Shown piece by piece: positions 1 to 64,000 of a stretch of DNA of 64,000 nucleotides; the first letter of the stretch is position 1; every line of letters begins with the position of its first letter. Source of the DNA: Acidobacteriota bacterium (GTDB taxonomy: Bacteria > Acidobacteriota > Thermoanaerobaculia > Gp7-AA8). The position numbers and the translations under genes are program-made. The notes beneath the pieces are model-generated. The model did not search any database. It was not told the DNA's origin and saw only the letters and a list, made by a program, of their open reading frames with translations. Where the stretch lies: contig JAJXWV010000015.1 in the NCBI GenBank assembly GCA_021781455.1, positions 60,435-124,434 on the forward strand, given 5' to 3'.

Positions 1-350
1 GCCAGGTCCTTCGCTCCCAGCTGGAGCGGCAGGATGAAGTTCCCCAGCACCGCCGGAATCGACGGGATGAGGAAGAAGAAGATCATCACGATGCCGTGCA
101 GGGTGAAGAACTTGTTGTACGTGTCGGAGGTGAGCAGGTCGCCCTCGGGCGTCAGCAGCTCCAGGCGCATCATCATGGCGAAGAAGCCCCCCACCATGAA
201 CATGATCGTCACCGAGATCAGGTAGAGGATGGCGATGCGCTTGTGGTCCCGCGTCAGAACCCACGAGAAGAACCCGTAGTCCTCGTTCAGGTAATTGCGC
301 GTCTTCGCCGGCTCGATGAACCGGACGTCATGCAGCGTCGTGGTGGTCAT
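1..350 (-). CDS. ctaD: Cytochrome c oxidase subunit I, N-terminal part (cut by window edge)
   Basis: The minus strand reads from ATG at 350 off the left edge without a stop, giving about 116 residues of an aa3/caa3-type oxidase subunit I. It is not in the ORF track because it has no stop in the window. The translation contains DHKRIAILYL before the first membrane helix and TLHGIVMIFFFLIPSIPAVL, where the His of the HG motif is the expected low-spin heme ligand of helix II. The ATG overlaps the ctaC stop codon (ATGA), so it is translationally coupled to subunit II. It is the last visible gene of the act-sco-cta operon. This is the catalytic subunit that reduces oxygen and pumps protons. The binuclear-centre ligands lie outside the window. 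Confidence 0.93.
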   Translation of the reverse strand, partial: MTTTTLHDVRFIEPAKTRNYLNEDYGFFSWVLTRDHKRIAILYLISVTIMFMVGGFFAMMMRLELLTPEGDLLTSDTYNKFFTLHGIVMIFFFLIPSIPAVLGNFILPLQLGAKDL

Positions 351-1372
351 GGCTTCTTCTTCGGTTCCTTCGTGGTCTGGGCTGCGGCCGTGGTCGTGGA
401 CGATTGCGGCGAAGCGACCGCCGGCGCAGCGGTGCGTGTCGAGCCGAGAGACTTGACGAAGGCCAGCAGCTTCAGCAGGTCGTCCTCGCTGACCTGGCCC
501 TGGAAGGTCGGCATCACCGACGGCGGGCCGAAGCCCTTCACGATCTTCGCCTGCGGATTGAGGATGGACTCGCGGATGTAGTTGTCGTCCGCCGGGACGA
601 TGGTGTTGTCGCTGAGCATGACGCTGCTGCCGTAGACGCCGATCAGCACCGGGCCGCGGCCGGAAGCGTCGTTGGTATGGCAGGTATTGCACGCGTATTT
701 CTGGAAGAGCTTCTCCCCCTGGGAAGCGAGCGAGCCCTCGCTGCCGCCCGCCAGCCAGGTCTGATAGGCGGTCGGTTCCATCACGTCCACCCAGCCCACC
801 ATGCCGGAATGCAGCGTGCCGCAGTACTCGGCGCAGAAGATGTGGTATCGACCAGTCTTGGTGGCCTGGAACCACATGGTGCGGTAGCGGTTCGGAAGGA
901 CGTCCATCTTGGTGCGGAAGGCCGGGAAGTAGAGGGAATGGATCACGTCCTCGGAGGCCATGGTGATCTTGATCGGCCGGTTCACCGGAACGTGCAGCTC
1001 GTTGATCTCGCGCTGACCGGTGGGGTGCTGGAACTTCCACATCCACTGTTTGGCGGTGGCGTAGATCTGCAGCGAATTGTCAGGGACTCTCGCCAGCTGA
1101 AAATAGACCCAGGAGGCCCAGACGAAAATCCCGAGAAAGAGGATCGAGGGAATCACGATCCAGGTCACCTCGAGGATTTTCGGCGGCTCGTAGTCTTCCG
1201 CGATCTCGTTGTCCGGGCGGCGGCGGTACTTGATGGCGAAATAGAAGATGGTCAGGAACACCCCGACCGAGACGGTGCCGCAGAGGGCGATCAGGAACAG
1301 ATAGAGGTTATCGACCTTCGACGCCATGGTCGAGGCCTGATCTGGAAACAGCGGAAAATCAGCGATCAGCAT
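347..1372 (-). CDS. ctaC: Cytochrome c oxidase subunit II with fused cytochrome c domain (caa3 type)
   Basis: 341 aa. Two N-terminal transmembrane helices (about residues 22-50 and 70-95) are followed by a periplasmic cupredoxin domain with the CuA ligand block CAEYCGTLHSGM. A C-terminal cytochrome c domain has one heme site, CNTCH (about residue 230), and a later Met (PSVMPTF) as likely axial ligand. The fusion defines a caa3-type oxidase, which accepts electrons from a cytochrome c donor, here plausibly the alternative complex III encoded upstream. The tail is Ala/Thr/Lys-rich. It follows sco by 12 nt and overlaps ctaD by 4 nt. Confidence 0.95.
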   Translation of the reverse strand: MLIADFPLFPDQASTMASKVDNLYLFLIALCGTVSVGVFLTIFYFAIKYRRRPDNEIAEDYEPPKILEVTWIVIPSILFLGIFVWASWVYFQLARVPDNSLQIYATAKQWMWKFQHPTGQREINELHVPVNRPIKITMASEDVIHSLYFPAFRTKMDVLPNRYRTMWFQATKTGRYHIFCAEYCGTLHSGMVGWVDVMEPTAYQTWLAGGSEGSLASQGEKLFQKYACNTCHTNDASGRGPVLIGVYGSSVMLSDNTIVPADDNYIRESILNPQAKIVKGFGPPSVMPTFQGQVSEDDLLKLLAFVKSLGSTRTAAPAVASPQSSTTTAAAQTTKEPKKKP

Positions 1373-1384
1373 TGCGTTTCGTTC

Positions 1385-2338
1385 TCAATGGCCGGACGTA
1401 CCGGCGTTACGGCGCTCGGAGCGGAGCATGACGAAGATGAAACCGCCAAGGGCGAGCATAGTGGCGATGCCCCCGGCACGGACTCCGTTCATGGCTATGC
1501 GACTGTATTTTCCGGTGGCGGGATCGTAGTGGTAACAGAGCAGGAGCACCGAGTCGGTCAGCGTGCCGATCTTCCCGGCCGAAGCCTCCACCAGACCGAG
1601 GCGGACGTCGCGGGGCTTGTACTCGAATCCGTTGAGGTAGCGGGAGACGCGCCCGTCGGGCGTCACGATGATCAGGGTCGTGCCGTGCGCGAACTGATCG
1701 TGCTGCGGGTCGTAGGCGAACTCGAAACCGGCGGCGTCCGCGACGCGCTTGATGCCGCTCTCGTAGCCGGTGAGGAAGTGCCAGCCATCCCATGCCGATT
1801 GCCGGCCGTAGCGCTTCACGTATTGCGTCTTCTTCTCCAGGGCCGTCTTCGGCTGGTCGCGAGGATCGATGCTCACGGTGATGACGTCGAAATCCTTGCC
1901 GATGTCGCCGCGCATCTCGGTCATGGTGTTGGTCAGGCTCTCCAGCACGGTCGGGCAGAGCATCGGACACCTGAAGTAGACGAAGTTGAGCAGCACCGGC
2001 CGCCCGCTGTGGAAGTAATCGCCGAGGCGGACCGCGCGTCCGTTCTCGTCGCGGAAGATCGTGTCGAGAGGCAGCTGGGAATTGAGCTTCTGCGTGATGC
2101 CGACCTTGCCCGGGAGCTGGGCCGGCGTGGCGGAGTTCTGGGCATGCGCGGTCGCGGCGAGCATCAGCGCTGCGACCACCCAGATCGCAGATCGCAGACC
2201 GCAGATCGCAGGCAATCCGTGCGCTGTCGAACGGGCTTCCTCATGCGGCCGGCCAAAGGACTCGCGCAAATACTCCCTGCGATCTGCGATCTGCGATCTG
2301 CGATCTGCTCTGCGATCTCCTCTGCAATCTGAAATCAT
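1385..2338 (-). CDS. SCO1/SenC-type copper chaperone for CuA assembly
   Basis: The conserved thioredoxin-like SCO domain carries the copper-binding motif CPMLC (FRCPMLCPTV) and the later essential His in DQFAHGTTLI. A C-terminal transmembrane segment (GGIATMLALGGFIFVML) follows. It delivers copper to the CuA site of the CtaC encoded next door. The start is uncertain. An ATG at 2338 overlaps the preceding gene's stop (ATGA) and gives 317 aa. Codons between it and the hydrophobic signal segment WVVAALMLAATAHA are largely made of GCAGATC heptamer repeats (residues like QIADRR and AICGLRSAIW). A TTG inside this stretch, just before the second arm, is an alternative start. Either way the signal peptide n-region comes from the repeat. 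Confidence 0.88.
   Translation of the reverse strand: MISDCRGDRRADRRSQIADRREYLRESFGRPHEEARSTAHGLPAICGLRSAIWVVAALMLAATAHAQNSATPAQLPGKVGITQKLNSQLPLDTIFRDENGRAVRLGDYFHSGRPVLLNFVYFRCPMLCPTVLESLTNTMTEMRGDIGKDFDVITVSIDPRDQPKTALEKKTQYVKRYGRQSAWDGWHFLTGYESGIKRVADAAGFEFAYDPQHDQFAHGTTLIIVTPDGRVSRYLNGFEYKPRDVRLGLVEASAGKIGTLTDSVLLLCYHYDPATGKYSRIAMNGVRAGGIATMLALGGFIFVMLRSERRNAGTSGH
2159..2335. repeat. Inverted heptamer array, GCAGATC family, inside the sco 5' end
   Basis: The left arm (about 2180-2211) is tandem GCAGATC units and the right arm (about 2278-2331) is tandem GATCTGC units, separated by about 65 nt of unique sequence. The right arm abuts the stop codon of the preceding gene (2335-2337). Both arms fall within the open reading frame of sco. 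Confidence 0.9.
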
Positions 2339-2838
2339 GGGTTCTGGGTCTCCGTGATCGTGGTCGTCGCTGGTGCGGCAGTCGCGGTATTCACCGGAAA
2401 TCCCTGCTGCAGCGCCAGCTGCTTGGCCTGTTCGATGGGAATGTGGACGATGCCTTTCTGGCGATCGACCCACCCGTAATGGTTGAGGATGGCGTCTTCG
2501 TGAGCGCGCATGGCGTCGAGATCGGCCACGGGCGTGGAGGCCACGGGCGATTGCGTCACGCCGCCCGGTCCCTTCGACGGAAACGGCTGCAGGCGCGGCA
2601 GTGAGGGGACATTCGCGTCGGGTGGGGTGGCGATCTGCGTCATCGGCGCATTCGTGGCGCCCCTCTCGATCTCGACGTAAAGCTTGAACAGCAGGAACAG
2701 CACGACGTGCATGACCGCCGCGAAGGCGATGAAGATCACCACGAACCACAGCAGCGCCCGGACGTTGACGTCGCTCTCCTCATGACGAGTCTCGGGGTTG
2801 ACCACGGCGTCATCGCCGAGATGGGGATGCTCAGGCAT
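2335..2838 (-). CDS. Membrane-anchored protein of the act/caa3 operon, unknown function
   Basis: 167 aa with one hydrophobic helix (VRALLWFVVIFIAFAAVMHVVLFLLF, about residues 26-51), so a short cytoplasmic N-terminus and a Pro/Ala-rich periplasmic domain. The soluble part contains RAHEDAILNHYGWVDRQKGIVHIPIEQAKQLALQ. I recall that proteins ending in this way (GWVD...G..RIPI..AM) are common between alternative complex III and SCO/caa3 genes, but I know of no assigned biochemical role. It overlaps actF by 8 nt and sco by 4 nt, so it is part of the operon. An assembly or docking role for the ACIII-caa3 pair is inference. Confidence 0.85.
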   Translation of the reverse strand: MPEHPHLGDDAVVNPETRHEESDVNVRALLWFVVIFIAFAAVMHVVLFLLFKLYVEIERGATNAPMTQIATPPDANVPSLPRLQPFPSKGPGGVTQSPVASTPVADLDAMRAHEDAILNHYGWVDRQKGIVHIPIEQAKQLALQQGFPVNTATAAPATTTITETQNP

Positions 2839-4036
2839 TGGCTTTCAGCGCCCCCTCTCGCACCGCTTCTTCGACCCACGTCTCGTGGATCGGGATGATG
2901 GTCTGTCCCTTCAGCTGTCCGATGAAGGCGTAGAGCCAGATGCCGCCCACGCCCACGAGCGAGGCCAGAGTCATCCAGGAGAAGTGGAAGTGCACGCCGG
3001 AGTACGACGGCTCGGTCAGCCAGTACAGCCCGATGAAGCGCATCACCAGCACGATGACCGCCACGACCGCGATCGTGCTCGGGCGGTCCTTGATGGCGCG
3101 CATCAGCAGCATGAAGAAGGGCAGGAAGAAGTGAAAGACGATCAGCAGCACGGCGATGAACCCCCACACGCCGGCCTCGCGCACCAGGAAGTGCGGGATC
3201 TCCTCCTTGATGTTGGCGTACCAGATCAGCAGGAACTCGGAAAAGGCCGTGTACGCCCATAGCATCACGAAGGTGAGCATCAGGTTGCCGAGATCGCGGA
3301 AGTGCATCGGCTTGAGGATGTCCGCCATGGCCGGCGTATCGGCGAGCCGTGTCAGGAAGAAGATCACGAACGCGAAGGCCGCCAGTCCGGCGCTGATGAA
3401 GAAGTTGATGCCGAACATGGTCGAGTACCACTTCGGCTCCAGCGACATGATCCAGTCGAAGGCGGTGAAGGTCAGCGTCAGCGTGATCATCACCAGGCCC
3501 GAGGCCGCCCACTTCTGCCGCGACAGCGCCGTGTAGGGAGAGCGGTCCTGGTAGAACTTCAGCGAAAGCACCCGGATGCGCCACGCCCACAGGATCCAAC
3601 AGAAGAAATAGAAGGCCGCCCGGATCAGGAAGAAGGTGATGTTGAGATAGCCGGCCTTCAGCTGCAGGGCCTTGTCGTGCGCGACGAAGTTCGGATCGGT
3701 CCAGGAGTAGATGGCGTGCATGCCGAGGGCGATCGGCAGGAAGAGCACGAGCATCCACCCCACCGTGCGCGCCGCTGCACCGAGCGGACGGCGGATGAGA
3801 ATGCCCCATTCGCCGCCGGTCACGTACTGCAGCATCAGCACGCCCAGGGCCCCCACCACGATCTCGAACCAGAAGAGGTACCCGGGCAGGTAGGCGCGGA
3901 AGAAGGCCGTCGGGTCGAGGAACCAGCCGATCGCGCAAGCGACCAGCCCGATGATCCCCACCACCAGCGAAGGCATCTGCCAGCGGGCGATCCCCGTCGT
4001 ATCCGGCGTGGTCGTGCCCTGCGTCGGCGGCATCAT
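2831..4036 (-). CDS. actF: Alternative complex III membrane subunit ActF
   Basis: 401 aa and almost entirely hydrophobic, with about ten predicted transmembrane helices. Characteristic stretches are TLTFTAFDWIMSLEPKWYST and FHFFLPFFMLLMRAIKDRPS. ActF is a quinol:cytochrome c/HiPIP oxidoreductase membrane subunit of the same NrfD/polysulfide-reductase superfamily as ActC. Its start codon lies 4 nt inside the actE stop (ATGA-type overlap at 4033-4036), and its end overlaps the next gene by 8 nt. Confidence 0.92.
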   Translation of the reverse strand: MMPPTQGTTTPDTTGIARWQMPSLVVGIIGLVACAIGWFLDPTAFFRAYLPGYLFWFEIVVGALGVLMLQYVTGGEWGILIRRPLGAAARTVGWMLVLFLPIALGMHAIYSWTDPNFVAHDKALQLKAGYLNITFFLIRAAFYFFCWILWAWRIRVLSLKFYQDRSPYTALSRQKWAASGLVMITLTLTFTAFDWIMSLEPKWYSTMFGINFFISAGLAAFAFVIFFLTRLADTPAMADILKPMHFRDLGNLMLTFVMLWAYTAFSEFLLIWYANIKEEIPHFLVREAGVWGFIAVLLIVFHFFLPFFMLLMRAIKDRPSTIAVVAVIVLVMRFIGLYWLTEPSYSGVHFHFSWMTLASLVGVGGIWLYAFIGQLKGQTIIPIHETWVEEAVREGALKANA

Positions 4037-4743
4037 TGGGCACCTCCCAGGTCGGCAACATGATCAGGCGGGACATCCGCCTCCGTGGAGTTCTGGCTCA
4101 GCTGCAGGACGCGAATGTAGGCGACGATGGCCCAGCGGTCGTTCACCGGCACCTGGGCTGCGTAAGGCGGCATGACGCCGAATCCATTGGTCATGACATC
4201 GAAGAAGTGTCCGGTTTTGGCGTTGCGAAGCGCGTCGGTGTGGTAGGAGGGCGGCCGGCGGTAACCGCGTGCCGGGATCATGCCGTTGCCGTCGCCCAGC
4301 CGGCCGTGGCATTCGGAGCAGTAGATGTCGAAGCGCTCCTGGCCCCGGTTGATGACCGCGGCGGTGACGGGAAACGGGAAGCCGTCTCCGTCGACACCGT
4401 TGATCTTCCCGGTCTCGAGGAATCCGTTCTGCGTCACTTCCCCGCGCGCCACCGTCCCGGGAACGCGCGGCCGCGCCGACATTCCGTCGGCAAAGAAATC
4501 GCTCGGCTCCAGCGGGTCGTACTTCGGCTGGATCGACATCTTCTGGAAGTCGGGCCCCACGCGCTGGCAGCTCGTCGCGAGCACGAGCGTCGCGAGCGCC
4601 GCGATCAGCGCGATGACGGGAAGGAGTGCGGGCGTCCCGCCCGCACCCGCGGCGCGTCTCGCGCCGTGGTCTTCGTGACCCGGCGCCGGACGAGACGTCC
4701 GGCGCGTGCGGGCGGGACGCCCGCACTCCTCACCACGGGACAT
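4033..4743 (-). CDS. actE: Alternative complex III mono-heme cytochrome c lipoprotein ActE, repeat-extended signal peptide
   Basis: 236 aa. One heme-binding site, CSECH, lies near residue 140. A lipobox (LATSC, Cys about 59) follows a hydrophobic core (ALLPVIALIAALATLVLA), so the mature protein is an outward-facing lipoprotein. The start at 4743 is supported by a strong Shine-Dalgarno (GGGAGGTG, 5 nt upstream) lying within the end of actD. Residues about 5-40 (GEECGRPARTRRTSRPAPGH...) are encoded by an inverted-repeat element that begins directly after the actD stop codon. The signal peptide is therefore about 59 residues instead of the usual 20 or so. ActE passes electrons onward from ACIII. 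Confidence 0.93.
   Translation of the reverse strand: MSRGEECGRPARTRRTSRPAPGHEDHGARRAAGAGGTPALLPVIALIAALATLVLATSCQRVGPDFQKMSIQPKYDPLEPSDFFADGMSARPRVPGTVARGEVTQNGFLETGKINGVDGDGFPFPVTAAVINRGQERFDIYCSECHGRLGDGNGMIPARGYRRPPSYHTDALRNAKTGHFFDVMTNGFGVMPPYAAQVPVNDRWAIVAYIRVLQLSQNSTEADVPPDHVADLGGAQ
4623..4729. repeat. Nested inverted-repeat element (GGAGTGCGGGCG family) inside actE
   Basis: Outer arms of 24 bp at 4623-4646 and 4706-4729 are perfect reverse complements, starting GGAGTGCGGGCGTCCCGC. Two inner palindromes sit between them (around CGGCGCGTCTCGCGCCG and GCCGGACGAGACGTCCGGC). The element lies immediately downstream of the actD stop (4730-4732). A related element with the same inner motif is at 27899-28013. 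Confidence 0.93.
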
Positions 4744-5277
4744 CAGTCACCTCCCGTGGATTCAGCGAGTCGAGGAAGTCGCGGACCTTGCCGAGCTCGA
4801 ACTGCGGGTCGCGAGCCTGGATGACGAGGAAGAAACGGTCGCGCGAGGCCTGCTCGAAACGCGAGACGTTGAACACCGGGTGATACGGCATCGGCAGCCC
4901 GTTGAGCGCCAGCATCCCGAACACCGCACCGAATGCCGCGAACAGCACCGTGGTCTCGAACGTGATCGGAATCCACGCCGGCCATGAGTTGAGCGGCTTC
5001 CCGCCGATGTTCAGCGGGTAGTGAATGACGTTCGGGAACCAGCACATGAAGAATCCGGCCAGCCCGCCGAAGATGCCCATGCCCAGCACGACCGCGGAGA
5101 GCTTCGTGTGCTTGAAGCCGATGGCGTCGGAGAGGCCGTGGATCGGAAACGGCGAGAAGGCGTCGATGCTCGTGTAGCCGGCCTCTCGGGTCTTGTTGGC
5201 CGCGTCGAGCAGCTCCTGCGCGTCGTGGAACTCCGCGATCACGCCGTAGACGCCTTCGATGGGCTTTCCGATGGCCA

Positions 5278-5278
<1 letters not shown>
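4730..5278 (-). CDS. actD: Alternative complex III subunit ActD
   Basis: 182 aa. Two transmembrane helices (about LSAVVLGMGIFGGLAGFFMCW and ITFETTVLFAAFGAVFGMLAL) follow an N-terminal soluble part (GVYGVIAEFHDAQELLDAANKTREAGY), the standard DUF3341 architecture of ActD. It anchors within the ACIII membrane arm. It has an ATGA overlap with actC upstream, and its 3' end contains the ribosome-binding site and start of actE. Confidence 0.92.
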
Positions 5279-6705
<1,427 letters not shown>

Positions 6706-6728
6706 TCGTAGCTCTTGCTGTCAGTCGT

Positions 6729-6819
6729 GGGTGTCAGGTGTCGGGTGTCGGGTGTCAGGTCTCCGGAGAACCGACGGCTTGGTCTTCCCGACACCCAAGA
6801 CCCGACACCCGAGACCCCG
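6729..6819. repeat. Inverted heptamer array, GGTGTCG family (actB-actC junction)
   Basis: The left arm 6729-6763 is tandem GGTGTCG/GGTGTCA, and the right arm 6786-6819 is tandem CCCGACA/CCCGAGA. The spacer is about 22 nt. It ends 2 nt from the actB stop codon (6822-6824). Confidence 0.92.
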
Positions 6820-6821
6820 GC

Positions 6822-9800
6822 TCACGCCTTGATCTCCGGGTTCGGATTGCGAATGTTCGCGAGATAGGTGGTGCGCGGACGGGTGTTCAGGGTCGGTAGC
6901 AGCGAATAGTTGGTGGGCTCGGCTTTCAGCTGCGAGACGCGGCTGTTGGGATCGTTGAGGTCGCCGAACACGATGGCCTCGGTCGGGCAGGACTGCTGGC
7001 AGGCCGTGACGATCTCGCCGTCGCGGACGCGGCGCCCTTCCCGCTCGGCAGCGATCTTGGCGGTCATGATCCGCTGCACGCAGTAGGTGCACTTCTCCAT
7101 GACGCCGCGGGTGCGGATGGTGACATCGGGATTGCGCATCGGCTTCAGCGCCGGCGTGTCGTAGTCGGCGTAGTGGAAAAAGTTGAAGCGGCGCACCTTG
7201 TACGGACAGTTGTTCGAGCAGTAGCGCGTCCCGACGCAGCGGTTGTAGGTCATGTCGTTGAGCCCGTCGACGCTGTGAGAAGTGGCGCCGACCGGACAGA
7301 CCGGCTCGCAGGGCGCGCTCTCGCACTGCATGCACGGCACGGGCTGGTGGAAGACCTCGGGATTGTCGGGGTTGCCGCGGTAGTAGCGGTCGATGCGCAG
7401 CCAGTGCATCTCGCGCTCGCGGACGACCTCGTCCTTGCCGACGATGGAAATGTTGTTCTCCGACTGGCAGGCGATGACGCAACCGTTGCAGCCGGTGCAG
7501 ACGCTCATGTCGATCGACATCGCCCAGCGGTACTCGGGATAGTCGTACTGCGGGTACATCGACTGGCTCGGGTCCGGCTCCTCGTCGTGGGCGAAGTTCG
7601 GGTCGCGCAGGTACTCGGCAAACGAGGCCTCGCGAATGATGCCGCGCTCCCCGACCACGCGCGGATCGATGGTCTGGTGCTCCTGCACGCAGGCCACCGG
7701 ATACGCACCTCGTTTCGAGTCCTCGACCTGCGCGCCGGGACCGCCGTTCATGGCCGTCGAGAAGCGCATGCGATAGATGTCGGCGCCGATGCCGTCGCCG
7801 ATCTTGCCGGCGTGCTCGCGGCCGTAGCCGTAGGTCACCGTGGCCGTGTCGTCTGCCTGGCCGGGAATGACCCAGACGGGAAGCGTCTGGGTGATGCCGC
7901 GGAAGGTGAGATGCACGAGCTTCGTGCGCCGCTCGTTGGTCATCGAGTCGGGCGGATCGACGCCGTACTTCTCCGCGGTGCGCGGTGACATCAGCAACAC
8001 GTTTTCCCAGCCGATCTTGGTCTGGGGTTTCGGCAGCTCCTGCAGCCAGCCGTTGTTCGCGAAACGGCCGTCGTAGATCGTCGGATCGTGTTTCAGCTCG
8101 AGCTCGAGACCGCTTTGCTGCGGGCTCGCCTGCGGCGCGGGAATGGCTGTCGATGCGGCGGCGGCGCGCGGCGGGAGGGCCGAGCCGGCCACGACTCCGT
8201 CGTTCAGCCATTTCTTCCACATCACGTCGAAGGGGTCGTCTGCCATCAGGCCGGTTGCCGTCTCCGGTGGTGCGGGCGGCGCGCCGTTCTTCACACGCCA
8301 GAAGGTCCGCACGACCTCGTAAGGCGGCCGATCGAGACCGCCGATCAGCGCCGCCATCACCTCGATCGACGAGCGGCCGTTGTACAGCGGCGCGATGAGC
8401 GGCTGCTGGATCGTGACCGTGCCGTCGTGGGCGCGGGCATCGCCCCACGTCTCGAGGTAATGAGTCTCGGGGATGTGCCAGTGCGAGAGCAGCGAAGTCT
8501 CGTCGTAGTGCGAGCTGAGGTGCACGCGGAACGGCACCTTGTTCATCGCATCGCGGAATCCAAAGTCGGCCGGAGCGTCGAAGACGGGATTGCCGCCGAG
8601 GATGACCAGGGCCTTGACGACACCGGCGTGCATGTCGGCCGACAACTGCCGCAGCGACTCCAGATGGTTCGCCGGCATCACCTCGGGGCTGTCGGTGACG
8701 AGCACGGTCGAGCCGATGTTGCCGAGGGTCTGGTTGATCGCATGAGCGATGGCGTGCACCACCGGAGGCTGATCGTCGCCGGCGATGACGACGCTCGCTC
8801 CGCGGTTCTTCTGCAGGTCGCGGACGAGCGCGGCGATCCAGGGGCCGTTCTCCGTGGCGCTTCCCTGAGCGGCGAGCCCCAGGCCGGCGGCAATGGCGCG
8901 CGCATACGCCTCGACCTGCGATGGCCGCACTGGCAGCCGGTGGTCGGCGACAGAGCCGGTGCTCGAGTAACTCGCCTCGACGGCGTAGAGGCGGTTGATC
9001 GCCGTCGTCCCCTTGCGCACGCGCCGGCGCGCCGCGAAGTCCTTGGCGTAGCGAAGGTGCCCGGGACCGTCCTCGAGGAAATTCGACGACAGGGCCACGA
9101 TGACGTTCGCCTTGGTCAGGTCGTAGACGACGTTCACGTAACTCCCGAACGCCATCCGCGCTCCTTCGCGGATGTTGTCGCGCGCGACCGGCTCCCACTG
9201 GTGCCACTTCACGCCCGGATACGCGGCCAGGAACTGCTGCAACTGGTCGCCGAGCGTCGGCGAGGTAATGGTCTGCGTCAGGAGGCGCAAGCCGTTGCCG
9301 CTCGCCTTCGCCGCAGAGAGCACCGGCTGCAGCGCCGCAATGAACTCGCTCCACGTCGAGATCTCGCCGGTCTGGCGGACCACCTGCGAGCGGTCGGGAT
9401 CGTAGAGGCTGAGGATCGAGCCCTGCATGAAGACGTCACTCGCGCCGCGGCTGGAAGGATGATCGGGATTGCCTTCGATCTTGGTCGGATGAAATTCGTG
9501 GGACTCCGCCAGAACGCCGGTGGCGTAGCCGCCCAGCGTCATCGCCGTGGCGAAGAACATCGGCTGGCCCGGGACCCAGTCCTGCGGCTGCTTCACGTAA
9601 GGAACGATCGACTGCTCGGGCTGGCGGCACGCTGCCAGGCCGGCGAAGGCCATCGACGCGCCCATGAGCTTGACGAAGCTGCGCCGGTCGACGCCGCGGC
9701 TGAGAGCCACCGCCTGCTGCGGGAACTCGTCCTGGAAGAAGGCGTCGAACTCGTCGCTGCGCGACAGCTCTTCGAGGCTGCGCCAGTACTCGCGGCCGCG

Positions 9801-9857
9801 AAGATCGCCGATGCGTGCGCGGAAGGACTTGAAGTCGAGATTCTTGCTATTGCTCAT
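6822..9857 (-). CDS. actB: Alternative complex III iron-sulfur/molybdopterin-like subunit ActB
   Basis: 1011 aa from ATG 9857. The ORF track extends 28 codons into an upstream repeat array (SQEPRAESQELRAK), which I exclude. The N-terminus has a twin-arginine motif (RRSFVKLMGAS, about residue 50) followed by a hydrophobic stretch ending GLAAC. Residues about 80-700 are a molybdopterin-oxidoreductase-like domain that has no cofactor in characterised ACIII. The C-terminal domain holds ferredoxin cysteine clusters CTGCNGCVIAC, CMQCESAPCEPVC, CVGTRYCSNNCP, CTYCVQRI and CQQSCP. These are expected to hold the [4Fe-4S] and [3Fe-4S] centres that carry electrons from quinol to the hemes. Confidence 0.95.
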   Translation of the reverse strand: MSNSKNLDFKSFRARIGDLRGREYWRSLEELSRSDEFDAFFQDEFPQQAVALSRGVDRRSFVKLMGASMAFAGLAACRQPEQSIVPYVKQPQDWVPGQPMFFATAMTLGGYATGVLAESHEFHPTKIEGNPDHPSSRGASDVFMQGSILSLYDPDRSQVVRQTGEISTWSEFIAALQPVLSAAKASGNGLRLLTQTITSPTLGDQLQQFLAAYPGVKWHQWEPVARDNIREGARMAFGSYVNVVYDLTKANVIVALSSNFLEDGPGHLRYAKDFAARRRVRKGTTAINRLYAVEASYSSTGSVADHRLPVRPSQVEAYARAIAAGLGLAAQGSATENGPWIAALVRDLQKNRGASVVIAGDDQPPVVHAIAHAINQTLGNIGSTVLVTDSPEVMPANHLESLRQLSADMHAGVVKALVILGGNPVFDAPADFGFRDAMNKVPFRVHLSSHYDETSLLSHWHIPETHYLETWGDARAHDGTVTIQQPLIAPLYNGRSSIEVMAALIGGLDRPPYEVVRTFWRVKNGAPPAPPETATGLMADDPFDVMWKKWLNDGVVAGSALPPRAAAASTAIPAPQASPQQSGLELELKHDPTIYDGRFANNGWLQELPKPQTKIGWENVLLMSPRTAEKYGVDPPDSMTNERRTKLVHLTFRGITQTLPVWVIPGQADDTATVTYGYGREHAGKIGDGIGADIYRMRFSTAMNGGPGAQVEDSKRGAYPVACVQEHQTIDPRVVGERGIIREASFAEYLRDPNFAHDEEPDPSQSMYPQYDYPEYRWAMSIDMSVCTGCNGCVIACQSENNISIVGKDEVVREREMHWLRIDRYYRGNPDNPEVFHQPVPCMQCESAPCEPVCPVGATSHSVDGLNDMTYNRCVGTRYCSNNCPYKVRRFNFFHYADYDTPALKPMRNPDVTIRTRGVMEKCTYCVQRIMTAKIAAEREGRRVRDGEIVTACQQSCPTEAIVFGDLNDPNSRVSQLKAEPTNYSLLPTLNTRPRTTYLANIRNPNPEIKA

Positions 9858-9867
9858 GGGCGAACGG

Positions 9868-9950
9868 TTCTTGGCTCTCAGCTCTTGGCTCTCAGCTCTT
9901 GGCTCTTGGGACCATGCAGCCTCCCAAGAGCCAAGAGCCAACAGCCAACC
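9868..9950. repeat. Inverted heptamer array, TTGGCTC family (actA-actB junction)
   Basis: The left arm 9868-9911 consists of TTGGCTC and TCAGCTC heptamers. The right arm 9922-9950 consists of CCAAGAG and CCAACAG heptamers. It begins 3 nt after the actA stop codon and ends 10 nt before the actB start codon. Confidence 0.92.
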
Positions 9951-9953
9951 GCT

Positions 9954-10601
9954 TCAGTAGTGACACGTCGAACAACTGGTCCTTTTCTTGATCTGGTACA
10001 GGCGGACCAGCTGCGGTCCGATCTTGTCCTGGTCCTTGGCGACGTAGGCCATGTTGAAGACCTGATTGCGCGGCCGGACGAACTGCTCCGGATGGCGATG
10101 ACAGGCGAGACACCACTGCATCGTCAGCGGCGCCTCCTGATACGTGAGCGGCATCTTGTCGATGCGGCCGTGGCAGGAGACGCAGCCGATCCCCTTGGCC
10201 ACGTGGATGCTGTGGTTGAAGTGCACGAAATCGGGTAGACGGTGCACGCGGCTCCAGACCAGCGGCCGGCCGGTGGCGTAGCTGAGGCGCACCGGCTCGA
10301 GCATGGCGGCATTGGTCCAGATCTGGGCGTGGCAGTTCATGCAGGTCTGCGTCGGCGGGATGCCGGCGAAGTTCGAAGTCTCGACGGCAGTGTGGCAATA
10401 GCGGCAGTCGATGCCCAGGCCGGAGACGTGGTGCTGATGGCTGAAGGGAACAGGCTGTTCACGCTCGACGCCCTGGTTGGTGAAGAAGGGAGAGCGGATG
10501 ATTCCGCTGATGAGATAGAAGACGAGACCGACGATGAAGACCGCCCCAAAAATGGTGACGCGCGAAATCGTGTTGGCACTGCGGTGGAAAATCTGTGCCA
10601 T
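9954..10601 (-). CDS. actA: Alternative complex III pentaheme cytochrome c ActA
   Basis: 215 aa with one N-terminal transmembrane anchor (ISRVTIFGAVFIVGLVFYLI) and five CxxCH heme sites: CRYCH, CMNCH, CVSCH, CLACH and CSTCH. This number and size match ActA. Extra histidines (FSHQHHVSG, HFNHSIHVAKG) are candidate distal ligands. It is the first gene of the operon, preceded by a promoter-like pair about 95-125 nt upstream. Maturation needs the Ccm system encoded at 15.9-23.5 kb. Confidence 0.95.
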   Translation of the reverse strand: MAQIFHRSANTISRVTIFGAVFIVGLVFYLISGIIRSPFFTNQGVEREQPVPFSHQHHVSGLGIDCRYCHTAVETSNFAGIPPTQTCMNCHAQIWTNAAMLEPVRLSYATGRPLVWSRVHRLPDFVHFNHSIHVAKGIGCVSCHGRIDKMPLTYQEAPLTMQWCLACHRHPEQFVRPRNQVFNMAYVAKDQDKIGPQLVRLYQIKKRTSCSTCHY

Positions 10602-10697
10602 CGAGGCTGGTCCCGTCCAAGCGTGATTTCAAAAGTCAAAGGGGGCAGTGGACTCGCACTGCGGAGGCGCGGTCAGTCAACTCGCGCGCCGCGCCGG

Positions 10698-10725
10698 ATC
10701 ATACACAAAACTCGCTCTCGCGCAA
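10698..10725 (-). promoter_or_regulatory. Predicted sigma-70-type promoter of the act operon
   Basis: On the minus strand TTGCGC (10720-10725) and TATGAT (10698-10703) are separated by 16 nt, about 97 nt upstream of the actA ATG. It is the only good -35/-10 pair I see in the 200-nt gap between actA and the DUF502 gene. Confidence 0.6.
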
Positions 10726-10799
10726 GGGCAGAAATTCAGTGATACGACGCACTTCACGTTGTGAGCAACCATCCGTTTCACTTGGGGTCCCAACAAAGT

Positions 10800-11351
10800 T
10801 CAAACGCGCGAAACACCTCCCGAAACCACAAGTGCCATGATGCTGGTGCTGTCGGCCTCGAGCGGGGTCACGCGGGATGCCGGAACCACCAGCAAAACTC
10901 CCGCCATGCTGTACGAGAACGGAAGGTAGACCGCGACACGGTCATTCATCGACAGGAAGGCGAGGTCGCTCTGCGTCACGAATCCGAGCGTCGTCACCGT
11001 CTCCGATAACGCCACCGCGACCGGCCGATCGAAGCGCTTCCTGTCGCCGACGAAGGCCTCGAGCAGGTCCTTCACCGCGGCGTAGATGATCCGGATCAGC
11101 GGCGCGCGCGTGAACAGCGCGTCGGTCATCCTCACCAGCTTCCGCCCGACGAAGTTCGAGGCCAGCGCGCCGACGACGATGGTGCCGGCGAGCAGCACCA
11201 GGATGCCCAGGCCCGGCGCACGCCACCCGAAAAGCCGGTCGCCCAGGATGTTGTCGAACGTGACGAATACGTAATAGAGGACCCAGATCGTGGCGGCAAC
11301 CGGAACGATCACCACCAGGCCGCGGAGGAAGTTCTTGATGAGCCAGTTCAT
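10800..11351 (-). CDS. DUF502 family membrane protein
   Basis: 183 aa from ATG 11351. The ORF track adds 54 codons of repeat-encoded sequence (RNLATSQPRNLATS) that I exclude. There are two transmembrane segments (LVVIVPVAATIWVLYYVFV and GILVLLAGTIVVGALA), followed by the typical DUF502 core with IRIIYAAVKDLLEAF and VAVYLPFSYSMAGVLLVVP. The biochemical function of the family is unknown. A TACTCT hexamer ends 7 nt before the ATG with no Shine-Dalgarno, which suggests a leaderless transcript. It is transcribed toward, but separately from, the act operon. Confidence 0.88.
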   Translation of the reverse strand: MNWLIKNFLRGLVVIVPVAATIWVLYYVFVTFDNILGDRLFGWRAPGLGILVLLAGTIVVGALASNFVGRKLVRMTDALFTRAPLIRIIYAAVKDLLEAFVGDRKRFDRPVAVALSETVTTLGFVTQSDLAFLSMNDRVAVYLPFSYSMAGVLLVVPASRVTPLEADSTSIMALVVSGGVSRV

Positions 11352-11358
11352 GGCAGCA

Positions 11359-11364
11359 AGAGTA
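11359..11364 (-). promoter_or_regulatory. Leaderless-type -10 hexamer (TACTCT) of the DUF502 gene
   Basis: Minus-strand TACTCT followed by a 7-nt spacer and the ATG. It has the same geometry as six other stand-alone genes in the window. Confidence 0.5.
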
Positions 11365-11374
11365 GCCGGGAGTG

Positions 11375-11516
11375 GTCGCGAGGTCACGAGGTCGCGAGGT
11401 CGCGAGGTTGCGAGGTTGCGAGGTTGCGAGGTTGCGAGGTTGCGAGGTTGCGAGGAGAAGACGATGAACCGGGATCGCCCACCGCGTAACCTCGCAACCT
11501 CGTAACCTCGCAACCC
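11375..11516. repeat. Inverted array, 8-bp GAGGTTGC family
   Basis: The left arm about 11375-11456 is nine or so tandem copies of GAGGTTGC or GAGGTCGC. The right arm about 11484-11516 is AACCTCGC/AACCTCGT units. The period is 8 bp, unlike the 7-bp families. It lies between the kinase stop (11523) and the DUF502 start. A short isolated relative (GCAACCTCGCAACC) precedes the 2-hydroxyacid dehydrogenase at about 26119. Confidence 0.92.
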
Positions 11517-11522
11517 AACCCT

Positions 11523-12059
11523 CTAAGGATTCTTCAGCAACCTCTCGACCGCTTCGATCGCGATCGACCGCCGCTCCTCCCACCCGCCGCGGATCAGCAC
11601 CACCGCGGCTCCATGCTCGGCCAGCACGCGCCGGAACAGCTCCAGGTGCGCGGCGCGATCCTCGGCGGCGTCCCTCGCGGCATCGCGCACGAACGGCACG
11701 TCGATGTCGTGCAAAAGGTAGACGTCCGAGCGGCGCGCCCGTGCTTCGGTGGCAAGCCACTGGGGGACGAAGTCGTAGTAGTACCGCGCGTAGACGATCG
11801 TGCTGATCAGGTCGGTGTCGAAGACGAGCAGCCGCTTCGCGCTCCCGACGAGGCGCTCCTCGTTGGCGATCTGCCCGCGGCCGATCGGCTCGACGTCGTC
11901 GCGCGTCAGCTCGCGGCCGACCGCGAGCGCGTATTCGCGCGAGTACTCCGGCACCCAGACCGTTCCGTAGTGCGTCGCCAGCAGCGCCGCCAGCGTCGTC
12001 TTCCCGGTGCACTCAGGGCCGGTCACACAGATGCGGAGGTGGCGAGCGAGCGTTTCCAT
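11523..12059 (-). CDS. NadR-like P-loop kinase in a TPP-regulated operon (candidate thiamine kinase)
   Basis: 178 aa from ATG 12059. The Walker A sequence GPECTGKTT is followed by VPEYSREYA and later FDTDLISTIVYARYY and LLHDIDVPFVRD, the layout of the nucleotide-kinase domain of NadR. Family annotation would say ribosylnicotinamide kinase. However, the gene overlaps pnuC by 37 nt and the operon has a TPP riboswitch at its head, so phosphorylation of imported thiamine (or a precursor) is the more likely role. This is inference from context, since substrate residues cannot be read with confidence. The ORF-track N-terminal 50 codons read through pnuC and are excluded. Confidence 0.8.
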   Translation of the reverse strand: METLARHLRICVTGPECTGKTTLAALLATHYGTVWVPEYSREYALAVGRELTRDDVEPIGRGQIANEERLVGSAKRLLVFDTDLISTIVYARYYYDFVPQWLATEARARRSDVYLLHDIDVPFVRDAARDAAEDRAAHLELFRRVLAEHGAAVVLIRGGWEERRSIAIEAVERLLKNP

Positions 12060-12592
12060 TCGACGAAACCCCGAATCGCGAGCACACAGAAGAGCGCATA
12101 GAGCGCCGCGGTCAGCGCGCGGTGACCGAAGAGAAACATCGGCACGTAGATGAGGTCGACCATCAGCCAGATCAACCAGTTCTCGAGGAGCTTCTCGTTC
12201 ATCATCCACTGCCCGACGAGGCTGAAGGCAGTGGTGAACGCATCCGAGAAGGCGAAGACTTCATCGCTGGTCCACCGCAGCAGGCCGATGATCGCCGCGG
12301 TCAGGACGATCCCCGAGAGCGCGCACCCGATCCACTGCCGCGCCGTCGTCTTCCTCACGTGCAGCTCGCCGTGATTGACGCCGCCGTGCAGCCACTCGTA
12401 CCAGCCGTGAATCGAGAGGATGAGGTAGACGATCTGCAGCGCGGCGTTGGAATAGAAGCGCGACTGGTAGAAGACCACGCCATACAGGATGACGCTGGCA
12501 ATCCCGGTCGGCCAGGTCCAGATGTTCTGCTTCACCGCCAGCCAGACGTTGGCCAGGGTGAAGACGACGGCGGCGATTTCGAGTGGGGACAT
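12023..12592 (-). CDS. pnuT: PnuC-family vitamin transporter (PnuT-like, thiamine)
   Basis: 189 aa with about seven transmembrane helices. PnuC-family signatures include IWTWPTGIASVILYGVVFYQ, LQIVYLILSIHGWYEW and the helix ENWLIWLMVDLIYVPMF. PnuC proteins are facilitators that trap the vitamin by phosphorylation, consistent with the overlapping kinase gene. Since the operon begins with a TPP riboswitch and a TonB receptor, the substrate is probably thiamine (PnuT) and not nicotinamide riboside. The gene symbol is context-based. The gap to the receptor gene holds a 150-nt inverted-repeat element. Confidence 0.82.
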   Translation of the reverse strand: MSPLEIAAVVFTLANVWLAVKQNIWTWPTGIASVILYGVVFYQSRFYSNAALQIVYLILSIHGWYEWLHGGVNHGELHVRKTTARQWIGCALSGIVLTAAIIGLLRWTSDEVFAFSDAFTTAFSLVGQWMMNEKLLENWLIWLMVDLIYVPMFLFGHRALTAALYALFCVLAIRGFVEWKRSLATSASV

Positions 12593-12628
12593 TGATCAGA
12601 TCGAGGCGGCGCAGTTTATCGCGCCCCC

Positions 12629-12779
12629 GTCACTCTGAGCCGGCGCAACCGCGGGGGCGGCGGATGGGCGGGAGCGGTGGAGCGCGGCGAAGAGTCTCTT
12701 ACCGGGACGATTGGCAGGTTTGAGACTCTTCGCCGCGCTACGCCGCTCCATTCTGTCTCCGCCGGCTCAGAGTGACGGG
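12629..12779. repeat. 150-bp palindromic element, copy 1 (CACTCTGAGCCGGCG family)
   Basis: It begins with CACTCTGAGCCGGCG and ends with CGCCGGCTCAGAGTG. An inner pair, GCGGCGAAGAGTCTC and GAGACTCTTCGCCGC, flanks a short centre. About 95 nt from its left end are nearly identical to copy 2 (25779-25875). It sits between the TonB receptor and pnuT. Confidence 0.9.
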
Positions 12780-12815
12780 GCGCGCTCCGCTGATCCCTCG
12801 AGGTCAATCAAAAAA

Positions 12816-15122
12816 TCACATCTTCACGTTCAACATCACCATCACGTTCCTCGTCGCCTGCGGGTAGTAGTAGGGAATCCCGCTGATCGACTCGGCGCCG
12901 CTCGGGTCGCGGTTGAGGAAGAGATAGCTGTAGCCGCTCGGATAGACGCGCCTGTTGTTCAGGATGTTGTTCACCTGCACGGTCAGCCGCGGCGTGCCGC
13001 GGTTGACCCAGCGAGCGAGCGACGCCGACACGTTGCCGTCGAGGACGAAGAACGACGGCGCCACGAGGTCCGGATTGTCCGTGTTGTCGAGGTACGACTT
13101 CGCCACGTACCGACCGGTCACGCTCGCGCCGACCATCGACTGCGGCGACCAGTCCACGGTCTGGTTGACGATCATGCGGGGCGTGAGCAGCGGCTCGACG
13201 TTGGTAAACGTCAGCGGCTTGCTGCCGACCCAGTTCCCGGCCGCGTCGTAGACGTCGTAGAACTGCGTCCAGGTGTGGATGCGGTTGCGGCTGACGTTCG
13301 CGTTCGTGCGCAAACGCAACGACGGCAGCACCTGCCACACGGCATCCAGCTCGAGACCCCGGCGGTAGCTGCGGTCGACGTTGCGCCGGAGCGCCAGACC
13401 GATGTCCGACAGCTCGCCGGTCGCGGCGATCTCGTGGCGAAACTCCATCGCGTAAACGTTCGCCTCGAGCTTGACGTTCGAGGTCTGGAAGTCGTAACCG
13501 GCTTCGAAGTCGACGAGGCGCTCCGGCCGCACGGCGTGCAGATCGTGCGGGATCGTGGCGTTGTCCTCACCCTGGAAGAGGTCGTTCCGGGCCGGCTCGC
13601 GCGTCGACACCCCGACCGACGTGTAGACACTCGACAAGGGTGAGAGCTCGCGGCGGGCGCCCAGCTTGGGGTTGAAAAAGGTCCAGCGAATCGGGGCAAT
13701 GGCCACGTCGCCGTGGTAGTGGAAATCCTTCGTCCGGAGCTGGTTGTCCGAATAGAAGAGCCACTTCGACGCCGTCCAGGTGAACTTGGCGAAGGCGTTC
13801 GCCTCGCTGTTCGTCCCGTAGTTCCAGTAGTCGCGCGGGCCGCCCACCAGATCGCGCGTGTGGACGCGGCGGAAGTGATTGATGTTCACGCCGTAGTTCG
13901 CACTGAGCGCGCCCCGATTCCAGCTGAGCGCGACCATCGAGCCGACGAGCATTCCGTCCAGGCCGTACTGGCGCAGGCCGGTCTGCGAAGCCTCGTCGTC
14001 GAACAGCCGATACCAGCCGAAACCGCGCTGGTAATAGGCCGAGGCCGTCACGTTCGTGGAGTCGGAGATCGAGCGGATGTACTGCAGCTGCGCCAGGTCG
14101 TAATCGAAGTTGTCGTGATCGGCGGGCGACAGCGGGTTGGCGCGCATGTTCGTCTGAATGGTCTGGAGATCGGGCGCGTCCCACGATTGCTGCTGGTGCT
14201 CGTGCCCCGCGAAGCCCGTGATCCTCAACTGAGATTTCTCGCCTTGCCTGGCGGCGCTGATGAAGAGGTTGTGCTGGTCGATGCCGGAGTGCTCCCGGAA
14301 TCCGTCGGTCCGGTTCACGGACAGCCGGGCGTATCCGAGAAACCCTCCCGGGAGAAGGCCGGTCTGGTATCCCACCGTCGCGAAGCGCGTCCCGAAGGAG
14401 CCGCCGGCCACCTGCGCGTCGACGCTGCTCTTCTGCGCCAGGTCGATGCTCTGCAGGTTGACCGATCCGCCGAACGACGGGGCGCCGAACGTCGACGTTC
14501 CCACCCCGCGCTGGATCTGGATGCTCTCGAGCGAGCGCGCGAGATCCGGAAAATCGGCGAAGTACGTGGCCATGTCTTCCGAATCCGCGAGCGGCACTCC
14601 GTCGAGCGTGAAGTTGATGCGCGTCGGAGCGACGCCCCGCAGCGTGATGTACGAATACCCCGAGCTGCCGATGCCCGACTCGGTATAGGCGTTGATCGAC
14701 GGCGCAGCGCGGAGAAGCAGGGGAATGTCCTGATTGTGGTAGTCGGCCTCGATCTCGAGCTTGTCGATGGTCGTCTTCGTCACGGGCGTCTCCGGCTCCG
14801 CGCGGATTCCGGAGACCACGATGCTCTCGGCGAGAACGGGATGGAGATCGACCTCGACGACGGCGCCGCTGGCGGTGTCGATGTTCAGGGCGTCCGGCTG
14901 AAAGCCAGTGCGCACGACGCGGAGGACGTGCCGCCCCGCGGCGGCCTCGAAGGCGAAGGTGCCATCGGCGCCCGTGGTGAGCGCGCGGCCGTCATCGAGC
15001 GTGACCGCGGCGCCGGCCACCGGCTGCCCGGCCGGATCCTTGACGACGCCCTTGATCGTCGTGGCGAATGCGGCGATCGGGAAGAGAAGAACGAGAACTG
15101 CGGAACGGACGAATGCGCTCAT
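12816..15122 (-). CDS. TonB-dependent outer-membrane receptor (thiamine uptake candidate)
   Basis: 768 aa from ATG 15122, chosen because GGAGG lies 5 nt upstream. An earlier ATG at 15146 has no such site. A signal peptide (SAVLVLLFPIAAFATT) is followed by a carboxypeptidase-regulatory-like domain (VKDPAGQPVAGAAVTL, about residues 25-95), a TonB-box-like ESIVVSG (about 100-107), a plug domain (YSYITLRGVAPTRINFTLDGVP) and a long beta barrel. It is the first gene after the TPP riboswitch, so the cargo is probably thiamine or a thiamine derivative imported across the outer membrane and handed to PnuT. Confidence 0.9.
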   Translation of the reverse strand: MSAFVRSAVLVLLFPIAAFATTIKGVVKDPAGQPVAGAAVTLDDGRALTTGADGTFAFEAAAGRHVLRVVRTGFQPDALNIDTASGAVVEVDLHPVLAESIVVSGIRAEPETPVTKTTIDKLEIEADYHNQDIPLLLRAAPSINAYTESGIGSSGYSYITLRGVAPTRINFTLDGVPLADSEDMATYFADFPDLARSLESIQIQRGVGTSTFGAPSFGGSVNLQSIDLAQKSSVDAQVAGGSFGTRFATVGYQTGLLPGGFLGYARLSVNRTDGFREHSGIDQHNLFISAARQGEKSQLRITGFAGHEHQQQSWDAPDLQTIQTNMRANPLSPADHDNFDYDLAQLQYIRSISDSTNVTASAYYQRGFGWYRLFDDEASQTGLRQYGLDGMLVGSMVALSWNRGALSANYGVNINHFRRVHTRDLVGGPRDYWNYGTNSEANAFAKFTWTASKWLFYSDNQLRTKDFHYHGDVAIAPIRWTFFNPKLGARRELSPLSSVYTSVGVSTREPARNDLFQGEDNATIPHDLHAVRPERLVDFEAGYDFQTSNVKLEANVYAMEFRHEIAATGELSDIGLALRRNVDRSYRRGLELDAVWQVLPSLRLRTNANVSRNRIHTWTQFYDVYDAAGNWVGSKPLTFTNVEPLLTPRMIVNQTVDWSPQSMVGASVTGRYVAKSYLDNTDNPDLVAPSFFVLDGNVSASLARWVNRGTPRLTVQVNNILNNRRVYPSGYSYLFLNRDPSGAESISGIPYYYPQATRNVMVMLNVKM

Positions 15123-15147
15123 GGAAGCCTCCGATTCGTTCCGCACG

Positions 15148-15225
15148 AGATCGCAGAGCGCAGATCGCAGATCGCAGATCGCAGGTGTGGATGGCCCTGC
15201 GATCTGCGATCTGCCATCTGCGAGC
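15148..15225. repeat. Inverted heptamer array, GCAGATC family, in the riboswitch leader
   Basis: The left arm 15148-15184 is tandem GCAGATC, and the right arm 15196-15225 is tandem GATCTGC/CATCTGC. The spacer is only about 11 nt, so the leader RNA can form a long hairpin between the TPP aptamer and the receptor start codon. Confidence 0.9.
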
Positions 15226-15294
15226 TGACAGCGGAACGCAGCGTTTCCAGGAGTCCTACTGTGGTGGTGTGGTCGAGAGAGTGTTCAGCTTGCC

Positions 15295-15364
15295 TTTCCC
15301 TACGCCGGTATGAACCGGATCAGGTTCGGAGGGTCTGATCTCAGGCCGTGAGGCCACCCCTAGG
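15295..15364 (-). promoter_or_regulatory. TPP riboswitch (THI element)
   Basis: Read on the minus strand, the conserved core elements appear in order: CCTAGGGGTGG, then CTGAGA, then ACCC, then GAACCTGATC, then GGTTCATACC and GCGTAGGGA closing the first helix. This matches the thiamine pyrophosphate aptamer consensus at all invariant blocks. It controls the downstream receptor-transporter-kinase operon. Thiamine pyrophosphate should repress expression, either by an expression-platform hairpin or by blocking initiation. Confidence 0.95.
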
Positions 15365-15381
15365 CTCCAACTACGCAATCG

Positions 15382-15387
15382 AGTTTA
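15382..15387 (-). promoter_or_regulatory. Candidate -10 (TAAACT) for the TPP-regulated operon
   Basis: Minus-strand TAAACT lies about 18 nt upstream of the first aptamer nucleotide, so a start just before the riboswitch is expected. No good -35 is visible. Confidence 0.45.
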
Positions 15388-15898
15388 GCACGATCGATTT
15401 CTTCACTCTGCATTCAGAAAGTGGGGTCTTCCGGGATTTCCGTGGGTGAGATGGGATTGGGCTTTGACAGCTGGGTTCATGGCTGCTGAGTGGAACGTTT
15501 GCGGAGAACCCCTCACCGCTAGCCGTCTGACGTCCAAGTCGCCAGTGGGGTCGAGGCGGCGGAGCCGCCGACATCATTCAGCGGCGCGCCGTCAGGCCGC
15601 CGTTCGATCGGCCCGACCCAGCGTCCGAGCACGCGCAGCGCGCGACAGATCAACGGTCTGTTCCTGCGGCCTTCTGTCGGGCACTTCGCGCCCTCGTACG
15701 CTGATGCGATCGCCTCTCCGGCGGCCTGACGGCCGCCGCTAAATTCTTACGGCGGCTACGCCGCCTTAAATCCGCCACTCCGCGGCTGGAGTGCCCTCTT
15801 CGAAATTTCGCCGGACCCACTAGGTATCCGGAAGAGCCAGAAAGTGAAGTCAGAACGCAGAATTGAGAATCAAGAAAGCGTGAAGGGAAGACTTGTCG
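15388..15898. other. Non-coding gap between ccmI and the riboswitch operon
   Basis: About 510 nt with short overlapping ORFs but no convincing gene. It holds several GC-rich palindromes, for example around GGCGGAGCCGCCG (about 15557), GGCGGCCTGACGGCCGCC (about 15719) and GGCGGCTACGCCGCC (about 15753). The last two are downstream of ccmI in its reading direction and could end that transcript, but no T-tract follows. Confidence 0.6.
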
Positions 15899-17305
15899 TC
15901 ATCGCAGCGTCATCTTCACCGACGACTTCGTGGCTACTCCGTCGAGGATGGCACGCGGGTCGGTCGAATTCGTGGCGTCCGCGGCACCGCTCGAAGCCAG
16001 ACGCGCTTCGATGTGGATCCGCGAGGGCAGCGGATCGCCCATCATCGAATCGCTCGAGCTGAGCTCGACGGTGGTCGGGAACGACGAGACCATCAGCTTC
16101 TTCACGGCCACCGGCGGCCCGCCAGCCTGTCCCTCCGGACGGGCGAAGACGAAGACCACGCCGCTTTTCGGGTTGGCCTTCGGATCGATGTTCAGCGTGA
16201 TGTGCACCGCGTCGGCAGCTGGGGCGGCTGCGGGAGGCGCGCCACCCATCATGCCCGCACCGGCCGAGGCCTGGAGCGGAGCGGTCGCGCCTCCGACGGG
16301 TGGATGTCCCGGCGGGAGGTTGGCCGTGTCGGTGCCCGGCTGCAGCGGAGGCGCGGCCGGTTGCGCCGGGGGATGGGAGCGCATCTCGGCGAGCACTTCG
16401 CGAAGGCGCTTCTCCTGTTCCGGATGCGCCTTCACGGCGCTGTTGATCGCTGCGTCGGCCTCCGCGGTATTTCCCTGCTGCGTGGCAATGAACGCGAGAG
16501 CAACCCAGCCGTCCGTGATGGACGGATCCTTCCTGGTCGCCGCCTGCAGCATCGACTTGGCCTGATCGATCTGCCCCATCGACATGCGCACGATGGCGTT
16601 GTAGGTCTGGGCGCGCGGCTCGTCGGGGTTCTTGTCGAGGATGGCCTTGGTCTGCGCGAAGACCCCCATGAGGTTGTCGCGATCGAGATAGGCGCGGGTC
16701 AGGGCGATGCGTTTCTCGACGTCGTCGGGACTGGCGCTGACCTCCGCTTCCAGCTGTTTGATGGCCGGGTCATTGGCGGCCTGGACACCGGGATGATCGG
16801 CGGGCATGGCCTCCTGCTGCGCCATGTTGGTGCCGCCGGTCGGACTGCCGCCGGCGTTGCGGTCCTTTGCCGAGCTGTAGACGTAGAAGCCGAGCAGGCC
16901 GACGCCTGCGATCGAAGCGACGCCCCAGATGAACCCCTTGACGGATGGATTGCGTGCGAAGAAACCATCCGCGGCAGCAGCGGGGGCAGCGCCTTTCGCA
17001 CCCGCGCCTGCGCTCTTCGTCTTCGCAGCCACCTTCTGACCGTCGAGCGCCCGCAGCACCTCGGCGGTCTTGACCTCGAGGCGGTGACGCTCTTCGCCCT
17101 CAGTGACACCTTCGTCATCGAGCTCGCGCAACTGCTGGATCAGCGCGTCGCGCCGGGCCTGCAGCTCGCGAAGCTCGAGATCGTGCTCGTCTGCTGCGGC
17201 CGTGTTCTGCCGGCGCCGTGCGTAGACGTAGATGAACATCACGCCGAGGACGAGCCCCGACAGGAGGATTCCGATTGCACTGAGCCAGTCGGTGGAGCCG
17301 CCCAT
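15899..17305 (-). CDS. ccmI: Cytochrome c biogenesis protein CcmI (TPR)
   Basis: 468 aa from the ATG at 17305, which overlaps the ccmH stop (TGATG). A GTG one codon earlier is possible. One N-terminal transmembrane helix (AIGILLSGLVLGVMFIYVY) is followed by a CcmI-type coiled segment (LQARRDALIQQLRELDDEG) and a second helix near residue 125. TPR-like repeats lie at about 190-310. The C-terminal domain (VVFVFARPEGQAGGPPVAVKKL) resembles the periplasmic CcmI-2 domain. It presents apocytochrome c to the heme ligase CcmF. It is the last gene of the ccm operon. Confidence 0.88.
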   Translation of the reverse strand: MGGSTDWLSAIGILLSGLVLGVMFIYVYARRRQNTAAADEHDLELRELQARRDALIQQLRELDDEGVTEGEERHRLEVKTAEVLRALDGQKVAAKTKSAGAGAKGAAPAAAADGFFARNPSVKGFIWGVASIAGVGLLGFYVYSSAKDRNAGGSPTGGTNMAQQEAMPADHPGVQAANDPAIKQLEAEVSASPDDVEKRIALTRAYLDRDNLMGVFAQTKAILDKNPDEPRAQTYNAIVRMSMGQIDQAKSMLQAATRKDPSITDGWVALAFIATQQGNTAEADAAINSAVKAHPEQEKRLREVLAEMRSHPPAQPAAPPLQPGTDTANLPPGHPPVGGATAPLQASAGAGMMGGAPPAAAPAADAVHITLNIDPKANPKSGVVFVFARPEGQAGGPPVAVKKLMVSSFPTTVELSSSDSMMGDPLPSRIHIEARLASSGAADATNSTDPRAILDGVATKSSVKMTLR

Positions 17306-17910
17306 CACTTGTCACCTTTCACGAGCTCGCGCACTCGCGCGAGGTAGGGATCTTCTTCTTCGTGTGGGGCAGGCTTTCCAGCCTGCCCTTCTTCGTCAGG
17401 CTTTCCAGCCTGCCCTGGGGACGGGTTGGAAAGCCCGTCCGACACGGGGGATGCGGCCGGCGCCTTCTCGAGGCTGCGGATCTTCGAGAAGACGATGATC
17501 ACGCCGATGGCGAGCGCCAGCACCGGGAGCACCCACACGAGCGTGTTCACGCCCTGGAACTTCGGGCTGAGCAGGACGAATTGTCCGTACGAATGCTCGA
17601 AGTACTTGTAGATCTGTTTGTCGCTGAAGCCGCGGGAGAGGAGCTCGCGCACCTGGCCCTTCATGTTCGTGGCCATCTCGGAGGGCGAGTCGGCGATGGC
17701 CAGGCCCTGGCAGACCGGGCATCGGAGGGTGGCGGCGAGCTCCTGCGTGTGGCGGGTCAGCTCGTCGCCGGTCAGTGGCGTTCCCCGCGGCTTGCCGACG
17801 AACTGTTCCGCGTCGGGGACCTTGACACCCTGTACGTCCTGCTGGGCGATCGCCGCCAGGGCCACGAGCGCCAGAAGAATGGACATCAAAACGATTGCGG
17901 TTCGGGACAT
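17305..17910 (-). CDS. ccmH: Cytochrome c biogenesis thiol-reductase CcmH, repeat insert near C-terminus
   Basis: 201 aa from ATG 17910; the longer ORF runs into an upstream hairpin. A signal peptide or anchor (AIVLMSILLALVALAAIA) precedes the redox motif RCPVCQG (about residue 70) and the helical CcmH domain (SDKQIYKYFEHSYGQFVLL). A transmembrane helix (LVWVLPVLALAIGVIIVF) follows. After it, the tail contains two near-identical blocks (GQAGKPDEEGQAGKPAP) encoded by an inverted-repeat element. CcmH keeps the apocytochrome CxxCH cysteines reduced. Confidence 0.92.
   Translation of the reverse strand: MSRTAIVLMSILLALVALAAIAQQDVQGVKVPDAEQFVGKPRGTPLTGDELTRHTQELAATLRCPVCQGLAIADSPSEMATNMKGQVRELLSRGFSDKQIYKYFEHSYGQFVLLSPKFQGVNTLVWVLPVLALAIGVIIVFSKIRSLEKAPAASPVSDGLSNPSPGQAGKPDEEGQAGKPAPHEEEDPYLARVRELVKGDK
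17366..17446. repeat. Inverted-repeat element (GGCAGGCTTTCCAGCCTGCC) inside ccmH
   Basis: Two copies of GGCTTTCCAGCCTGCCC lie at about 17370-17388 and 17398-17415. They are followed by a third relative in inverted order (GGGTTGGAAAGCCCG). Each unit is itself a hairpin. The same hairpin occurs at 25902-25925. Confidence 0.85.
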
Positions 17911-17969
17911 TGTCGATTTCCTGTTGATGTCGCGCCTATCGGCACGACCCCTGATCCGGCCTTCGGCCA

Positions 17970-17997
17970 CCTTCTCCCCGCTGCGGCGGGGAGAAGG
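17970..17997. repeat. Hairpin between ccmG and ccmH
   Basis: CCTTCTCCCCGC and GCGGGGAGAAGG form a 12-bp stem with a 4-nt loop, in the 139-nt gap between ccmG and ccmH. Confidence 0.85.
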
Positions 17998-18049
17998 ATC
18001 TCGATGGATGCTCATCGTCGATACTCCTGCCCGCTGCTCGCTGCCCGCT

Positions 18050-18568
18050 TCATCGCATGGCCTTGGCGAGGTTCTCCTCGATGATGTCGGGCGTCATCGG
18101 CCCTTCGAACTTCGCGACGATCGTCCCGTTCTTGTTGAGGAAGAACGTCTCCGGAACGCCGCCGACGCCATAGGCGATGGCGGTCTTTCCCTTTTCGTCG
18201 ACCAGCGTGGGATAGGCCCAGCCGCGCTGGCGGAGGAAGTCGACGATCTTGCTCTCGTCGTCCTGGAAGACGACGCCGAGAAACTGCACCTGATTGCCGG
18301 CGCTCTGCGCGGTGGCAGTGAGCGTCGGATGCTCGTCCCAGCAGGGGCGGCACCAGGTGGCCCAGAAGTTCAGGACCACGGGCTTGCCGCGGTACTGCGC
18401 CAGGTCGATGGTCTCGTCGCTGCCGACGGCCTTGAGCGCGAAGTCGGGCGCCGGACGGCCGACCAGCGGCGAGTCGATGTGCTGCGGATCCTTCCCCAGG
18501 CCGAAGTAGAGGACGACGACCAGGGCCAGGGCGATGACGATGCCGATTGCCAGGACGGTTCGGTTCAT
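18050..18568 (-). CDS. ccmG: Thiol:disulfide oxidoreductase CcmG/DsbE
   Basis: 172 aa. An N-terminal membrane anchor (LAIGIVIALALVVVLYFGL) precedes a thioredoxin fold with the active site WCRPC (about residue 76) and the cis-Pro region GVGGVPETFFL. It reduces CcmH and apocytochrome c in the periplasm. It starts 4 nt after the ccmF stop. The length is typical of DsbE proteins. Confidence 0.93.
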   Translation of the reverse strand: MNRTVLAIGIVIALALVVVLYFGLGKDPQHIDSPLVGRPAPDFALKAVGSDETIDLAQYRGKPVVLNFWATWCRPCWDEHPTLTATAQSAGNQVQFLGVVFQDDESKIVDFLRQRGWAYPTLVDEKGKTAIAYGVGGVPETFFLNKNGTIVAKFEGPMTPDIIEENLAKAMR

Positions 18569-18572
18569 GATG

Positions 18573-20582
18573 TCAGGTCAATGCCGCGGTTTCCGCGACG
18601 GCCGGGGCCGCGGAGTCCTGCGGCTCCAGTACGGTCACGGCGCTTCGCGTCGGAATGATGGCGATCACGCCCCCGACGCCCATCAGCAGGACGGCGATCC
18701 AGATCCAGGAGACCATCGGCGTGATGAGCAGCAGCAGCCCGGCGTTTTCACCGCTGCCGTCGAGATTCATGATCGAGACGTAGAGATCGCCGGCCAGCGT
18801 GGAGTGGACGGCGGGAGTACCGATCGGCTCGCGCATGGTGGCGTACTGGTTCATGCGCGGTTCGACCACTTCGATCTGCTTTCCGTCTTTCGCGACGGCC
18901 ACACGGGCTATGGTAGCCACGCGGTTCGGCTCGTTGCGGGTCTCGGTCCCGAGGAACGTCAGCGTGTATGCACCGATCGATGCCGATTGTCCCCTGGCCA
19001 GCGACACCTCGCGCTGCGTGCGCGTCGTGCTGCTGACGGCAATGGCCACGATGACGATCACCGCACCGGCGTGGATGATGTACGACGCGAAGCGCCGCCG
19101 TCCGCGCTTGAACTGCGCCTGCACGGTGGCGGTGACGAGTGAGTCGCCTCGCTTCATGCGCTGCACGACCGGCTTCCACATCTCCGCGAGTGTGACCTGC
19201 GCCGCGTATCCGCCGAAGACGAGCGTCAGCAGCGTCCAGGCGTTCCGCGCGCCGAGCGCGTAGCCGATGATTCCGACGAGCGCCGCGCCGATCAGCGGCG
19301 GCAACAGCGAGCGCCTGACCTGTTCCTTCGAGGCCCTGCCCCACGGCAGCGCCGGACCGACGCCGAGCAGGAACACGAGAGCCGTTCCCACCGGGACGAC
19401 CATGCTGTCGAAGTACGGACGGCCGACGCTCATCTGCTTGCCGCGCAGCGCTTCCACGACCAGCGGGAAGACCGTTCCGATCAGAACGGTGAAGGTGAAC
19501 AGGACGAACAGAAGGTTGTTGAGGAGGAACATCCCTTCGCGGCTGACTGCGCCGTCGATGCGCCCTTCCGCTTCGAGGGAGTCGATGCGCGTGGCCAGAA
19601 GTGCGACCGAACCGAGGAGCACGGCCGCCAGGAAGACCAGGATCGTCGGCCCGATGGAGCTCTGGGTGAACGAGTGGACGGAGTTGAACACGCCCGAGCG
19701 GGTCATGAAGGTGCCGAGGATGGTCAGGAGGAAGCTCCCCTGGATCAGCGTCACGGTCCAGCCCTTCAGCACTCCGCGGCGCTCCATCACCACCGCGCTG
19801 TGCAGAGCGGCCGTGGCCGTGAGCCACGGCAGCAACGAGGCGTTCTCGACCGGATCCCAGGCCCAGTAGCCGCCCCAGCCGAGCACTTCGTACGCCCACC
19901 AGCCGCCTAACATGATGGCGATGGTGAGGAAAATCCATGGCAGCATCAGCGCCGTGCGCATCGGCTTGAGGAAGGCCAGCCCCAGGCGGCCCCGCAGCAG
20001 TGCCGCCGTCGCAAAGCCGAACGGGATGGTCATGCCGACGTACCCGAGATAAAGGAACGGCGGGTGGATGATCATGAGGACGTGGTTCTGCAGGAGCGGG
20101 TTCGGCCCCGGCCCGTCGGTGGGCGGCATCGCCACGCTCAGGAACGGGCTGGCCGGACCGGCGATCAGGAAACTGAAGAACGAGGCGCAGGCCAGCCACG
20201 TGGCGATCGAGTACGCCATGTACTCTTCGTGATCCTTGCGAGTGAGGAACGTGGCCGCGGCGATGTAGAGGCCGAGCACGAATCCCCAGAAGAGGATCGA
20301 TCCTTCGAGCGACGACCAGAGGCTGACGATCGTGACCCACAGCGGCGTCGAGAGCGAGCCGACCTGAGCGACATAGCTGACTGAAAAGTCGTGGGTGATC
20401 AGCGCCTTTTCCATGACCGCCGTGGCCACGACCATCAAGGCGGCGAACGCATACGCAAAGCGCTGCGTCCATTTCAGTCCTTCACGCGATCGCTTCGCGC
20501 CGGCGGCGAAGCCGAGCACCGCTCCCGTCGTGGAGACGAGGAGAGAGCCCAGGATGAGAAAACGTCCGAGAGTGGCGTTCAT
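18573..20582 (-). CDS. ccmF: Cytochrome c heme lyase CcmF
   Basis: 669 aa and about 15 transmembrane helices. The tryptophan-rich heme-handling motif reads WGGYWAWDPVENASLLPW, and conserved histidines are in MIIHPPFLYLGYVG and TATAALHSAV. A large periplasmic loop near the C-terminus (about residues 520-620) is typical. CcmF ligates heme delivered by CcmE to the CxxCH cysteines. It lies 9 nt downstream of ccmE. Confidence 0.95.
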   Translation of the reverse strand: MNATLGRFLILGSLLVSTTGAVLGFAAGAKRSREGLKWTQRFAYAFAALMVVATAVMEKALITHDFSVSYVAQVGSLSTPLWVTIVSLWSSLEGSILFWGFVLGLYIAAATFLTRKDHEEYMAYSIATWLACASFFSFLIAGPASPFLSVAMPPTDGPGPNPLLQNHVLMIIHPPFLYLGYVGMTIPFGFATAALLRGRLGLAFLKPMRTALMLPWIFLTIAIMLGGWWAYEVLGWGGYWAWDPVENASLLPWLTATAALHSAVVMERRGVLKGWTVTLIQGSFLLTILGTFMTRSGVFNSVHSFTQSSIGPTILVFLAAVLLGSVALLATRIDSLEAEGRIDGAVSREGMFLLNNLLFVLFTFTVLIGTVFPLVVEALRGKQMSVGRPYFDSMVVPVGTALVFLLGVGPALPWGRASKEQVRRSLLPPLIGAALVGIIGYALGARNAWTLLTLVFGGYAAQVTLAEMWKPVVQRMKRGDSLVTATVQAQFKRGRRRFASYIIHAGAVIVIVAIAVSSTTRTQREVSLARGQSASIGAYTLTFLGTETRNEPNRVATIARVAVAKDGKQIEVVEPRMNQYATMREPIGTPAVHSTLAGDLYVSIMNLDGSGENAGLLLLITPMVSWIWIAVLLMGVGGVIAIIPTRSAVTVLEPQDSAAPAVAETAALT

Positions 20583-20591
20583 GGGGATCCT

Positions 20592-21101
20592 TTACTTGCT
20601 GGAGTCGCTGAGGCCTTCGGTCGACTGCATGAGCTTCTTCAGCTCTTCCTTGTTCATGGGATGACCGGCTTTCGGCGCCTTGTACTGGTTGTTGTGGGAG
20701 ACCATCAGCCGGTTGCACTGGAAGTAGCCGGCGCGCGTCATCGTCCCTTCCACGACCACGCCGATGTTCTCGCGGAACATCTGCGGCGGGACGCCGTTCG
20801 ATTTGACGTGCACCATGCCGGTGGCGTCCTTGACGTCGAACTCCAGCCCCGAGACGCCGCTGCGGTTCCTGATCGAGCCCGGCACCACCATGCCGCCCAG
20901 CCGGATCGAGGCGCCGTAGGCCTTGTCGCCGGCGGCGTGGAGGTCAGTGGGTGTCCAGTAGTAGACGAGATTCTTGTTGATGCCACCGGCGGCGATCACC
21001 ATGAATGCGATCGCCGCTACGGCGAAGGCGCCCACCATGAACAGGCGCGTCTGCCGCCTCATGGCGGCACTTGCAGTCGGATTGCTGGCCACGTTGCTCA
21101 T
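20592..21101 (-). CDS. ccmE: Heme chaperone CcmE
   Basis: 169 aa. One N-terminal transmembrane helix precedes an OB-fold domain (IRLGGMVVPGSI, VVVEGTM). The heme-attachment region reads VSHNNQYKAP, so the covalent-binding His and the Tyr four residues later are present, although the classical HDExY is changed to HNNQY. It is not the Cys variant found in some archaea and deltaproteobacteria. It overlaps ccmD by 4 nt. Confidence 0.93.
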   Translation of the reverse strand: MSNVASNPTASAAMRRQTRLFMVGAFAVAAIAFMVIAAGGINKNLVYYWTPTDLHAAGDKAYGASIRLGGMVVPGSIRNRSGVSGLEFDVKDATGMVHVKSNGVPPQMFRENIGVVVEGTMTRAGYFQCNRLMVSHNNQYKAPKAGHPMNKEELKKLMQSTEGLSDSSK

Positions 21102-21247
21102 TGGTCTTCCCGTTCCTCGGCAGCGCGTCTGGTCTCTTCGCGGAACCGCATCACCAGACTCAGTCCATAAATCGCCAGAATCGAAAACGTCACCGTGTAC
21201 GCGGCGATGACAAAGCTCCAGCCGCCGGTTACCACTCCTCCGGTCAT
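21098..21247 (-). CDS. ccmD: Small heme-exporter protein CcmD
   Basis: 49 aa, hidden in the ORF track inside a longer out-of-frame ORF. The ATG at 21247 overlaps the ccmC stop (ATGA), and its own stop overlaps the ccmE start (ATGA). One transmembrane helix (FVIAAYTVTFSILAIYGLSLV) is followed by a basic, charged tail (RFREETRRAAEEREDQ), the standard CcmD layout. CcmD helps release holo-CcmE from CcmABC. Confidence 0.9.
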   Translation of the reverse strand: MTGGVVTGGWSFVIAAYTVTFSILAIYGLSLVMRFREETRRAAEEREDQ

Positions 21248-22161
21248 ACGGCCTCCCCCAGCTCCGCTTCCAGCAGCGGCGGCGGCGCGAGCTCGTTCTC
21301 GAGGCGCAGCTTCGACACGCGGGCGCGGAGCAGAATGAATGCGGTCATCAGAAAGAGGATTCCGAACGCATTGGCGCGCAGCGGGATCCAGAAAGGCTCG
21401 GAGACGGTGTTCGGATTCGACTGCAGCTGGTGCAGTGAGTTCCACCAGCGCACCGAGAAGTAGACGATGGGCACGTCGACGTAGGCGATGATCGTGGCCA
21501 CGCTCGACCAGATGCCGCGCTTGACCGGATCGTCGACGAATTTGCGCAGAGCCAGAATGCCGAGAAAGGCGAAGATCAGCACTGCCGTCGTGGTCAGCCG
21601 CGGATCCCAGTCCCACCACACGCCCCAGGTCGGCTTGGCCCAGATCGCGCCCTGGCAGCAGAGGAGAAATCCGAGGACGACGCCCACCTCGATGGAGCCT
21701 TCCATCAACGCGTCCCATTTCCAGTCGCCTTTGAACAGGAAGAGGATGGCGCAGGCGAAGGCGAAGGTCAGCGCCAGCAGCCCGTTCCAGGCCGTCGGCA
21801 CGTGGACGTACATGATCCGCTGCACCTCGCCCATGAACCGCTCGGGGGGCGCGACGAAGAGGCCGAAGTACGTGCCGAGCACGAGGAAGCAGACGGCGAT
21901 CCCGAACAGCAGCTTCACGTTCGACAGCGAGCCGCCCAGGTCATCGCCGGCCAGAAAAATGATCGCGCCGATCAGGCCGCCGAAGACCGCGATCAGGGTG
22001 CGGACCGCGAGGGGCAGGCCGAGCGATAAATCGGCGTGCAGGTACTCGTCGGCCAATGTCACCACCAGGCCGATGTACACGGCGATGCAGAGCAGGGCGA
22101 TGGCGATGGCTCTGCCGAGATTGCTTCTTGTTTGTGTGGGGGTCATAGCCACTTCCGTCAT
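21244..22161 (-). CDS. ccmC: Heme exporter / heme-handling protein CcmC
   Basis: 305 aa from ATG 22161, which overlaps the ccmB stop (ATGA). An ATG 15 nt later is a possible alternative. There are about eight transmembrane helices, more than the six of short CcmC proteins, because an N-terminal pair is added. The heme-binding tryptophan motif is WGVWWDWDPRLT, with flanking His in MYVHVPTAW and NSLHQLQ. It loads heme onto CcmE. Confidence 0.93.
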   Translation of the reverse strand: MTEVAMTPTQTRSNLGRAIAIALLCIAVYIGLVVTLADEYLHADLSLGLPLAVRTLIAVFGGLIGAIIFLAGDDLGGSLSNVKLLFGIAVCFLVLGTYFGLFVAPPERFMGEVQRIMYVHVPTAWNGLLALTFAFACAILFLFKGDWKWDALMEGSIEVGVVLGFLLCCQGAIWAKPTWGVWWDWDPRLTTTAVLIFAFLGILALRKFVDDPVKRGIWSSVATIIAYVDVPIVYFSVRWWNSLHQLQSNPNTVSEPFWIPLRANAFGILFLMTAFILLRARVSKLRLENELAPPPLLEAELGEAV

Positions 22162-22817
22162 TCTTCGACGACTCGTCCGAACAAAAGTCCGCAGAGGGAC
22201 CAATAAATTGCGTCAAAGGCGATCAGCAACGAGATCCACGACTTCAGCTGGCCCATCGGATCGCCGAGGATGATCAGCGAGGTCGCTTTGACCGACGCCA
22301 GGAGGGCCGGAACGATCAGTGGGAAAAGGAGCAGAGGCAGCAGAGTCTGCTTCGAACGAACCTGCGCCGTCATGGCCGCGTAGAGCGTGCCGGGGGCGGA
22401 AAGTCCCGCCGCGCCGAGAGCGACGACCACGAACAGCTCCGGAATCCGCATGGTGCCGGCGTCGTACAGGATGACCATGACCGGTACGAGCGCCATCCCG
22501 AGAATCACGAGCTGGATCCAGTTCGCGATGGCCTTGCCGTAATAGAGCGCGCGGGGGTTCGCCGGTAACAGCAGCAGCCCTTCCAGAGCCCGGTTCTCCA
22601 TCTCGGCGTGATAGCTCTCCGCGAGCGTCAGCGTCGACGACAGCAGCAGGCCCAGCCAGAGGAAGCCCGCGGAGTACAGCCGCAACGCTTCGGCAACGGG
22701 ACCGACGGCAAAGCTGAACAGCAGCAGCGCGGCCGCACCGAAGACGAACACGGCCATCATCTGCGCCCGCGTGCGCCACTGCAGGAGCATTTCCTTGCGC
22801 AGCGCAGCGGTCAGCAT
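22158..22817 (-). CDS. ccmB: Heme ABC exporter permease CcmB
   Basis: 219 aa from ATG 22817; the longer ORF reads back through ccmA. Six transmembrane helices and the CcmB signature ENRALEGLLLLPANPRALYYGK and PLLLFPLIVPALL are visible. It pairs with CcmA as the ABC transporter needed for holo-CcmE release. It overlaps ccmA by 7 nt and ccmC by 4 nt. Confidence 0.93.
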   Translation of the reverse strand: MLTAALRKEMLLQWRTRAQMMAVFVFGAAALLLFSFAVGPVAEALRLYSAGFLWLGLLLSSTLTLAESYHAEMENRALEGLLLLPANPRALYYGKAIANWIQLVILGMALVPVMVILYDAGTMRIPELFVVVALGAAGLSAPGTLYAAMTAQVRSKQTLLPLLLFPLIVPALLASVKATSLIILGDPMGQLKSWISLLIAFDAIYWSLCGLLFGRVVEE

Positions 22818-23539
22818 GCGACCCCCGGCTCGCGCCCTGCGCTCCGCGCTCTGCGATCTGCGATCTGCGTCTCGTGCTCCATGACTTCCGACGCGCGCCC
22901 CGCCCACATCACCCGCCCCGCCTCGAGCAGAATCGCCTCGTCGGCCAGCCCGACGCCGCGCTCGAGCTGGTGCGTGGCGATCATGACCGTCGTCCCCTGC
23001 GCCTTCAGCTCGCGCACCACGTCGTCGACGAGCATGAAGCCTTCCGGATCGAGCTGGCCGTATGGCTCGTCGAACAGCACGAGGGTCGGCTCCTGCAGCA
23101 GCACTCTCGCGAACGACAGGCGTTTGCGCATCCCGGCCGAGAACGTCGAGACCGGGTCATCCGCACGGTTCGCGAGAGCCACCCGTTCGAGGAGCGCCAT
23201 CACGCCGTTCCGTGATCGGCCGAGGTGATCGGCGGCCACGCTCAGGTTCTCGCGTGCCGTCAGCGACTCGTACAGGTAGGACTGATGGCTGAGCAACGCC
23301 ATCATCCGCCGGATGTCCTCGCGGTCGCGGAGGAGGTCGAACCCGTTGATCATGGCGCGACCGCGATCGGGCCGAATGGCTGTCGACAGCACCCGGAACA
23401 GAGTCGACTTGCCAGAACCGTTGCGTCCCGCCACCATAACCACCGATCCGCTGCGGACCGTGAACGAGACATCGGCCAGCGCCCACCGCCGTCCATAGCG
23501 GCGGGCGAGGTTCTCTGCTTCGATGAGAATCGCCCCCAT
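22811..23539 (-). CDS. ccmA: Heme ABC exporter ATPase CcmA, repeat-encoded C-terminus
   Basis: 242 aa from ATG 23539. Walker A GRNGSGKST (about residue 39), signature STFSAGMRKRLSFA, Walker B LVLFDEP and the H-loop ATHQ are all present. The last 20 or so residues (QIADRRARSAGREPGVAC) are encoded by GCAGATC-type repeat units and resemble nothing expected of CcmA, so the original stop has probably been lost to a repeat. It is the first gene of the ccm operon, divergent from the HEAT-repeat lipoprotein gene. Confidence 0.92.
   Translation of the reverse strand: MGAILIEAENLARRYGRRWALADVSFTVRSGSVVMVAGRNGSGKSTLFRVLSTAIRPDRGRAMINGFDLLRDREDIRRMMALLSHQSYLYESLTARENLSVAADHLGRSRNGVMALLERVALANRADDPVSTFSAGMRKRLSFARVLLQEPTLVLFDEPYGQLDPEGFMLVDDVVRELKAQGTTVMIATHQLERGVGLADEAILLEAGRVMWAGRASEVMEHETQIADRRARSAGREPGVAC
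22835..22870. repeat. Half array of GCAGATC heptamers inside the ccmA 3' end
   Basis: Plus-strand units CTGCGAT/CTGCGCT occur in tandem. Only one arm is present, with no clear inverted partner. It codes for the C-terminal tail of CcmA. Confidence 0.75.
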
Positions 23540-23588
23540 TGCAGGCGGGAGTTTCGACGGTGGGAGGATCAAAGGCAAGTCAGTGGGT

Positions 23589-23602
23589 ACACATCAATGT
23601 GT
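23589..23602. promoter_or_regulatory. Candidate operator palindrome ACACATCAATGTGT
   Basis: A perfect 6+2+6 inverted repeat in the 116-nt divergent gap between ccmA and the HEAT/cyclophilin gene. It lies about 50 nt upstream of ccmA and 40 nt upstream of the -10 of the divergent gene. A nearby minus-strand TGTGATATGCAACACA is weakly reminiscent of a CRP/FNR-type site. No regulator is known. Confidence 0.35.
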
Positions 23603-23642
23603 GTTGCATATCACATCCACCCGTGAACCGCCTCTCCGGAGC

Positions 23643-23648
23643 TATCAT
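23643..23648 (+). promoter_or_regulatory. Leaderless-type -10 hexamer (TATCAT)
   Basis: TATCAT, a 7-nt spacer, then the ATG at 23656. No Shine-Dalgarno fits in between. Confidence 0.5.
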
Positions 23649-23655
23649 CCGCAAC

Positions 23656-25740
23656 ATGCGCAAGGCTTTACTCCTCCCCCTCGCACTCGCCTCCGCCTGC
23701 GCTTTTCCGCCGTTCCGGCGTCCCGCAGCGCCCGCCCGGGCACCCCAACCGGTGTCGGCGACCACAAGGGCGACTCACGGCCTGTCGACCGAGGATGAAG
23801 CCCGCCTGCTGTTCCTCGAAGACCGCCGCGAATTCGACGCCGCTCTGGCGGCGCGGTGGCTGTCCAGCCCGAACCCGCTGCAGCGCACGCGGATGGTGGT
23901 GTTCCTCGCGCATGTCGGCCCGCACACCTTCGTCGACGCGAACCACAACGGGCAACGCGATCCCGGCGAGCATCAGGCAGGAGTCGATCTCCTCGGCCGT
24001 CTCATCGCCGATCCGGACCGCAATGTCCGCGAGAACGCCGCCTTCGCTCTGGGCGAGATCGGCGATCCCGCCGGTGTCGAGGCGCTGCTGCGGTTCGCAT
24101 CCGATCCGAACGACGCGGCCGTGGCCGCAGAGGCGGTCGAAGCGCTCTCGAAGCTCGCAGCCAGCGTGCCCCTCGCCCGATACGCCGCATTCACGGAGGC
24201 CGGACAGCGCGAGGGCGTGCGCGTGCGCGCCATCCGTTTTCTGTTTCGCTTCAACTCCGACGAAGCGAGCGCCATCGCCGCGGACAATCTCAACGCGCCG
24301 AGTGCGGTGATCCGCGAGGCGGCGGCGTACGCTCTGTCCCGCCGCGCCTACCCCGCCGCGCGCCCGCGGCTGCAGCTGATGCTCAACGACCCGGCGCCGC
24401 TGACACGGGCCTACGCCGTGGGGGCACTGGGACGCATCGCCGCACCGGAGTCGCTGCCGGCACTGTTCGATGCGCTCCGCGACAGCTATCCGTGGGTGCG
24501 CACGAACGCCGCCGTGGCCATCGCCCGAATCGCCGCCAAAGACCCCGCGTCGATCGCAAGGCCGCAGCTCGCGCAGGACGCGCTTCACATCGCCGACGTC
24601 AGTGAGGATCCCGATCCCGGTACGCGAGCCAGCGCCATCGAGGCCCTCGGTTTCTACGCCGCGGTCAACGACTCCGCGCGCAACCGGCTCTTCGACATCG
24701 CGGCAAACGGCTCCCGCTGGGAGCGCGAGCTGGCGGCGGGAGCCATCACGCAGCAGTTCGGCGATCGGACGCCCAGCGCCGTCGACGACCTGATCGCGTC
24801 GTCGACTCCCTGGGCCAAGGTGCGCATCGCCGAGGCGAGCGCACACCTTCCGATCACGGGCGCCTCGATCCGCCGGCGACTGGCCGCCGACGCAGACGTG
24901 CTCGTGCGCGAAAACGCGATCGCTGCGATCCCCGACGCGGACGTCGACGCGGAGATCGACCTCGTGCGCGCCGCGCTCGACGACCCCGACGTGATCGTGC
25001 GCGCCAACGCCATCGACCGCTACGCGCACTCCCGCGCGCCCGACCTCGGCACGCTCGCGGCCGCTGAAACGCGGGCCCGCAACGATCGAATGAACGACGC
25101 GCGGCTGGCCGCGATCACTGCGCTGGCCGGCATCGACTTCCCCCAGCGCCAGACCCTCCTGCGTTCGCTCACCGGCGATCGCGATCCCGTGGTCCGGCGC
25201 GTGGCCGCCGACCTCATCGAGCAGAAGCTGAAGCTCCCTCGACCCCAGTACACGCCGCTGCCGATCGATCGTGCCCTCGCCGATTACGTGCACATCGTGG
25301 AGTGGTCGCACACGCCGCATAGCGCGACCATCCACATGACGCGCGGCAATATCGCAATCGCGCTGGTGGCGGCCGACGCGCCGATGACGGCGTGGAACTT
25401 CGCAGAGCTCGCGCGCCGGCGTTTCTTCGACAACACCACCTTCATGCGCGTCGTGCCGAACTTCGTCATTCAGGGCGGCGATCCGCGCAACGACATGAAC
25501 GGCGGCCCTGGTTACGCCATCCGCGACGAGATCAACCTCGAGAAGTACACGCGCGGCGCCGTGGGCATGGCCCTCTCCGGACCCGATACCGGCGGCTCGC
25601 AGTTCTTCATCACGCACTCGCCCCAGCCCCATCTCGACGGCGGCTACACGATTTTCGGCAGGGTCACGGAAGGGATGACCGCCGTCGTCGACCAGGTGGA
25701 GCGCGGGGATCTGGTGGAAACGATCACGATCGACAAATAG
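23656..25740 (+). CDS. HEAT-repeat lipoprotein fused to a cyclophilin-type peptidyl-prolyl isomerase
   Basis: 694 aa from ATG 23656; the longer ORF has no signal peptide. Residues 1-16 (MRKALLLPLALASAC) form a lipoprotein signal with the Cys as lipidation site. Residues about 60-525 are HEAT/PBS-type helical repeats (VRENAAFALGEIGDPAGVEAL, VRTNAAVAIARIA, VIREAAAYALS). Residues about 540-690 are a cyclophilin domain with FMRVVPNFVIQGGD, GGPGYAIRDE and GSQFFITHSPQPHLDGGYTIFG. The cyclophilin core keeps the expected Arg (FMRV), Phe and His/Gln positions. It is probably periplasmic and outer-membrane anchored, a folding factor with a protein-binding scaffold. The client is unknown. Confidence 0.9.
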   Translation: MRKALLLPLALASACAFPPFRRPAAPARAPQPVSATTRATHGLSTEDEARLLFLEDRREFDAALAARWLSSPNPLQRTRMVVFLAHVGPHTFVDANHNGQRDPGEHQAGVDLLGRLIADPDRNVRENAAFALGEIGDPAGVEALLRFASDPNDAAVAAEAVEALSKLAASVPLARYAAFTEAGQREGVRVRAIRFLFRFNSDEASAIAADNLNAPSAVIREAAAYALSRRAYPAARPRLQLMLNDPAPLTRAYAVGALGRIAAPESLPALFDALRDSYPWVRTNAAVAIARIAAKDPASIARPQLAQDALHIADVSEDPDPGTRASAIEALGFYAAVNDSARNRLFDIAANGSRWERELAAGAITQQFGDRTPSAVDDLIASSTPWAKVRIAEASAHLPITGASIRRRLAADADVLVRENAIAAIPDADVDAEIDLVRAALDDPDVIVRANAIDRYAHSRAPDLGTLAAAETRARNDRMNDARLAAITALAGIDFPQRQTLLRSLTGDRDPVVRRVAADLIEQKLKLPRPQYTPLPIDRALADYVHIVEWSHTPHSATIHMTRGNIAIALVAADAPMTAWNFAELARRRFFDNTTFMRVVPNFVIQGGDPRNDMNGGPGYAIRDEINLEKYTRGAVGMALSGPDTGGSQFFITHSPQPHLDGGYTIFGRVTEGMTAVVDQVERGDLVETITIDK

Positions 25741-25778
25741 GACGGCGCGCCTGACATCCTGAGCCGTACCGCAGCTCC

Positions 25779-25925
25779 GCCACTCTGAGCCGGCGCAACC
25801 GCGGGGGCGGTGGATGGGCGGGAGCGGTGGAGCGCGGCGAAGAGTCTCTTACCGGGACGATCAGCAGGTCAGAGACTCTTCGCTCTGTCCAGCCACCAGG
25901 GAGGGCAGGCTGGAAAGCCTGCCCT
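25779..25925. repeat. Palindromic element copy 2, truncated, plus GGGCAGGC hairpin
   Basis: 25779-25875 matches copy 1 (12629-12725) with only a few differences. The right arm then stops after GAGACTCTTCGC. It is followed by AGGGCAGGC TGGAAA GCCTGCCCT (25902-25925), the same hairpin word as inside ccmH. It lies directly downstream of the HEAT/cyclophilin gene. Confidence 0.88.
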
Positions 25926-25936
25926 ACACGCGGGGT

Positions 25937-25942
25937 TACCAT
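25937..25942 (+). promoter_or_regulatory. Leaderless-type -10 hexamer (TACCAT)
   Basis: TACCAT, a 6-nt spacer, then GTG 25949. Confidence 0.45.
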
Positions 25943-25948
25943 TCGCCC

Positions 25949-26116
25949 GTGACTGCGATCCTCGGCCGCCTTTGCCAGCTGATCGGATTGCTCCTGCTTC
26001 CGATCGGGCTCTCGTACGGGCTCCTGAAAGACAACATCGGCATGGAGGTGCGACTGCTCTTCATCGGCGGAGCATTCTTCGTCCTGGGCTGGCTGATGTC
26101 GCGCCAGAAAAGTTGA
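25949..26116 (+). CDS. Small two-helix membrane protein, unknown
   Basis: 55 aa from GTG 25949. The ORF-track version starts inside the repeat element. Two hydrophobic segments (LCQLIGLLLLPIGLSYGLL and LLFIGGAFFVLGWLM) are separated by KDNIGMEVR, and the protein ends SRQKS. The start is chosen because the coding pattern begins there and a TACCAT hexamer sits 6 nt upstream. Function is unknown. It is 18 nt from the next gene, so probably co-transcribed with it. Confidence 0.6.
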   Translation: MTAILGRLCQLIGLLLLPIGLSYGLLKDNIGMEVRLLFIGGAFFVLGWLMSRQKS

Positions 26117-26134
26117 GCGCAACCTCGCAACCAC

Positions 26135-27052
26135 ATGAAGTACACGGTCGTCCTCACCGCCAAATATCCGCCGATCGCGCGAGACATCCTCGCCGGAGCC
26201 TTCGACATCGTCGAGCATCCGACGGAACAGGCGCGCAGCGAGGACGACATGATCACCATTCTCGCCGAGGCCGACGCGGCCATCACTCTGCTGAGCGATC
26301 CGCTGACGCGCCTCGTGCTCTCGTCGAATCCGAACCTGCGGATGGTTGCGAACTACGCGGTCGGCACCAACAACGTCGATGTCGAAGCGGCCCGCGACCT
26401 CGGCATCACCGTCACGAACACTCCGGGCGTTCTCACCGATGCGACCGCCGACCTGACCATGGCGCTGATCCTGGCGATCACGCGTCGAGTGGTGGAAGGC
26501 GACGACGAAGTGCGCACGAGCGGCCGCTGCGAATGGGAGCCGATGAAGCTCCTCGGCATTGCCCTGCAGGGAAAGCGGCTCGGGATCATCGGCCTGGGCC
26601 GCATCGGGAGCGCCGTCGCCGAGCGGGCCCGCGCCTTCGGGATGGAGGTTATCGGGGCAAGGCGCGGCGAGAAGATCGACGAGATTCTCACGACCTGCGA
26701 CGTCATCTCCCTGCACGCGCCGCTCACCGCCGAGACTCGTCACATGATCGACGCCGCCGCGCTGGCGCGCATGAAGCCGGGCGCCTTTCTGGTCAACACC
26801 GCCCGCGGCCCGCTCGTGGACGAGGACGCGCTGTGTGACGCGGTCGAGAGCGGCCATCTCCGCGGAGCCGCCCTCGACGTTTATGAATTCGAGCCCGGCG
26901 TGAGTCCGCGCCTCATGCGATTGAAGAACGTCGTCCTCGCACCGCACATTGGGTCGGCAACGGACGAGGCGCGGATCGCCATGGCCCGGATCGCCGCGAC
27001 CGACGTGCTGCGGTTTTTCAACGGGCAGAAGCCGCTGAACGCGGTTACGTGA
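26135..27052 (+). CDS. D-isomer 2-hydroxyacid dehydrogenase (glyoxylate/hydroxypyruvate reductase type)
   Basis: 305 aa, slightly short for the family. The Rossmann motif is LGIIGLGRIGSAVAER (about residue 150). Catalytic residues are Arg in NTARGPLVDE, Glu in VYEFEPG and His in LAPHIGSATDEAR. The APHIGSAT form is typical of glyoxylate/D-glycerate dehydrogenases (GHRPR-like), and the substrate is inferred from that. It reduces 2-keto acids with NAD(P)H in the cytoplasm. There is no Shine-Dalgarno, and a GCAACCTC repeat fragment lies just before the ATG. Confidence 0.9.
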   Translation: MKYTVVLTAKYPPIARDILAGAFDIVEHPTEQARSEDDMITILAEADAAITLLSDPLTRLVLSSNPNLRMVANYAVGTNNVDVEAARDLGITVTNTPGVLTDATADLTMALILAITRRVVEGDDEVRTSGRCEWEPMKLLGIALQGKRLGIIGLGRIGSAVAERARAFGMEVIGARRGEKIDEILTTCDVISLHAPLTAETRHMIDAAALARMKPGAFLVNTARGPLVDEDALCDAVESGHLRGAALDVYEFEPGVSPRLMRLKNVVLAPHIGSATDEARIAMARIAATDVLRFFNGQKPLNAVT

Positions 27053-27072
27053 GAGCGCGCCTAACACGTGTT

Positions 27073-27275
27073 CCCGTCACTCTGAGCCGGCGGAGCCGCG
27101 ACTCCCGTCACTCTGAGCCGGCGGAGACGCGGGGGGCGGGTGGAGCGGCGGAGCGCGGCGCAGAGTCTCCAGATTGCACGATCGCGGTGAGCCTCACGAT
27201 CCTCTCCAACCCCGGTCAGAGACTCTTCGCCGCGCTCCGCCGCCGGGGGCGGCTCCGCCGGCTCAGAGTGACGGG
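27073..27275. repeat. Palindromic element copy 3 (CACTCTGAGCCGGCG family)
   Basis: The left part has two tandem copies of CACTCTGAGCCGGCGGAG. The centre is flanked by GCAGAGTCTC and GAGACTCTTCGCCGCGC, and the right end reads CCGCCGGCTCAGAGTGACGGG. It is more diverged than copies 1 and 2. It lies between the convergent dehydrogenase and isochorismatase-like genes. Confidence 0.85.
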
Positions 27276-27318
27276 ACGCGATTCCACCGGCTCATGTTGA
27301 CGGGGGCGCGGACGGCCG

Positions 27319-27870
27319 TCACTTCACCAGTTTCGAGATCGCGCGGAACTCGTCGGTGCCCGCCTGCACCAGCAGCTCGAACAGCACCATTTCCGTCGAG
27401 CTCAGCTTCACGCCTTCGCTCGTCAGGCGTTCGAGGGCAATCGCCTTGTTCTCGGCGGTGCGCGAGCTGACCGCGTCGGCGATGATCGTCACCTCGTACT
27501 CGTCCTGCAGCAGGTCCATCGCGGTCTGGTAGACGCAGACGTGCGTCTCCACACCCGCCAGCAGGATCTGCGTGCGATCGAGCTCGCTCAGCCGGGTCTC
27601 GAAGGCAGCGCAGCCATGAGCCGAAAAACACGACTTCTCGATCGGCTCGTATCCGCCGGATTCGCGCAGCACATTCCTGATGCTCTCGACCGTCGGGCCG
27701 AGTCCTTTCGTGTACTGCTCGGTCAGGATGACGGGAACGCCGAGGATGTGGCTGCCGCGGATCAGCCGGCCGACGTTCGAGACGACCACGGCAGCGCGGT
27801 CGATCACCGGAAGCATCCGCTCCTGAACATCGATGACCACGAGGATGGCCTTGTTTCGATCGAGCTTCAT
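27319..27870 (-). CDS. Isochorismatase-like cysteine hydrolase (ISOC family)
   Basis: 183 aa from ATG 27870; the longer ORF reads into an inverted repeat. The catalytic triad is visible as Asp in LVVIDVQERM, Lys in PIEKSCFSAH and Cys in LAGVETHVCVYQT. The TEQYTKGLGPT and VSSRTAENKAIAL segments match the ISOC1/2-like hydrolase branch, whose natural substrate is not established. A minus-strand TATAGT lies 9 nt before the ATG. The surroundings give no pathway clue. Confidence 0.87.
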   Translation of the reverse strand: MKLDRNKAILVVIDVQERMLPVIDRAAVVVSNVGRLIRGSHILGVPVILTEQYTKGLGPTVESIRNVLRESGGYEPIEKSCFSAHGCAAFETRLSELDRTQILLAGVETHVCVYQTAMDLLQDEYEVTIIADAVSSRTAENKAIALERLTSEGVKLSSTEMVLFELLVQAGTDEFRAISKLVK

Positions 27871-27898
27871 GACGGCGGGACTATATCCGAGCGCCGAT

Positions 27899-28013
27899 GG
27901 AGTGCGGACGTCCTCGTCCCCTTCCGCCGGACGTCTCGTCCGGCGGAGTTGACGACATCGAAACACCGCGGCACGAGGACGTGCCGCGGAGGCGGACGAG
28001 ACGTCCGCACTCC
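27899..28013. repeat. Nested inverted-repeat element, GGAGTGCGGACG family
   Basis: Outer arms start GGAGTGCGGACGTC and end GACGTCCGCACTCC. Inner palindromes include CCGCCGGACGTC/GACGTCCGG-type words shared with the element inside actE (4623-4729). It lies upstream of the isochorismatase-like gene. Confidence 0.85.
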
Positions 28014-28053
28014 AATTGCTGCACCGCGGGTAATCATGGCCGGTCACACTGAC

Positions 28054-28075
28054 GCTCAGCACTCAGCACTCGGGA
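28054..28075. repeat. Solitary half array of CAGCACT heptamers
   Basis: Three tandem units (CTCAGCACTCAGCACTCGGG) without an inverted partner, directly before the -10 hexamer of the EamA gene. Confidence 0.7.
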
Positions 28076-28076
28076 C

Positions 28077-28082
28077 TAGAAT
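28077..28082 (+). promoter_or_regulatory. Leaderless-type -10 hexamer (TAGAAT)
   Basis: TAGAAT, a 7-nt spacer, then GTG 28090. Confidence 0.5.
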
Positions 28083-28089
28083 CCCGCGC

Positions 28090-28947
28090 GTGACCGCTCG
28101 CCGCAAAGGCATCCTTTACGTCCTCGGTGCGGCGCTGCTGTGGTCGACCGGCGGCATCGGCATCAAGGCCGTGGACGAGCCGCCCCTGGTCGTCTCCTTC
28201 TACCGCTGCCTGTTCGCCGCGATCACGCTCCTGCTGCTGCTGCGCGGCCGCGCCTTTACGCGCCGATGGAAGTCGACCGGCGTGTTCCTCATCGCCATCT
28301 TCAGCTACGGTCTCTGTCTGATCACGTTCGTGCTGGCGACCAAGTGGACCACCGCGGCCAACGCCATCTTCCTGCAGTACGCCGGCGCGGTGTGGGTGCT
28401 CCTGCTGTCGCCACTCGTCCTGCACGAGCCGATTCGCGCGCGTGACGTGGCGGCCATCGCCGCCGCCTTGTGCGGCATGGCCCTTTTTTTCGTCGGCCGC
28501 TTCGAAGGTCACGGCATGGCCGGCAACGTCATGGCCCTGATCTCGAGCGTCTTCTTCGCATCATTGATCATGTGCCTGCGGCGCGAGCAGGCCGCCGGTC
28601 GGTCGGCCGTGGTCTGGGGCAACGTGTTCGGCGCGGCCGCTGTGCTTCCGCTCATCGGCACGAACCTGGGGGTCACCGCTCCCTCGCTGGCGGTCCTGCT
28701 GTTTCTCGGCATCTTTCAGATCGCGCTCGCGTACGTGCTCTTCGTCCGTGGCCTGAAGGACGTTCCAGCGACACAGGCGTCGCTCACCGGGATGCTCGAG
28801 CCGGTGATGAATCCGATCTGGGTGCTGCTCTTCGTCGGCGAGCGCCCGTCGGTCTACGCGATCGGCGGCGGCATCGTGGTCCTCGGCGCGATCGCGTGGC
28901 ACACACTCGGTTCCGAAGCGGCGGTGGAGATTCCGGCGCCGGATTGA
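28090..28947 (+). CDS. EamA/DMT-family permease
   Basis: 285 aa from GTG 28090. An upstream ATG at 28036 would translate repeat sequence (DAQHSALGT). Ten transmembrane helices lie in two EamA repeats (LYVLGAALLWSTGGIGIKAV at the start, and GMLEPVMNPIWVLLFVGERPS in the second half). The drug/metabolite transporter superfamily exports amino acids or other metabolites, and the substrate cannot be told from sequence. Confidence 0.9.
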   Translation: MTARRKGILYVLGAALLWSTGGIGIKAVDEPPLVVSFYRCLFAAITLLLLLRGRAFTRRWKSTGVFLIAIFSYGLCLITFVLATKWTTAANAIFLQYAGAVWVLLLSPLVLHEPIRARDVAAIAAALCGMALFFVGRFEGHGMAGNVMALISSVFFASLIMCLRREQAAGRSAVVWGNVFGAAAVLPLIGTNLGVTAPSLAVLLFLGIFQIALAYVLFVRGLKDVPATQASLTGMLEPVMNPIWVLLFVGERPSVYAIGGGIVVLGAIAWHTLGSEAAVEIPAPD

Positions 28948-29328
28948 ACCCCCGGCCAACCTTGACCTGCTGAAAAGTCGGAAGCCACAATCGCGAACCC
29001 TCCGGATGCCGTGCCTTCGGAATCCGCCGCGTCGTGATCCGCGTTCAGGAACACATGCCCTCAGATGCGAGGACTCAAGCCGGTGCCATCGTGCTCGCTA
29101 CAGCGATCAGCAGCGTGGCTCCCGCCGCCTCGATCTTCGAGCTCGAGATCCGCGTTCCTGCGGTCCGTCGAATGGTGGAGAACAGCCGGCCGCCGCTCGA
29201 TCTGGACGCGGATGTGTTCCGCTACCGCGTCGACGCACAGCAGCGGATGACGGTCGCCGCTGTAAACGAAAGCGGCACCGGCGCATCCGCCAGTGCCGCT
29301 CGCACCGAACCGCATGCCCATCCGCCCG
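28948..29328. other. Unassigned 380-nt gap between convergent genes
   Basis: No recognisable gene. A plus-strand ORF (29034-29399) has a hydrophobic patch (AIVLATAISSVAPAASIF) but runs antisense into the DUF4097 gene and shows no family. No terminator with a T-tract was seen. The stretch does not contain heptamer arrays. Confidence 0.5.
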
Positions 29329-30111
29329 CTAGTGCGCGACGCGGATCCGGATCCCGCCGTTGGTGGTCCGCAGGCGCAGGTCCGGGCCACCGCCGTTGAT
29401 TGAGCCCCTCAGCGTGTTCCGCCCCATCGTCCGCGAGGCAACCGGCAGCTCGCTGCTGATGCTGCCGTTGGTGGTCTCGGCATCGACGTTCGCGGCCAGT
29501 TTCTCCGGGACGATCAGCTCGATCCCGCCGTTGGTGGTCTCGAAGCGTACCGGTTTCTGAGCGCTGACCGCGGTGAGCTCCGCCCGGATGTGGCCGTTCG
29601 TGGTCTCGATGTCCGCCGACCCGGCGCACCGGCTCAACTCCACGGCGCCGTTGGTGGTCTCGACGTGCATCACGCCGGAGACGCTGCTCAGATCCACCTT
29701 GCCGTTCGTGTTCGAGACGCGGAGGTTCGACGAGCGTGGAACCGTGATCGTGTAATCCACCCTCGCGTTGCCGAAGTTTCCGAACATCACATCCCACAGC
29801 CCGCTGGTGTGCTTCTTCGGCTCCACGGTGTGGATGCTGAGACCCTCGGCCGACGGCGTGATGTCGACCCGGAGCTCTGCCATGGCCTGGCGCGCGTCCT
29901 TGGAATCCGTTCGTTCGATGATCTTCACGGCCTGCACATGCACACGCGGCTGATCCCACGAGGCGACCGCGATCCGGCCGTTGACGTTGTCGACGCTCAC
30001 CGTGGCGCCCGGCCGCAGATCGAACGTCCGATCGACGTTCTCCTTCAAAGTCGTTGCGTTCGCGATGGCCGCGATCGCGCTCAGAGCGATGAAAAGAATG
30101 GTTTTGCGCAT
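29329..30111 (-). CDS. DUF4097-type repeated beta-strand protein, exported
   Basis: 260 aa. Signal peptide MRKTILFIALSAIAAIANATT. The rest is a chain of strand repeats each containing TTNG (ETTNGAVEL, ETTNGHIRA, ETTNGGIEL, ETTNGSISS, RTTNGGIRI), the right-handed beta-helix pattern of the DUF4097/DUF2807 adhesin-like group. GGAGGG lies 5 nt before the ATG. Function is unknown. It is probably periplasmic or surface-located. Confidence 0.85.
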   Translation of the reverse strand: MRKTILFIALSAIAAIANATTLKENVDRTFDLRPGATVSVDNVNGRIAVASWDQPRVHVQAVKIIERTDSKDARQAMAELRVDITPSAEGLSIHTVEPKKHTSGLWDVMFGNFGNARVDYTITVPRSSNLRVSNTNGKVDLSSVSGVMHVETTNGAVELSRCAGSADIETTNGHIRAELTAVSAQKPVRFETTNGGIELIVPEKLAANVDAETTNGSISSELPVASRTMGRNTLRGSINGGGPDLRLRTTNGGIRIRVAH

Positions 30112-30188
30112 GGCGCCCTCCGCCGAGTGGATACGCGCGCCGTGGCGGCAGGTTTCACGATCCGCTTCAGATCAGTTCTCGGCCAGCA

Positions 30189-30257
30189 AACCACCACAGA
30201 GAGCACAGAGCACACAGAGGCGGCACCGAGTCCTCTGAGATCTCTGTGGCTCTGTGG
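30189..30257. repeat. Inverted array CCACAGAG family between divergent genes
   Basis: The left arm 30189-30219 (CCACAGAGAGCACAGAGC) and the right arm 30229-30257 (CTCTGTGGCTCTGTGG) are separated by a 9-nt spacer. Confidence 0.85.
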
Positions 30258-30293
30258 TTGGGTGCTCTCGTTCGGAACGGAGCGCCGCCCGCA

Positions 30294-30299
30294 TACAAT
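30294..30299 (+). promoter_or_regulatory. Leaderless-type -10 hexamer (TACAAT)
   Basis: TACAAT, a 6-nt spacer, then ATG 30306. Confidence 0.5.
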
Positions 30300-30305
30300 C
30301 CGCCC

Positions 30306-32528
30306 ATGAGTCGGTCCGCTCAGGTCGCGCTCGTTCTCGCCTCGCTCCTGGGAATCGTCCTGCTTCTCGTGCTCATCCAGCTTCGCGGGCCGTCGCCCGA
30401 GGCTGCCGGCGCGCCGCCGAACCGCTTCTCCGCTGTCCGCGCGATGTCGGCGTTTGGCAGCACGATCGGCGGCACGGTGCCGCACCCTCTCGGCAGTCCG
30501 GCCAATCGCGTCATCCGCGATCGCATCGTCGCGCAGTTCATCCGGCTCGGATACGAGACACACGTCCAGCGCAGCTTCGCCTGCGATGGCCGCGGCGTCT
30601 GCGGAACGGTCGAGAACATCACTGCCCGTCCGCCGGGACAGCCCGGCGGCCCCACCGTCGTTGCGGTCGCACACTACGATTCGGTGCCCGCGGGCCCGGG
30701 CGCTTCCGACGATGGCACCGGCGTCGCCGTCCTGCTCGAGGTCGCCCGTGCCATTCGGGCCGAGCACTTCCACAATCCGGTCATGTTTCTCGTCGACGAC
30801 GGCGAGGAAGCAGGGCTGCTGGGCGCCGAGGCATTCGTCGAGAGCCCGGTCATGCGCTTCGTCGCGGCCGTCGTGAACGTCGAGGCGCGCGGCACCAGCG
30901 GTCCGAGCTTTCTGTTCGAGACCAGCCGCGACAACCGCCGCTTCATCGGGCCGCTGGCCAGGGCTCTTCCCCGGCCGGACACCGATTCGCTCGCCCCGGC
31001 GGTTTACGACCTGCTGCCGAACGACACCGACCTGACGGTGTTCAAACGCGCCGGCCTGAGCGGAGTCAACTTCGCCTACATCGGAGACGTCGAGAACTAC
31101 CACACGCCGAACGACGACATACGCCACGTCGACCTGCGCAGCGTCCAGCATCAGGGCGACAACGTTCTCGCCGCGGTACGCGTCTTTGCCAATTCTGACC
31201 TGTCGAAGCGCACCACCGGAAATGCGGTCTGGACCGACGTCCTCGGCTTCTTCGTCATCTCCTGGCCTTCCTCCGCTTCCCTTCCGGTGGCGATTCTCAG
31301 CCTGATGGCGGCGTTCGTCGCCGTGGCGCTGCTGATCCGCGACGGAGAGTCGACCGGCCGTGAGGTCGCCGCCGGCCTGATCGCGTTCGTCGCTTCGATC
31401 GCTGCCGCCTCGCTCGCCGGCATCGGCATCTGGTATCTGGCTTCGCTGCGCGGCATGACCTGGCTCGCTCATCCGCTGCCGTCGATCGCGTCCGCATGGA
31501 CGGCCGGCGTCGTCGCCACGACGGCCGTGGTGGGTGCATTCCGCAGGCGTGCTCGATGTGCCGGCGTGCTGGCCGGCATCGCCGTCGCCTGGAACGTCGT
31601 GGCCATCGCGGTGGCCGCGCTCTTCCCGGGTGCCAGCTATCTCTTCCTGCTTCCGGCCGTGGCCATGTCGCTCGTCGGCCTGGTGCGAGGGATGGAAATC
31701 GCCGACGACGAGCCAGGCCTGATCATCTGCGCTGTCATCGCCGCGATTCTCTGGTTCCCGCTGGCGAGCTTGCTCTACGCGTCATTGGGAGCGCCGAGCC
31801 TGGTGGTCTCAGCGATCGCGCTGGCGCTCGTGACCAGCACGTTCGCGCCGCTGTTCGACCGCGTTTCCGGTCGAGCGATCGCAATCGCCGCCGCCGGCGT
31901 CCTCGTGCTGGCGCTCCTCGTCGCTCTTCTCCCGCCGGTCTCGGCCAGCCATCCGCGCCGTATCCCGATCACCTGGCTCGACGACGGTGCACGGACGCAG
32001 TGGATCGCAGCTAAGGTCAGCGATCGCATGCAGCAGGCCGCCCACTTCTCGCCGGTGTCAGGGCGGCTCTTCCCATGGTCGAAGCGAGTCACGCCCGTGT
32101 TCGCCGCGCCCGCTCCGGCGATCGCTCTGCCGCCGGTGTCGATCGAGAAGACCGGCGAAACAATCGACAGCAAGCGCGTGATCACCCTGCGCGTTACTTC
32201 TCATCGCGCAGCCCAGCGGGTAGCGCTCTTCTTCCGAGCGACCGGTGCCATCGATTCGCTGCGCATCGACGGCCATCTCCTTCCGCCTCTGACCCGCGGC
32301 CGGAACTTCCTCGCCCCTCAGTGGCACCTCGCCTCGGTGCGAGGCGCGGAGGCGATGGACGTCGAGATCACGACGGCCGGCCGCTCGCCGATCGAAGCCT
32401 TCGCCATGGACACGTCGTACGGTCTTCCGCCTGCGGGCGCACCGCTGGTCGCTGCGCGGAACGCCTCGCATGCCGTCACCAGTGACGACGGCGACGTAGC
32501 GATAACGGTGCGCCGAGCGATTTTCTAG
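30306..32528 (+). CDS. M28-family zinc peptidase with multi-helix membrane domain
   Basis: 740 aa from ATG 30306. A signal anchor (VALVLASLLGIVLLLVLIQL) is followed by an M28 aminopeptidase-type domain (about 110-320). Its metal and catalytic motifs read VAHYDS, GASDDGTG, DDGEEAG and, near the end, ENYHTPNDD. About eight transmembrane helices follow (about 330-560), then a soluble C-terminal domain (about 600-740). This order resembles eukaryotic ER/vacuolar membrane M28 proteases (ERMP1/Pff1 type). The active site should face the periplasm. The substrate is unknown. Confidence 0.88.
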   Translation: MSRSAQVALVLASLLGIVLLLVLIQLRGPSPEAAGAPPNRFSAVRAMSAFGSTIGGTVPHPLGSPANRVIRDRIVAQFIRLGYETHVQRSFACDGRGVCGTVENITARPPGQPGGPTVVAVAHYDSVPAGPGASDDGTGVAVLLEVARAIRAEHFHNPVMFLVDDGEEAGLLGAEAFVESPVMRFVAAVVNVEARGTSGPSFLFETSRDNRRFIGPLARALPRPDTDSLAPAVYDLLPNDTDLTVFKRAGLSGVNFAYIGDVENYHTPNDDIRHVDLRSVQHQGDNVLAAVRVFANSDLSKRTTGNAVWTDVLGFFVISWPSSASLPVAILSLMAAFVAVALLIRDGESTGREVAAGLIAFVASIAAASLAGIGIWYLASLRGMTWLAHPLPSIASAWTAGVVATTAVVGAFRRRARCAGVLAGIAVAWNVVAIAVAALFPGASYLFLLPAVAMSLVGLVRGMEIADDEPGLIICAVIAAILWFPLASLLYASLGAPSLVVSAIALALVTSTFAPLFDRVSGRAIAIAAAGVLVLALLVALLPPVSASHPRRIPITWLDDGARTQWIAAKVSDRMQQAAHFSPVSGRLFPWSKRVTPVFAAPAPAIALPPVSIEKTGETIDSKRVITLRVTSHRAAQRVALFFRATGAIDSLRIDGHLLPPLTRGRNFLAPQWHLASVRGAEAMDVEITTAGRSPIEAFAMDTSYGLPPAGAPLVAARNASHAVTSDDGDVAITVRRAIF

Positions 32529-32537
32529 TGCAGAAAC

Positions 32538-32566
32538 GACGAGGCCCGCCGGTGGCGGGCCTCGTC
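32538..32566. terminator. Bidirectional terminator-like hairpin between M28 gene and rplQ
   Basis: GACGAGGCCCGCC GGT GGCGGGCCTCGTC is a 13-bp perfect stem with a 3-nt loop, located between convergent genes. It is followed by a weak T-rich stretch on each side (GTTTCT on the minus strand, CTTCTTT on the plus strand). It probably ends the alpha operon. Confidence 0.75.
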
Positions 32567-32591
32567 AAGTCGATCGCTTCTTTGGGGGAGT

Positions 32592-33197
32592 CTACTTCCC
32601 GCTCTTCTTCTTGGGGGCGGCGCTCTTCTTCTTCGGCGCTGCTTCCTTCTTCGCCTTCGGCTTTGCTTCTGCTTTCGGCTTGGCTTTGGTCTCGGCCTTC
32701 GGCTTCGGCTCGGCTTTCTTGGCGGGCTTCTTCGGCTTCGCTTCGGTGGCTGTCCCGGTCTCTTCTTCAGCCGCGGATTCCGCCGGTTCTGCGCTCTTCT
32801 TGGCCTTGGCAGCCGGGGCCGCCGCCTCTTCCTTCGGCGGCTCGTAGCCGACGAACTCGAGGATGGCCATCTCGGCAGCATCGCCGCGGCGAGGTCCGAG
32901 CTTGATGATGCGGGTGTAACCGCCGGCGCGATCGGAGAAGCGCGGCCCGAGGGTGTCGAACAGCTTGCCGACGACGTCTTCGTTCTCGATCACGCGCGCG
33001 GCATTGCGACGGGCGTGAACGGAGTCGTTCTTGCCGAGGGTGATCAGCCGCTCGATCTGCGGGCGGAGCTCCTTGGCTTTCGGCAGCGTGGTGATGATGC
33101 GCTCGCTCTGGATCAGCGACGCCAGCTGGTTCCGGAACATCATCAGGCGGTGTCCCGAGGTACGGCCCAGCTTGCGATTGACCATTCCGTGTCTCAT
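32592..33197 (-). CDS. rplQ: 50S ribosomal protein L17 with long basic tail
   Basis: 201 aa. Residues 1-115 are a normal L17 (MRHGMVNRKLGRTSGHR, MMFRNQLASL). The remaining 85 or so are a low-complexity Lys/Ala/Pro/Glu tail (KPKAEAKPKAKKEAAPKKKS), far longer than the 120-130 aa family norm. It is the last gene of the cluster. The tail may contact rRNA or be disordered. Confidence 0.95.
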   Translation of the reverse strand: MRHGMVNRKLGRTSGHRLMMFRNQLASLIQSERIITTLPKAKELRPQIERLITLGKNDSVHARRNAARVIENEDVVGKLFDTLGPRFSDRAGGYTRIIKLGPRRGDAAEMAILEFVGYEPPKEEAAAPAAKAKKSAEPAESAAEEETGTATEAKPKKPAKKAEPKPKAETKAKPKAEAKPKAKKEAAPKKKSAAPKKKSGK

Positions 33198-33216
33198 TAC
33201 GCGTTCCCTTCAATCT

Positions 33217-33287
33217 AGCGAGTAGCGGGCAGCGGGCAGCGGGCAGGGAGGCCTACACGCTACCCGCTACACGCTACCCGCTCGTAG
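33217..33287. repeat. Heptamer array, GCGGGCA family (rpoA-rplQ junction)
   Basis: The left arm has GCGGGCA repeats and the right arm has ACGCTAC/CCGCTAC repeats. The pairing is imperfect (CAGCGGG against CCCGCTA). It ends directly at the rpoA stop codon. Confidence 0.85.
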
Positions 33288-34277
33288 TTACTCCCTCACC
33301 TCGCTGCGGCTGCTGGCCGGAACGCGGGTCATCCCGAAAGACAGGCCCAGGCTGGCCAGGACGTCCTTGATCTCGTCGAGGGACTTGCGGCCGAAGTTCT
33401 TCGTCGACAACATTTCGCGCTCGGTGCGCTGCACGAGATCGCCAAGGGTGCGGATATTGGCGTTCTTCAGGCAGTTCGCGGAGCGGACGGAGAGGTCGAG
33501 CTCCTCGATGGGCTTGGAGAGCATCTCGGCCAGGCGCGGGTCGACTTCCGGCGCGGCGGCCTCTTCGATCTGCTCACCGCGGGTCTCGAAGGTGCTGAAG
33601 ATACGGAGGTGATCGCCGAGAAGATCGGCGGCCAGGCTGACGGCCTCCTGCGGCGAGACTGCGCCGTTGGTCCACACTTCCAGGACGAGCTTGTCGTAGT
33701 CGGTGGTCTGGCCGACGCGGGCGCCCTCCACGTGATAGTTCACGCGGCGGACCGGCGAGTGAATCGAGTCGATGGGGATGTAGCCGAGCGGCAGATCGCT
33801 GTCGGCGTTGCGGTCGGCGACCTGGTAGCCGCGGCCGCGCTTCAGACGCGCTTCGAGCTTCAGCGAGCCCTCCTTGGAGAGCGTGGCGATGTGGGTGGTC
33901 GGATCGAGGATCTCGATGTCCGAATCCTGCTCGAAGTCGGCGGCCGTGACGACGCCCGGCCCCTTCTTCTCGAGGTACAGGGTCTTGGGCCCTTCGCCGT
34001 GCATCTTGAAGGGGATCTGTTTGAGGTTGAGCACCACGTCGGTCATGTCTTCCACGACACCCGTCAGCGACGAGAACTCGTGCAGGACGCCCTCGACGCG
34101 GACGGCGGTGATCGCGGCTCCTTCAATCGAGGAGAGCAGGACCCGGCGCAGTGCATTGCCGATCGTGGTTCCGAATCCGCGCTCGAAGGGCTGGGCCGTG
34201 AAGCGGCCGTAGTTCGGAGCGAGCGACTCGGAGTCGTAATCAAGCTTTTTGGGTTTCTGGAATTCAGTCCACAGCAT
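33288..34277 (-). CDS. rpoA: RNA polymerase alpha subunit
   Basis: 329 aa from ATG 34277. The N-terminal assembly domain ([20 protein letters not shown]) and the C-terminal DNA-binding domain ([26 protein letters not shown]) are both present. The start excludes repeat-encoded codons included in the ORF track. It is in the classical alpha-operon position after rpsD. Confidence 0.97.
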
Positions 34278-34296
34278 GAAGCGGCCTCCTCGCGAG

Positions 34297-34370
34297 TGGC
34301 TCTTGGCTCTCAGCCGTTGGCTCTTGGAACACGCGATTCCAGGAGCCAACAGCTAAGGGCCAAGAGCCCT
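34297..34370. repeat. Inverted heptamer array, TTGGCTC family (rpsD-rpoA junction)
   Basis: The left arm 34297-34328 has TGGCTCT units. The right arm 34337-34370 has AGGAGCC/CCAACAG/CCAAGAG units. It starts 6 nt after the rpsD stop. Confidence 0.9.
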
Positions 34371-34376
34371 CAATGT

Positions 34377-35003
34377 TTACTTCGAGTAGAGTTCGACGAT
34401 GAGCTGTTCCTGGATGGGCAGGCGGATGTCCTCGCGCTTCGGGACGTCGTTGACCGTGCCGCGGAACTGCTCGGGATTGAGCTCGAGCCACGAGGGAACG
34501 CCACGACCCGCCGCGGTTTCCACCGCCTGACGAATCTGGTCGTTCTTGCGGCTCTTCTCGCGAACCTGGATGACATCCCCTTTGCGGACCTGATACGAGG
34601 GTATGTTGATCTTCCGGGTGTTCACTTCGACATGTCCATGGCGAACGAGCTGCCGGGCCTGAGCGCGTGAAGAGGCGAAACCGAGCGAATAGACCACATT
34701 GTCGAGCCGGAGCTCGAGCTGGCGGAGAAGGTTCTCGCCGGTGATACCGGTCTTGCGCTCAGCGCGCTCGAAATAGAGCCGGAACTGCCGCTCCAGCAGG
34801 CCGTAGATGCGCTTGACCTTCTGCTTCTCGCGGAGCTGGATGCCATAACCGAGAACCTTGGAGCGGCGGCGGCCATGCTGGCCCGGCGCGTAGTTGCGGC
34901 GCTCGATGGCGCACTTGTCCTTGAAACACCGATCGCCCTTCAAGAAGAGCTTCATCCCTTCGCGCCGGCAGAGCCGACAGACGGGGTCAACGTAACGAGC
35001 CAC
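34377..35003 (-). CDS. rpsD: 30S ribosomal protein S4 (zinc-type)
   Basis: 208 aa from GTG 35003, chosen because AGGAGG lies 5 nt upstream and the N-terminus then matches S4 ([16 protein letters not shown]). Four cysteines (C9, C12, then DRCFKDKC) form the zinc knuckle of the C+ type. The S4 RNA-binding domain ([13 protein letters not shown]) is present. It nucleates 30S assembly and often autoregulates the alpha operon. Confidence 0.96.
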
Positions 35004-35110
35004 TATGCCTCCTGTTGTTCGCACCCGCCCCACCATGGAGCGTTGCGTGGACGACGGCTGCTGCTCGCCGTCCGGGGTACCGCATCAGTGCGACACGCAC
35101 TGACAAAAAC

Positions 35111-35190
35111 GAGTGCTGAGTACTGAGTGCTGAGTACTGAGTCGCGGTACCGAGATTTCACTCAGTACTCAGCACTCAGTACTCAGTACT
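35111..35190. repeat. Inverted heptamer array, AGTRCTG family (rpsK-rpsD junction)
   Basis: The left arm 35111-35142 has alternating AGTGCTG and AGTACTG. The right arm 35159-35190 has CAGTACT/CAGCACT units. It starts 3 nt after the rpsK stop. 107 nt remain to the rpsD start, the longest leader in the cluster. Confidence 0.93.
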
Positions 35191-35193
35191 TGG

Positions 35194-35607
35194 CTAAACC
35201 CGGCGCCGCTTCGGTGGGCGGCAGCCGTTGTGCGGAATCGGCGTCACGTCCTTGATGGACTTGATGTCGAGGCCGCTCGCCGCCAGAGCCCGGATGGCCG
35301 ACTCTCGTCCGGCGCCCGGGCCCTTGACCTTCACGTCGATGGTCCGCACTCCGTGCTCCTGCGCCAGCTGCGCGGCATTCTGCGCCGCCACCTGCGCCGC
35401 AAAGGGAGTGCCTTTGCGCGAGCCCTTGAAGCCGATGCGACCGGCGCTCGACCAGGCCAGGATGTTCCCGACCGGATCGGAGATGGTCACGATCGTGTTG
35501 TTGAACGACGCCGCGATCGAGGCGACGCCGTGCGGTACGTTCTTCCGCTCTTTCCTCTTCGATGAGGCGCGGCGCGTGCCCGCCTTCGGTGCTCTGGCTG
35601 TGGCCAT
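35194..35607 (-). CDS. rpsK: 30S ribosomal protein S11
   Basis: 137 aa. Typical core [16 protein letters not shown] and C-terminus [13 protein letters not shown], with a normal basic N-terminal extension. It is part of the platform and mRNA exit region of the 30S subunit, between rpsM and rpsD. Confidence 0.97.
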
Positions 35608-35639
35608 TGTGTTTCCTATCCTCTGAACGGTTGTTCCGA

Positions 35640-35710
35640 AGCTCCTGGCTCTTGGCTATTGGCTCTTGGGCGAGGTCCCAAAGAGCCAAGAGCCAAGAGC
35701 CAAGAGCCAA
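35640..35710. repeat. Inverted heptamer array, TTGGCTC family (rpsM-rpsK junction)
   Basis: The left arm 35640-35670 has TGGCTCT units and the right arm 35677-35710 has AGAGCCA units. It starts 3 nt after the rpsM stop. Confidence 0.93.
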
Positions 35711-35713
35711 CGA

Positions 35714-36097
35714 TTACTTCTTCGTGGCCTTCTTCTTGCCGGCGATGGCGCCCTTGCGCGGTCCCTTGCGGGTGCGGGCATTCGTATGCGTGCGCTGGCC
35801 CCGGACGGGCAGGCCCCGGCGGTGGCGCATGCCGCGATACGAGTTGATCTCCATCAGCCGCTTGATGTCGAGACCGACATCCTTGCGCAGGTCGCCTTCG
35901 ACCTTTCCTTCGTCGGTGATGACCTGGCGGATCTTGCGAACGTCGTCCTCGCTGAGGTCCTTGACCCGGATGTCGCGGTTGACCTCTGCCTTGGTGAGGA
36001 TGTCGTTCGACCGCGAGCGGCCGATGCCGTAGATGTAGGTCAGGCCGATTTCGACCCGTTTGTTCAGTGGGAGATCGACTCCTGCGATACGTGCCAT
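35714..36097 (-). CDS. rpsM: 30S ribosomal protein S13
   Basis: 127 aa. [21 protein letters not shown], the [16 protein letters not shown] motif and a Lys-rich tail are diagnostic. GGAGAA lies 6 nt upstream of the ATG. It bridges the 30S head to the 50S subunit. Confidence 0.97.
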
Positions 36098-36106
36098 TTG
36101 TTCTCC

Positions 36107-36188
36107 AGTGCTGAGTACTGAGTGCTGAGTACTGAGTGGTGGGGACTGAGCGCATCCGTTCAGTACTCAGCACTCAGCACTCAGTACT
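36107..36188. repeat. Inverted heptamer array, AGTRCTG family (rpmJ-rpsM junction)
   Basis: Left arm 36107-36138 and right arm 36160-36188 with a 21-nt spacer. It starts 5 nt after the rpmJ stop. Confidence 0.93.
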
Positions 36189-36193
36189 CTCTT

Positions 36194-36307
36194 TTATCCC
36201 TGCCGCTGCTTGTGCTTGGGGTTCTCGCAAATGATCCGGATCACGCCCTGGCGCCGGACGATTTTGCATTTCGTGCAGATCTTCTTGACTGATGATCGAA
36301 CTTTCAT
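36194..36307 (-). CDS. rpmJ: 50S ribosomal protein L36 (zinc-type)
   Basis: 37 aa from ATG 36307; the ORF track adds repeat-encoded codons. [20 protein letters not shown] with zinc ligands CTKC, a later Cys in RIICEN and His in PKHKQRQG. It has normal length and position after infA. Confidence 0.96.
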
Positions 36308-36317
36308 CTTTGACTCC

Positions 36318-36394
36318 CGGGTGTCAGCTGTCGGGTGTCGGGTGTCGGGAGCATGAACTCGATTCCCGACACCCGACACCCGAGACCCGACACC
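36318..36394. repeat. Inverted heptamer array, GGTGTCG family (infA-rpmJ junction)
   Basis: Left arm 36318-36350 with GGTGTCG units and right arm 36364-36394 with CCCGACA units. It touches the infA stop codon. Confidence 0.93.
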
Positions 36395-36615
36395 TACTTG
36401 TACCGATACGTAATCCGTCCCCGCGTCAGGTCGTAAGGCGAAAGCTCCACCAGGACCTTGTCGCCGGGAAGAATGCGGATGAAGTGTTTTCTCATCTTGC
36501 CGGAGATGTGCGCGAGCACCCTGTGTTTGTTCTCCAGCTCGACCTGGAACATGGCATTCGGCAATGTCTCCAGTACCGTGCCCGTCACTTCAATCGCTTC
36601 TTCTTTCTCCGACAT
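36394..36615 (-). CDS. infA: Translation initiation factor IF-1
   Basis: 73 aa. OB-fold protein with the usual core [21 protein letters not shown] and [21 protein letters not shown] precedes the ATG. It is located between map and rpmJ as in many bacteria. Confidence 0.97.
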
Positions 36616-36623
36616 ACTTCCTT

Positions 36624-36694
36624 AGTCCTCAGTCCTGAGTCCTGAGTCCTGAGTCCGCGTGCTGCTCAGGACTCAGGACTCAGCACTCAGCACT
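36624..36694. repeat. Inverted heptamer array, AGTCCTG family (map-infA junction)
   Basis: Left arm 36624-36656 with AGTCCTG units and right arm 36665-36694 with CAGGACT/CAGCACT units. It ends directly against the map stop codon. Confidence 0.93.
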
Positions 36695-37537
36695 TCATCT
36701 GCCCAACACCAGCGGCCCGTTCGCGGTGATCGCCACCGAATGCTCGAAATGCGCGGCCAGCGTGCCGTCGAGCGTGCGGGCGGTCCATCCGTCCGCGTCG
36801 GTCTTCACGTCCTGAATGACTCCGTCGTTGCCAGCGCGGTCGATCCGCGACTTCAACTTCGGCCCGATCTCGCACAGCATCGGCTCGATGGCCAGCACCA
36901 TCCCCTCGCGCAGCTCCAGCCCCCGCCCGCGCCGGCCGTAGTTGTAGACCTGCGGCTCCTCGTGCATCTTCCGGCCGATCCCGTGTCCCACGAAATTGCG
37001 GATCACGTGGAAGCCGCGCGACTCGGCCAGCTCCTGTACCGCCGCTCCGATGTCGCCGATGTGCCGTCCCGGGCGCATCTCCTCGATGGCCAGGTCGAGG
37101 CTTTCCTTCGTGGTGCGGATCAGCTCCTCGGTGCGGGGAGAGACCTTTCCGACCGCGACGGTGATCGCCCCGTCCCCCACGAAGCCCTCGAAGATCGACC
37201 CGAAGTCGAGCCCGAGGATGTCGCCTTCCTGAAGCCGGGCGCGATTGGGGATGCCGTGCACGATGACGTCGTTGACCGACGCACAGACGACCGCCGGATA
37301 AGGCGGCAGCCCCATTGGAGCATAGCCCTTGAACGGCGATTTCGCGCCGCGTCTGGCCAGCTCCTCTTCCGCCATGGCGTTGATCTGCGCCGTCGTGGCG
37401 CCGGGCCTGGTCATCTCCCGCATCATCTCGAGAATCTCGAGGACGATGCGATTGGCCCGGTCCATGATCGCGATGTCATCGCGGGTTTTCAGTACGGGAC
37501 CTTTCATTCTGTCGAGCACGGGATGCCTCTGCCTCAC
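36695..37537 (-). CDS. map: Methionine aminopeptidase, type I
   Basis: 280 aa from GTG 37537, which overlaps the adk stop (GTGA). An ATG at 37507 (MKGPVLKTRDD, 270 aa) gives the more usual family N-terminus and cannot be ruled out. Metal ligands are Asp in LDFGSIFEGFVGDGA (two), His in FVGHGIGRKMHEEP, Glu in AIEPMLCE and Glu in FEHSVAIT. It removes N-terminal Met from new proteins. Confidence 0.94.
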   Translation of the reverse strand: MRQRHPVLDRMKGPVLKTRDDIAIMDRANRIVLEILEMMREMTRPGATTAQINAMAEEELARRGAKSPFKGYAPMGLPPYPAVVCASVNDVIVHGIPNRARLQEGDILGLDFGSIFEGFVGDGAITVAVGKVSPRTEELIRTTKESLDLAIEEMRPGRHIGDIGAAVQELAESRGFHVIRNFVGHGIGRKMHEEPQVYNYGRRGRGLELREGMVLAIEPMLCEIGPKLKSRIDRAGNDGVIQDVKTDADGWTARTLDGTLAAHFEHSVAITANGPLVLGR

Positions 37538-38175
37538 GCCAGGGACTTCTCGATGCGTTCAAAGACCTCATCGATGGGCCCCTGCCCATCGACCTCGCGA
37601 AGTGCGCTTTTCGATTTGTAATACGTCGCCACCGGAAGGGTCTGCCTGTGGAACGCCTCCAGCCGTTTCCGCACGGCCGACTCGTTGTCGTCCGGACGGG
37701 CGATCAGCCCGGCACCACAGCGATCACACACGTTGTCCTTCGTGGGTGGGTTGTGTTCGAGATGGTAAACGGCCCCGCACTGAGGACACGAACGGCGAAG
37801 CGCGATGCGCTTCACGATGGCCTCGTCAGGAACCAGTAACTGCAGAACCTTGAGCTTCTCCCCCTCATTCCCGGCCACGATCCCTTCCAGCTTCTCAGCC
37901 TGCTCGACCGTGCGCGGGAAACCGTCGAGGATGAAGCCTTTGTGGGCGTCGTCCCTGGAGAGCCGGTCCTTGATGATGCCGATCATCAGGTCGTCGGGAA
38001 CCAGCCCACCGGCCGCCATGATCGGCGCGGCCTTCTTCCCCAGCTCGGTCCCGTCCGCCACCGCCTCACGCAGCATGTCGCCGGTGGAGATGTGCGGAAC
38101 TCCGTGACGCGCGGCCAGCTGCTGAGCCTGCGTCCCTTTTCCGCTGCCTGGGGGACCGATGAAAATCAGCTTCAC
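37534..38175 (-). CDS. adk: Adenylate kinase (zinc LID)
   Basis: 213 aa. P-loop GPPGSGKGTQ, ILDGFPRT and a LID domain with four cysteines (CPQC and CDRC), the zinc-binding form. It interconverts AMP, ADP and ATP. It lies 12 nt after secY and overlaps map. Confidence 0.97.
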   Translation of the reverse strand: MKLIFIGPPGSGKGTQAQQLAARHGVPHISTGDMLREAVADGTELGKKAAPIMAAGGLVPDDLMIGIIKDRLSRDDAHKGFILDGFPRTVEQAEKLEGIVAGNEGEKLKVLQLLVPDEAIVKRIALRRSCPQCGAVYHLEHNPPTKDNVCDRCGAGLIARPDDNESAVRKRLEAFHRQTLPVATYYKSKSALREVDGQGPIDEVFERIEKSLA

Positions 38176-38187
38176 GACCTCTTCCCC

Positions 38188-39597
38188 TTATCCTCGGCGT
38201 CCGCGGATACGCCCGCGTTTCATGAACCCGTCGTAATGGCGCATGACCAGCTGCGACTCGATCTGCTGGATCGTGTCCATGGCCACGCCGACCACGATGA
38301 GAAGCGATGTGCCTCCGAAGTAGAACTGGAATCCCATGCCTTCCGTGAACCAGATCGGCAGAGCCCGGTCGAGCGCTGCGCCCATTCCGAACGGCAGCTG
38401 CGCCACGTGGATGCCGGCGATGAGGAACTCGGGCAGAAGGCAGACCGCAGCCAGGTAGATCGATCCGACGGCGGTGATGCGTGTCAGGACCCGGTCGATG
38501 TAGTCGGAGGTCTTCTTGCCCGGCCGGATGCCGGGGATGAAGCCGCCGTACTTGCGCATGTTGTCGGCCGTGTCGACCGGATTGAAGACGATCGACGTGT
38601 AGAAATAACCGAAGAAGATGATGCCCACGAACTGCAGCAGGTAGTACAGAGGCTCGCCGACGCGGATCTGGTTGCCGATGGCGGTGGCCCACGGTGTCTT
38701 GATCATCGTGGCCAGAGTCTGCGGGATGACCATGATCGACGAGGCGAAGATGACCGGGATGACGCCGGCGGTGTTCACGCGAAGCGGCAGGTAGGTGTTC
38801 GAGCCGCCGTAGACCTTGCGCCCCACCACACGCTTGGCGTACTGCACCGGGATGCGCCGCTGGGCGCGCTCCATGAACACCACGAAGGCGACCACGGCGA
38901 TCATGAAGACCACCAGCCCGATCATGGCGAAGAGGTTGCGCTGGCCGGTGCGGATGTCGTCGATGAGCCCGAACGAAGCGTGCGGCAGGCCCACCACGAT
39001 GCCGGCGAAGATGATCAGCGAAATGCCGTTGCCGATCCCGCGCTCGGAGATCTGCTCGCCCAGCCACATGATGAAGGCCGTTCCGGTGGTCAGGGTCAGG
39101 ACGGTCATGATGGGGAATCCCATTCCCCACAGCGAGTCCTGAACGTTAGGCGGGACCAGAGGCGCGCCGCCCGGTGCGGTCTGAGCCTTGAGCCAGAAGG
39201 CCACGCCGAGTGACTGAATGATGGACAGGGCGATGGTGCCGTAGCGGGTGTACTGGTTGATCTTGCGGCGGCCCATCTCGCCCTCTTTGGAGAGCTTCTC
39301 CAGGTACGGCCAGACGACCGTGAGCAACTGGAGAATGATGGACGCCGAGATGTACGGCATGATCCCGAGGGCGAACACCGAGAGGCGGCGCAGGGCGCCG
39401 CCGGAGAAGAGATCCAGGAAGCCGAAGACGCCGCCCTGCATCGCCTTGAAGAACTCCGACAACGCGATCGGATCGACGCCCGGCGTGGGGATGTGCGACC
39501 CCAGTCGGTAGACCGCCAGCAGCCCGAACGTGTACAGGATCCGCTTGCGCAGGTCGGGGATGGCGAAGATGTTCCGGAACGTCTCGACGAAATTCAC
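38188..39597 (-). CDS. secY: Preprotein translocase subunit SecY
   Basis: 469 aa with ten transmembrane helices. Typical segments are RLGSHIPTPGVDP near the start, MPYISASIILQLLT, and GIRPGKKTSDYIDRVLTRIT before the last helices. It is the pore of the Sec channel, encoded 2 nt after rplO. Confidence 0.97.
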   Translation of the reverse strand: MNFVETFRNIFAIPDLRKRILYTFGLLAVYRLGSHIPTPGVDPIALSEFFKAMQGGVFGFLDLFSGGALRRLSVFALGIMPYISASIILQLLTVVWPYLEKLSKEGEMGRRKINQYTRYGTIALSIIQSLGVAFWLKAQTAPGGAPLVPPNVQDSLWGMGFPIMTVLTLTTGTAFIMWLGEQISERGIGNGISLIIFAGIVVGLPHASFGLIDDIRTGQRNLFAMIGLVVFMIAVVAFVVFMERAQRRIPVQYAKRVVGRKVYGGSNTYLPLRVNTAGVIPVIFASSIMVIPQTLATMIKTPWATAIGNQIRVGEPLYYLLQFVGIIFFGYFYTSIVFNPVDTADNMRKYGGFIPGIRPGKKTSDYIDRVLTRITAVGSIYLAAVCLLPEFLIAGIHVAQLPFGMGAALDRALPIWFTEGMGFQFYFGGTSLLIVVGVAMDTIQQIESQLVMRHYDGFMKRGRIRGRRG

Positions 39598-39599
39598 GG

Positions 39600-40043
39600 T
39601 TACTCGATCTCCTGGCAGGACCCGCCTGCCGCTTCGATCTGGCGGCGCGCAGAGGCAGAGAACTTGGTCGCCTGCACGGTGAGCTTCTTCGTCAGATTAC
39701 CGTCGCCCAGGATCTTGATGCCGTCGTTGCGGCCCTTGATCAGGCCGGCGGTGCGCAGCGCCCCTTCGTCGACGGTGGCCCCGCTGTCGAAGCGCTCCAG
39801 ATCCGCCACGTTGACCACGGCGTGCTCTTTCTTGAAGATGTTGGTGAAACCGCGCTTCGGCAGCCGGCGCTGCAGCGGCATCTGACCGCCTTCGAAACCG
39901 GGCTTGCTCTTATAACCGGAGCGTGACTTCTGCCCCTTCTCGCCGCGGCTGGACGTCTTGCCGTGACCAGATCCCGGACCGCGGCCGACGCGCTTCTTCG
40001 CGTGTCGCGCGCCCTTTTTGGGTTTCAGACTGTTGAGTTCCAT
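39600..40043 (-). CDS. rplO: 50S ribosomal protein L15
   Basis: 147 aa. Gly-rich N-terminus [22 protein letters not shown] and [17 protein letters not shown] are diagnostic of L15. It has normal length. Confidence 0.97.
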
Positions 40044-40055
40044 GATTGACCTCGC

Positions 40056-40136
40056 AGTGCTGAGTACTGAGTGCTGAGTACTGAGTTAGCATTAACCGGA
40101 TTTCACTCAGTACTCAGCACTCAGTACTCAGCACTT
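40056..40136. repeat. Inverted heptamer array, AGTRCTG family (rpmD-rplO junction)
   Basis: Left arm 40056-40086, right arm 40104-40136. It starts 14 nt after the rpmD stop and ends 12 nt before the rplO start. Confidence 0.93.
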
Positions 40137-40150
40137 CTTCATTCGGTGCT

Positions 40151-40351
40151 CTACTCCACCACTTCCACCAGATGCGGGATCTTGGCGATCATCCCGCGCA
40201 CTTCCTTCGTGTCGGCACGCTCGGCGATCCGGTGCATCTTGCCGAGGCCCAGGGCCTTGAGCGTCTCGCGCATCTCGATCGGACATCCGATGCCGCTGCG
40301 GACCTGGCGAATGCGGATGGTGATGCCACCCTTCTTTTTGGCCGGGCTCAT
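40151..40351 (-). CDS. rpmD: 50S ribosomal protein L30
   Basis: 66 aa. The L30 pattern [27 protein letters not shown] is complete. Its ATG overlaps the rpsE stop (ATGA). Confidence 0.95.
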
Positions 40352-40902
40352 GCTTCACTCTCCCCGGTCGCCTCGTCGCTGCCGCGCAGATCCTTGTACT
40401 GCTGCTCGCTGCGAAGCTGCGAGAGAGCATTGAACGTCGCCTTGACGACGTTGTGCGGATTGGCGGTGCCCAGCGACTTGGTCAGGATGTTCTGGATTCC
40501 GGCCGACTCGAGGATGGCGCGAACCGGACCGCCGGCGATCACGCCCGTGCCTTCCGATGCCGGCTTGAGCATGACCTTGCCGGCGCCGTAGTGGCCGACG
40601 ACGGCGTGGGGGATGGTCGTCCCCGCAGTGGCCACGCTGACCATGTTCTTCTTGGCGATCTCGATGCCCTTCTTGATTGCGGCCGGGACTTCCTTCGCCT
40701 TGCCGGAGCCGTAGCCGACCTTGCCCTTGCCGTCGCCAACCACGACCAGGGCGCTGAAGCTGAAGTTCTTGCCGCCCTTGACGACCTTGGTGACGCGGTT
40801 GATGTGGACGACCTTGTCGATCATCCCGCTTTCGGAGCGCTCTTCCTGGCGGCGATCACCGCGCTGCGAGCCCTGTCCCGGACGCTGCATTGGACGCTGC
40901 AT
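40348..40902 (-). CDS. rpsE: 30S ribosomal protein S5
   Basis: 184 aa from ATG 40902, which has AGGAGA 4 nt upstream and begins right after rplR. A second ATG 12 nt later is possible, because the N-terminus has a short duplication ([10 protein letters not shown]). Core motifs are [20 protein letters not shown] and [17 protein letters not shown]. It has an accuracy function in the 30S body. Confidence 0.95.
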
Positions 40903-40910
40903 TGGTTCTC

Positions 40911-41270
40911 CTAGAATTCCAGACCGTTCTCGCGCGCCGCATCGGCGAGCGCTTTGACATTGCCGTGATAGAGATAACCGCCGCGGTCGAAGACCACGCG
41001 CGAGATGCCCTTGTCCTTGGCCCGTTTGGCGATCAGCGCCCCGACCGCCTTGGCCGCCGCGGCGTTGGCGCCCTTGGCCCCGGAATCCTTGTCCCGCGAT
41101 GAAGCCGAGACCAGAGTCGTACCGGCAGCGTCGTCGATCACCTGCGCGTAGATGTATTTCTGGCTCTTGAAAATCGCGAGGCGGGGCCGCTCGGAGGTGC
41201 CGGCCATCTTCCGCCGGATCCGCTCCCGGATCCGTCCTCTCGATTCCACTCTCAGTCTTGCGTGATCCAT
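40911..41270 (-). CDS. rplR: 50S ribosomal protein L18
   Basis: 119 aa. [20 protein letters not shown] and the C-terminal [21 protein letters not shown] identify L18, a 5S rRNA-binding protein. Confidence 0.96.
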
Positions 41271-41310
41271 GTGTCGATTCCTTTTGCCGAGGAAGATACC
41301 CGGCGATCAA

Positions 41311-41391
41311 GTGCTGAGTACTGAGTGCTGAGTACTGAGTGACCGAAGCCGCTCTCAATACTCAGCACTCAGCACTCAGCACTCAGCACTC
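41311..41391. repeat. Inverted heptamer array, AGTRCTG family (rplF-rplR junction)
   Basis: Left arm 41311-41340, right arm 41354-41391. The right arm directly abuts the rplF stop codon. Confidence 0.93.
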
Positions 41392-41934
41392 TTACTTGCC
41401 TGCTGCCTTTCCGGCCTTACGCCGGATCACTTCATCGCTGTACTTGATGCCCTTGCCCTTGTACGGATCGGGCTGGCGCAGCGAACGGATCTCCGCCGCC
41501 GTCTGCCCGACCTGCTGCTTGTCGGTACCGGTGATGACGATGTGGCCCGACTTGGCGTCCACGGTGACTTCGATTCCTTTCGGGATGGCGAAGCGCACCG
41601 GGTGCGAATACCCCAGCTGGAAGACCACTTCCTTCCCCTTCACCTCGGCCCGGTAGCCGACGCCCACGATGTCGAGCTCCTTCTTGAAGCCTTCCGTGAC
41701 ACCGCGGACGTTGTTCGCCACCAGAGCCCGGACCAGCCCGTGAAAAGCGCGCGTCCTGTTCTCCTCGTTCTTGCGGGTGAACTGGACCACGTTGTTCTCC
41801 ACCTTGACCTCGATGCCCGGGACGAGCGCCGTGGAGAGGGTGCCCTTGGGCCCCTTGACCGTGACGTCGTTGCCGCTCTGCTTCACTTCGACGCCCTTGG
41901 GCAGTTGAATCGGTTTCTTACCAATGCGCGACAT
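41392..41934 (-). CDS. rplF: 50S ribosomal protein L6
   Basis: 180 aa. MSRIGKKPIQLPKGVEV at the start and the C-terminal PDPYKGKGIKYSDEVIRRKAGK are diagnostic. It lies near the factor-binding region of the 50S subunit. Confidence 0.97.
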   Translation of the reverse strand: MSRIGKKPIQLPKGVEVKQSGNDVTVKGPKGTLSTALVPGIEVKVENNVVQFTRKNEENRTRAFHGLVRALVANNVRGVTEGFKKELDIVGVGYRAEVKGKEVVFQLGYSHPVRFAIPKGIEVTVDAKSGHIVITGTDKQQVGQTAAEIRSLRQPDPYKGKGIKYSDEVIRRKAGKAAGK

Positions 41935-41945
41935 GGGATCTCTCC

Positions 41946-42344
41946 TTACCAGACCTGGCAGAGGACTTCGCCGCCGACGCCGGTCCGCGCCGCCTCGGCA
42001 CCCGAGAGCACGCCCCGGGACGTCGAGATGATGGCCAGTCCGAGGCCGCCCAGGACCTGAGGGATGTCCTCTTTGCCGCGATACACACGGCGGCCGGGGC
42101 GCGAGATGCGCTCGATGCCGTGGATCACGGGCTCGCCACTATCCGAGTACTTCAGATAGACGCGAAGCAGGGGCTGGGGCGTCTGGTCGACGACCTTGTA
42201 GTTGCTGATGAAGCCTTCGCTCTTGAGAATTCGCGCGACCTCCACTTTGAGCTTCGAGGAAGGAAGCTCCACGCGGTCGTGGCGCGACTGGATTCCGTTG
42301 CGGATTCTCGTGAGCATATCCGCGATGGGATCGGTCATAGACAT
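41946..42344 (-). CDS. rpsH: 30S ribosomal protein S8
   Basis: 132 aa. SMTDPIADMLTRIRNG at the start and STSRGVLSGAEAARTGVGGEVLC at the end. S8 binds central-domain rRNA and is a classical autoregulator of spc operons. AGGAG precedes the ATG. Confidence 0.97.
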   Translation of the reverse strand: MSMTDPIADMLTRIRNGIQSRHDRVELPSSKLKVEVARILKSEGFISNYKVVDQTPQPLLRVYLKYSDSGEPVIHGIERISRPGRRVYRGKEDIPQVLGGLGLAIISTSRGVLSGAEAARTGVGGEVLCQVW

Positions 42345-42362
42345 TCGTGACTCCTGTTGTCC

Positions 42363-42438
42363 AGTGCTGAGTACTGAGTGCTGAGTACTGAGTGGTCGGT
42401 CACTCCACTCAGTACTCAGTACTCAGCACTCAGTACTC
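42363..42438. repeat. Inverted heptamer array, AGTRCTG family (rpsN-rpsH junction)
   Basis: Left arm 42363-42393, right arm 42406-42438, spacer 12 nt. It starts 2 nt after the rpsN stop. Confidence 0.93.
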
Positions 42439-42440
42439 GT

Positions 42441-42626
42441 TTACCAGCTCGCCTTCGTGATCCCGGGGATGTAGCCGCCGAGCGAAAGTTGACGGAAGCA
42501 GATGCGGCAGAGCTGAAACTTGCGCAGATAGCCACGCGGGCGTCCGCACACCTTGCAGCGGTTTTTCTTCCGCGTCATGAACTTGGGCTTCCGTTCAGCC
42601 TTCACGATCATCGAGGTTTTTGCCAT
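42441..42626 (-). CDS. rpsN: 30S ribosomal protein S14, zinc type (S14Z)
   Basis: 61 aa. The short zinc-binding form has cysteines in [20 protein letters not shown]. Its length and cysteines match the type Z protein, which does not need a separate zinc-free partner under zinc sufficiency. Confidence 0.96.
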
Positions 42627-42694
42627 TGGATCCTCTACCTTTTCTAAGACGCACTGCGTGTTCCGAGATCCTTCGGCGCTTCGCGCCTCAGGAT

Positions 42695-42720
42695 GAACAC
42701 CGCGCTATGGCGCGGTGTTC
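42695..42720. repeat. Hairpin at the rplE stop codon
   Basis: GAACACCGCGC TATG GCGCGGTGTTC is a perfect stem of 11 bp with a 4-nt loop. It overlaps the rplE stop codon by 2 nt. It replaces a heptamer array at this junction. Confidence 0.88.
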
Positions 42721-43261
42721 ACTTGTTGAAGGGCATACCCAGCTCGCGAAGAAGCACGCGGGCCTGGTCGTCGTTCTTGGCCGTGGTGACGATGGTGATG
42801 TTCATCCCCTTCGGCTTGTCCACCTTGCCGGGATCGATCTCCGGGAAGATCAGGTGATCGCGGATGCCCAGGGTGTAGTTGCCGCGGCCGTCGAACGATT
42901 TCGTCGGCACGCCCCGGAAGTCGCGCACCCGTGGCAGGGCGATGCTGATGAGCCGGTCGAGAAACTCGTACATCTTCTCGCCGCGCAGCGTCACCATCGT
43001 GCCGATGGCCTGACCCTCGCGCAGCTTGAAGCTGGCGATGGACTTCTTGGCCCTGGTGATCACCGGCTTCTGTCCGGTGATGGTGGCCAGTTCCTCGACG
43101 GCCGTGTCGAGGAGCTTGGCATTCGAGATCGCTTCGCCCATGCCCATGTTCAGAACGACCTTCTCGATCTTCGGAACGGCCATGGGGTTGTCGATCTTGA
43201 ACTCGTCCTGCAGTTTCCTGCGGACTTCCTTCATGTAGTGTTCCTTGAGTCTCGCTGCCAT
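42719..43261 (-). CDS. rplE: 50S ribosomal protein L5
   Basis: 180 aa. Typical [22 protein letters not shown] and [21 protein letters not shown] motifs. It binds 5S rRNA and contacts P-site tRNA. Confidence 0.97.
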
Positions 43262-43301
43262 GTCTCTGGTTCCTTTAAGGCTCCGCGTTGTAAGAGCCGC
43301 T

Positions 43302-43376
43302 CAGTGCTGAGTGCTGAGTGCTGAGTACTGAGTGTCGCTTCGTCGACTCAGTACTCAGTACTCAGCACTCAGTACT
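43302..43376. repeat. Inverted heptamer array, AGTRCTG family (rplX-rplE junction)
   Basis: Left arm 43302-43333, right arm 43346-43376. It starts 5 nt after the rplX stop. Confidence 0.93.
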
Positions 43377-43381
43377 GGTGT

Positions 43382-43741
43382 TTATGTTCCGATCTCCGTG
43401 TTGCACTTCTTGCAGTACCTCGAGGCGCCGGCTTCGGTGCGGTGGTAGCCGGTGCGCGCGGGCACGTTGCAGCTCGGGCAGATGAGCTGCAGGTTCGACA
43501 GCTTGATCGGCGCCTCGCGCTCGAGGATGCCGCCGGCGACGTTCTTCTGCGGGTTGGGCCGGGTGTGCTTCTTGAGGAAGTTGACCCGCTCCACGACCGC
43601 GGTTCCCTTCGCCGCGCTCACGCGCAGGACCTTGCCCTGCTTACCCCGGTCTTTGCCGGATAGGACCTTGACCATGTCGCCCTTGCGGACATGAGGCTTG
43701 CTCCGGGCCTGCTGCTTTTTCGTATTCGGTCTTCCGTACAT
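43382..43741 (-). CDS. rplX: 50S ribosomal protein L24
   Basis: 119 aa from ATG 43741. The KOW motif (GDMVKVLSGKDRGKQGKVLRV) is followed by NPQKNVAGGILEREAPIKLS and a C-terminal pair of CxxC motifs (CPSC, CKKC) that could bind zinc. The C-terminal part is somewhat longer than in E. coli L24, as in many other phyla. Confidence 0.95.
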   Translation of the reverse strand: MYGRPNTKKQQARSKPHVRKGDMVKVLSGKDRGKQGKVLRVSAAKGTAVVERVNFLKKHTRPNPQKNVAGGILEREAPIKLSNLQLICPSCNVPARTGYHRTEAGASRYCKKCNTEIGT

Positions 43742-43744
43742 AGC

Positions 43745-43816
43745 TTTGGCTCTCAGCTCTTGGCTCCTGGCCTGCGGCACCTGACTCCCAAGAGCCAAGA
43801 GCCAACAGCCACGAGC
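43745..43816. repeat. Inverted heptamer array, TTGGCTC family (rplN-rplX junction)
   Basis: Left arm 43745-43771, right arm 43786-43816. It runs from 3 nt after the rplN stop to 3 nt before the rplX start, so it fills nearly the whole gap. Confidence 0.93.
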
Positions 43817-43819
43817 CTG

Positions 43820-44191
43820 TTAGATCACTTCCGGTGCGAGGGAGATGATCTTCATGAATTTGCGCTCACGAAGCTCGCGGGCCACGGGGCCGAACACGCG
43901 CGTTCCCACCGGCTCGCGCTGCTCGTTGATGAGAACGGCCGCGTTGTCGTCGAATTTGATGTAGGAGCCGTCGCGTCGGCGGGTCTCCTTCACAGTGCGA
44001 ACGATGACGGCCTTGACCACCGCCCCCTTCTTCACCGTGCCGTCCGGCGCCGCTTCCTTGACCGACGCCGTGATGACGTCACCGATCCGCGCATAGCGGC
44101 CGGCCGTCGATCCGCCCAGCATCTTGATGCAGGCGATCTTCTTCGCGCCGGTGTTGTCGGCGACCTGCAGGATCGTTCCCATCTGAATCAT
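43820..44191 (-). CDS. rplN: 50S ribosomal protein L14
   Basis: 123 aa. [27 protein letters not shown] and [23 protein letters not shown] cover the entire conserved family length. Confidence 0.97.
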
Positions 44192-44205
44192 TGTCGTCTC
44201 TCCGA

Positions 44206-44274
44206 AGTCCTCAGTCCTGAGTCCTGAGTCCTGAGTGGTCTTGCTCAGGACTCAGGACTCAGCACTCAGGACTG
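44206..44274. repeat. Inverted heptamer array, AGTCCTG family (rpsQ-rplN junction)
   Basis: Left arm 44206-44236 with AGTCCTG units, right arm 44244-44274 with CAGGACT/CAGCACT units, spacer 7 nt. Confidence 0.93.
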
Positions 44275-44279
44275 ACTCT

Positions 44280-44561
44280 CTACTGGGCGCGCCCGATGAC
44301 CTCGCGCACGTTCCAGCGCTTCCGCTTCGACAGCGGCCGCGTCTCTTCGATGACCACGCGATCGCCAACGCTGACGTCGTTGTTCTCGGCGTGGGCCAGG
44401 AACTTGCTCGTGCTCCGGACGTACTTCTGGTACATCGGATGCTGCACGAGGTTCTCCACGGCCACCACCACGGTCTTCTGCATCTTGTTCGAGACCACCA
44501 CACCGACCTTGGTGCGCTTGTTCTCTTTGCCGGTCGTCTCGTTCTTTTCTTTCGTTGCCAT
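44280..44561 (-). CDS. rpsQ: 30S ribosomal protein S17
   Basis: 93 aa from ATG 44561. The ORF track starts 18 codons earlier inside an array ([10 protein letters not shown]). [23 protein letters not shown] and [20 protein letters not shown] are diagnostic. Confidence 0.96.
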
Positions 44562-44571
44562 CGTCTCTTGC

Positions 44572-44652
44572 CTCAGTCCTGAGTCCTGAGTCCTGAGTCC
44601 TGAGTTGCTGTCCATCGTCCACTCAGGACTCAGGACTCAGGGCTCAGCACTT
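44572..44652. repeat. Inverted heptamer array, AGTCCTG family (rpmC-rpsQ junction)
   Basis: Left arm 44572-44605, right arm 44621-44652. It starts 2 nt after the rpmC stop. Confidence 0.93.
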
Positions 44653-44654
44653 CG

Positions 44655-44846
44655 TTAGGCGCGCGACCTCTCGTTGAGGAGCGTCTTGATCCGGGCGATC
44701 TCCCGCCGGACCTCACGGATCTTCATCGGGTTCTCCATGTGGCCGGTGGCGCTCTGGAAGCGCAGCTTGAAGAGCTGCTCGCGGAGCTCGTGCTCCCGGG
44801 TGTTCAGCTCATCGATCGACTTGTCGCGAAGCTCTGCGGTGTTCAT
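44655..44846 (-). CDS. rpmC: 50S ribosomal protein L29
   Basis: 63 aa, present in the ORF track only as the tail of a longer shadow ORF. ATG 44846 overlaps the rplP stop (ATGA). [20 protein letters not shown] and the helical [17 protein letters not shown] type end identify L29. Confidence 0.95.
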
Positions 44847-45268
44847 TCGCCCGTCTCCGTCTGTTCGCGTGTCACGAAGCGCGTCTTCAGGGGCAGCTTG
44901 TGGGCCGCCAGCCGGAAGGCTTCTTCCGCTACCTCGCGGGGGACGCCCTCCATCTCGTAGAGAATGCGCGCCGGCTTGATGACACACACCCATTCTTCCG
45001 GTGCGCCTTTGCCTTTGCCCATACGCGTTTCCAGCGGCTTCTTGGTCACCGGCTTGTCGGGGAAGACCCGGATCCACACCTTGCCGCCGCGCTTGACGTG
45101 GCGGGTCAGCGCGATTCGGCCAGCCTCGATCTGACGCGCCGTGATCCAGCCCGTCTCGAGCGCCTGCAGCCCGTAGTCTCCGAACGAGACCTTCTGGCCA
45201 CGCGTCGCCAGCCCGCGGCGTCGGCCGCGCTGCTGTTTTCTGAACTTCACTTTCTTCGGCATCATCAT
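44843..45268 (-). CDS. rplP: 50S ribosomal protein L16
   Basis: 141 aa. [20 protein letters not shown] at the start and [20 protein letters not shown] in the centre. GGAGAA lies upstream, and any of three in-frame ATGs (45268, 45265, 45262) may be used. Confidence 0.97.
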
Positions 45269-45287
45269 GATGCGTGTTCTCCAACCA

Positions 45288-45374
45288 GCTCTTGGCTTTC
45301 AGCTCTTAGCTCTTGGGCCCACCACCCTTTGCTCTCGATCTTCCCAAGAGCCAAGAGCTGAAGAGCCAAGAGCT
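45288..45374. repeat. Inverted heptamer array, TTGGCTC family (rpsC-rplP junction)
   Basis: Left arm 45288-45317 (AGCTCTTGGC units), right arm 45343-45374 (CCAAGAG units). It starts 4 nt after the rpsC stop. Confidence 0.93.
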
Positions 45375-45378
45375 CGTC

Positions 45379-46029
45379 TTATTGCGGTCTCCGGCGCGAT
45401 TTGGCCTTCGCCATCTCGCCCTTGTACAGCCACACCTTCACGCCGATCGTTCCGTACGTGGTCGAGGCCGTGGCCACGCCGTAATCGATGTCGGCCTTGA
45501 GCGTGTGCAGCGGCAGCCGTCCGTCCTGATACCACTCGCTGCGCGCGATCTCGGCGCCGTTGAGACGGCCGCCCACGCGTACCTTGATCCCCTTCGCTCC
45601 GAAGCGGAACGCCGACTCCATGGCCTTCTTCATGGCCCGGCGGAAGGCGATGCGGCGCTCCAGCTGCGTGGCGATGTTCTCGGCCACCAGCTGAGCATCC
45701 AGCTCCGGACGCTGGATCTCCTGGATGTTGATGTAGACCTCTCCGTTGACCAGCTTCTGCAGCTCGTCGCGAAGTTTGTCGACCTCGGCGCCCTTGCGCC
45801 CGATGATGATGCCCGGCCGCGAGGTGTAGATGTTGATGCGCATCTTGTTCGCCGTGCGCTCGATGTCGATCTCGGAGACGCCGGCATGGCTCAGACGCGT
45901 CTTCAGGTCATCGCGAAGCTTCAGATCGCGATGCAGCGTCTCGGCGTAGCTCTTCCCCGCGAACCAGCGCGAGTGCCACGTCTTATTGAATCCAAGCCGG
46001 AATCCGTACGGGTTGACCTTCTGACCCAA
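45379..46029 (-). CDS. rpsC: 30S ribosomal protein S3
   Basis: 216 aa. [13 protein letters not shown], the KH-domain GxxG region [18 protein letters not shown], and [20 protein letters not shown]. It lies at the mRNA entry channel of the 30S subunit, 11 nt after rplV. Confidence 0.97.
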
Positions 46030-46040
46030 TGTAGCCTCCG

Positions 46041-46427
46041 TTATTTCTTCGCTCGAGCGCCCTTGACTGCGCTGCGCTCATTGACCGCTTTGACCTCGTC
46101 CGAAACGTGCACCGTGATGTGCGATTTCCGCTTCTGGATCTGGTACGCGCGCCCCATCGGTGCGGGCTGCACGCGCTTCTCACGCGGTCCTTCGTTGACA
46201 TAGATCTTCGACACGACGAGCTCGTCCACGTCGGCGCCAGCTTCCTTGTTCTCGGCGTTCGCCACCGCCGAGCGCAGGAGCTTCTCCAGATCCCTGGCGC
46301 ACGACCGCTTGGTGAAGCGGAGGATATGCAGCGCCTCGTCCACCTTCTTGCCGCGCACGAGGTCGGCCACCAGCCGGACCTTCTGCGGCGACGCCTTGAG
46401 GTACTTCAGTGTTGCGCTTGCTTCCAT
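46041..46427 (-). CDS. rplV: 50S ribosomal protein L22
   Basis: 128 aa. [20 protein letters not shown] and [17 protein letters not shown] are family hallmarks. It lines the exit tunnel. Confidence 0.96.
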
Positions 46428-46442
46428 GACTGTTCTCCGCGA

Positions 46443-46790
46443 TTACTTGGTACCAGCAGCGGGTGCGGCGGGAGGGGCAGCGCCCGGCGCTCCGCCCGGC
46501 CTTCCGCTGGGCGTGGCGGCCTTCTCGACCTTCTTGCCGCTGTGGCCCTTGAACGTGCGCGTCAGAGCGAACTCGCCCAGCTTGTGGCCGACCATGTTCT
46601 CGGAGATGTACACGGGGATGAACTTGCGCCCGTTGTGCACGGCCACCGTATGGCCGACCATCTCCGGCACGATCGTGGAGCGACGCGACCAGGTCTTGAT
46701 GACCTTCTTGTCGCGCTCGCGGTTCATGGCCGCGACCTTCTTCTCGAGGTGCTCGTCGACGAATGGACCCTTCTTGAGTGAGCGAGCCAT
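46443..46790 (-). CDS. rpsS: 30S ribosomal protein S19 with Ala/Pro tail
   Basis: 115 aa from ATG 46790, which overlaps the rplB stop (TAATG). [19 protein letters not shown] and [19 protein letters not shown] are standard. The last 20 or so residues ([18 protein letters not shown]) are a low-complexity extension beyond the usual 92-95 aa. Confidence 0.95.
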
Positions 46791-47614
46791 TACTTGGTTC
46801 TCCGCTTGACGATGAACTTGTTGGTGGTCTTGTTCCGCCGCGTCTTGTAGCCCTTGCTCGGCTGGCCCCACGGGCTGACCGGATGACGTCCGCCGGAAGT
46901 CTTGCCTTCACCGCCGCCCAGCGGATGATCGACGGGGTTCATGGAGACGCCACGGTTATGCGGCATCTTGCCCAGGTGTCGCGAGCGCCCGGCCTTGCCG
47001 ATGGAGACGTTCTCGTGCTCCAGATTCCCGACCTGGCCGATGGTGGCGTAGCAGCGCACGTGCACTTTGCGCATCTCGCCGGAGGGAAGGCGCAGCGTCG
47101 CCCAGTCGCCCTCGCGGGCCATCAGCTGCGCCGAGGCGCCGGCCGAGCGGGCCATCTGGCCGCCCTTGCCTTCCTTCAGCTCGATGTTGTGGATCGTCGT
47201 GCCGAGGGGGATCTTCGCCAACGGGAGCGAGTTGCCGACGAGGATGTCCACTTCCGGCCCGGAGGTGACGGTCGTGCCCACCTGCAGTCCGTCCGGCGCG
47301 AGGATGTAGCGCTTCTCGCCGTCCGCGTAGTGCAGCAGCGCAATGCGCGCCGTGCGGTTCGGGTCGTACTCAATGGCCGCGACTTTCGCCGGAATTCCGT
47401 GCTTCTCGCGACGAAAGTCGATCTGACGGTACTTCTGTTTGTGCCCGCCGCCGATGAAGCGCGACGTGACGCGGCCCTTGCTGTTGCGGCCGCCCGTCTT
47501 CATTTTGCCTTTCGTCAGGGCCTTTTCCGGCTTGCTGCGCGTCACGTCGTCGAACGACGAGTGCGTCTGAAACCGGATGCCGGATGACGTCGGCTTGTAT
47601 GTCTTGACAGGCAT
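46790..47614 (-). CDS. rplB: 50S ribosomal protein L2
   Basis: 274 aa. [20 protein letters not shown] and the peptidyl-transferase-proximal [20 protein letters not shown], including the conserved His, are present. Confidence 0.97.
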
Positions 47615-47650
47615 ATTTTCCTCTGTTTGTCGCCTGCTCAGTGCTCCGTT

Positions 47651-47728
47651 GGTCCTGAGTCCTGAGTCCTGAGTCCTGAGATCAGAGCCCCTCGTCCACT
47701 CAGGACTCAGGACTCAGCACTCAGGACT
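47651..47728. repeat. Inverted heptamer array, AGTCCTG family (rplW-rplB junction)
   Basis: Left arm 47651-47680, right arm 47698-47728. It starts 5 nt after the rplW stop. Confidence 0.93.
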
Positions 47729-47733
47729 TCGCT

Positions 47734-48024
47734 TTACGCGCCCTCAATGAAGTCCGGTGCTTTCTCTCCGGCCTTCAACCGCACATACGCCTTGCGCCAG
47801 TCGCGGCGCTTGCCGGCGAACCGCCCCATGCGCTTGACCTTGCCGCGGACGTTGAAAAGCCGCACTTCGGCCACCTTGACCTTGAACAGCTCTTCCACCG
47901 CCTGCTTGACCTGGATCTTGTTTGCCTTCGGGTCCACCTCGAACGCCATCACGTTCGCGGTTTCCCGGATCAGCGTGCTCTTCTCGGTGACGAGCGGCCG
48001 ACGGATGATCTGGTTCGCGTTCAT
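47734..48024 (-). CDS. rplW: 50S ribosomal protein L23
   Basis: 96 aa. IIRRPLVTEKSTLIRETANV and VRGKVKRMGRFAGKRRDWRKAYV identify L23, the docking site for trigger factor and SRP. It overlaps rplD by 4 nt. Confidence 0.96.
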   Translation of the reverse strand: MNANQIIRRPLVTEKSTLIRETANVMAFEVDPKANKIQVKQAVEELFKVKVAEVRLFNVRGKVKRMGRFAGKRRDWRKAYVRLKAGEKAPDFIEGA

Positions 48025-48647
48025 TTTTCGAGTGTCTCCGTCAGCTTCTGCAGCGCCGACTGGCTCAGCACGATGTACCGGCTGTTGACCACGTCATAAA
48101 CATTGACGTTCAGCGGGTCGACGAACTGCAGCTTCGGGTTGTTCCGCGAGGCGATCACGGCATTCGTGTTCTCGAACGAGTCGACCAGCAGAGCCTTGCC
48201 GTCCACACCGATGCCCGCCACCTTCAGCGCCAGGGCCTTGGTCTTGGGCTCCTCCACCGTCATCTCGTTGATGAGGAAGAAGTGACCTTCCTTGACGCGC
48301 TGCGAGAGGGCGCTCTTGAGAGCGGCCTTCTTTTCCTTCGCGTTCATCTTGTACGAGTAATCGCGTGGCACGGGACCAAACACCGTCCCACCGTGACGAT
48401 GGATCGGCGGACGATTGCCGCCCTGACGGGCCCGACCGGTCCCCTTCTGCTTGAAGGGCTTCTTGCCCGAGCCCGACACTTCCGAGCGGTTCTTGACCTT
48501 GGCCGTTCCCTGGCGGAGCTCCGCGCGGTAGTTGCGCACGGCCTCGTGAATGAGGTGCTCCTTGTACGGATAGGCGAAGATCTCGTCGGAGAGCTCGACC
48601 GAGCCGACCTTCTTGTTGTTCCAGTCCTTGATGTCGATCTTCGGCAT
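48021..48647 (-). CDS. rplD: 50S ribosomal protein L4
   Basis: 208 aa. GTAKVKNRSEVSGSGKKPFKQKG and RARQGGNRPPIHRHGGTVFGP form the conserved tunnel loop. It often autoregulates S10 operons in gammaproteobacteria, but no such leader structure was looked for here. It lies 2 nt after rplC. Confidence 0.97.
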   Translation of the reverse strand: MPKIDIKDWNNKKVGSVELSDEIFAYPYKEHLIHEAVRNYRAELRQGTAKVKNRSEVSGSGKKPFKQKGTGRARQGGNRPPIHRHGGTVFGPVPRDYSYKMNAKEKKAALKSALSQRVKEGHFFLINEMTVEEPKTKALALKVAGIGVDGKALLVDSFENTNAVIASRNNPKLQFVDPLNVNVYDVVNSRYIVLSQSALQKLTETLEK

Positions 48648-48649
48648 GG

Positions 48650-49288
48650 TTAACCCCGCTTCCCGTTCTTGGCGAAGCGCACCAGCACCAGGCCGTTACG
48701 CCCGCCCGGAACCGCGCCGCGGATGTAGAGCAGGTTGTTCTCGGCGTCGACTTTCGCCACCCGCAGGTTCTTGACCGTGACCTGGTCGTTCCCCATGCGG
48801 CCGCCCATGCGCATGCCTTTCATGACACGCGACGGAAACGCCGAAGCGCCGATCGAGCCGGGAGCGCGATGGAACATCGAGCCGTGCGACTCGCGGCCTC
48901 CGCGGAAGTGATGCCGCTTGACCACGCCCTGGAAGCCCTTGCCCTTGGAGCGGCCGACCACGTCGATCGAGTCGCCGGGCTTGAACATGTCCACCTGCAC
49001 CCGATCGCCGACGTTGGCCTCGCCCGAATAGGCGAACTCGGCCAGCGTGCGCACCGGTTGCAGCCCCGCCTTTTCGAAGTGGCCGCGGATGGCGCTGGTG
49101 ACGCGCCGGCTGGAAACCTTTTCGACCAGCCCGACCTGAACGGCGTCATAGCCGTCCTTCTCGGTGGTCTTCTTCTGCACGACCAGGCAGGGACCAGCCT
49201 GAATGACCGTCACCGGGATGAGTGCACCATCCTCGGCGAACACCTGGGTCATTCCGACCTTCTTGCCAATGATTCCTTCGATTGCCAT
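48650..49288 (-). CDS. rplC: 50S ribosomal protein L3
   Basis: 212 aa. [23 protein letters not shown] at the start and the long loop [22 protein letters not shown] are typical of L3. Confidence 0.97.
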
Positions 49289-49325
49289 GTCTATCCACCT
49301 TGGAACCGCGAGGTTCTTGTGGCTG

Positions 49326-49411
49326 TGAGCTCTTGGCTCTCAGCTCTTAGCTCTTGGGCCCGCCCCTGCCGCTCGGTTGCCCAAGAGCCAGGAGCTGAGA
49401 GCCAGGAGCCT
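49326..49411. repeat. Inverted heptamer array, TTGGCTC family (rpsJ-rplC junction)
   Basis: Left arm 49326-49358, right arm 49380-49411. It starts 7 nt after the rpsJ stop. Confidence 0.92.
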
Positions 49412-49418
49412 CGGCTTT

Positions 49419-49736
49419 TTACTTACCGAACGCCTTGATCTCCACGTCCACACCGGCCGGCAGCTCGAGCTTCATGAGCGCGTCGACCGTCTGCGTGGTC
49501 GGCTCGAGAATGTCGAGCAGCCGCTTGTGCGTCCGCATCTCGAACTGCTCCCGCGATTTCTTGTCCACGTGCGGGCTGCGCAGGACCGTGTAACGCGATA
49601 CCTGCGTCGGCAGAGGGATCGGTCCCGCCACCTTCGCTCCCGTGCGCTTGGCCGTGTCGACGATTTCCGAGGTCGACTGGTCGAGCACGCGGTAGTCGTA
49701 CGCTTTCAGACGGATGCGGATCTTTTCATTCATCAT
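49419..49736 (-). CDS. rpsJ: 30S ribosomal protein S10
   Basis: 105 aa (104 if the second ATG is used). [22 protein letters not shown] and [20 protein letters not shown] are diagnostic. It also serves as transcription antitermination factor NusE. Confidence 0.97.
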
Positions 49737-49761
49737 GGTTCTGTACCCTTAAAGAACAGTC

Positions 49762-49785
49762 GAGGACAGGCCCCGGCCTGTCCTC
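49762..49785. repeat. Hairpin between tuf and rpsJ
   Basis: GAGGACAGGC CCCG GCCTGTCCTC, a 10-bp perfect stem, lies 9 nt after the tuf stop. On the minus strand it is followed by GACTGTTCTTTAA, only a weak T-tract, so it might act as a partial terminator between str and S10 units. Confidence 0.85.
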
Positions 49786-49794
49786 CATCGACGG

Positions 49795-50985
<1,191 letters not shown>

Positions 50986-51006
50986 TGTGGATCTACCTCC
51001 GTCCTT

Positions 51007-51070
51007 TAGCTCTTGGCCATTGGGAACTGCGGGTGGGCCCCAGGAGCCAACACCCAACAGCCAACAGCCT
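51007..51070. repeat. Inverted heptamer array, TTGGCTC family (fusA-tuf junction)
   Basis: Left arm about 51007-51024 is short and right arm 51039-51070 (CCAACAC, CCAACAG units) is longer. It starts 5 nt after the fusA stop. Confidence 0.88.
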
Positions 51071-51075
51071 CGTAT

Positions 51076-53151
51076 TTATCCAGCAACCTTCGCGATGATT
51101 TCCTCGGCCACGGTTTTCGGGGCCGGCTCATAGGAAGCGAACTGCATCGTGTAACTGGCCCGTCCCTGCGACATGGAGCGCAACTGCGTCGCGTACCCGA
51201 ACATCTCCGAAAGGGGAACATGGGCGCGGATGACTTTCGCCCCGCCGCGCTCGTCCATCTCCTGGATCTTGCCGCGGCGGCGGGAGAGATCGCCCATCAC
51301 GTCGCCGGCGTAGTCTTCCGGCGTCACCGCTTCCACGTCCATGATCGGCTCGAGCAGAATCGGGCCGGCCTTCTTGGCACCTTCCTGGTAGGCCATCGAG
51401 CCGGCGATCTTGAACGCCATCTCGCTCGAATCGACGTCGTGGTAGGAGCCGTCATAGAGGATCGCGCGCACGCCCGTCATCGGATAGCCGGCGATGATGC
51501 CGCGCTCCATCGCTTCCTTGATGCCCTGCTCGGTCGGCTTGATGAACTCCTTCGGAACCGAACCGCCGACGATCTCGTTGACGAACTCGAACCCGCCCTC
51601 CGGCATCGGCTCGAAGCGCATCTTCACGTGGCCGTACTGGCCCTTTCCACCCGACTGGCGGATGAAACGACCCTCGGCCTGCGATTTCCGGGTGATGGCC
51701 TCGCGATAGGCGACCTGCGGCTTGCCCACGTTCGCCGCCACGTTGAACTCGCGCACCATGCGATCGACGATGATCTCCAGGTGCAGCTCGCCCATGCCGC
51801 GGATGATGGTCTGGTTGGTCTCGGGGTCCGTGTGAACCTTGAAGGTCGGATCTTCCTGCATGAGCTTCGCCAGCGCGACGCCCATCTTTTCCTGGTCGAC
51901 CTTCGTCTTCGGCTCGATGGCCACGGCGATGACCGGCTCCGGGAAGGTCATCGTCTCGAGGACGATGGGGTTGTCTCTCTCGCAGATCGTGTCACCCGTG
52001 GTCACGTTGCGCAGACCGACGGCCGCACCGATGTCGCCCGCCCACACTTCCTTGATCTCTTCGCGCTTGTTGGCGTGCATCTTCAGGAGACGGCCGATGC
52101 GCTCGGAGTTGCCCTTCGTCGAGTTCAGCACTGACGTGCCCGAATCGACGTGGCCGGAGTAGACCCGGAAGAAGGCCAGCTGACCGACGAACGGATCGGT
52201 CATGATCTTGAACACGAGTGCTGCGAACGGAGCCTTGTCGTCGGCGGCGCGCTCGATGAAGGTCTCATCGTCCGGATTGACGCCCTTGACCGGCGGGATG
52301 TCCAGCGGCGACGGAAGGTAATCGATGACGGCGTCGAGCAGCGGCTGCACGCCCTTGTTCTTGAACGCCGAGCCGCACAGGACCGGCGTGATCTTCTGGG
52401 CGATGGTCGCTTCACGAAGGGCGTTCTTGAGCTCGTCGATGCCCAGCGTCTCGCCCGCCAGGTACTTCTCCAGCAGCTCGTCGTGCTGCTCGGCGATGGA
52501 CTCGACCATCTTCTCGCGGTAGTGGTTGGCTTCGGCGCGGAGCTCTTCCGGGATCTCCGTCACCTCGTACTTCGCACCGAGGGAGTCGTCCTGGAAGACG
52601 AGAGCTTTCATCAGCACGAGGTCGATGACGCCCTTGAACTTGTCCTCGGCGCCGATCGGGAGCTGCAGGGGCACGGCGTTCTTGCCGAGCTTCTGTCGAA
52701 TCTGGTTGACCACGCTCAGGAAGTTCGCACCGACGCGGTCCATCTTGTTGACGAAGGCGAGGCGCGGAACGCCGTACTTGTCGGCCTGGCGCCAGACCGT
52801 CTCGGACTGCGGCTCGACGCCACCGACCGCGCAGAAGACGCCCACGGCGCCGTCGAGCACGCGCAGCGAACGCTCCACCTCGACCGTGAAGTCGACGTGA
52901 CCCGGAGTGTCGATGATGTTGACGCGGCAGTCGCCCCAGAACGCAGTGGTGGCCGCAGAAGTGATGGTGATTCCACGCTCCTGCTCCTGGACCATCCAGT
53001 CCATCGTGGCGGTGCCTTCATGCACTTCGCCGATCTTGTGCGTGATCCCGGTGTAATAGAGGATGCGCTCCGTCGTCGTGGTCTTACCCGCGTCGATGTG
53101 AGCCATGATCCCGATGTTCCGGGTCTTTTCCAGAGGTACCTGACGTGCCAT
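51076..53151 (-). CDS. fusA: Elongation factor G
   Basis: 691 aa from ATG 53151. The ORF track starts 79 codons upstream in non-coding sequence. G motifs are [30 protein letters not shown] and VNKMDRVGA. Domain IV region is [17 protein letters not shown]. It catalyses ribosomal translocation. Confidence 0.98.
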
Positions 53152-53442
53152 GTGTTCGTTCTCGTCCGCCGCAACAACAAAGAGTGCCCGCGACAGAGCT
53201 CTGCCGCCGGCTTGCTCCGCGCCCCATGACGGCAGCGCGACTGAATTTTTGTCGTTTCCCGTTGCTCGGTCCGGAACCGCAGAACCAGAGGTTTCTGTGT
53301 TATCCGGTCGAGACGGAGCTAAGGAAACTTCGAAATTGAGAATGCAGCATCGACAATCGAAAGACAGCGTTCGATCTTCGATGCTCACTGCCGAACTACG
53401 TTACCGCCGAGAATCGAAAGGCGATTCTCCATCCATGTCGCG
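53152..53442. other. 291-nt rpsG-fusA intergenic region
   Basis: The longest untranslated gap inside the cluster. Apart from the inverted repeats near the rpsG stop (53347-53429) it holds no gene. No clear -35/-10 pair was found, so an internal promoter for fusA-tuf is neither supported nor excluded. Confidence 0.5.
53347..53429. repeat. Two inverted repeats at the rpsG-fusA junction
   Basis: GCATCGACAATCGAA (53347-53361) pairs with TTCGATCTTCGATGC (53370-53384) with two mismatches. GAGAATCG (53409-53416) pairs with CGATTCTC (53422-53429). It starts 13 nt after the rpsG stop. The words TCGACAA/TCGATCT look like degenerate heptamers. Confidence 0.75.
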
Positions 53443-53913
53443 TTACCAGCGATAGTGGGCGAAGGCCTTGTTCGCCTCGGCCATCTTGTGTGTGTCCTCG
53501 CGCTTCTTGATGGCGTTGCCACGATTGTTCGCAGCGTCGAGGATCTCACCAGCCAGTTTGTCCTGCATCGTCTTCTCGCCACGCGATGCCGCATACGAGA
53601 TCAGCCAGCGAATGGCCAGCGCCGTCCGGCGTGTCGGTCGCACTTCCACCGGCACCTGGTAGTTCGATCCGCCCACGCGGCGGCTCTTGACCTCGAGCGC
53701 CGGCTTGACGTTGTCGACCGCCTTCTTGAAGAGCTTCAGAGGATCGTCTTTGGCCCGGTCCTCGACCTTCTTCAGGGCACCGTAAAACACCCGCTCGGCA
53801 ACAGCTTTCTTGCCGTCGTCCATCAGCGAGTTGATGAACTTGGTCACCAGCTGACTGTTGTACACGGGATCCGGAAGGATCTCTCGTTTCGGAACTTCGC
53901 GTCGTCTCGGCAT
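53443..53913 (-). CDS. rpsG: 30S ribosomal protein S7
   Basis: 156 aa from ATG 53913. [20 protein letters not shown] and [20 protein letters not shown] are diagnostic. The TTGGCTC array ends 2 nt from the start codon, so any ribosome-binding site must come from array units (CCAAGAGCCAACG before ATG). It is the primary binder of the 30S head. Confidence 0.97.
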
Positions 53914-53915
53914 CG

Positions 53916-53984
53916 TTGGCTCTTGGCTGTTGGCTCCTGGACCCGCTCCGGCTCCCAGGAGCCGAGAGCAAAGAGCCAAGAGCC
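53916..53984. repeat. Inverted heptamer array, TTGGCTC family (rpsL-rpsG junction)
   Basis: Left arm 53916-53940, right arm 53951-53984. It spans from 8 nt after the rpsL stop to 2 nt before the rpsG start. Confidence 0.92.
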
Positions 53985-53992
53985 CTCGTTCG

Positions 53993-54370
53993 TTATGCTT
54001 TCTTCGGTCTCTTCGCTCCGTACTTCGAGCGGCTCTGGTTGCGCTTCGCCACGCCGACGGCATCCAGCGTTCCCCGGATGACGTGGTAGCGAACACCGGG
54101 GAGGTCCTTCACACGACCTCCGCGAATCAGCACGATCGAGTGCTCCTGAAGGTTGTGCCCCACGCCCGGGATGTACGTCGTGACTTCAACACCATTCGTC
54201 AGGCGGACGCGCGCGACCTTGCGGAGCGCCGAATTCGGCTTCTTCGGCGTAGAGGTGTAAACGCGCGTGCAGACGCCGCGCTTCTGCGGGCTCGACTGCA
54301 GCGCCGGCGACTTCGTCTTGTAGCGAACTTTGTCGCGGCCTGCACTGACGAGTTGGCTGATCGTTGGCAT
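53993..54370 (-). CDS. rpsL: 30S ribosomal protein S12
   Basis: 125 aa. [24 protein letters not shown] and [20 protein letters not shown], with the conserved decoding loop lysines. [20 protein letters not shown] is intact. It is the first gene of the 35-gene cluster. AGGAA precedes the ATG. Confidence 0.98.
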
Positions 54371-54436
54371 TTCCTGATGGTTCCTTCTGAAGACACGTAC
54401 AGCGAAAAATTGGACTCCCGTGAGGGAAACCCGCGC

Positions 54437-54466
54437 ACTTTACGCTCGGGTTTTGGACTTTGTCAA
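54437..54466 (-). promoter_or_regulatory. Strong sigma-70-like promoter of the str-S10-spc-alpha cluster
   Basis: Minus-strand TTGACA (54461-54466) and TAAAGT (54437-54442) are separated by 18 nt, about 67 nt upstream of the rpsL ATG. A perfect -35 consensus is unusual in this window and fits the high expression of the genes behind it. The remaining 54467-54582 shows no gene. Confidence 0.85.
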
Positions 54467-54582
54467 GCCCGGAACCAGCCCAACGCGACCCCCGGAACCG
54501 TTATTCCGAAGTCCTGCACAGGCTTGATGTTCTGGCGTTTGAAGCGCCGCCGGGAAAAGCCGGTGTGACGCCCTGATAACGC

Positions 54583-55587
54583 TCAAAGGTCGACCTTCGT
54601 TCCCACGCCGAGGCGGCTGGCCTTGGCGTAGAGAAACGCTACCGAAGCAAGATCTTCCGCCGCCAACCCAAGAGACTTGAATAGGGTGATCTCGTCACGA
54701 CTCCGCCGTCCGGGAGCCTTCCCGAGCAGAACCTCCCCGATCTCGGCCCGGATGTGCCCCTCCGCGATCGCTCCTTCGCGCAGTGCGAAAAGGTAATCGC
54801 CCGATTCGTTGACCGTCGATTCGCGCCGGTCCACGAACAGCGAAGCGGCCCCAACCGTCGCGCCATCGAGCTCGCGCGCCGCGGCGATGCTCGATCCCAC
54901 CGCGTTGATGTGCGTCCCCGCCGCCACCCAGCCCGCGCGAAGCACCGGGTCTCGCGAGCTCGTCGCCGTCACGATGATGTCTGCGTCCCTGACGGCCTCC
55001 TCCACCGTGCCCGTAACGCGCACCGTCACAATCGGCGGCACGCCCCGTTCTCCGGCGGCCGAAGCGGCGGCCAGTCCCTCGGCACTCTTGCGCGTCCGGC
55101 TGCAGATTCGAATCTCCCGGATGGAGCGAACCAGTGGAATCGACCGCATATGTGCATGAGCCTGCACACCCGCGCCGATGATCGCCAGCGTCGTCGAATC
55201 CTCACGCGCCAGCAGTCGCGTGGCCAGCGCCGAAACCGCCGCCGTGCGAATCGCCGTGATCGCCGACGCGCTCGCGATCGCAAGCAGTTCCCCGGTGTCA
55301 CCGCTGTGCAGCAGGACCGTGCCGAGATGAGTGTCCAGGCCACGCGCGGGATTCCCTGGGAAGACGCACACTTCCTTGAGGCCGTAGACGGGAGACTGGC
55401 CGCCGCGATATCCCGGCATCATGCCGAGGAGGCCCTCGGCGCCCGGCGCGCGGGCGATCTGACGAAGCGGCTGATAAACCTCCCCCCGCTCGAGTGCAGC
55501 AATCACGTCTTCCATCACGTCAATGCACTCGCGCATGGTCAGCAGTTCGTGAACTTCCGATTCCGTGATGACGATCGTCCCGCTCAT
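54583..55587 (-). CDS. Ornithine cyclodeaminase / mu-crystallin family protein
   Basis: 334 aa. The Rossmann segment TLAIIGAGVQAHAHMRSIPL (about residue 132) and the family region ASAITAIRTAAVSALATRLLA are present. Family members are NAD(P)-dependent ornithine cyclodeaminases, alanine dehydrogenases or ketimine reductases, and the true substrate cannot be decided here. GGAG lies 6 nt before the ATG, which overlaps the stop of the preceding membrane-protein gene (ATGA). It is the last gene of the operon before the ribosomal cluster. Confidence 0.87.
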   Translation of the reverse strand: MSGTIVITESEVHELLTMRECIDVMEDVIAALERGEVYQPLRQIARAPGAEGLLGMMPGYRGGQSPVYGLKEVCVFPGNPARGLDTHLGTVLLHSGDTGELLAIASASAITAIRTAAVSALATRLLAREDSTTLAIIGAGVQAHAHMRSIPLVRSIREIRICSRTRKSAEGLAAASAAGERGVPPIVTVRVTGTVEEAVRDADIIVTATSSRDPVLRAGWVAAGTHINAVGSSIAAARELDGATVGAASLFVDRRESTVNESGDYLFALREGAIAEGHIRAEIGEVLLGKAPGRRSRDEITLFKSLGLAAEDLASVAFLYAKASRLGVGTKVDL

Positions 55588-57086
55588 TGCGGAGCTCCTA
55601 TCGGTGGTGCTGGCCAGTTCAGCGGAGCGTAAAGCCAGAACCGCTCGTCGCGGTTCTCAAAAACGAAGTCGTGATTGGCGTAGAGCAGACGGAACCCGTG
55701 CGCTGCGGGATTGGGGATCTCCACGTTGAACAGCAGCAGCCACGGCCGGCCGGCGAAGTGCCGGACCGCCCGCCGCTCGGCCACCGGGTATGGCACTCTC
55801 AGGGCCTGCTCCATGCGGCGGTCCCACAGCATGTACGAGCCGTAGGCGCCTAACCCGGCGTACCAGAAACGCTTTCCGGGCAAGTACGGCAGGAGCGCTT
55901 CGCACTGCGTGAGATTGTGGGCGGCGATGTCGTAGCGGTCGAGGTGATTGACGCGGATGAACTGAGCCATCTCCTGCGCGCCCGAAAAGCTGAACCGCCA
56001 GTCGGCTACCCAGTAGCCGACAGCCACGAGCAGAGAGAACGCGAGCGATGCGTTCAGCAGCAGCGCGGCCGCGACACCGGCGTGCTTCCGCATGCTTTGC
56101 TCCTCGCGCCCGTAGCAGTCCGCGATCCAGACCGCGAAAAGCGTGGTGATCAGGAGCAGACCGAAGTGGCGCATTCCGCCTGCCCAGACGAACGAATAGA
56201 CCGTCATCAGCGCGAGAAGCGGCCCCCACAGAAAGAGCAGCGCGATTGTGCGCCCACCCAGGGCCAGCGTGAGCGCGAGAAGCAGGAGCAGGCTCAGAAC
56301 GAACGAGAAGCGATCGTCGAGCGTGGGGAAAAAAGCGTTCGAGATGGCCACACCGGCCATGGCCGGATGAATCATCCGCACCACGCCCGGATACGCGGTA
56401 TCGGGCAGTGTACGCAGCTCCCACGCCGCGAAGAGTCCGCCCGCCAGCATCAGCACCAGCGAGATCGAAGTCTGTGCTCTGCGGATCTCACGCAGGCGGA
56501 TCGACTCGTAAAGAAACGCCGCACCGGCGATGGCTGCGATGACGAGGCCGTGCACCGTGGTATTCGCCGCCAGGGCCACCGCCCCGGCCAGGATGAGCGG
56601 CCGCTTCCAGCGCTGCCGCCACGCCGCTGCGATCGCAAACAGGAGCAGGATCGTCAACGCGTACGGCCGCGCGATCACGGCGTACTCGTAAGCCATGAAA
56701 TAGGAGAACGCGAAGAGAACCTTCGTCAGTCGAGTGAACGGCGCCGCGAGGGTAAAGAGCGCCACCGCGGCGGCCGCAATCACGACATTCGTGAGTCGCT
56801 CGGCCACGTACGGCAGGCCGGAGTGGACGATCGGCCGGAGCAGGAGAAACCAGAGCGCCGGGGTGCCGCCGTAGGGTAGTCGCGCGAACATGGTCGCCAT
56901 CGACGTGTCCCGAACGAAGAGCCAGGACTCCGCTTCATCGCGCCACGGCTCGTGACGCAATGCCACCGCAACGACGATCGCCACATACACAACGATGACG
57001 GCGAAGAAGAGCAGCCGCGGCGGACGCCGCTCGCTGGATGTCAGTGCCAACGGCGACCAGAACTTCCGCGTCCCGGCTTCACTCAT
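55584..57086 (-). CDS. Multi-pass GT-C-like membrane protein
   Basis: 500 aa from ATG 57086; the longer ORF reads out of frame through the cupin gene. About ten transmembrane helices. After the first helix comes RHEPWRDEAESWLFVRDTS, where the acidic DEAE motif in the first external loop resembles the catalytic motif of GT-C glycosyltransferases (PMT/ArnT/Wzy-like). The C-terminal soluble part has GYWVADWRFSF and NFDRRDERFWLY-like segments. Function is unproven. It is translationally coupled to the cupin and cyclodeaminase genes. Confidence 0.72.
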   Translation of the reverse strand: MSEAGTRKFWSPLALTSSERRPPRLLFFAVIVVYVAIVVAVALRHEPWRDEAESWLFVRDTSMATMFARLPYGGTPALWFLLLRPIVHSGLPYVAERLTNVVIAAAAVALFTLAAPFTRLTKVLFAFSYFMAYEYAVIARPYALTILLLFAIAAAWRQRWKRPLILAGAVALAANTTVHGLVIAAIAGAAFLYESIRLREIRRAQTSISLVLMLAGGLFAAWELRTLPDTAYPGVVRMIHPAMAGVAISNAFFPTLDDRFSFVLSLLLLLALTLALGGRTIALLFLWGPLLALMTVYSFVWAGGMRHFGLLLITTLFAVWIADCYGREEQSMRKHAGVAAALLLNASLAFSLLVAVGYWVADWRFSFSGAQEMAQFIRVNHLDRYDIAAHNLTQCEALLPYLPGKRFWYAGLGAYGSYMLWDRRMEQALRVPYPVAERRAVRHFAGRPWLLLFNVEIPNPAAHGFRLLYANHDFVFENRDERFWLYAPLNWPAPPIGAPQ

Positions 57087-57441
57087 CACGATGGACGCTG
57101 CCGGGCGAGAACGCAGGCACGCACACGGCGATGTACTCCGCGCCTTCCGGCCCTGGCGTCGAGTACTGCACCCACTCGCCACGCGGTGCGATGATCGCCT
57201 CGCCGGCGCGCACGTCGACTACCCCTGTGTGCGTGGCCACACGCAGCGTTCCCCTAAGGACGACCGTGTACTCGTCGAACTCCGGCGTCTGGCGTGGCTC
57301 GACCCAGCCACTCGGGCTTTTCATGCGGGCCACGCTGACGTCATCGGTCTTCGAGTTCACACGGCCGATGAACTCCTCGATGATCTTCGGCTTGTTGCCG
57401 GCCGCTCTGACGATCGAAGGGCGGACGATGTGATTCGCCAT
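57079..57441 (-). CDS. Cupin-domain protein
   Basis: 120 aa from ATG 57441. The cupin core reads EFDEYTVVLRGTLRVATHTGVVDVRAGEAIIAPRGEWVQYSTP. The usual metal histidines of motif 1 are absent (EFDEYTVVL), so it may not bind a metal in the common way. A TAAACT hexamer 7 nt before the ATG and the absence of a Shine-Dalgarno suggest a leaderless mRNA heading the cupin, membrane-protein and cyclodeaminase operon. Confidence 0.85.
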   Translation of the reverse strand: MANHIVRPSIVRAAGNKPKIIEEFIGRVNSKTDDVSVARMKSPSGWVEPRQTPEFDEYTVVLRGTLRVATHTGVVDVRAGEAIIAPRGEWVQYSTPGPEGAEYIAVCVPAFSPGSVHRDE

Positions 57442-57448
57442 GGACGGT

Positions 57449-57454
57449 AGTTTA
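57449..57454 (-). promoter_or_regulatory. Leaderless-type -10 hexamer (TAAACT) of the cupin operon
   Basis: Minus-strand TAAACT, a 7-nt spacer, ATG 57441. The TAA of the hexamer is also the stop codon of the DUF4186 pseudogene. Confidence 0.5.
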
Positions 57455-57822
57455 CGCGAGCGACTGCTCGAGCCAGCGTTCGATGACACGGACGACGGAG
57501 CCGAGCTCCTCATCCGTCAAGTGGTGTCCGCTGGCAAGTGGTGTCCGCTGGCGATTTCGTGCACCTTCTGCAGGCACCCCCCGGCAGAAGGTTGCGGTCG
57601 CGTGCTGCGCGACCAAGACGGGGTGGTTCGTCCACGGCGTCTGCTTCGGGTCATTTCGCGGTGCGGCCGGTGCAACGCGTGTCGAGATGATCTCGCGCGC
57701 CTGCTCCACGACATGCGGTACGCCCAGATCTGCAGACACGCGAGCTCGCGCCCCTGCAGGACGAACTTCCGCCGGAACGGAATGGCGGCCAGCCGGCGGA
57801 AGGCCTCGTCGACGTCGATCAC
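57452..57822 (-). pseudogene. DUF4186-like gene broken by frameshifts and a 17-bp tandem duplication
   Basis: No single frame is intact, but stitched frames give a DUF4186-type protein: FRRKFVLQGREL in one frame, then EQAREIISTRVAPAAPRND and KQTPWTNHPVLVAQHATATF in a second, CRGCLQKVHEIASGHHL in the first again, and TDEELGSVVRVIERWLEQ in the last. Shifts occur near 57730, at a run of six G (about 57573) and at a duplicated AAGTGGTGTCCGCTGGC (57519-57552). A GTG at 57822 is a plausible original start. The family's function is unknown. Identification is by recall of the family pattern (QTP..GHPV..AQHATA..CRGCL..WH). Confidence 0.72.
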
Positions 57823-57848
57823 GCTGGCGGAAGAGCAATGCGCGGGCC

Positions 57849-58676
57849 TTATGTCCGCCGCCGGCCGCCGAACTTCCAGGAGTTCGCGTTCCGGAAAATG
57901 ACGTAGACGGACTGCGGATCGATCTCCGGTGCCGTCAGCCACTGCTCGACCGTGGAACGCCGGATGTAGCGTGTTTGCGGCGTCACGAGCTGGTCGAAAG
58001 CAACGTGATGAAAGAACCGAAATGGCCGCGGCGCGATCCAGCTGAAATACGCGGCCATCGGCAGACGGCGTAGCCACGTTTGCGATCTCAACGGCCGGAC
58101 GTTCAACAGCCTGGCTGCGACGAAGAACGGGACGGCCAGCGGCAGCGCGAAGCCGTATTTCGTCAGCCACCACGGCAGCCGCGATGTCACCCGCCTCAGC
58201 GGATCGACGAACCAGCGGACCACGGCGTTCCCTTCGTGTGCGTAGACCCAGCAGTGAAAGCGCCCACCCGGGCGGGCGTGGCGCAAAACCGAGCGGAATC
58301 CCGCCTCCGGCTCCTTCAGGTGATGGAGAACGCCGATGCAGTACACCACGTCGAAGTCACCGAGCTGCGCGCTCGTCAGATCTCCGCGGAGCAGCTCGAC
58401 GGGAACGTCCGCGCCGGCTGCATCGAGATTCCGTCGCGTCTGCTCGATCGTGTCTCCGAGCTCGATGCCGGTGAGCTCCCGCGGATGACACTGTACGACC
58501 CAGTACAGCATCGAGCCGTTGCCGAAGCCGAGCTCCAGGACATCACGGCCGCGAAGATCGTCCGTACCGATCGGCGCGAACCAGTCGAGAAACTCGTCTC
58601 GTGTGTAGACCGATCCGATCCGGTTCCACGACTGTGCAAACGCTTCGGCCGTGCGTGTGTCGGGTGCCTCAGCCAT
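57849..58676 (-). CDS. SAM-dependent methyltransferase
   Basis: 275 aa from ATG 58676. Class I motif I reads VLELGFGNGSML (about residue 47), followed by GIELGDT and FDVVYCIGVLHHLKEP. The C-terminal half has a hydrophobic region (FALPLAVPFFVAARLLNV) that may attach it to the membrane. It overlaps the second methyltransferase gene by 8 nt. Substrate is unknown; a glycan or lipid intermediate is likely from the neighbours. Confidence 0.88.
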   Translation of the reverse strand: MAEAPDTRTAEAFAQSWNRIGSVYTRDEFLDWFAPIGTDDLRGRDVLELGFGNGSMLYWVVQCHPRELTGIELGDTIEQTRRNLDAAGADVPVELLRGDLTSAQLGDFDVVYCIGVLHHLKEPEAGFRSVLRHARPGGRFHCWVYAHEGNAVVRWFVDPLRRVTSRLPWWLTKYGFALPLAVPFFVAARLLNVRPLRSQTWLRRLPMAAYFSWIAPRPFRFFHHVAFDQLVTPQTRYIRRSTVEQWLTAPEIDPQSVYVIFRNANSWKFGGRRRT

Positions 58677-59418
58677 CGCTGCTCCGCCGCGCCACTGCGT
58701 AAAGCTGTGCACCGCGCGAGGTCGAGTTGAGGTGGAAGAGAAGGCGCAGCACGCCGCTGACGAACCGCTGGGGCGCCCCGTACTCGCGCTCGCCGAAGGC
58801 GCTCATCGTCTGCCTTGGCCTCAGGTTGGCGATTCGCTTCGAGAGGTCGTGAAATGGGAATCCGGCGTTCCAGACCTTCTCCGGGTTCCAGCCGCTGGTC
58901 GCCAGAAGCGCCGACATGTCGCCGGCGCTGAAATGCCTGACGTGGCCGACGAACCGCTCCGTCGTGCCTACGCGCCCGCTCTGCGTCGTCAGCAGGAGAA
59001 CCGCGTGCGGCGCGGCGAGGCTCCGGATGTTCCGCAGGAACCTGGCCGGGTCGCCGAGGTGTTCGACGATCTCCGACGCGACGACCGCGTCGAACACTCC
59101 GGCACCGGTCAGCGGCGCCGACTCCGCATCGGCGGCGTACCACGCGATCTCCGGCATGAGTTCCGAATTTTGAGCGACCTGCGTCGGCGACAGGTCGACG
59201 CCGGCAAGCCTCGCCTGAGGCAGGACGCGGTGGATCTGCGCCAGCAGTGACCCGTCGCCACAGCCGATGTCGATGACGGACGCCGGCGAGTGGCGAACGA
59301 GGTCGCGCAGAATCGTGTCGACTCGCATTCGCGGAGCCGGCATGTACCGCCAGTAGTCCGACCGGCCTTTCGTGAGCCGGGCGTAATAGTCGAGGTTCCG
59401 TTGTGTAGGATCGTTCAT
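58669..59418 (-). CDS. SAM-dependent methyltransferase
   Basis: 249 aa from ATG 59418, which overlaps the asnB stop (ATGA). Motif I VIDIGCGDGSLLAQI (about residue 47), VDLSPTQV, and FDAVVASEIVEHLGDP are class I features. The C-terminus resembles methyltransferases found in surface-polysaccharide clusters. It forms an operon with asnB and the next methyltransferase. Confidence 0.88.
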   Translation of the reverse strand: MNDPTQRNLDYYARLTKGRSDYWRYMPAPRMRVDTILRDLVRHSPASVIDIGCGDGSLLAQIHRVLPQARLAGVDLSPTQVAQNSELMPEIAWYAADAESAPLTGAGVFDAVVASEIVEHLGDPARFLRNIRSLAAPHAVLLLTTQSGRVGTTERFVGHVRHFSAGDMSALLATSGWNPEKVWNAGFPFHDLSKRIANLRPRQTMSAFGEREYGAPQRFVSGVLRLLFHLNSTSRGAQLYAVARRSSDG

Positions 59419-61292
59419 GACACTCGTCGCCCGAAGCGCTCGCACCACAGGGTGAAGACGAGCAGGTTCAGGATCTGCTTGCGGTTGTCGCGCCGCCCGC
59501 TCCAGTGATCCTCGAGCAGCCGGTGGACGAATTCCGGCCGCAGGACTCCGCCTGCCGCGACGCGGTTCCTGGCCAGAACTTTCTCGAGCATCGGTCGCAA
59601 CGGCCCTCGAAACCACTTTCCGATGGGCGCGCCGAAACCCTTCTTCGGACGCGATGCGATTTCGCGAGGCAACCGCCGCCCGACGTACTCCCGGAGGAAC
59701 CACTTCGAGGTGCGGCCGCGCAGCTTTGCGTGAGGTGGCAGCGAATCAGCGAACGCCACGACTTCGCAATCGAGAAACGGCACGCGCACTTCCAGGGAGG
59801 TGGCCATGCTCGCACGATCGACCTTCACGAGAACGCCGTCGGAAAGGTAGAACCTCTGGTCGGTCCTGAGCAGCTGTTCGAGCCAGCCGTCGTCTGCTTC
59901 GATCGAGGGCTGCAGGAGAAGAGAGTCGACGGCCCGCTCCGCGTCGGCGTCGTAATGGGTGAGCAAATCCGGCAGTTGCTCTTCCTCGAACGTTCCCATC
60001 CAGCGGAAGTGCCGTTTGATCAGATCGGGATGAAGGCCGCCCAGGAACTTCTTGACCTTGAACTCGGGCGAGAAATTCTCGTATCGGACCGGCAACAAGC
60101 GATGCGCCGCACCGACGGTGTTCCGCAGCCCCCGCAGCGCAAGGCCAGGTAAGCGCCGCGCCACTGAATGCGCGAGGTACGTCGGGTAGCCGGCGAAAAG
60201 CTCGTCGGCTCCGTCGCCGGAGAGCACCACCGTGACGTGCTCCCGCGCAAAGCGCGACAGAAGATAGGTCGGGTAGATCGAACCGTCCGCCAGCGGCTCG
60301 CCCAGACGCTCGCCGATCTCCGGAACGAGATCGACCATCGCGTCACTCGTCAGCTCCCTCGTGTGCTGATTGAGCTGCAGCAGGCGTGCGACCGCGGCGA
60401 ACCAGCGCGACTCATCGAAGCTTGCATCATCGAACGCGATCGAAAACGTCGACACGGGATCCGCCGAGACACGCCGTGCCGATTCGGCGATGATCGTCGA
60501 GTCGATGCCGCCGGAAAGAAAGACGCCGATCGGTACGTCGCTGATCAGATGGCGCTCCACCGCGGCATCGATCAGCCTGCCGAACTCCAGCAACGCTTCT
60601 TCGCTCGGCGAAATGCGGCCGACGAGACGGCGGAAATACCGCTGTTGCTCGATCTGTCCGGACGCGCTCACTTTCGCGAACCAGCCACCCTCGAGCTTCC
60701 GGACGCCGCGCACCATCGTCAGCGGCGTCGGCACGAAGTCGAGCTGCAGGTATGCCTGTAGCGCCGCGCGGTCGATCTCGAAATCGACACAACCACTGTC
60801 GAGAATCGTCTGCAGTTCCGACGAGAACACCACACCCACGGGCGCAGCCGCGTAGTAGAGCGGTTTGATCCCGAACGGGTCGCGAACCAGATAGCCGGTC
60901 CCGCTGCGGGTGTCGTACAGACAGAACGCAAACATCCCGTTCAGGCGGTCGAACGCCTTCTCGCCATGGAGAAGGTACTGATTGACGATGACTTCCGTGT
61001 CGGATGCGGAGGTGAGCTCGAGGCCGGCGGCAACACACTCCCGGCGAAGCTCGCGATAGTTGTAGATCTCGCCGTTGAAGACGATCACCACCTGATGGCG
61101 TGCGTCCCAGAGCGGCTGATCGGCGGCGTGGGACAGATCGATGATGCTGAGGCGGCGATGGCCCAGAACAGCGTGGTCGAGCGCCGCGATGCCTTCTCCG
61201 TCAGGCCCGCGATGTGCGAGTTGCGACAGAGCCCGGGCCGTCTCCGCCCGGAACGGTTGGGTCAGCGCCAGACCACCGAAGATCCCGCACAA
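59415..61292 (-). CDS. asnB: Asparagine synthase (glutamine-hydrolysing)
   Basis: 625 aa. Cys2 of MCGIFGG is the glutaminase nucleophile, followed by RGPDGEG and VFNGEIYNYREL. The synthetase domain carries the P-loop VFLSGGIDSTIIAES and VVLSGDGADELFAGYP. It amidates an acid with glutamine and ATP. Given its position between a glycosyltransferase and two methyltransferases, it may act on a surface-glycan or natural-product substrate and not on free aspartate. Context cannot settle this. It starts 3 nt after the glycosyltransferase gene. Confidence 0.92.
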   Translation of the reverse strand: MCGIFGGLALTQPFRAETARALSQLAHRGPDGEGIAALDHAVLGHRRLSIIDLSHAADQPLWDARHQVVIVFNGEIYNYRELRRECVAAGLELTSASDTEVIVNQYLLHGEKAFDRLNGMFAFCLYDTRSGTGYLVRDPFGIKPLYYAAAPVGVVFSSELQTILDSGCVDFEIDRAALQAYLQLDFVPTPLTMVRGVRKLEGGWFAKVSASGQIEQQRYFRRLVGRISPSEEALLEFGRLIDAAVERHLISDVPIGVFLSGGIDSTIIAESARRVSADPVSTFSIAFDDASFDESRWFAAVARLLQLNQHTRELTSDAMVDLVPEIGERLGEPLADGSIYPTYLLSRFAREHVTVVLSGDGADELFAGYPTYLAHSVARRLPGLALRGLRNTVGAAHRLLPVRYENFSPEFKVKKFLGGLHPDLIKRHFRWMGTFEEEQLPDLLTHYDADAERAVDSLLLQPSIEADDGWLEQLLRTDQRFYLSDGVLVKVDRASMATSLEVRVPFLDCEVVAFADSLPPHAKLRGRTSKWFLREYVGRRLPREIASRPKKGFGAPIGKWFRGPLRPMLEKVLARNRVAAGGVLRPEFVHRLLEDHWSGRRDNRKQILNLLVFTLWCERFGRRVS

Positions 61293-61295
61293 CGG

Positions 61296-62294
61296 TCAGT
61301 TTCCGTCCGCCGAGTCCGCCGCATCCATCCCGATCGTGTCGCGGATGTCGTACGGACGCGTCACACCGACCTGATAAAGGATCCGAACGTTCAGCTCGGC
61401 CAGAAGCCCCGACATCAAACACAGAAGCGAAGTGATGTAGAGCAGAAGCATGATGAAGATCAGCGGCGTGCTCTCGACGTGGCCCAGGAAGAACGCACGG
61501 TAAGCGACCACGCCGAAGGCGACTGTTCCGAGAGCGAAGAAGAACGCTGCGATTTTTCCGAAGAGATAGGCCGGTGAGGAGCTGTAGCTCGACAGCATCA
61601 CCACCGTCAGCAGGTCGACGAGCACCTTCCCGATTCGCGAAAAGCCGTACTTGCTCGTGCCGCGCAATCGCGGCCGGTGGTTGACGACCACCTCGGTGAT
61701 CCGCGCGCCCTGCGCCTGCGCGTATGCAGGCAGGAAGCGATGCATCTCGCCGAGGATGTTCACTCCCTCGAGATACTCGCGACGGAAAACTTTCAACGTG
61801 CAGCCGACGTCGTGGATCCGCAGATGCAGCGATTTCCGGATCACGAAGTTCGCGATCACCGACGGGATCGTTCGCCGCCAGACGCTGTCATGGCGGTCTC
61901 GGCGCCAGCCACAGACGACATCCGCTTCGTCGGCGAGGATCGGCTCCAGCAACCGCGGCAGATCGTTCGGATCATTCTGCAGGTCGGCATCGAGGAAGGC
62001 CAGATAGCGGCCGCGGCTGGCGTGGGTTCCCGCGGCCATCGCCGCGGTCTGGCCACATCCGGTCCGAAAGCGCAGACCGCGCAGCCAGGGCTTGCCGCAG
62101 GAAGCCTCGCGCAACCGCTGCCAGCTTCCGTCGCGGCTGCCGTCGTCGACAATGACGACCTCCATCGACAGCGGCTGTGCCGCGCGAAACGCCTCGAGCT
62201 CGGATACGAGCGCGGCGATGTTGTCCACCTCGTCACGCACGGGCACGATGACGCTGAGCTCGACAGATGGTCCGCTATCATCCACGCCGCGCAT
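61296..62294 (-). CDS. Polyprenyl-phosphate glycosyltransferase (DPM1/GtrB-like, GT2)
   Basis: 332 aa from ATG 62294. The GT2 domain reads LSVIVPVRDEVDNI, VIVDDGSRDGSW and LDADLQNDPNDL (DxD-type). Two C-terminal transmembrane helices (IAAFFFALGTVAFGVVAYRAFF and PLIFIMLLLYITSLLCLMSGLL) match GtrB/ArnC-like enzymes that load a sugar onto undecaprenyl phosphate. TACAAT lies 11 nt upstream of the ATG with AAGGA in between. The sugar would feed GT-C enzymes such as the flanking membrane proteins. Confidence 0.92.
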   Translation of the reverse strand: MRGVDDSGPSVELSVIVPVRDEVDNIAALVSELEAFRAAQPLSMEVVIVDDGSRDGSWQRLREASCGKPWLRGLRFRTGCGQTAAMAAGTHASRGRYLAFLDADLQNDPNDLPRLLEPILADEADVVCGWRRDRHDSVWRRTIPSVIANFVIRKSLHLRIHDVGCTLKVFRREYLEGVNILGEMHRFLPAYAQAQGARITEVVVNHRPRLRGTSKYGFSRIGKVLVDLLTVVMLSSYSSSPAYLFGKIAAFFFALGTVAFGVVAYRAFFLGHVESTPLIFIMLLLYITSLLCLMSGLLAELNVRILYQVGVTRPYDIRDTIGMDAADSADGN

Positions 62295-62350
62295 TCCTTG
62301 GCGCGATTGTAACCGCTGCGCTTCCGGCGCCGCGCCTGACGCCGCCCCGC

Positions 62351-63901
62351 TCACGGCCACGTTCCACTCACGAGCAACGGCCGTCGGGCAGCATCGCCGT
62401 CGGGAACGAGCGGCGGACAGACCGGTCGGATCGGCGGCTGCCGCTGCCGCTGATACAGCCACCACATCCCCCACCGGCCGGCCAGGATGATCGGCTCGCT
62501 GGCCCGGCGAAATGCCGGTGCACCGAGATCGAGCGGCGCCCGGATCACGAAATAGTCGAAATGCGAATCCGGCGAGTTCCACCGGAACAGGCGGGGATCC
62601 CATCCTAGGCCGGGAGTGGTCATCGGATCGGCGCCCGGCCGGTAGTGCATCAGCACGGGGAAGTTGCTGGCGAACGACCATCCGATGGTGCCGCCTTTGC
62701 GCGCCTGGTAATACGCCGAATAGTGCAGGTACATCGGCCCTCCGACGAACTCGCTGCGCGGTTCCGCATTGAGGAGCAGAACCCCGCGGTTCGTCGGCAG
62801 GTGGTCGACGAGTCGATCGAACGAGTCGGCCTCGATGCCGAACCGGTAGAAGCGCGCGGACAGAATCGCCAGCCAGCCGAAGGCCGCGATCACAATGAGC
62901 GGCCGCACCAGCGATGGCCGCACCAGGGAAGCGCGCCTCTCGAGCGCCAGCGGGATCGTCGCCGCGCACAAGACGGCGAATCGCTGGTTCACAAAGGCGG
63001 TGCCGAATACCGATTGTGGCAGGAAGAAGTACATCAGGCCGAAGACGATTGCGGGCATCCAGCGTCTGGCATCGCGTGTAAAGCGGACGCCGCAAACAAC
63101 GACGATGAGTGCCAGCGCGATCGCGTAAAAGAACGCGGCTCGCTCGTAAGCGGCACTCAGCAGATCGGACGGGAACTGCAGGAGACGGTCCGAACCGAGG
63201 CCCCACATCGGCGGAATGTTCACGCGCGCCTCGTGGCTGCGCATGCGATGCACCCACCAGAGAAGAGCAGGTATTGGCATGACGTACGGGAGTGCCGCGG
63301 CAATCATCTGCCGCGGAGTGCGCCACAGGAAGAGGTGCATGGCCCCCGCCGCTGCCGCCGCACCCACAAACACGAGCGCGTGCGAGATGACCAGCAATGC
63401 GGCAATGAACGTCAGAAGGACGCCGCGGACCAGGGTCCGCCGGCCCATGTAGTCGTACGCCAGGGCCACGAAAACGATCGCGAGCGGGATGCTCGCCAGG
63501 AAATTCAGAAAACCCCAGTAGAACGAGAAGCCGAAAGCGAGCGGAAAGCCGACGAGTGCGAGCCAGTCATCGACACCGGCGCGACGCGTGAGAGACAGCA
63601 TCGACAGCGGCAGCGCCACAATGGCCAGGAAAACGACGGCCTTCAATGCGCCGTTGACAGGCAGAATGAAGGCGAACAGCCGTGTAATGGCATAGCCGAG
63701 CAGGTAAGGGGTAAACCAGTTCTGCTCGACGACGCGGTCGAAGCGATAGCAGGGATCACCGTAGAACTTCCAGAGCGTGATCTGGGCCGCGTGCTGCGGC
63801 AGATCGATCATGGGAAGACGGTATGTGAGCAGCAGTGGAACGGCAGCGGCGAGAGCGCAGCCGACAAAGGCGATGCCAAGGAGAAGGCCGCGCGGACGCA
63901 T
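62351..63901 (-). CDS. Multi-pass membrane protein, GT-C-like, unknown
   Basis: 516 aa from ATG 63901, chosen because TACCAT ends 7 nt upstream. Starts at 63937 and 63910 would overlap the predicted promoter. About ten to eleven transmembrane helices. The first external loop begins YRLPMIDLPQHAAQITLWKF, with an Asp in the position of GT-C acidic residues. A C-terminal soluble domain (SDSHFDYFVIRAPLDLGAP) follows the last helix. A membrane glycosyltransferase acting on a polyprenyl-phosphate sugar is plausible next to a DPM1-like enzyme, but I recognise no named family. Confidence 0.7.
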   Translation of the reverse strand: MRPRGLLLGIAFVGCALAAAVPLLLTYRLPMIDLPQHAAQITLWKFYGDPCYRFDRVVEQNWFTPYLLGYAITRLFAFILPVNGALKAVVFLAIVALPLSMLSLTRRAGVDDWLALVGFPLAFGFSFYWGFLNFLASIPLAIVFVALAYDYMGRRTLVRGVLLTFIAALLVISHALVFVGAAAAAGAMHLFLWRTPRQMIAAALPYVMPIPALLWWVHRMRSHEARVNIPPMWGLGSDRLLQFPSDLLSAAYERAAFFYAIALALIVVVCGVRFTRDARRWMPAIVFGLMYFFLPQSVFGTAFVNQRFAVLCAATIPLALERRASLVRPSLVRPLIVIAAFGWLAILSARFYRFGIEADSFDRLVDHLPTNRGVLLLNAEPRSEFVGGPMYLHYSAYYQARKGGTIGWSFASNFPVLMHYRPGADPMTTPGLGWDPRLFRWNSPDSHFDYFVIRAPLDLGAPAFRRASEPIILAGRWGMWWLYQRQRQPPIRPVCPPLVPDGDAARRPLLVSGTWP

Positions 63902-63908
63902 TGCCGCC

Positions 63909-63914
63909 ATGGTA
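63909..63914 (-). promoter_or_regulatory. Leaderless-type promoter (TTGCCC - 17 nt - TACCAT)
   Basis: Minus-strand TACCAT lies 7 nt before ATG 63901. A TTGCCC at 63932-63937, with a 17-nt spacer, could be its -35. Confidence 0.55.
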
Positions 63915-63947
63915 GATGGGCCGGGGGGCAGGGGCAACGGTGGGGGG

Positions 63948-63983
63948 AAAAGAAAAAGGCCCTCGAGTTTCCCCGAGGGCCTT
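63948..63983 (-). terminator. Rho-independent terminator of a gene beyond the right edge
   Basis: Minus-strand AAGGCCCTCG, an 8-nt loop, CGAGGGCCTT and then TTTTCTTTT. It is the clearest intrinsic terminator in the window and ends a minus-strand transcript entering from the right. Confidence 0.9.
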
Positions 63984-64000
63984 CCATATATCCCGGCGAC

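Follow-up and report, generated by a model that had tools for sequence, protein, structure and literature searches.

Thiamine salvage in Bacteroides involves the OMthi-pnuT-tnr3 operon, which is preceded by a TPP riboswitch and in which tnr3 encodes a thiamine pyrophosphorylating enzyme (Costliow and Degnan 2017, PMC5613172). In a biosynthesis mutant, deletion of either the receptor or PnuT raises the thiamine requirement about tenfold (PMC5613172). Vitamin models treat ThiK, ThiM and ThiN as the signature enzymes of B1 salvage (PMC6593275), and a paper on NAD-II riboswitches states that the class of the riboswitch allows a prediction of what PnuC-like proteins are specific for (RNA 2021, PMC7749635). 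A further point of reference is NadR, a bifunctional NMN adenylyltransferase/ribosylnicotinamide kinase (1LW7, 6GYE, 8X7F; PMC7221760), whose gene often adjoins pnuC.

The locus described here lies in a window of 64,000 nucleotides, the whole stretch of DNA that was analysed, from an Acidobacteriota bacterium. As in Bacteroides, a TPP riboswitch, a TonB receptor, a PnuT and a phosphorylating enzyme, the last by predicted function, follow one another in the same order and on one strand. Judged from its sequence, the layout is that of the known OMthi-pnuT-tnr3 operon with the last gene replaced: unlike in Bacteroides, this gene encodes a NadR-type P-loop kinase and not Tnr3/ThiN, so that ThiL would be needed afterwards. 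The features are as follows.

15279..15371, (-) strand: TPP riboswitch aptamer (THI element, RF00059), 69.7 bits, gathering threshold 54.3
15140..15225, (-) strand: strong hairpin between the aptamer and the receptor start, leader fold z -5.7, dispersed GATCTGC-type repeat
12816..15122, (-) strand: TonB-dependent outer-membrane receptor, predicted thiamine receptor, PF07715 Plug 48.2 bits plus a carboxypeptidase-regulatory-like domain
12600..12815, (-) strand: large palindromic dispersed repeat in the receptor-transporter gap, fold z -10.6
12023..12592, (-) strand: PnuC-family transporter, predicted PnuT (thiamine facilitator), PF04973 175.7 bits, TIGR01528 82.4 bits
11523..12059, (-) strand: stand-alone NadR-type kinase, predicted thiamine kinase, 178 aa, PF13521 (AAA_28) 117.9 bits

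An earlier note on this DNA had described an operon of TonB receptor, PnuC-family transporter and NadR-like kinase behind a riboswitch; the RF00059, Pfam and NCBIfam matches confirm it, and its coordinates and strand are right. We consider it very probable that this is a TPP-repressed thiamine scavenging operon of a thiamine auxotroph, with the NadR-like kinase acting as thiamine kinase. At low TPP the riboswitch would permit expression of the operon, the TonB receptor would carry thiamine through the outer membrane, and PnuT would offer it a diffusion path through the inner membrane. The kinase would then trap it as thiamine monophosphate (TMP), which ThiL, encoded separately, would turn into TPP. 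Here we infer the substrates of the receptor and transporter, and the reaction of the kinase, from sequence.

The riboswitch is the only RNA family match in the window. It spans the covariance model in full (positions 1-105 of 105, E 1.2e-11) and contains the consensus parts CTGAGA, ACCTGATC and GCGTAGGGAA, which makes the earlier description of a full-consensus THI element a fair one. A search of the whole genome (4.88 Mb, 90 contigs, 100% complete) counted a single TPP riboswitch. Riboswitches of this class are off at high TPP, and both the ligand, from the sequence of the element, and the direction of control, by analogy with the class, are presumed to be the same here. Because the leader has no T-run terminator (a T run is not present after the hairpin at 15140-15225, (-) strand) and a dispersed repeat makes up its main hairpin, control is likely translational. 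Both this hairpin and that in the receptor-transporter gap were considered as parts of the switch and rejected, since they are copies of dispersed repeats; for the gap hairpin, the short receptor-transporter gap of the relatives was a further reason. The leader palindrome consists of GCAGATC/GATCTGC units, with additional copies at positions 2168-2319 and 22834-22877 of the window and in L010 and L014; the leader copy, which separates the TPP aptamer from the receptor start, may influence the output of the switch.

The receptor gene starts with the ATG at 15122 behind a GGAGG, and a longer GTG frame reaches 15146. It is split from pnuT by one copy of the REP/MITE-like repeat at 12600-12815, which is not so in the relatives; other copies lie at 25777-25883 and 27073-27282 and on other contigs (L006, L007, L013, L014). 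The transporter is a membrane protein that NCBIfam labels as nicotinamide riboside (NR) transporter PnuC (82.4 bits, cut-off 42.45). An alignment of the sampled loci gave no clear residue separating the transporters of the thiamine set from those of the NR set; riboswitch and gene context point to thiamine as the predicted substrate. The kinase gene starts inside the transporter gene, with an overlap of 37 bases.

The kinase shares its fold and Walker motifs with NadR. It has a Walker A motif GPECTGKT and a DTDLIST motif, and its AlphaFold model (pLDDT 93.6) has the P-loop fold of ribosylnicotinamide kinases, with the NadR kinase domain 8x7f as best match (TM 0.90), followed by 1lw7 (0.81) and then by thymidylate kinases. 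TIGR01526 (nadR_NMN_Atrans) matches over 164-325 of its 325 positions only, that is, in the C-terminal kinase half, and its score of 86 bits lies far below the cut-off of 341. Unlike the bifunctional NadR, this protein of 178 aa has neither an N-terminal NMN adenylyltransferase (NMNAT) domain nor a DNA-binding domain, and it is under predicted thiamine, not NAD, regulation. An NCBIfam scan of the kinase listed no thiamine kinase, and viral contigs scanned with it gave no match.

What the rest of the genome encodes for thiamine defines the step for which such an enzyme would be needed. Searches of the genome returned no match to thiN (TIGR01378) at E<=10 and none to thiC at E<=1, nothing over cut-off for thiE (best 17 bits) or for the archaeal-type TMP synthase PF10120, and for ThiK (TIGR02721) a best score of 13.4 bits against a cut-off of 299, on another contig. 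ThiL, which converts TMP to TPP, is found with 228.7 bits. Because ThiL is there and the other enzymes were not found, we predict a thiamine auxotroph, able to make TPP from TMP and with no known enzyme for the step from thiamine to TMP. The kinase, at the end of the sole TPP-controlled operon, is the candidate for this step and would fit the gap exactly. The earlier note had made its reassignment depend on whether canonical thiN or thiK is missing from the genome and whether a separate complete thiamine salvage set exists; neither gene was found within these limits, the search for such a set did not refute the reassignment, and it stands. In its predicted role the kinase would resemble ThiK (YcfN) of enterobacteria, which likewise leads from thiamine to TMP and on to ThiL, although the two belong to unrelated families.

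The distribution of these enzymes across the phylum bears on the product of the reaction. We searched 247 genomes of the phylum with the kinase, ThiN and ThiE, and 45 selected genomes with ThiL; NMNAT-fused kinases were set apart by a gap of 425-523 bases between transporter and kinase domain together with alignment, and one was checked by profile. ThiE is missing in 32 of the 247 genomes. Fourteen of these 32 have a stand-alone kinase (G000, G001, G016, G028, G041, G043, G052, G053, G055, G064, G085, G160, G213 and G238; G213 has a divergent copy without riboswitch), twelve have ThiN (G012, G045, G065, G113, G128, G137, G153, G177, G192, G220, G231 and G246), and none has both. Of the others, G005 has a fused NadR only, and five have neither kinase nor ThiN (G066, G078, G096, G186 and G215). 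The kinase would thus occupy the same physiological slot as ThiN/Tnr3 (thiamine pyrophosphokinase, TIGR01378), the predicted trapping of thiamine after uptake, but comes from a different family, and in ThiE-less genomes the two are mutually exclusive. Among the 14 kinase genomes, 13 have a ThiL match over cut-off, as against 0 of the 12 with ThiN (Fisher p 2.7e-6), the exception among the former being G043, which is 83% complete; counted by family the figures are 7/7 versus 0/6 (p 6e-4), and kinship is only partly corrected in these counts. The complementarity is not total, as four ThiE-less genomes with ThiL (G066, G096, G186 and G005) have neither ThiN nor a stand-alone kinase. ThiK was over cut-off in none of the 21 genomes tested.

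This pattern argues that the kinase needs ThiL downstream, that ThiN makes ThiL dispensable, and that the kinase product should be TMP. The earlier note had left a choice between thiamine kinase and thiamine pyrophosphokinase, and because ThiL is kept in kinase genomes and not in ThiN genomes we favour the former. An enzyme that makes TPP in one step and replaces ThiN in full would fit the place of the gene, where the Bacteroides operon has the ThiN-like tnr3, as well as its complementing ThiN across the phylum. Such an enzyme would, however, leave ThiL dispensable, and the fold of the kinase is of the P-loop nucleoside-kinase type. The characterised relatives of this type transfer one phosphate. 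We regard pyrophosphokinase activity as very unlikely.

The linkage to thiamine genes extends beyond this genome. Within the phylum, receptor-transporter-kinase sets in nine further genomes have a TPP riboswitch over the gathering threshold upstream, and one more locus falls just short of it (54.2 versus 54.3 bits); in the riboswitch-linked L047 the kinase stands tail to tail with the transporter, not in line. None of eight scanned loci with an NMNAT-fused NadR has a TPP riboswitch, the ninth, L072, being outside the scan. Both types occur in G028, where the riboswitch is found at the stand-alone kinase only and not at the fused NadR.

Species genomes scanned with the kinase alignment yielded 343 relatives, of which the best 80 were analysed, with a covariance model derived from the riboswitch sequences. 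These 80 come from Acidobacteriota, Gemmatimonadota (including one Gemmatimonas phototrophica assembly), Bacteroidota, Pseudomonadota, Halodesulfovibrio and a few other taxa. In 74 of them the transporter immediately precedes the kinase, and 42 have a TPP element. The TPP riboswitch is present in all 30 loci that have an intact TonB gene upstream, at a distance of 9-322 bases before the receptor match. In the remaining 38 of the 80 no TPP riboswitch was found near the kinase; many of these are contig ends, and several full-length loci in Gemmatimonadota, Bacteroidota and Halodesulfovibrio are also without one. Some relatives without riboswitch may therefore have other substrates, and not every relative need be thiamine-specific. 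Two gammaproteobacterial loci, L103 and L121 (Arenicellales/Acidiferrobacteraceae), show a different arrangement, in which a TPP riboswitch and then thiB, thiP and thiQ come after the kinase (thiBPQ profiles were run on L103; thiB 390 bits), and no PnuT was found. The thiBPQ genes encode the thiamine ABC transporter. This linkage to a second thiamine transporter, unrelated to PnuT, is independent contextual evidence for thiamine.

An alignment of the stand-alone kinases gave the signature DTDL(L/I)ST.VYxRHYYGxCPxW together with DVPWxxD, which sets them apart from NadR. In a tree of 106 kinase domains, four of them from NadRs of solved structure, built by a quick method with SH-aLRT support and no bootstrap, the motif-bearing stand-alone kinases form one side of 91 rows (SH-aLRT 91) that contains no NMNAT-fused NadR and all 47 of the 47 riboswitch-linked rows. 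A further short kinase, L073, groups with the fused NadRs, and relatives without a detected riboswitch are scattered through the tree. The loss of an aromatic residue in the thiamine set, Trp to Tyr at position 90, was tried as a specificity marker and dropped, as the solved NadR of H. influenzae has Phe there.

Automatic annotation (PF04973, PF13521 and the partial match to TIGR01526) and the closest fold, NadR, would instead make the kinase a normal nicotinamide riboside kinase and its partner a PnuC that carries NR, the riboswitch being incidental or co-regulating B3 and B1 salvage. The missing NMNAT domain and the place of the kinase in the tree, apart from the fused NadRs, speak against this, as do the confinement of the TPP riboswitch to the stand-alone branch, the thiBPQ linkage in another phylum and the fact that, in a predicted B1 auxotroph, the kinase fills the single gap in B1 salvage. 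We hold such a role to be highly improbable. A reading that overlaps with ours is that the enzyme acts on thiamine in vivo and also, to a relevant degree, on NR or other vitamers. Close descent from NadR-type kinases and the mixing of relatives without detected riboswitch through the tree would suit dual specificity of this kind; in G028, however, a separate fused NadR means that the stand-alone enzyme is not needed for NR, and we think it unlikely. The preferred reading of a thiamine kinase, which the earlier note had drawn from the riboswitch, gains support from the presence of ThiL in a genome where ThiN, ThiK, ThiE and ThiC were not found, from the complementarity with ThiN, and from the riboswitch and thiBPQ linkages.

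Taken as a group, these proteins probably constitute one more family of thiamine kinases in bacteria, apparently without a name so far, that arose from the ribosylnicotinamide kinase domain of NadR. Its members, which occur in Acidobacteriota, Gemmatimonadota, Bacteroidota, some Pseudomonadota and Halodesulfovibrio, would replace ThiN or ThiK in many thiamine auxotrophs, and their annotation as NadR or AAA ATPase would be wrong. In genome-based models, auxotrophs of this type would seem unable to use thiamine, with their PnuT and kinase assigned to vitamin B3. The case offers a testable enzyme reassignment in the large and poorly cultured Acidobacteriota and Gemmatimonadota and, if true, illustrates a change of substrate within the NadR kinase fold. 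Our literature search found no paper on a NadR-like thiamine kinase, and none that links NadR to a TPP riboswitch, or a thiamine kinase to PnuC or to ribosylnicotinamide kinase; an earlier mention in Rodionov et al. 2002 (JBC) or in curated databases is possible.

Several observations on individual relatives can be added. L056 (G160) and L060 (G213) encode divergent stand-alone NadR-like kinases without riboswitch that branch between the thiamine set and the fused NadRs, and the kinase of L056 is also without an adjoining transporter. In the NMNAT-fused NadR relatives L067 (G028) and L070 (G180), from two distant genomes, the Walker A motif reads GAESTGTTTL, with Thr for the conserved Lys, and in these two the kinase half may have lost its activity or act in another way. 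In Halodesulfovibrio spirochaetisodalis the pnuC-kinase pair is closely followed by six tRNA genes of equal score on one strand (L147:7779-11053, (-) strand), four of the six at a spacing of about 300 bases.
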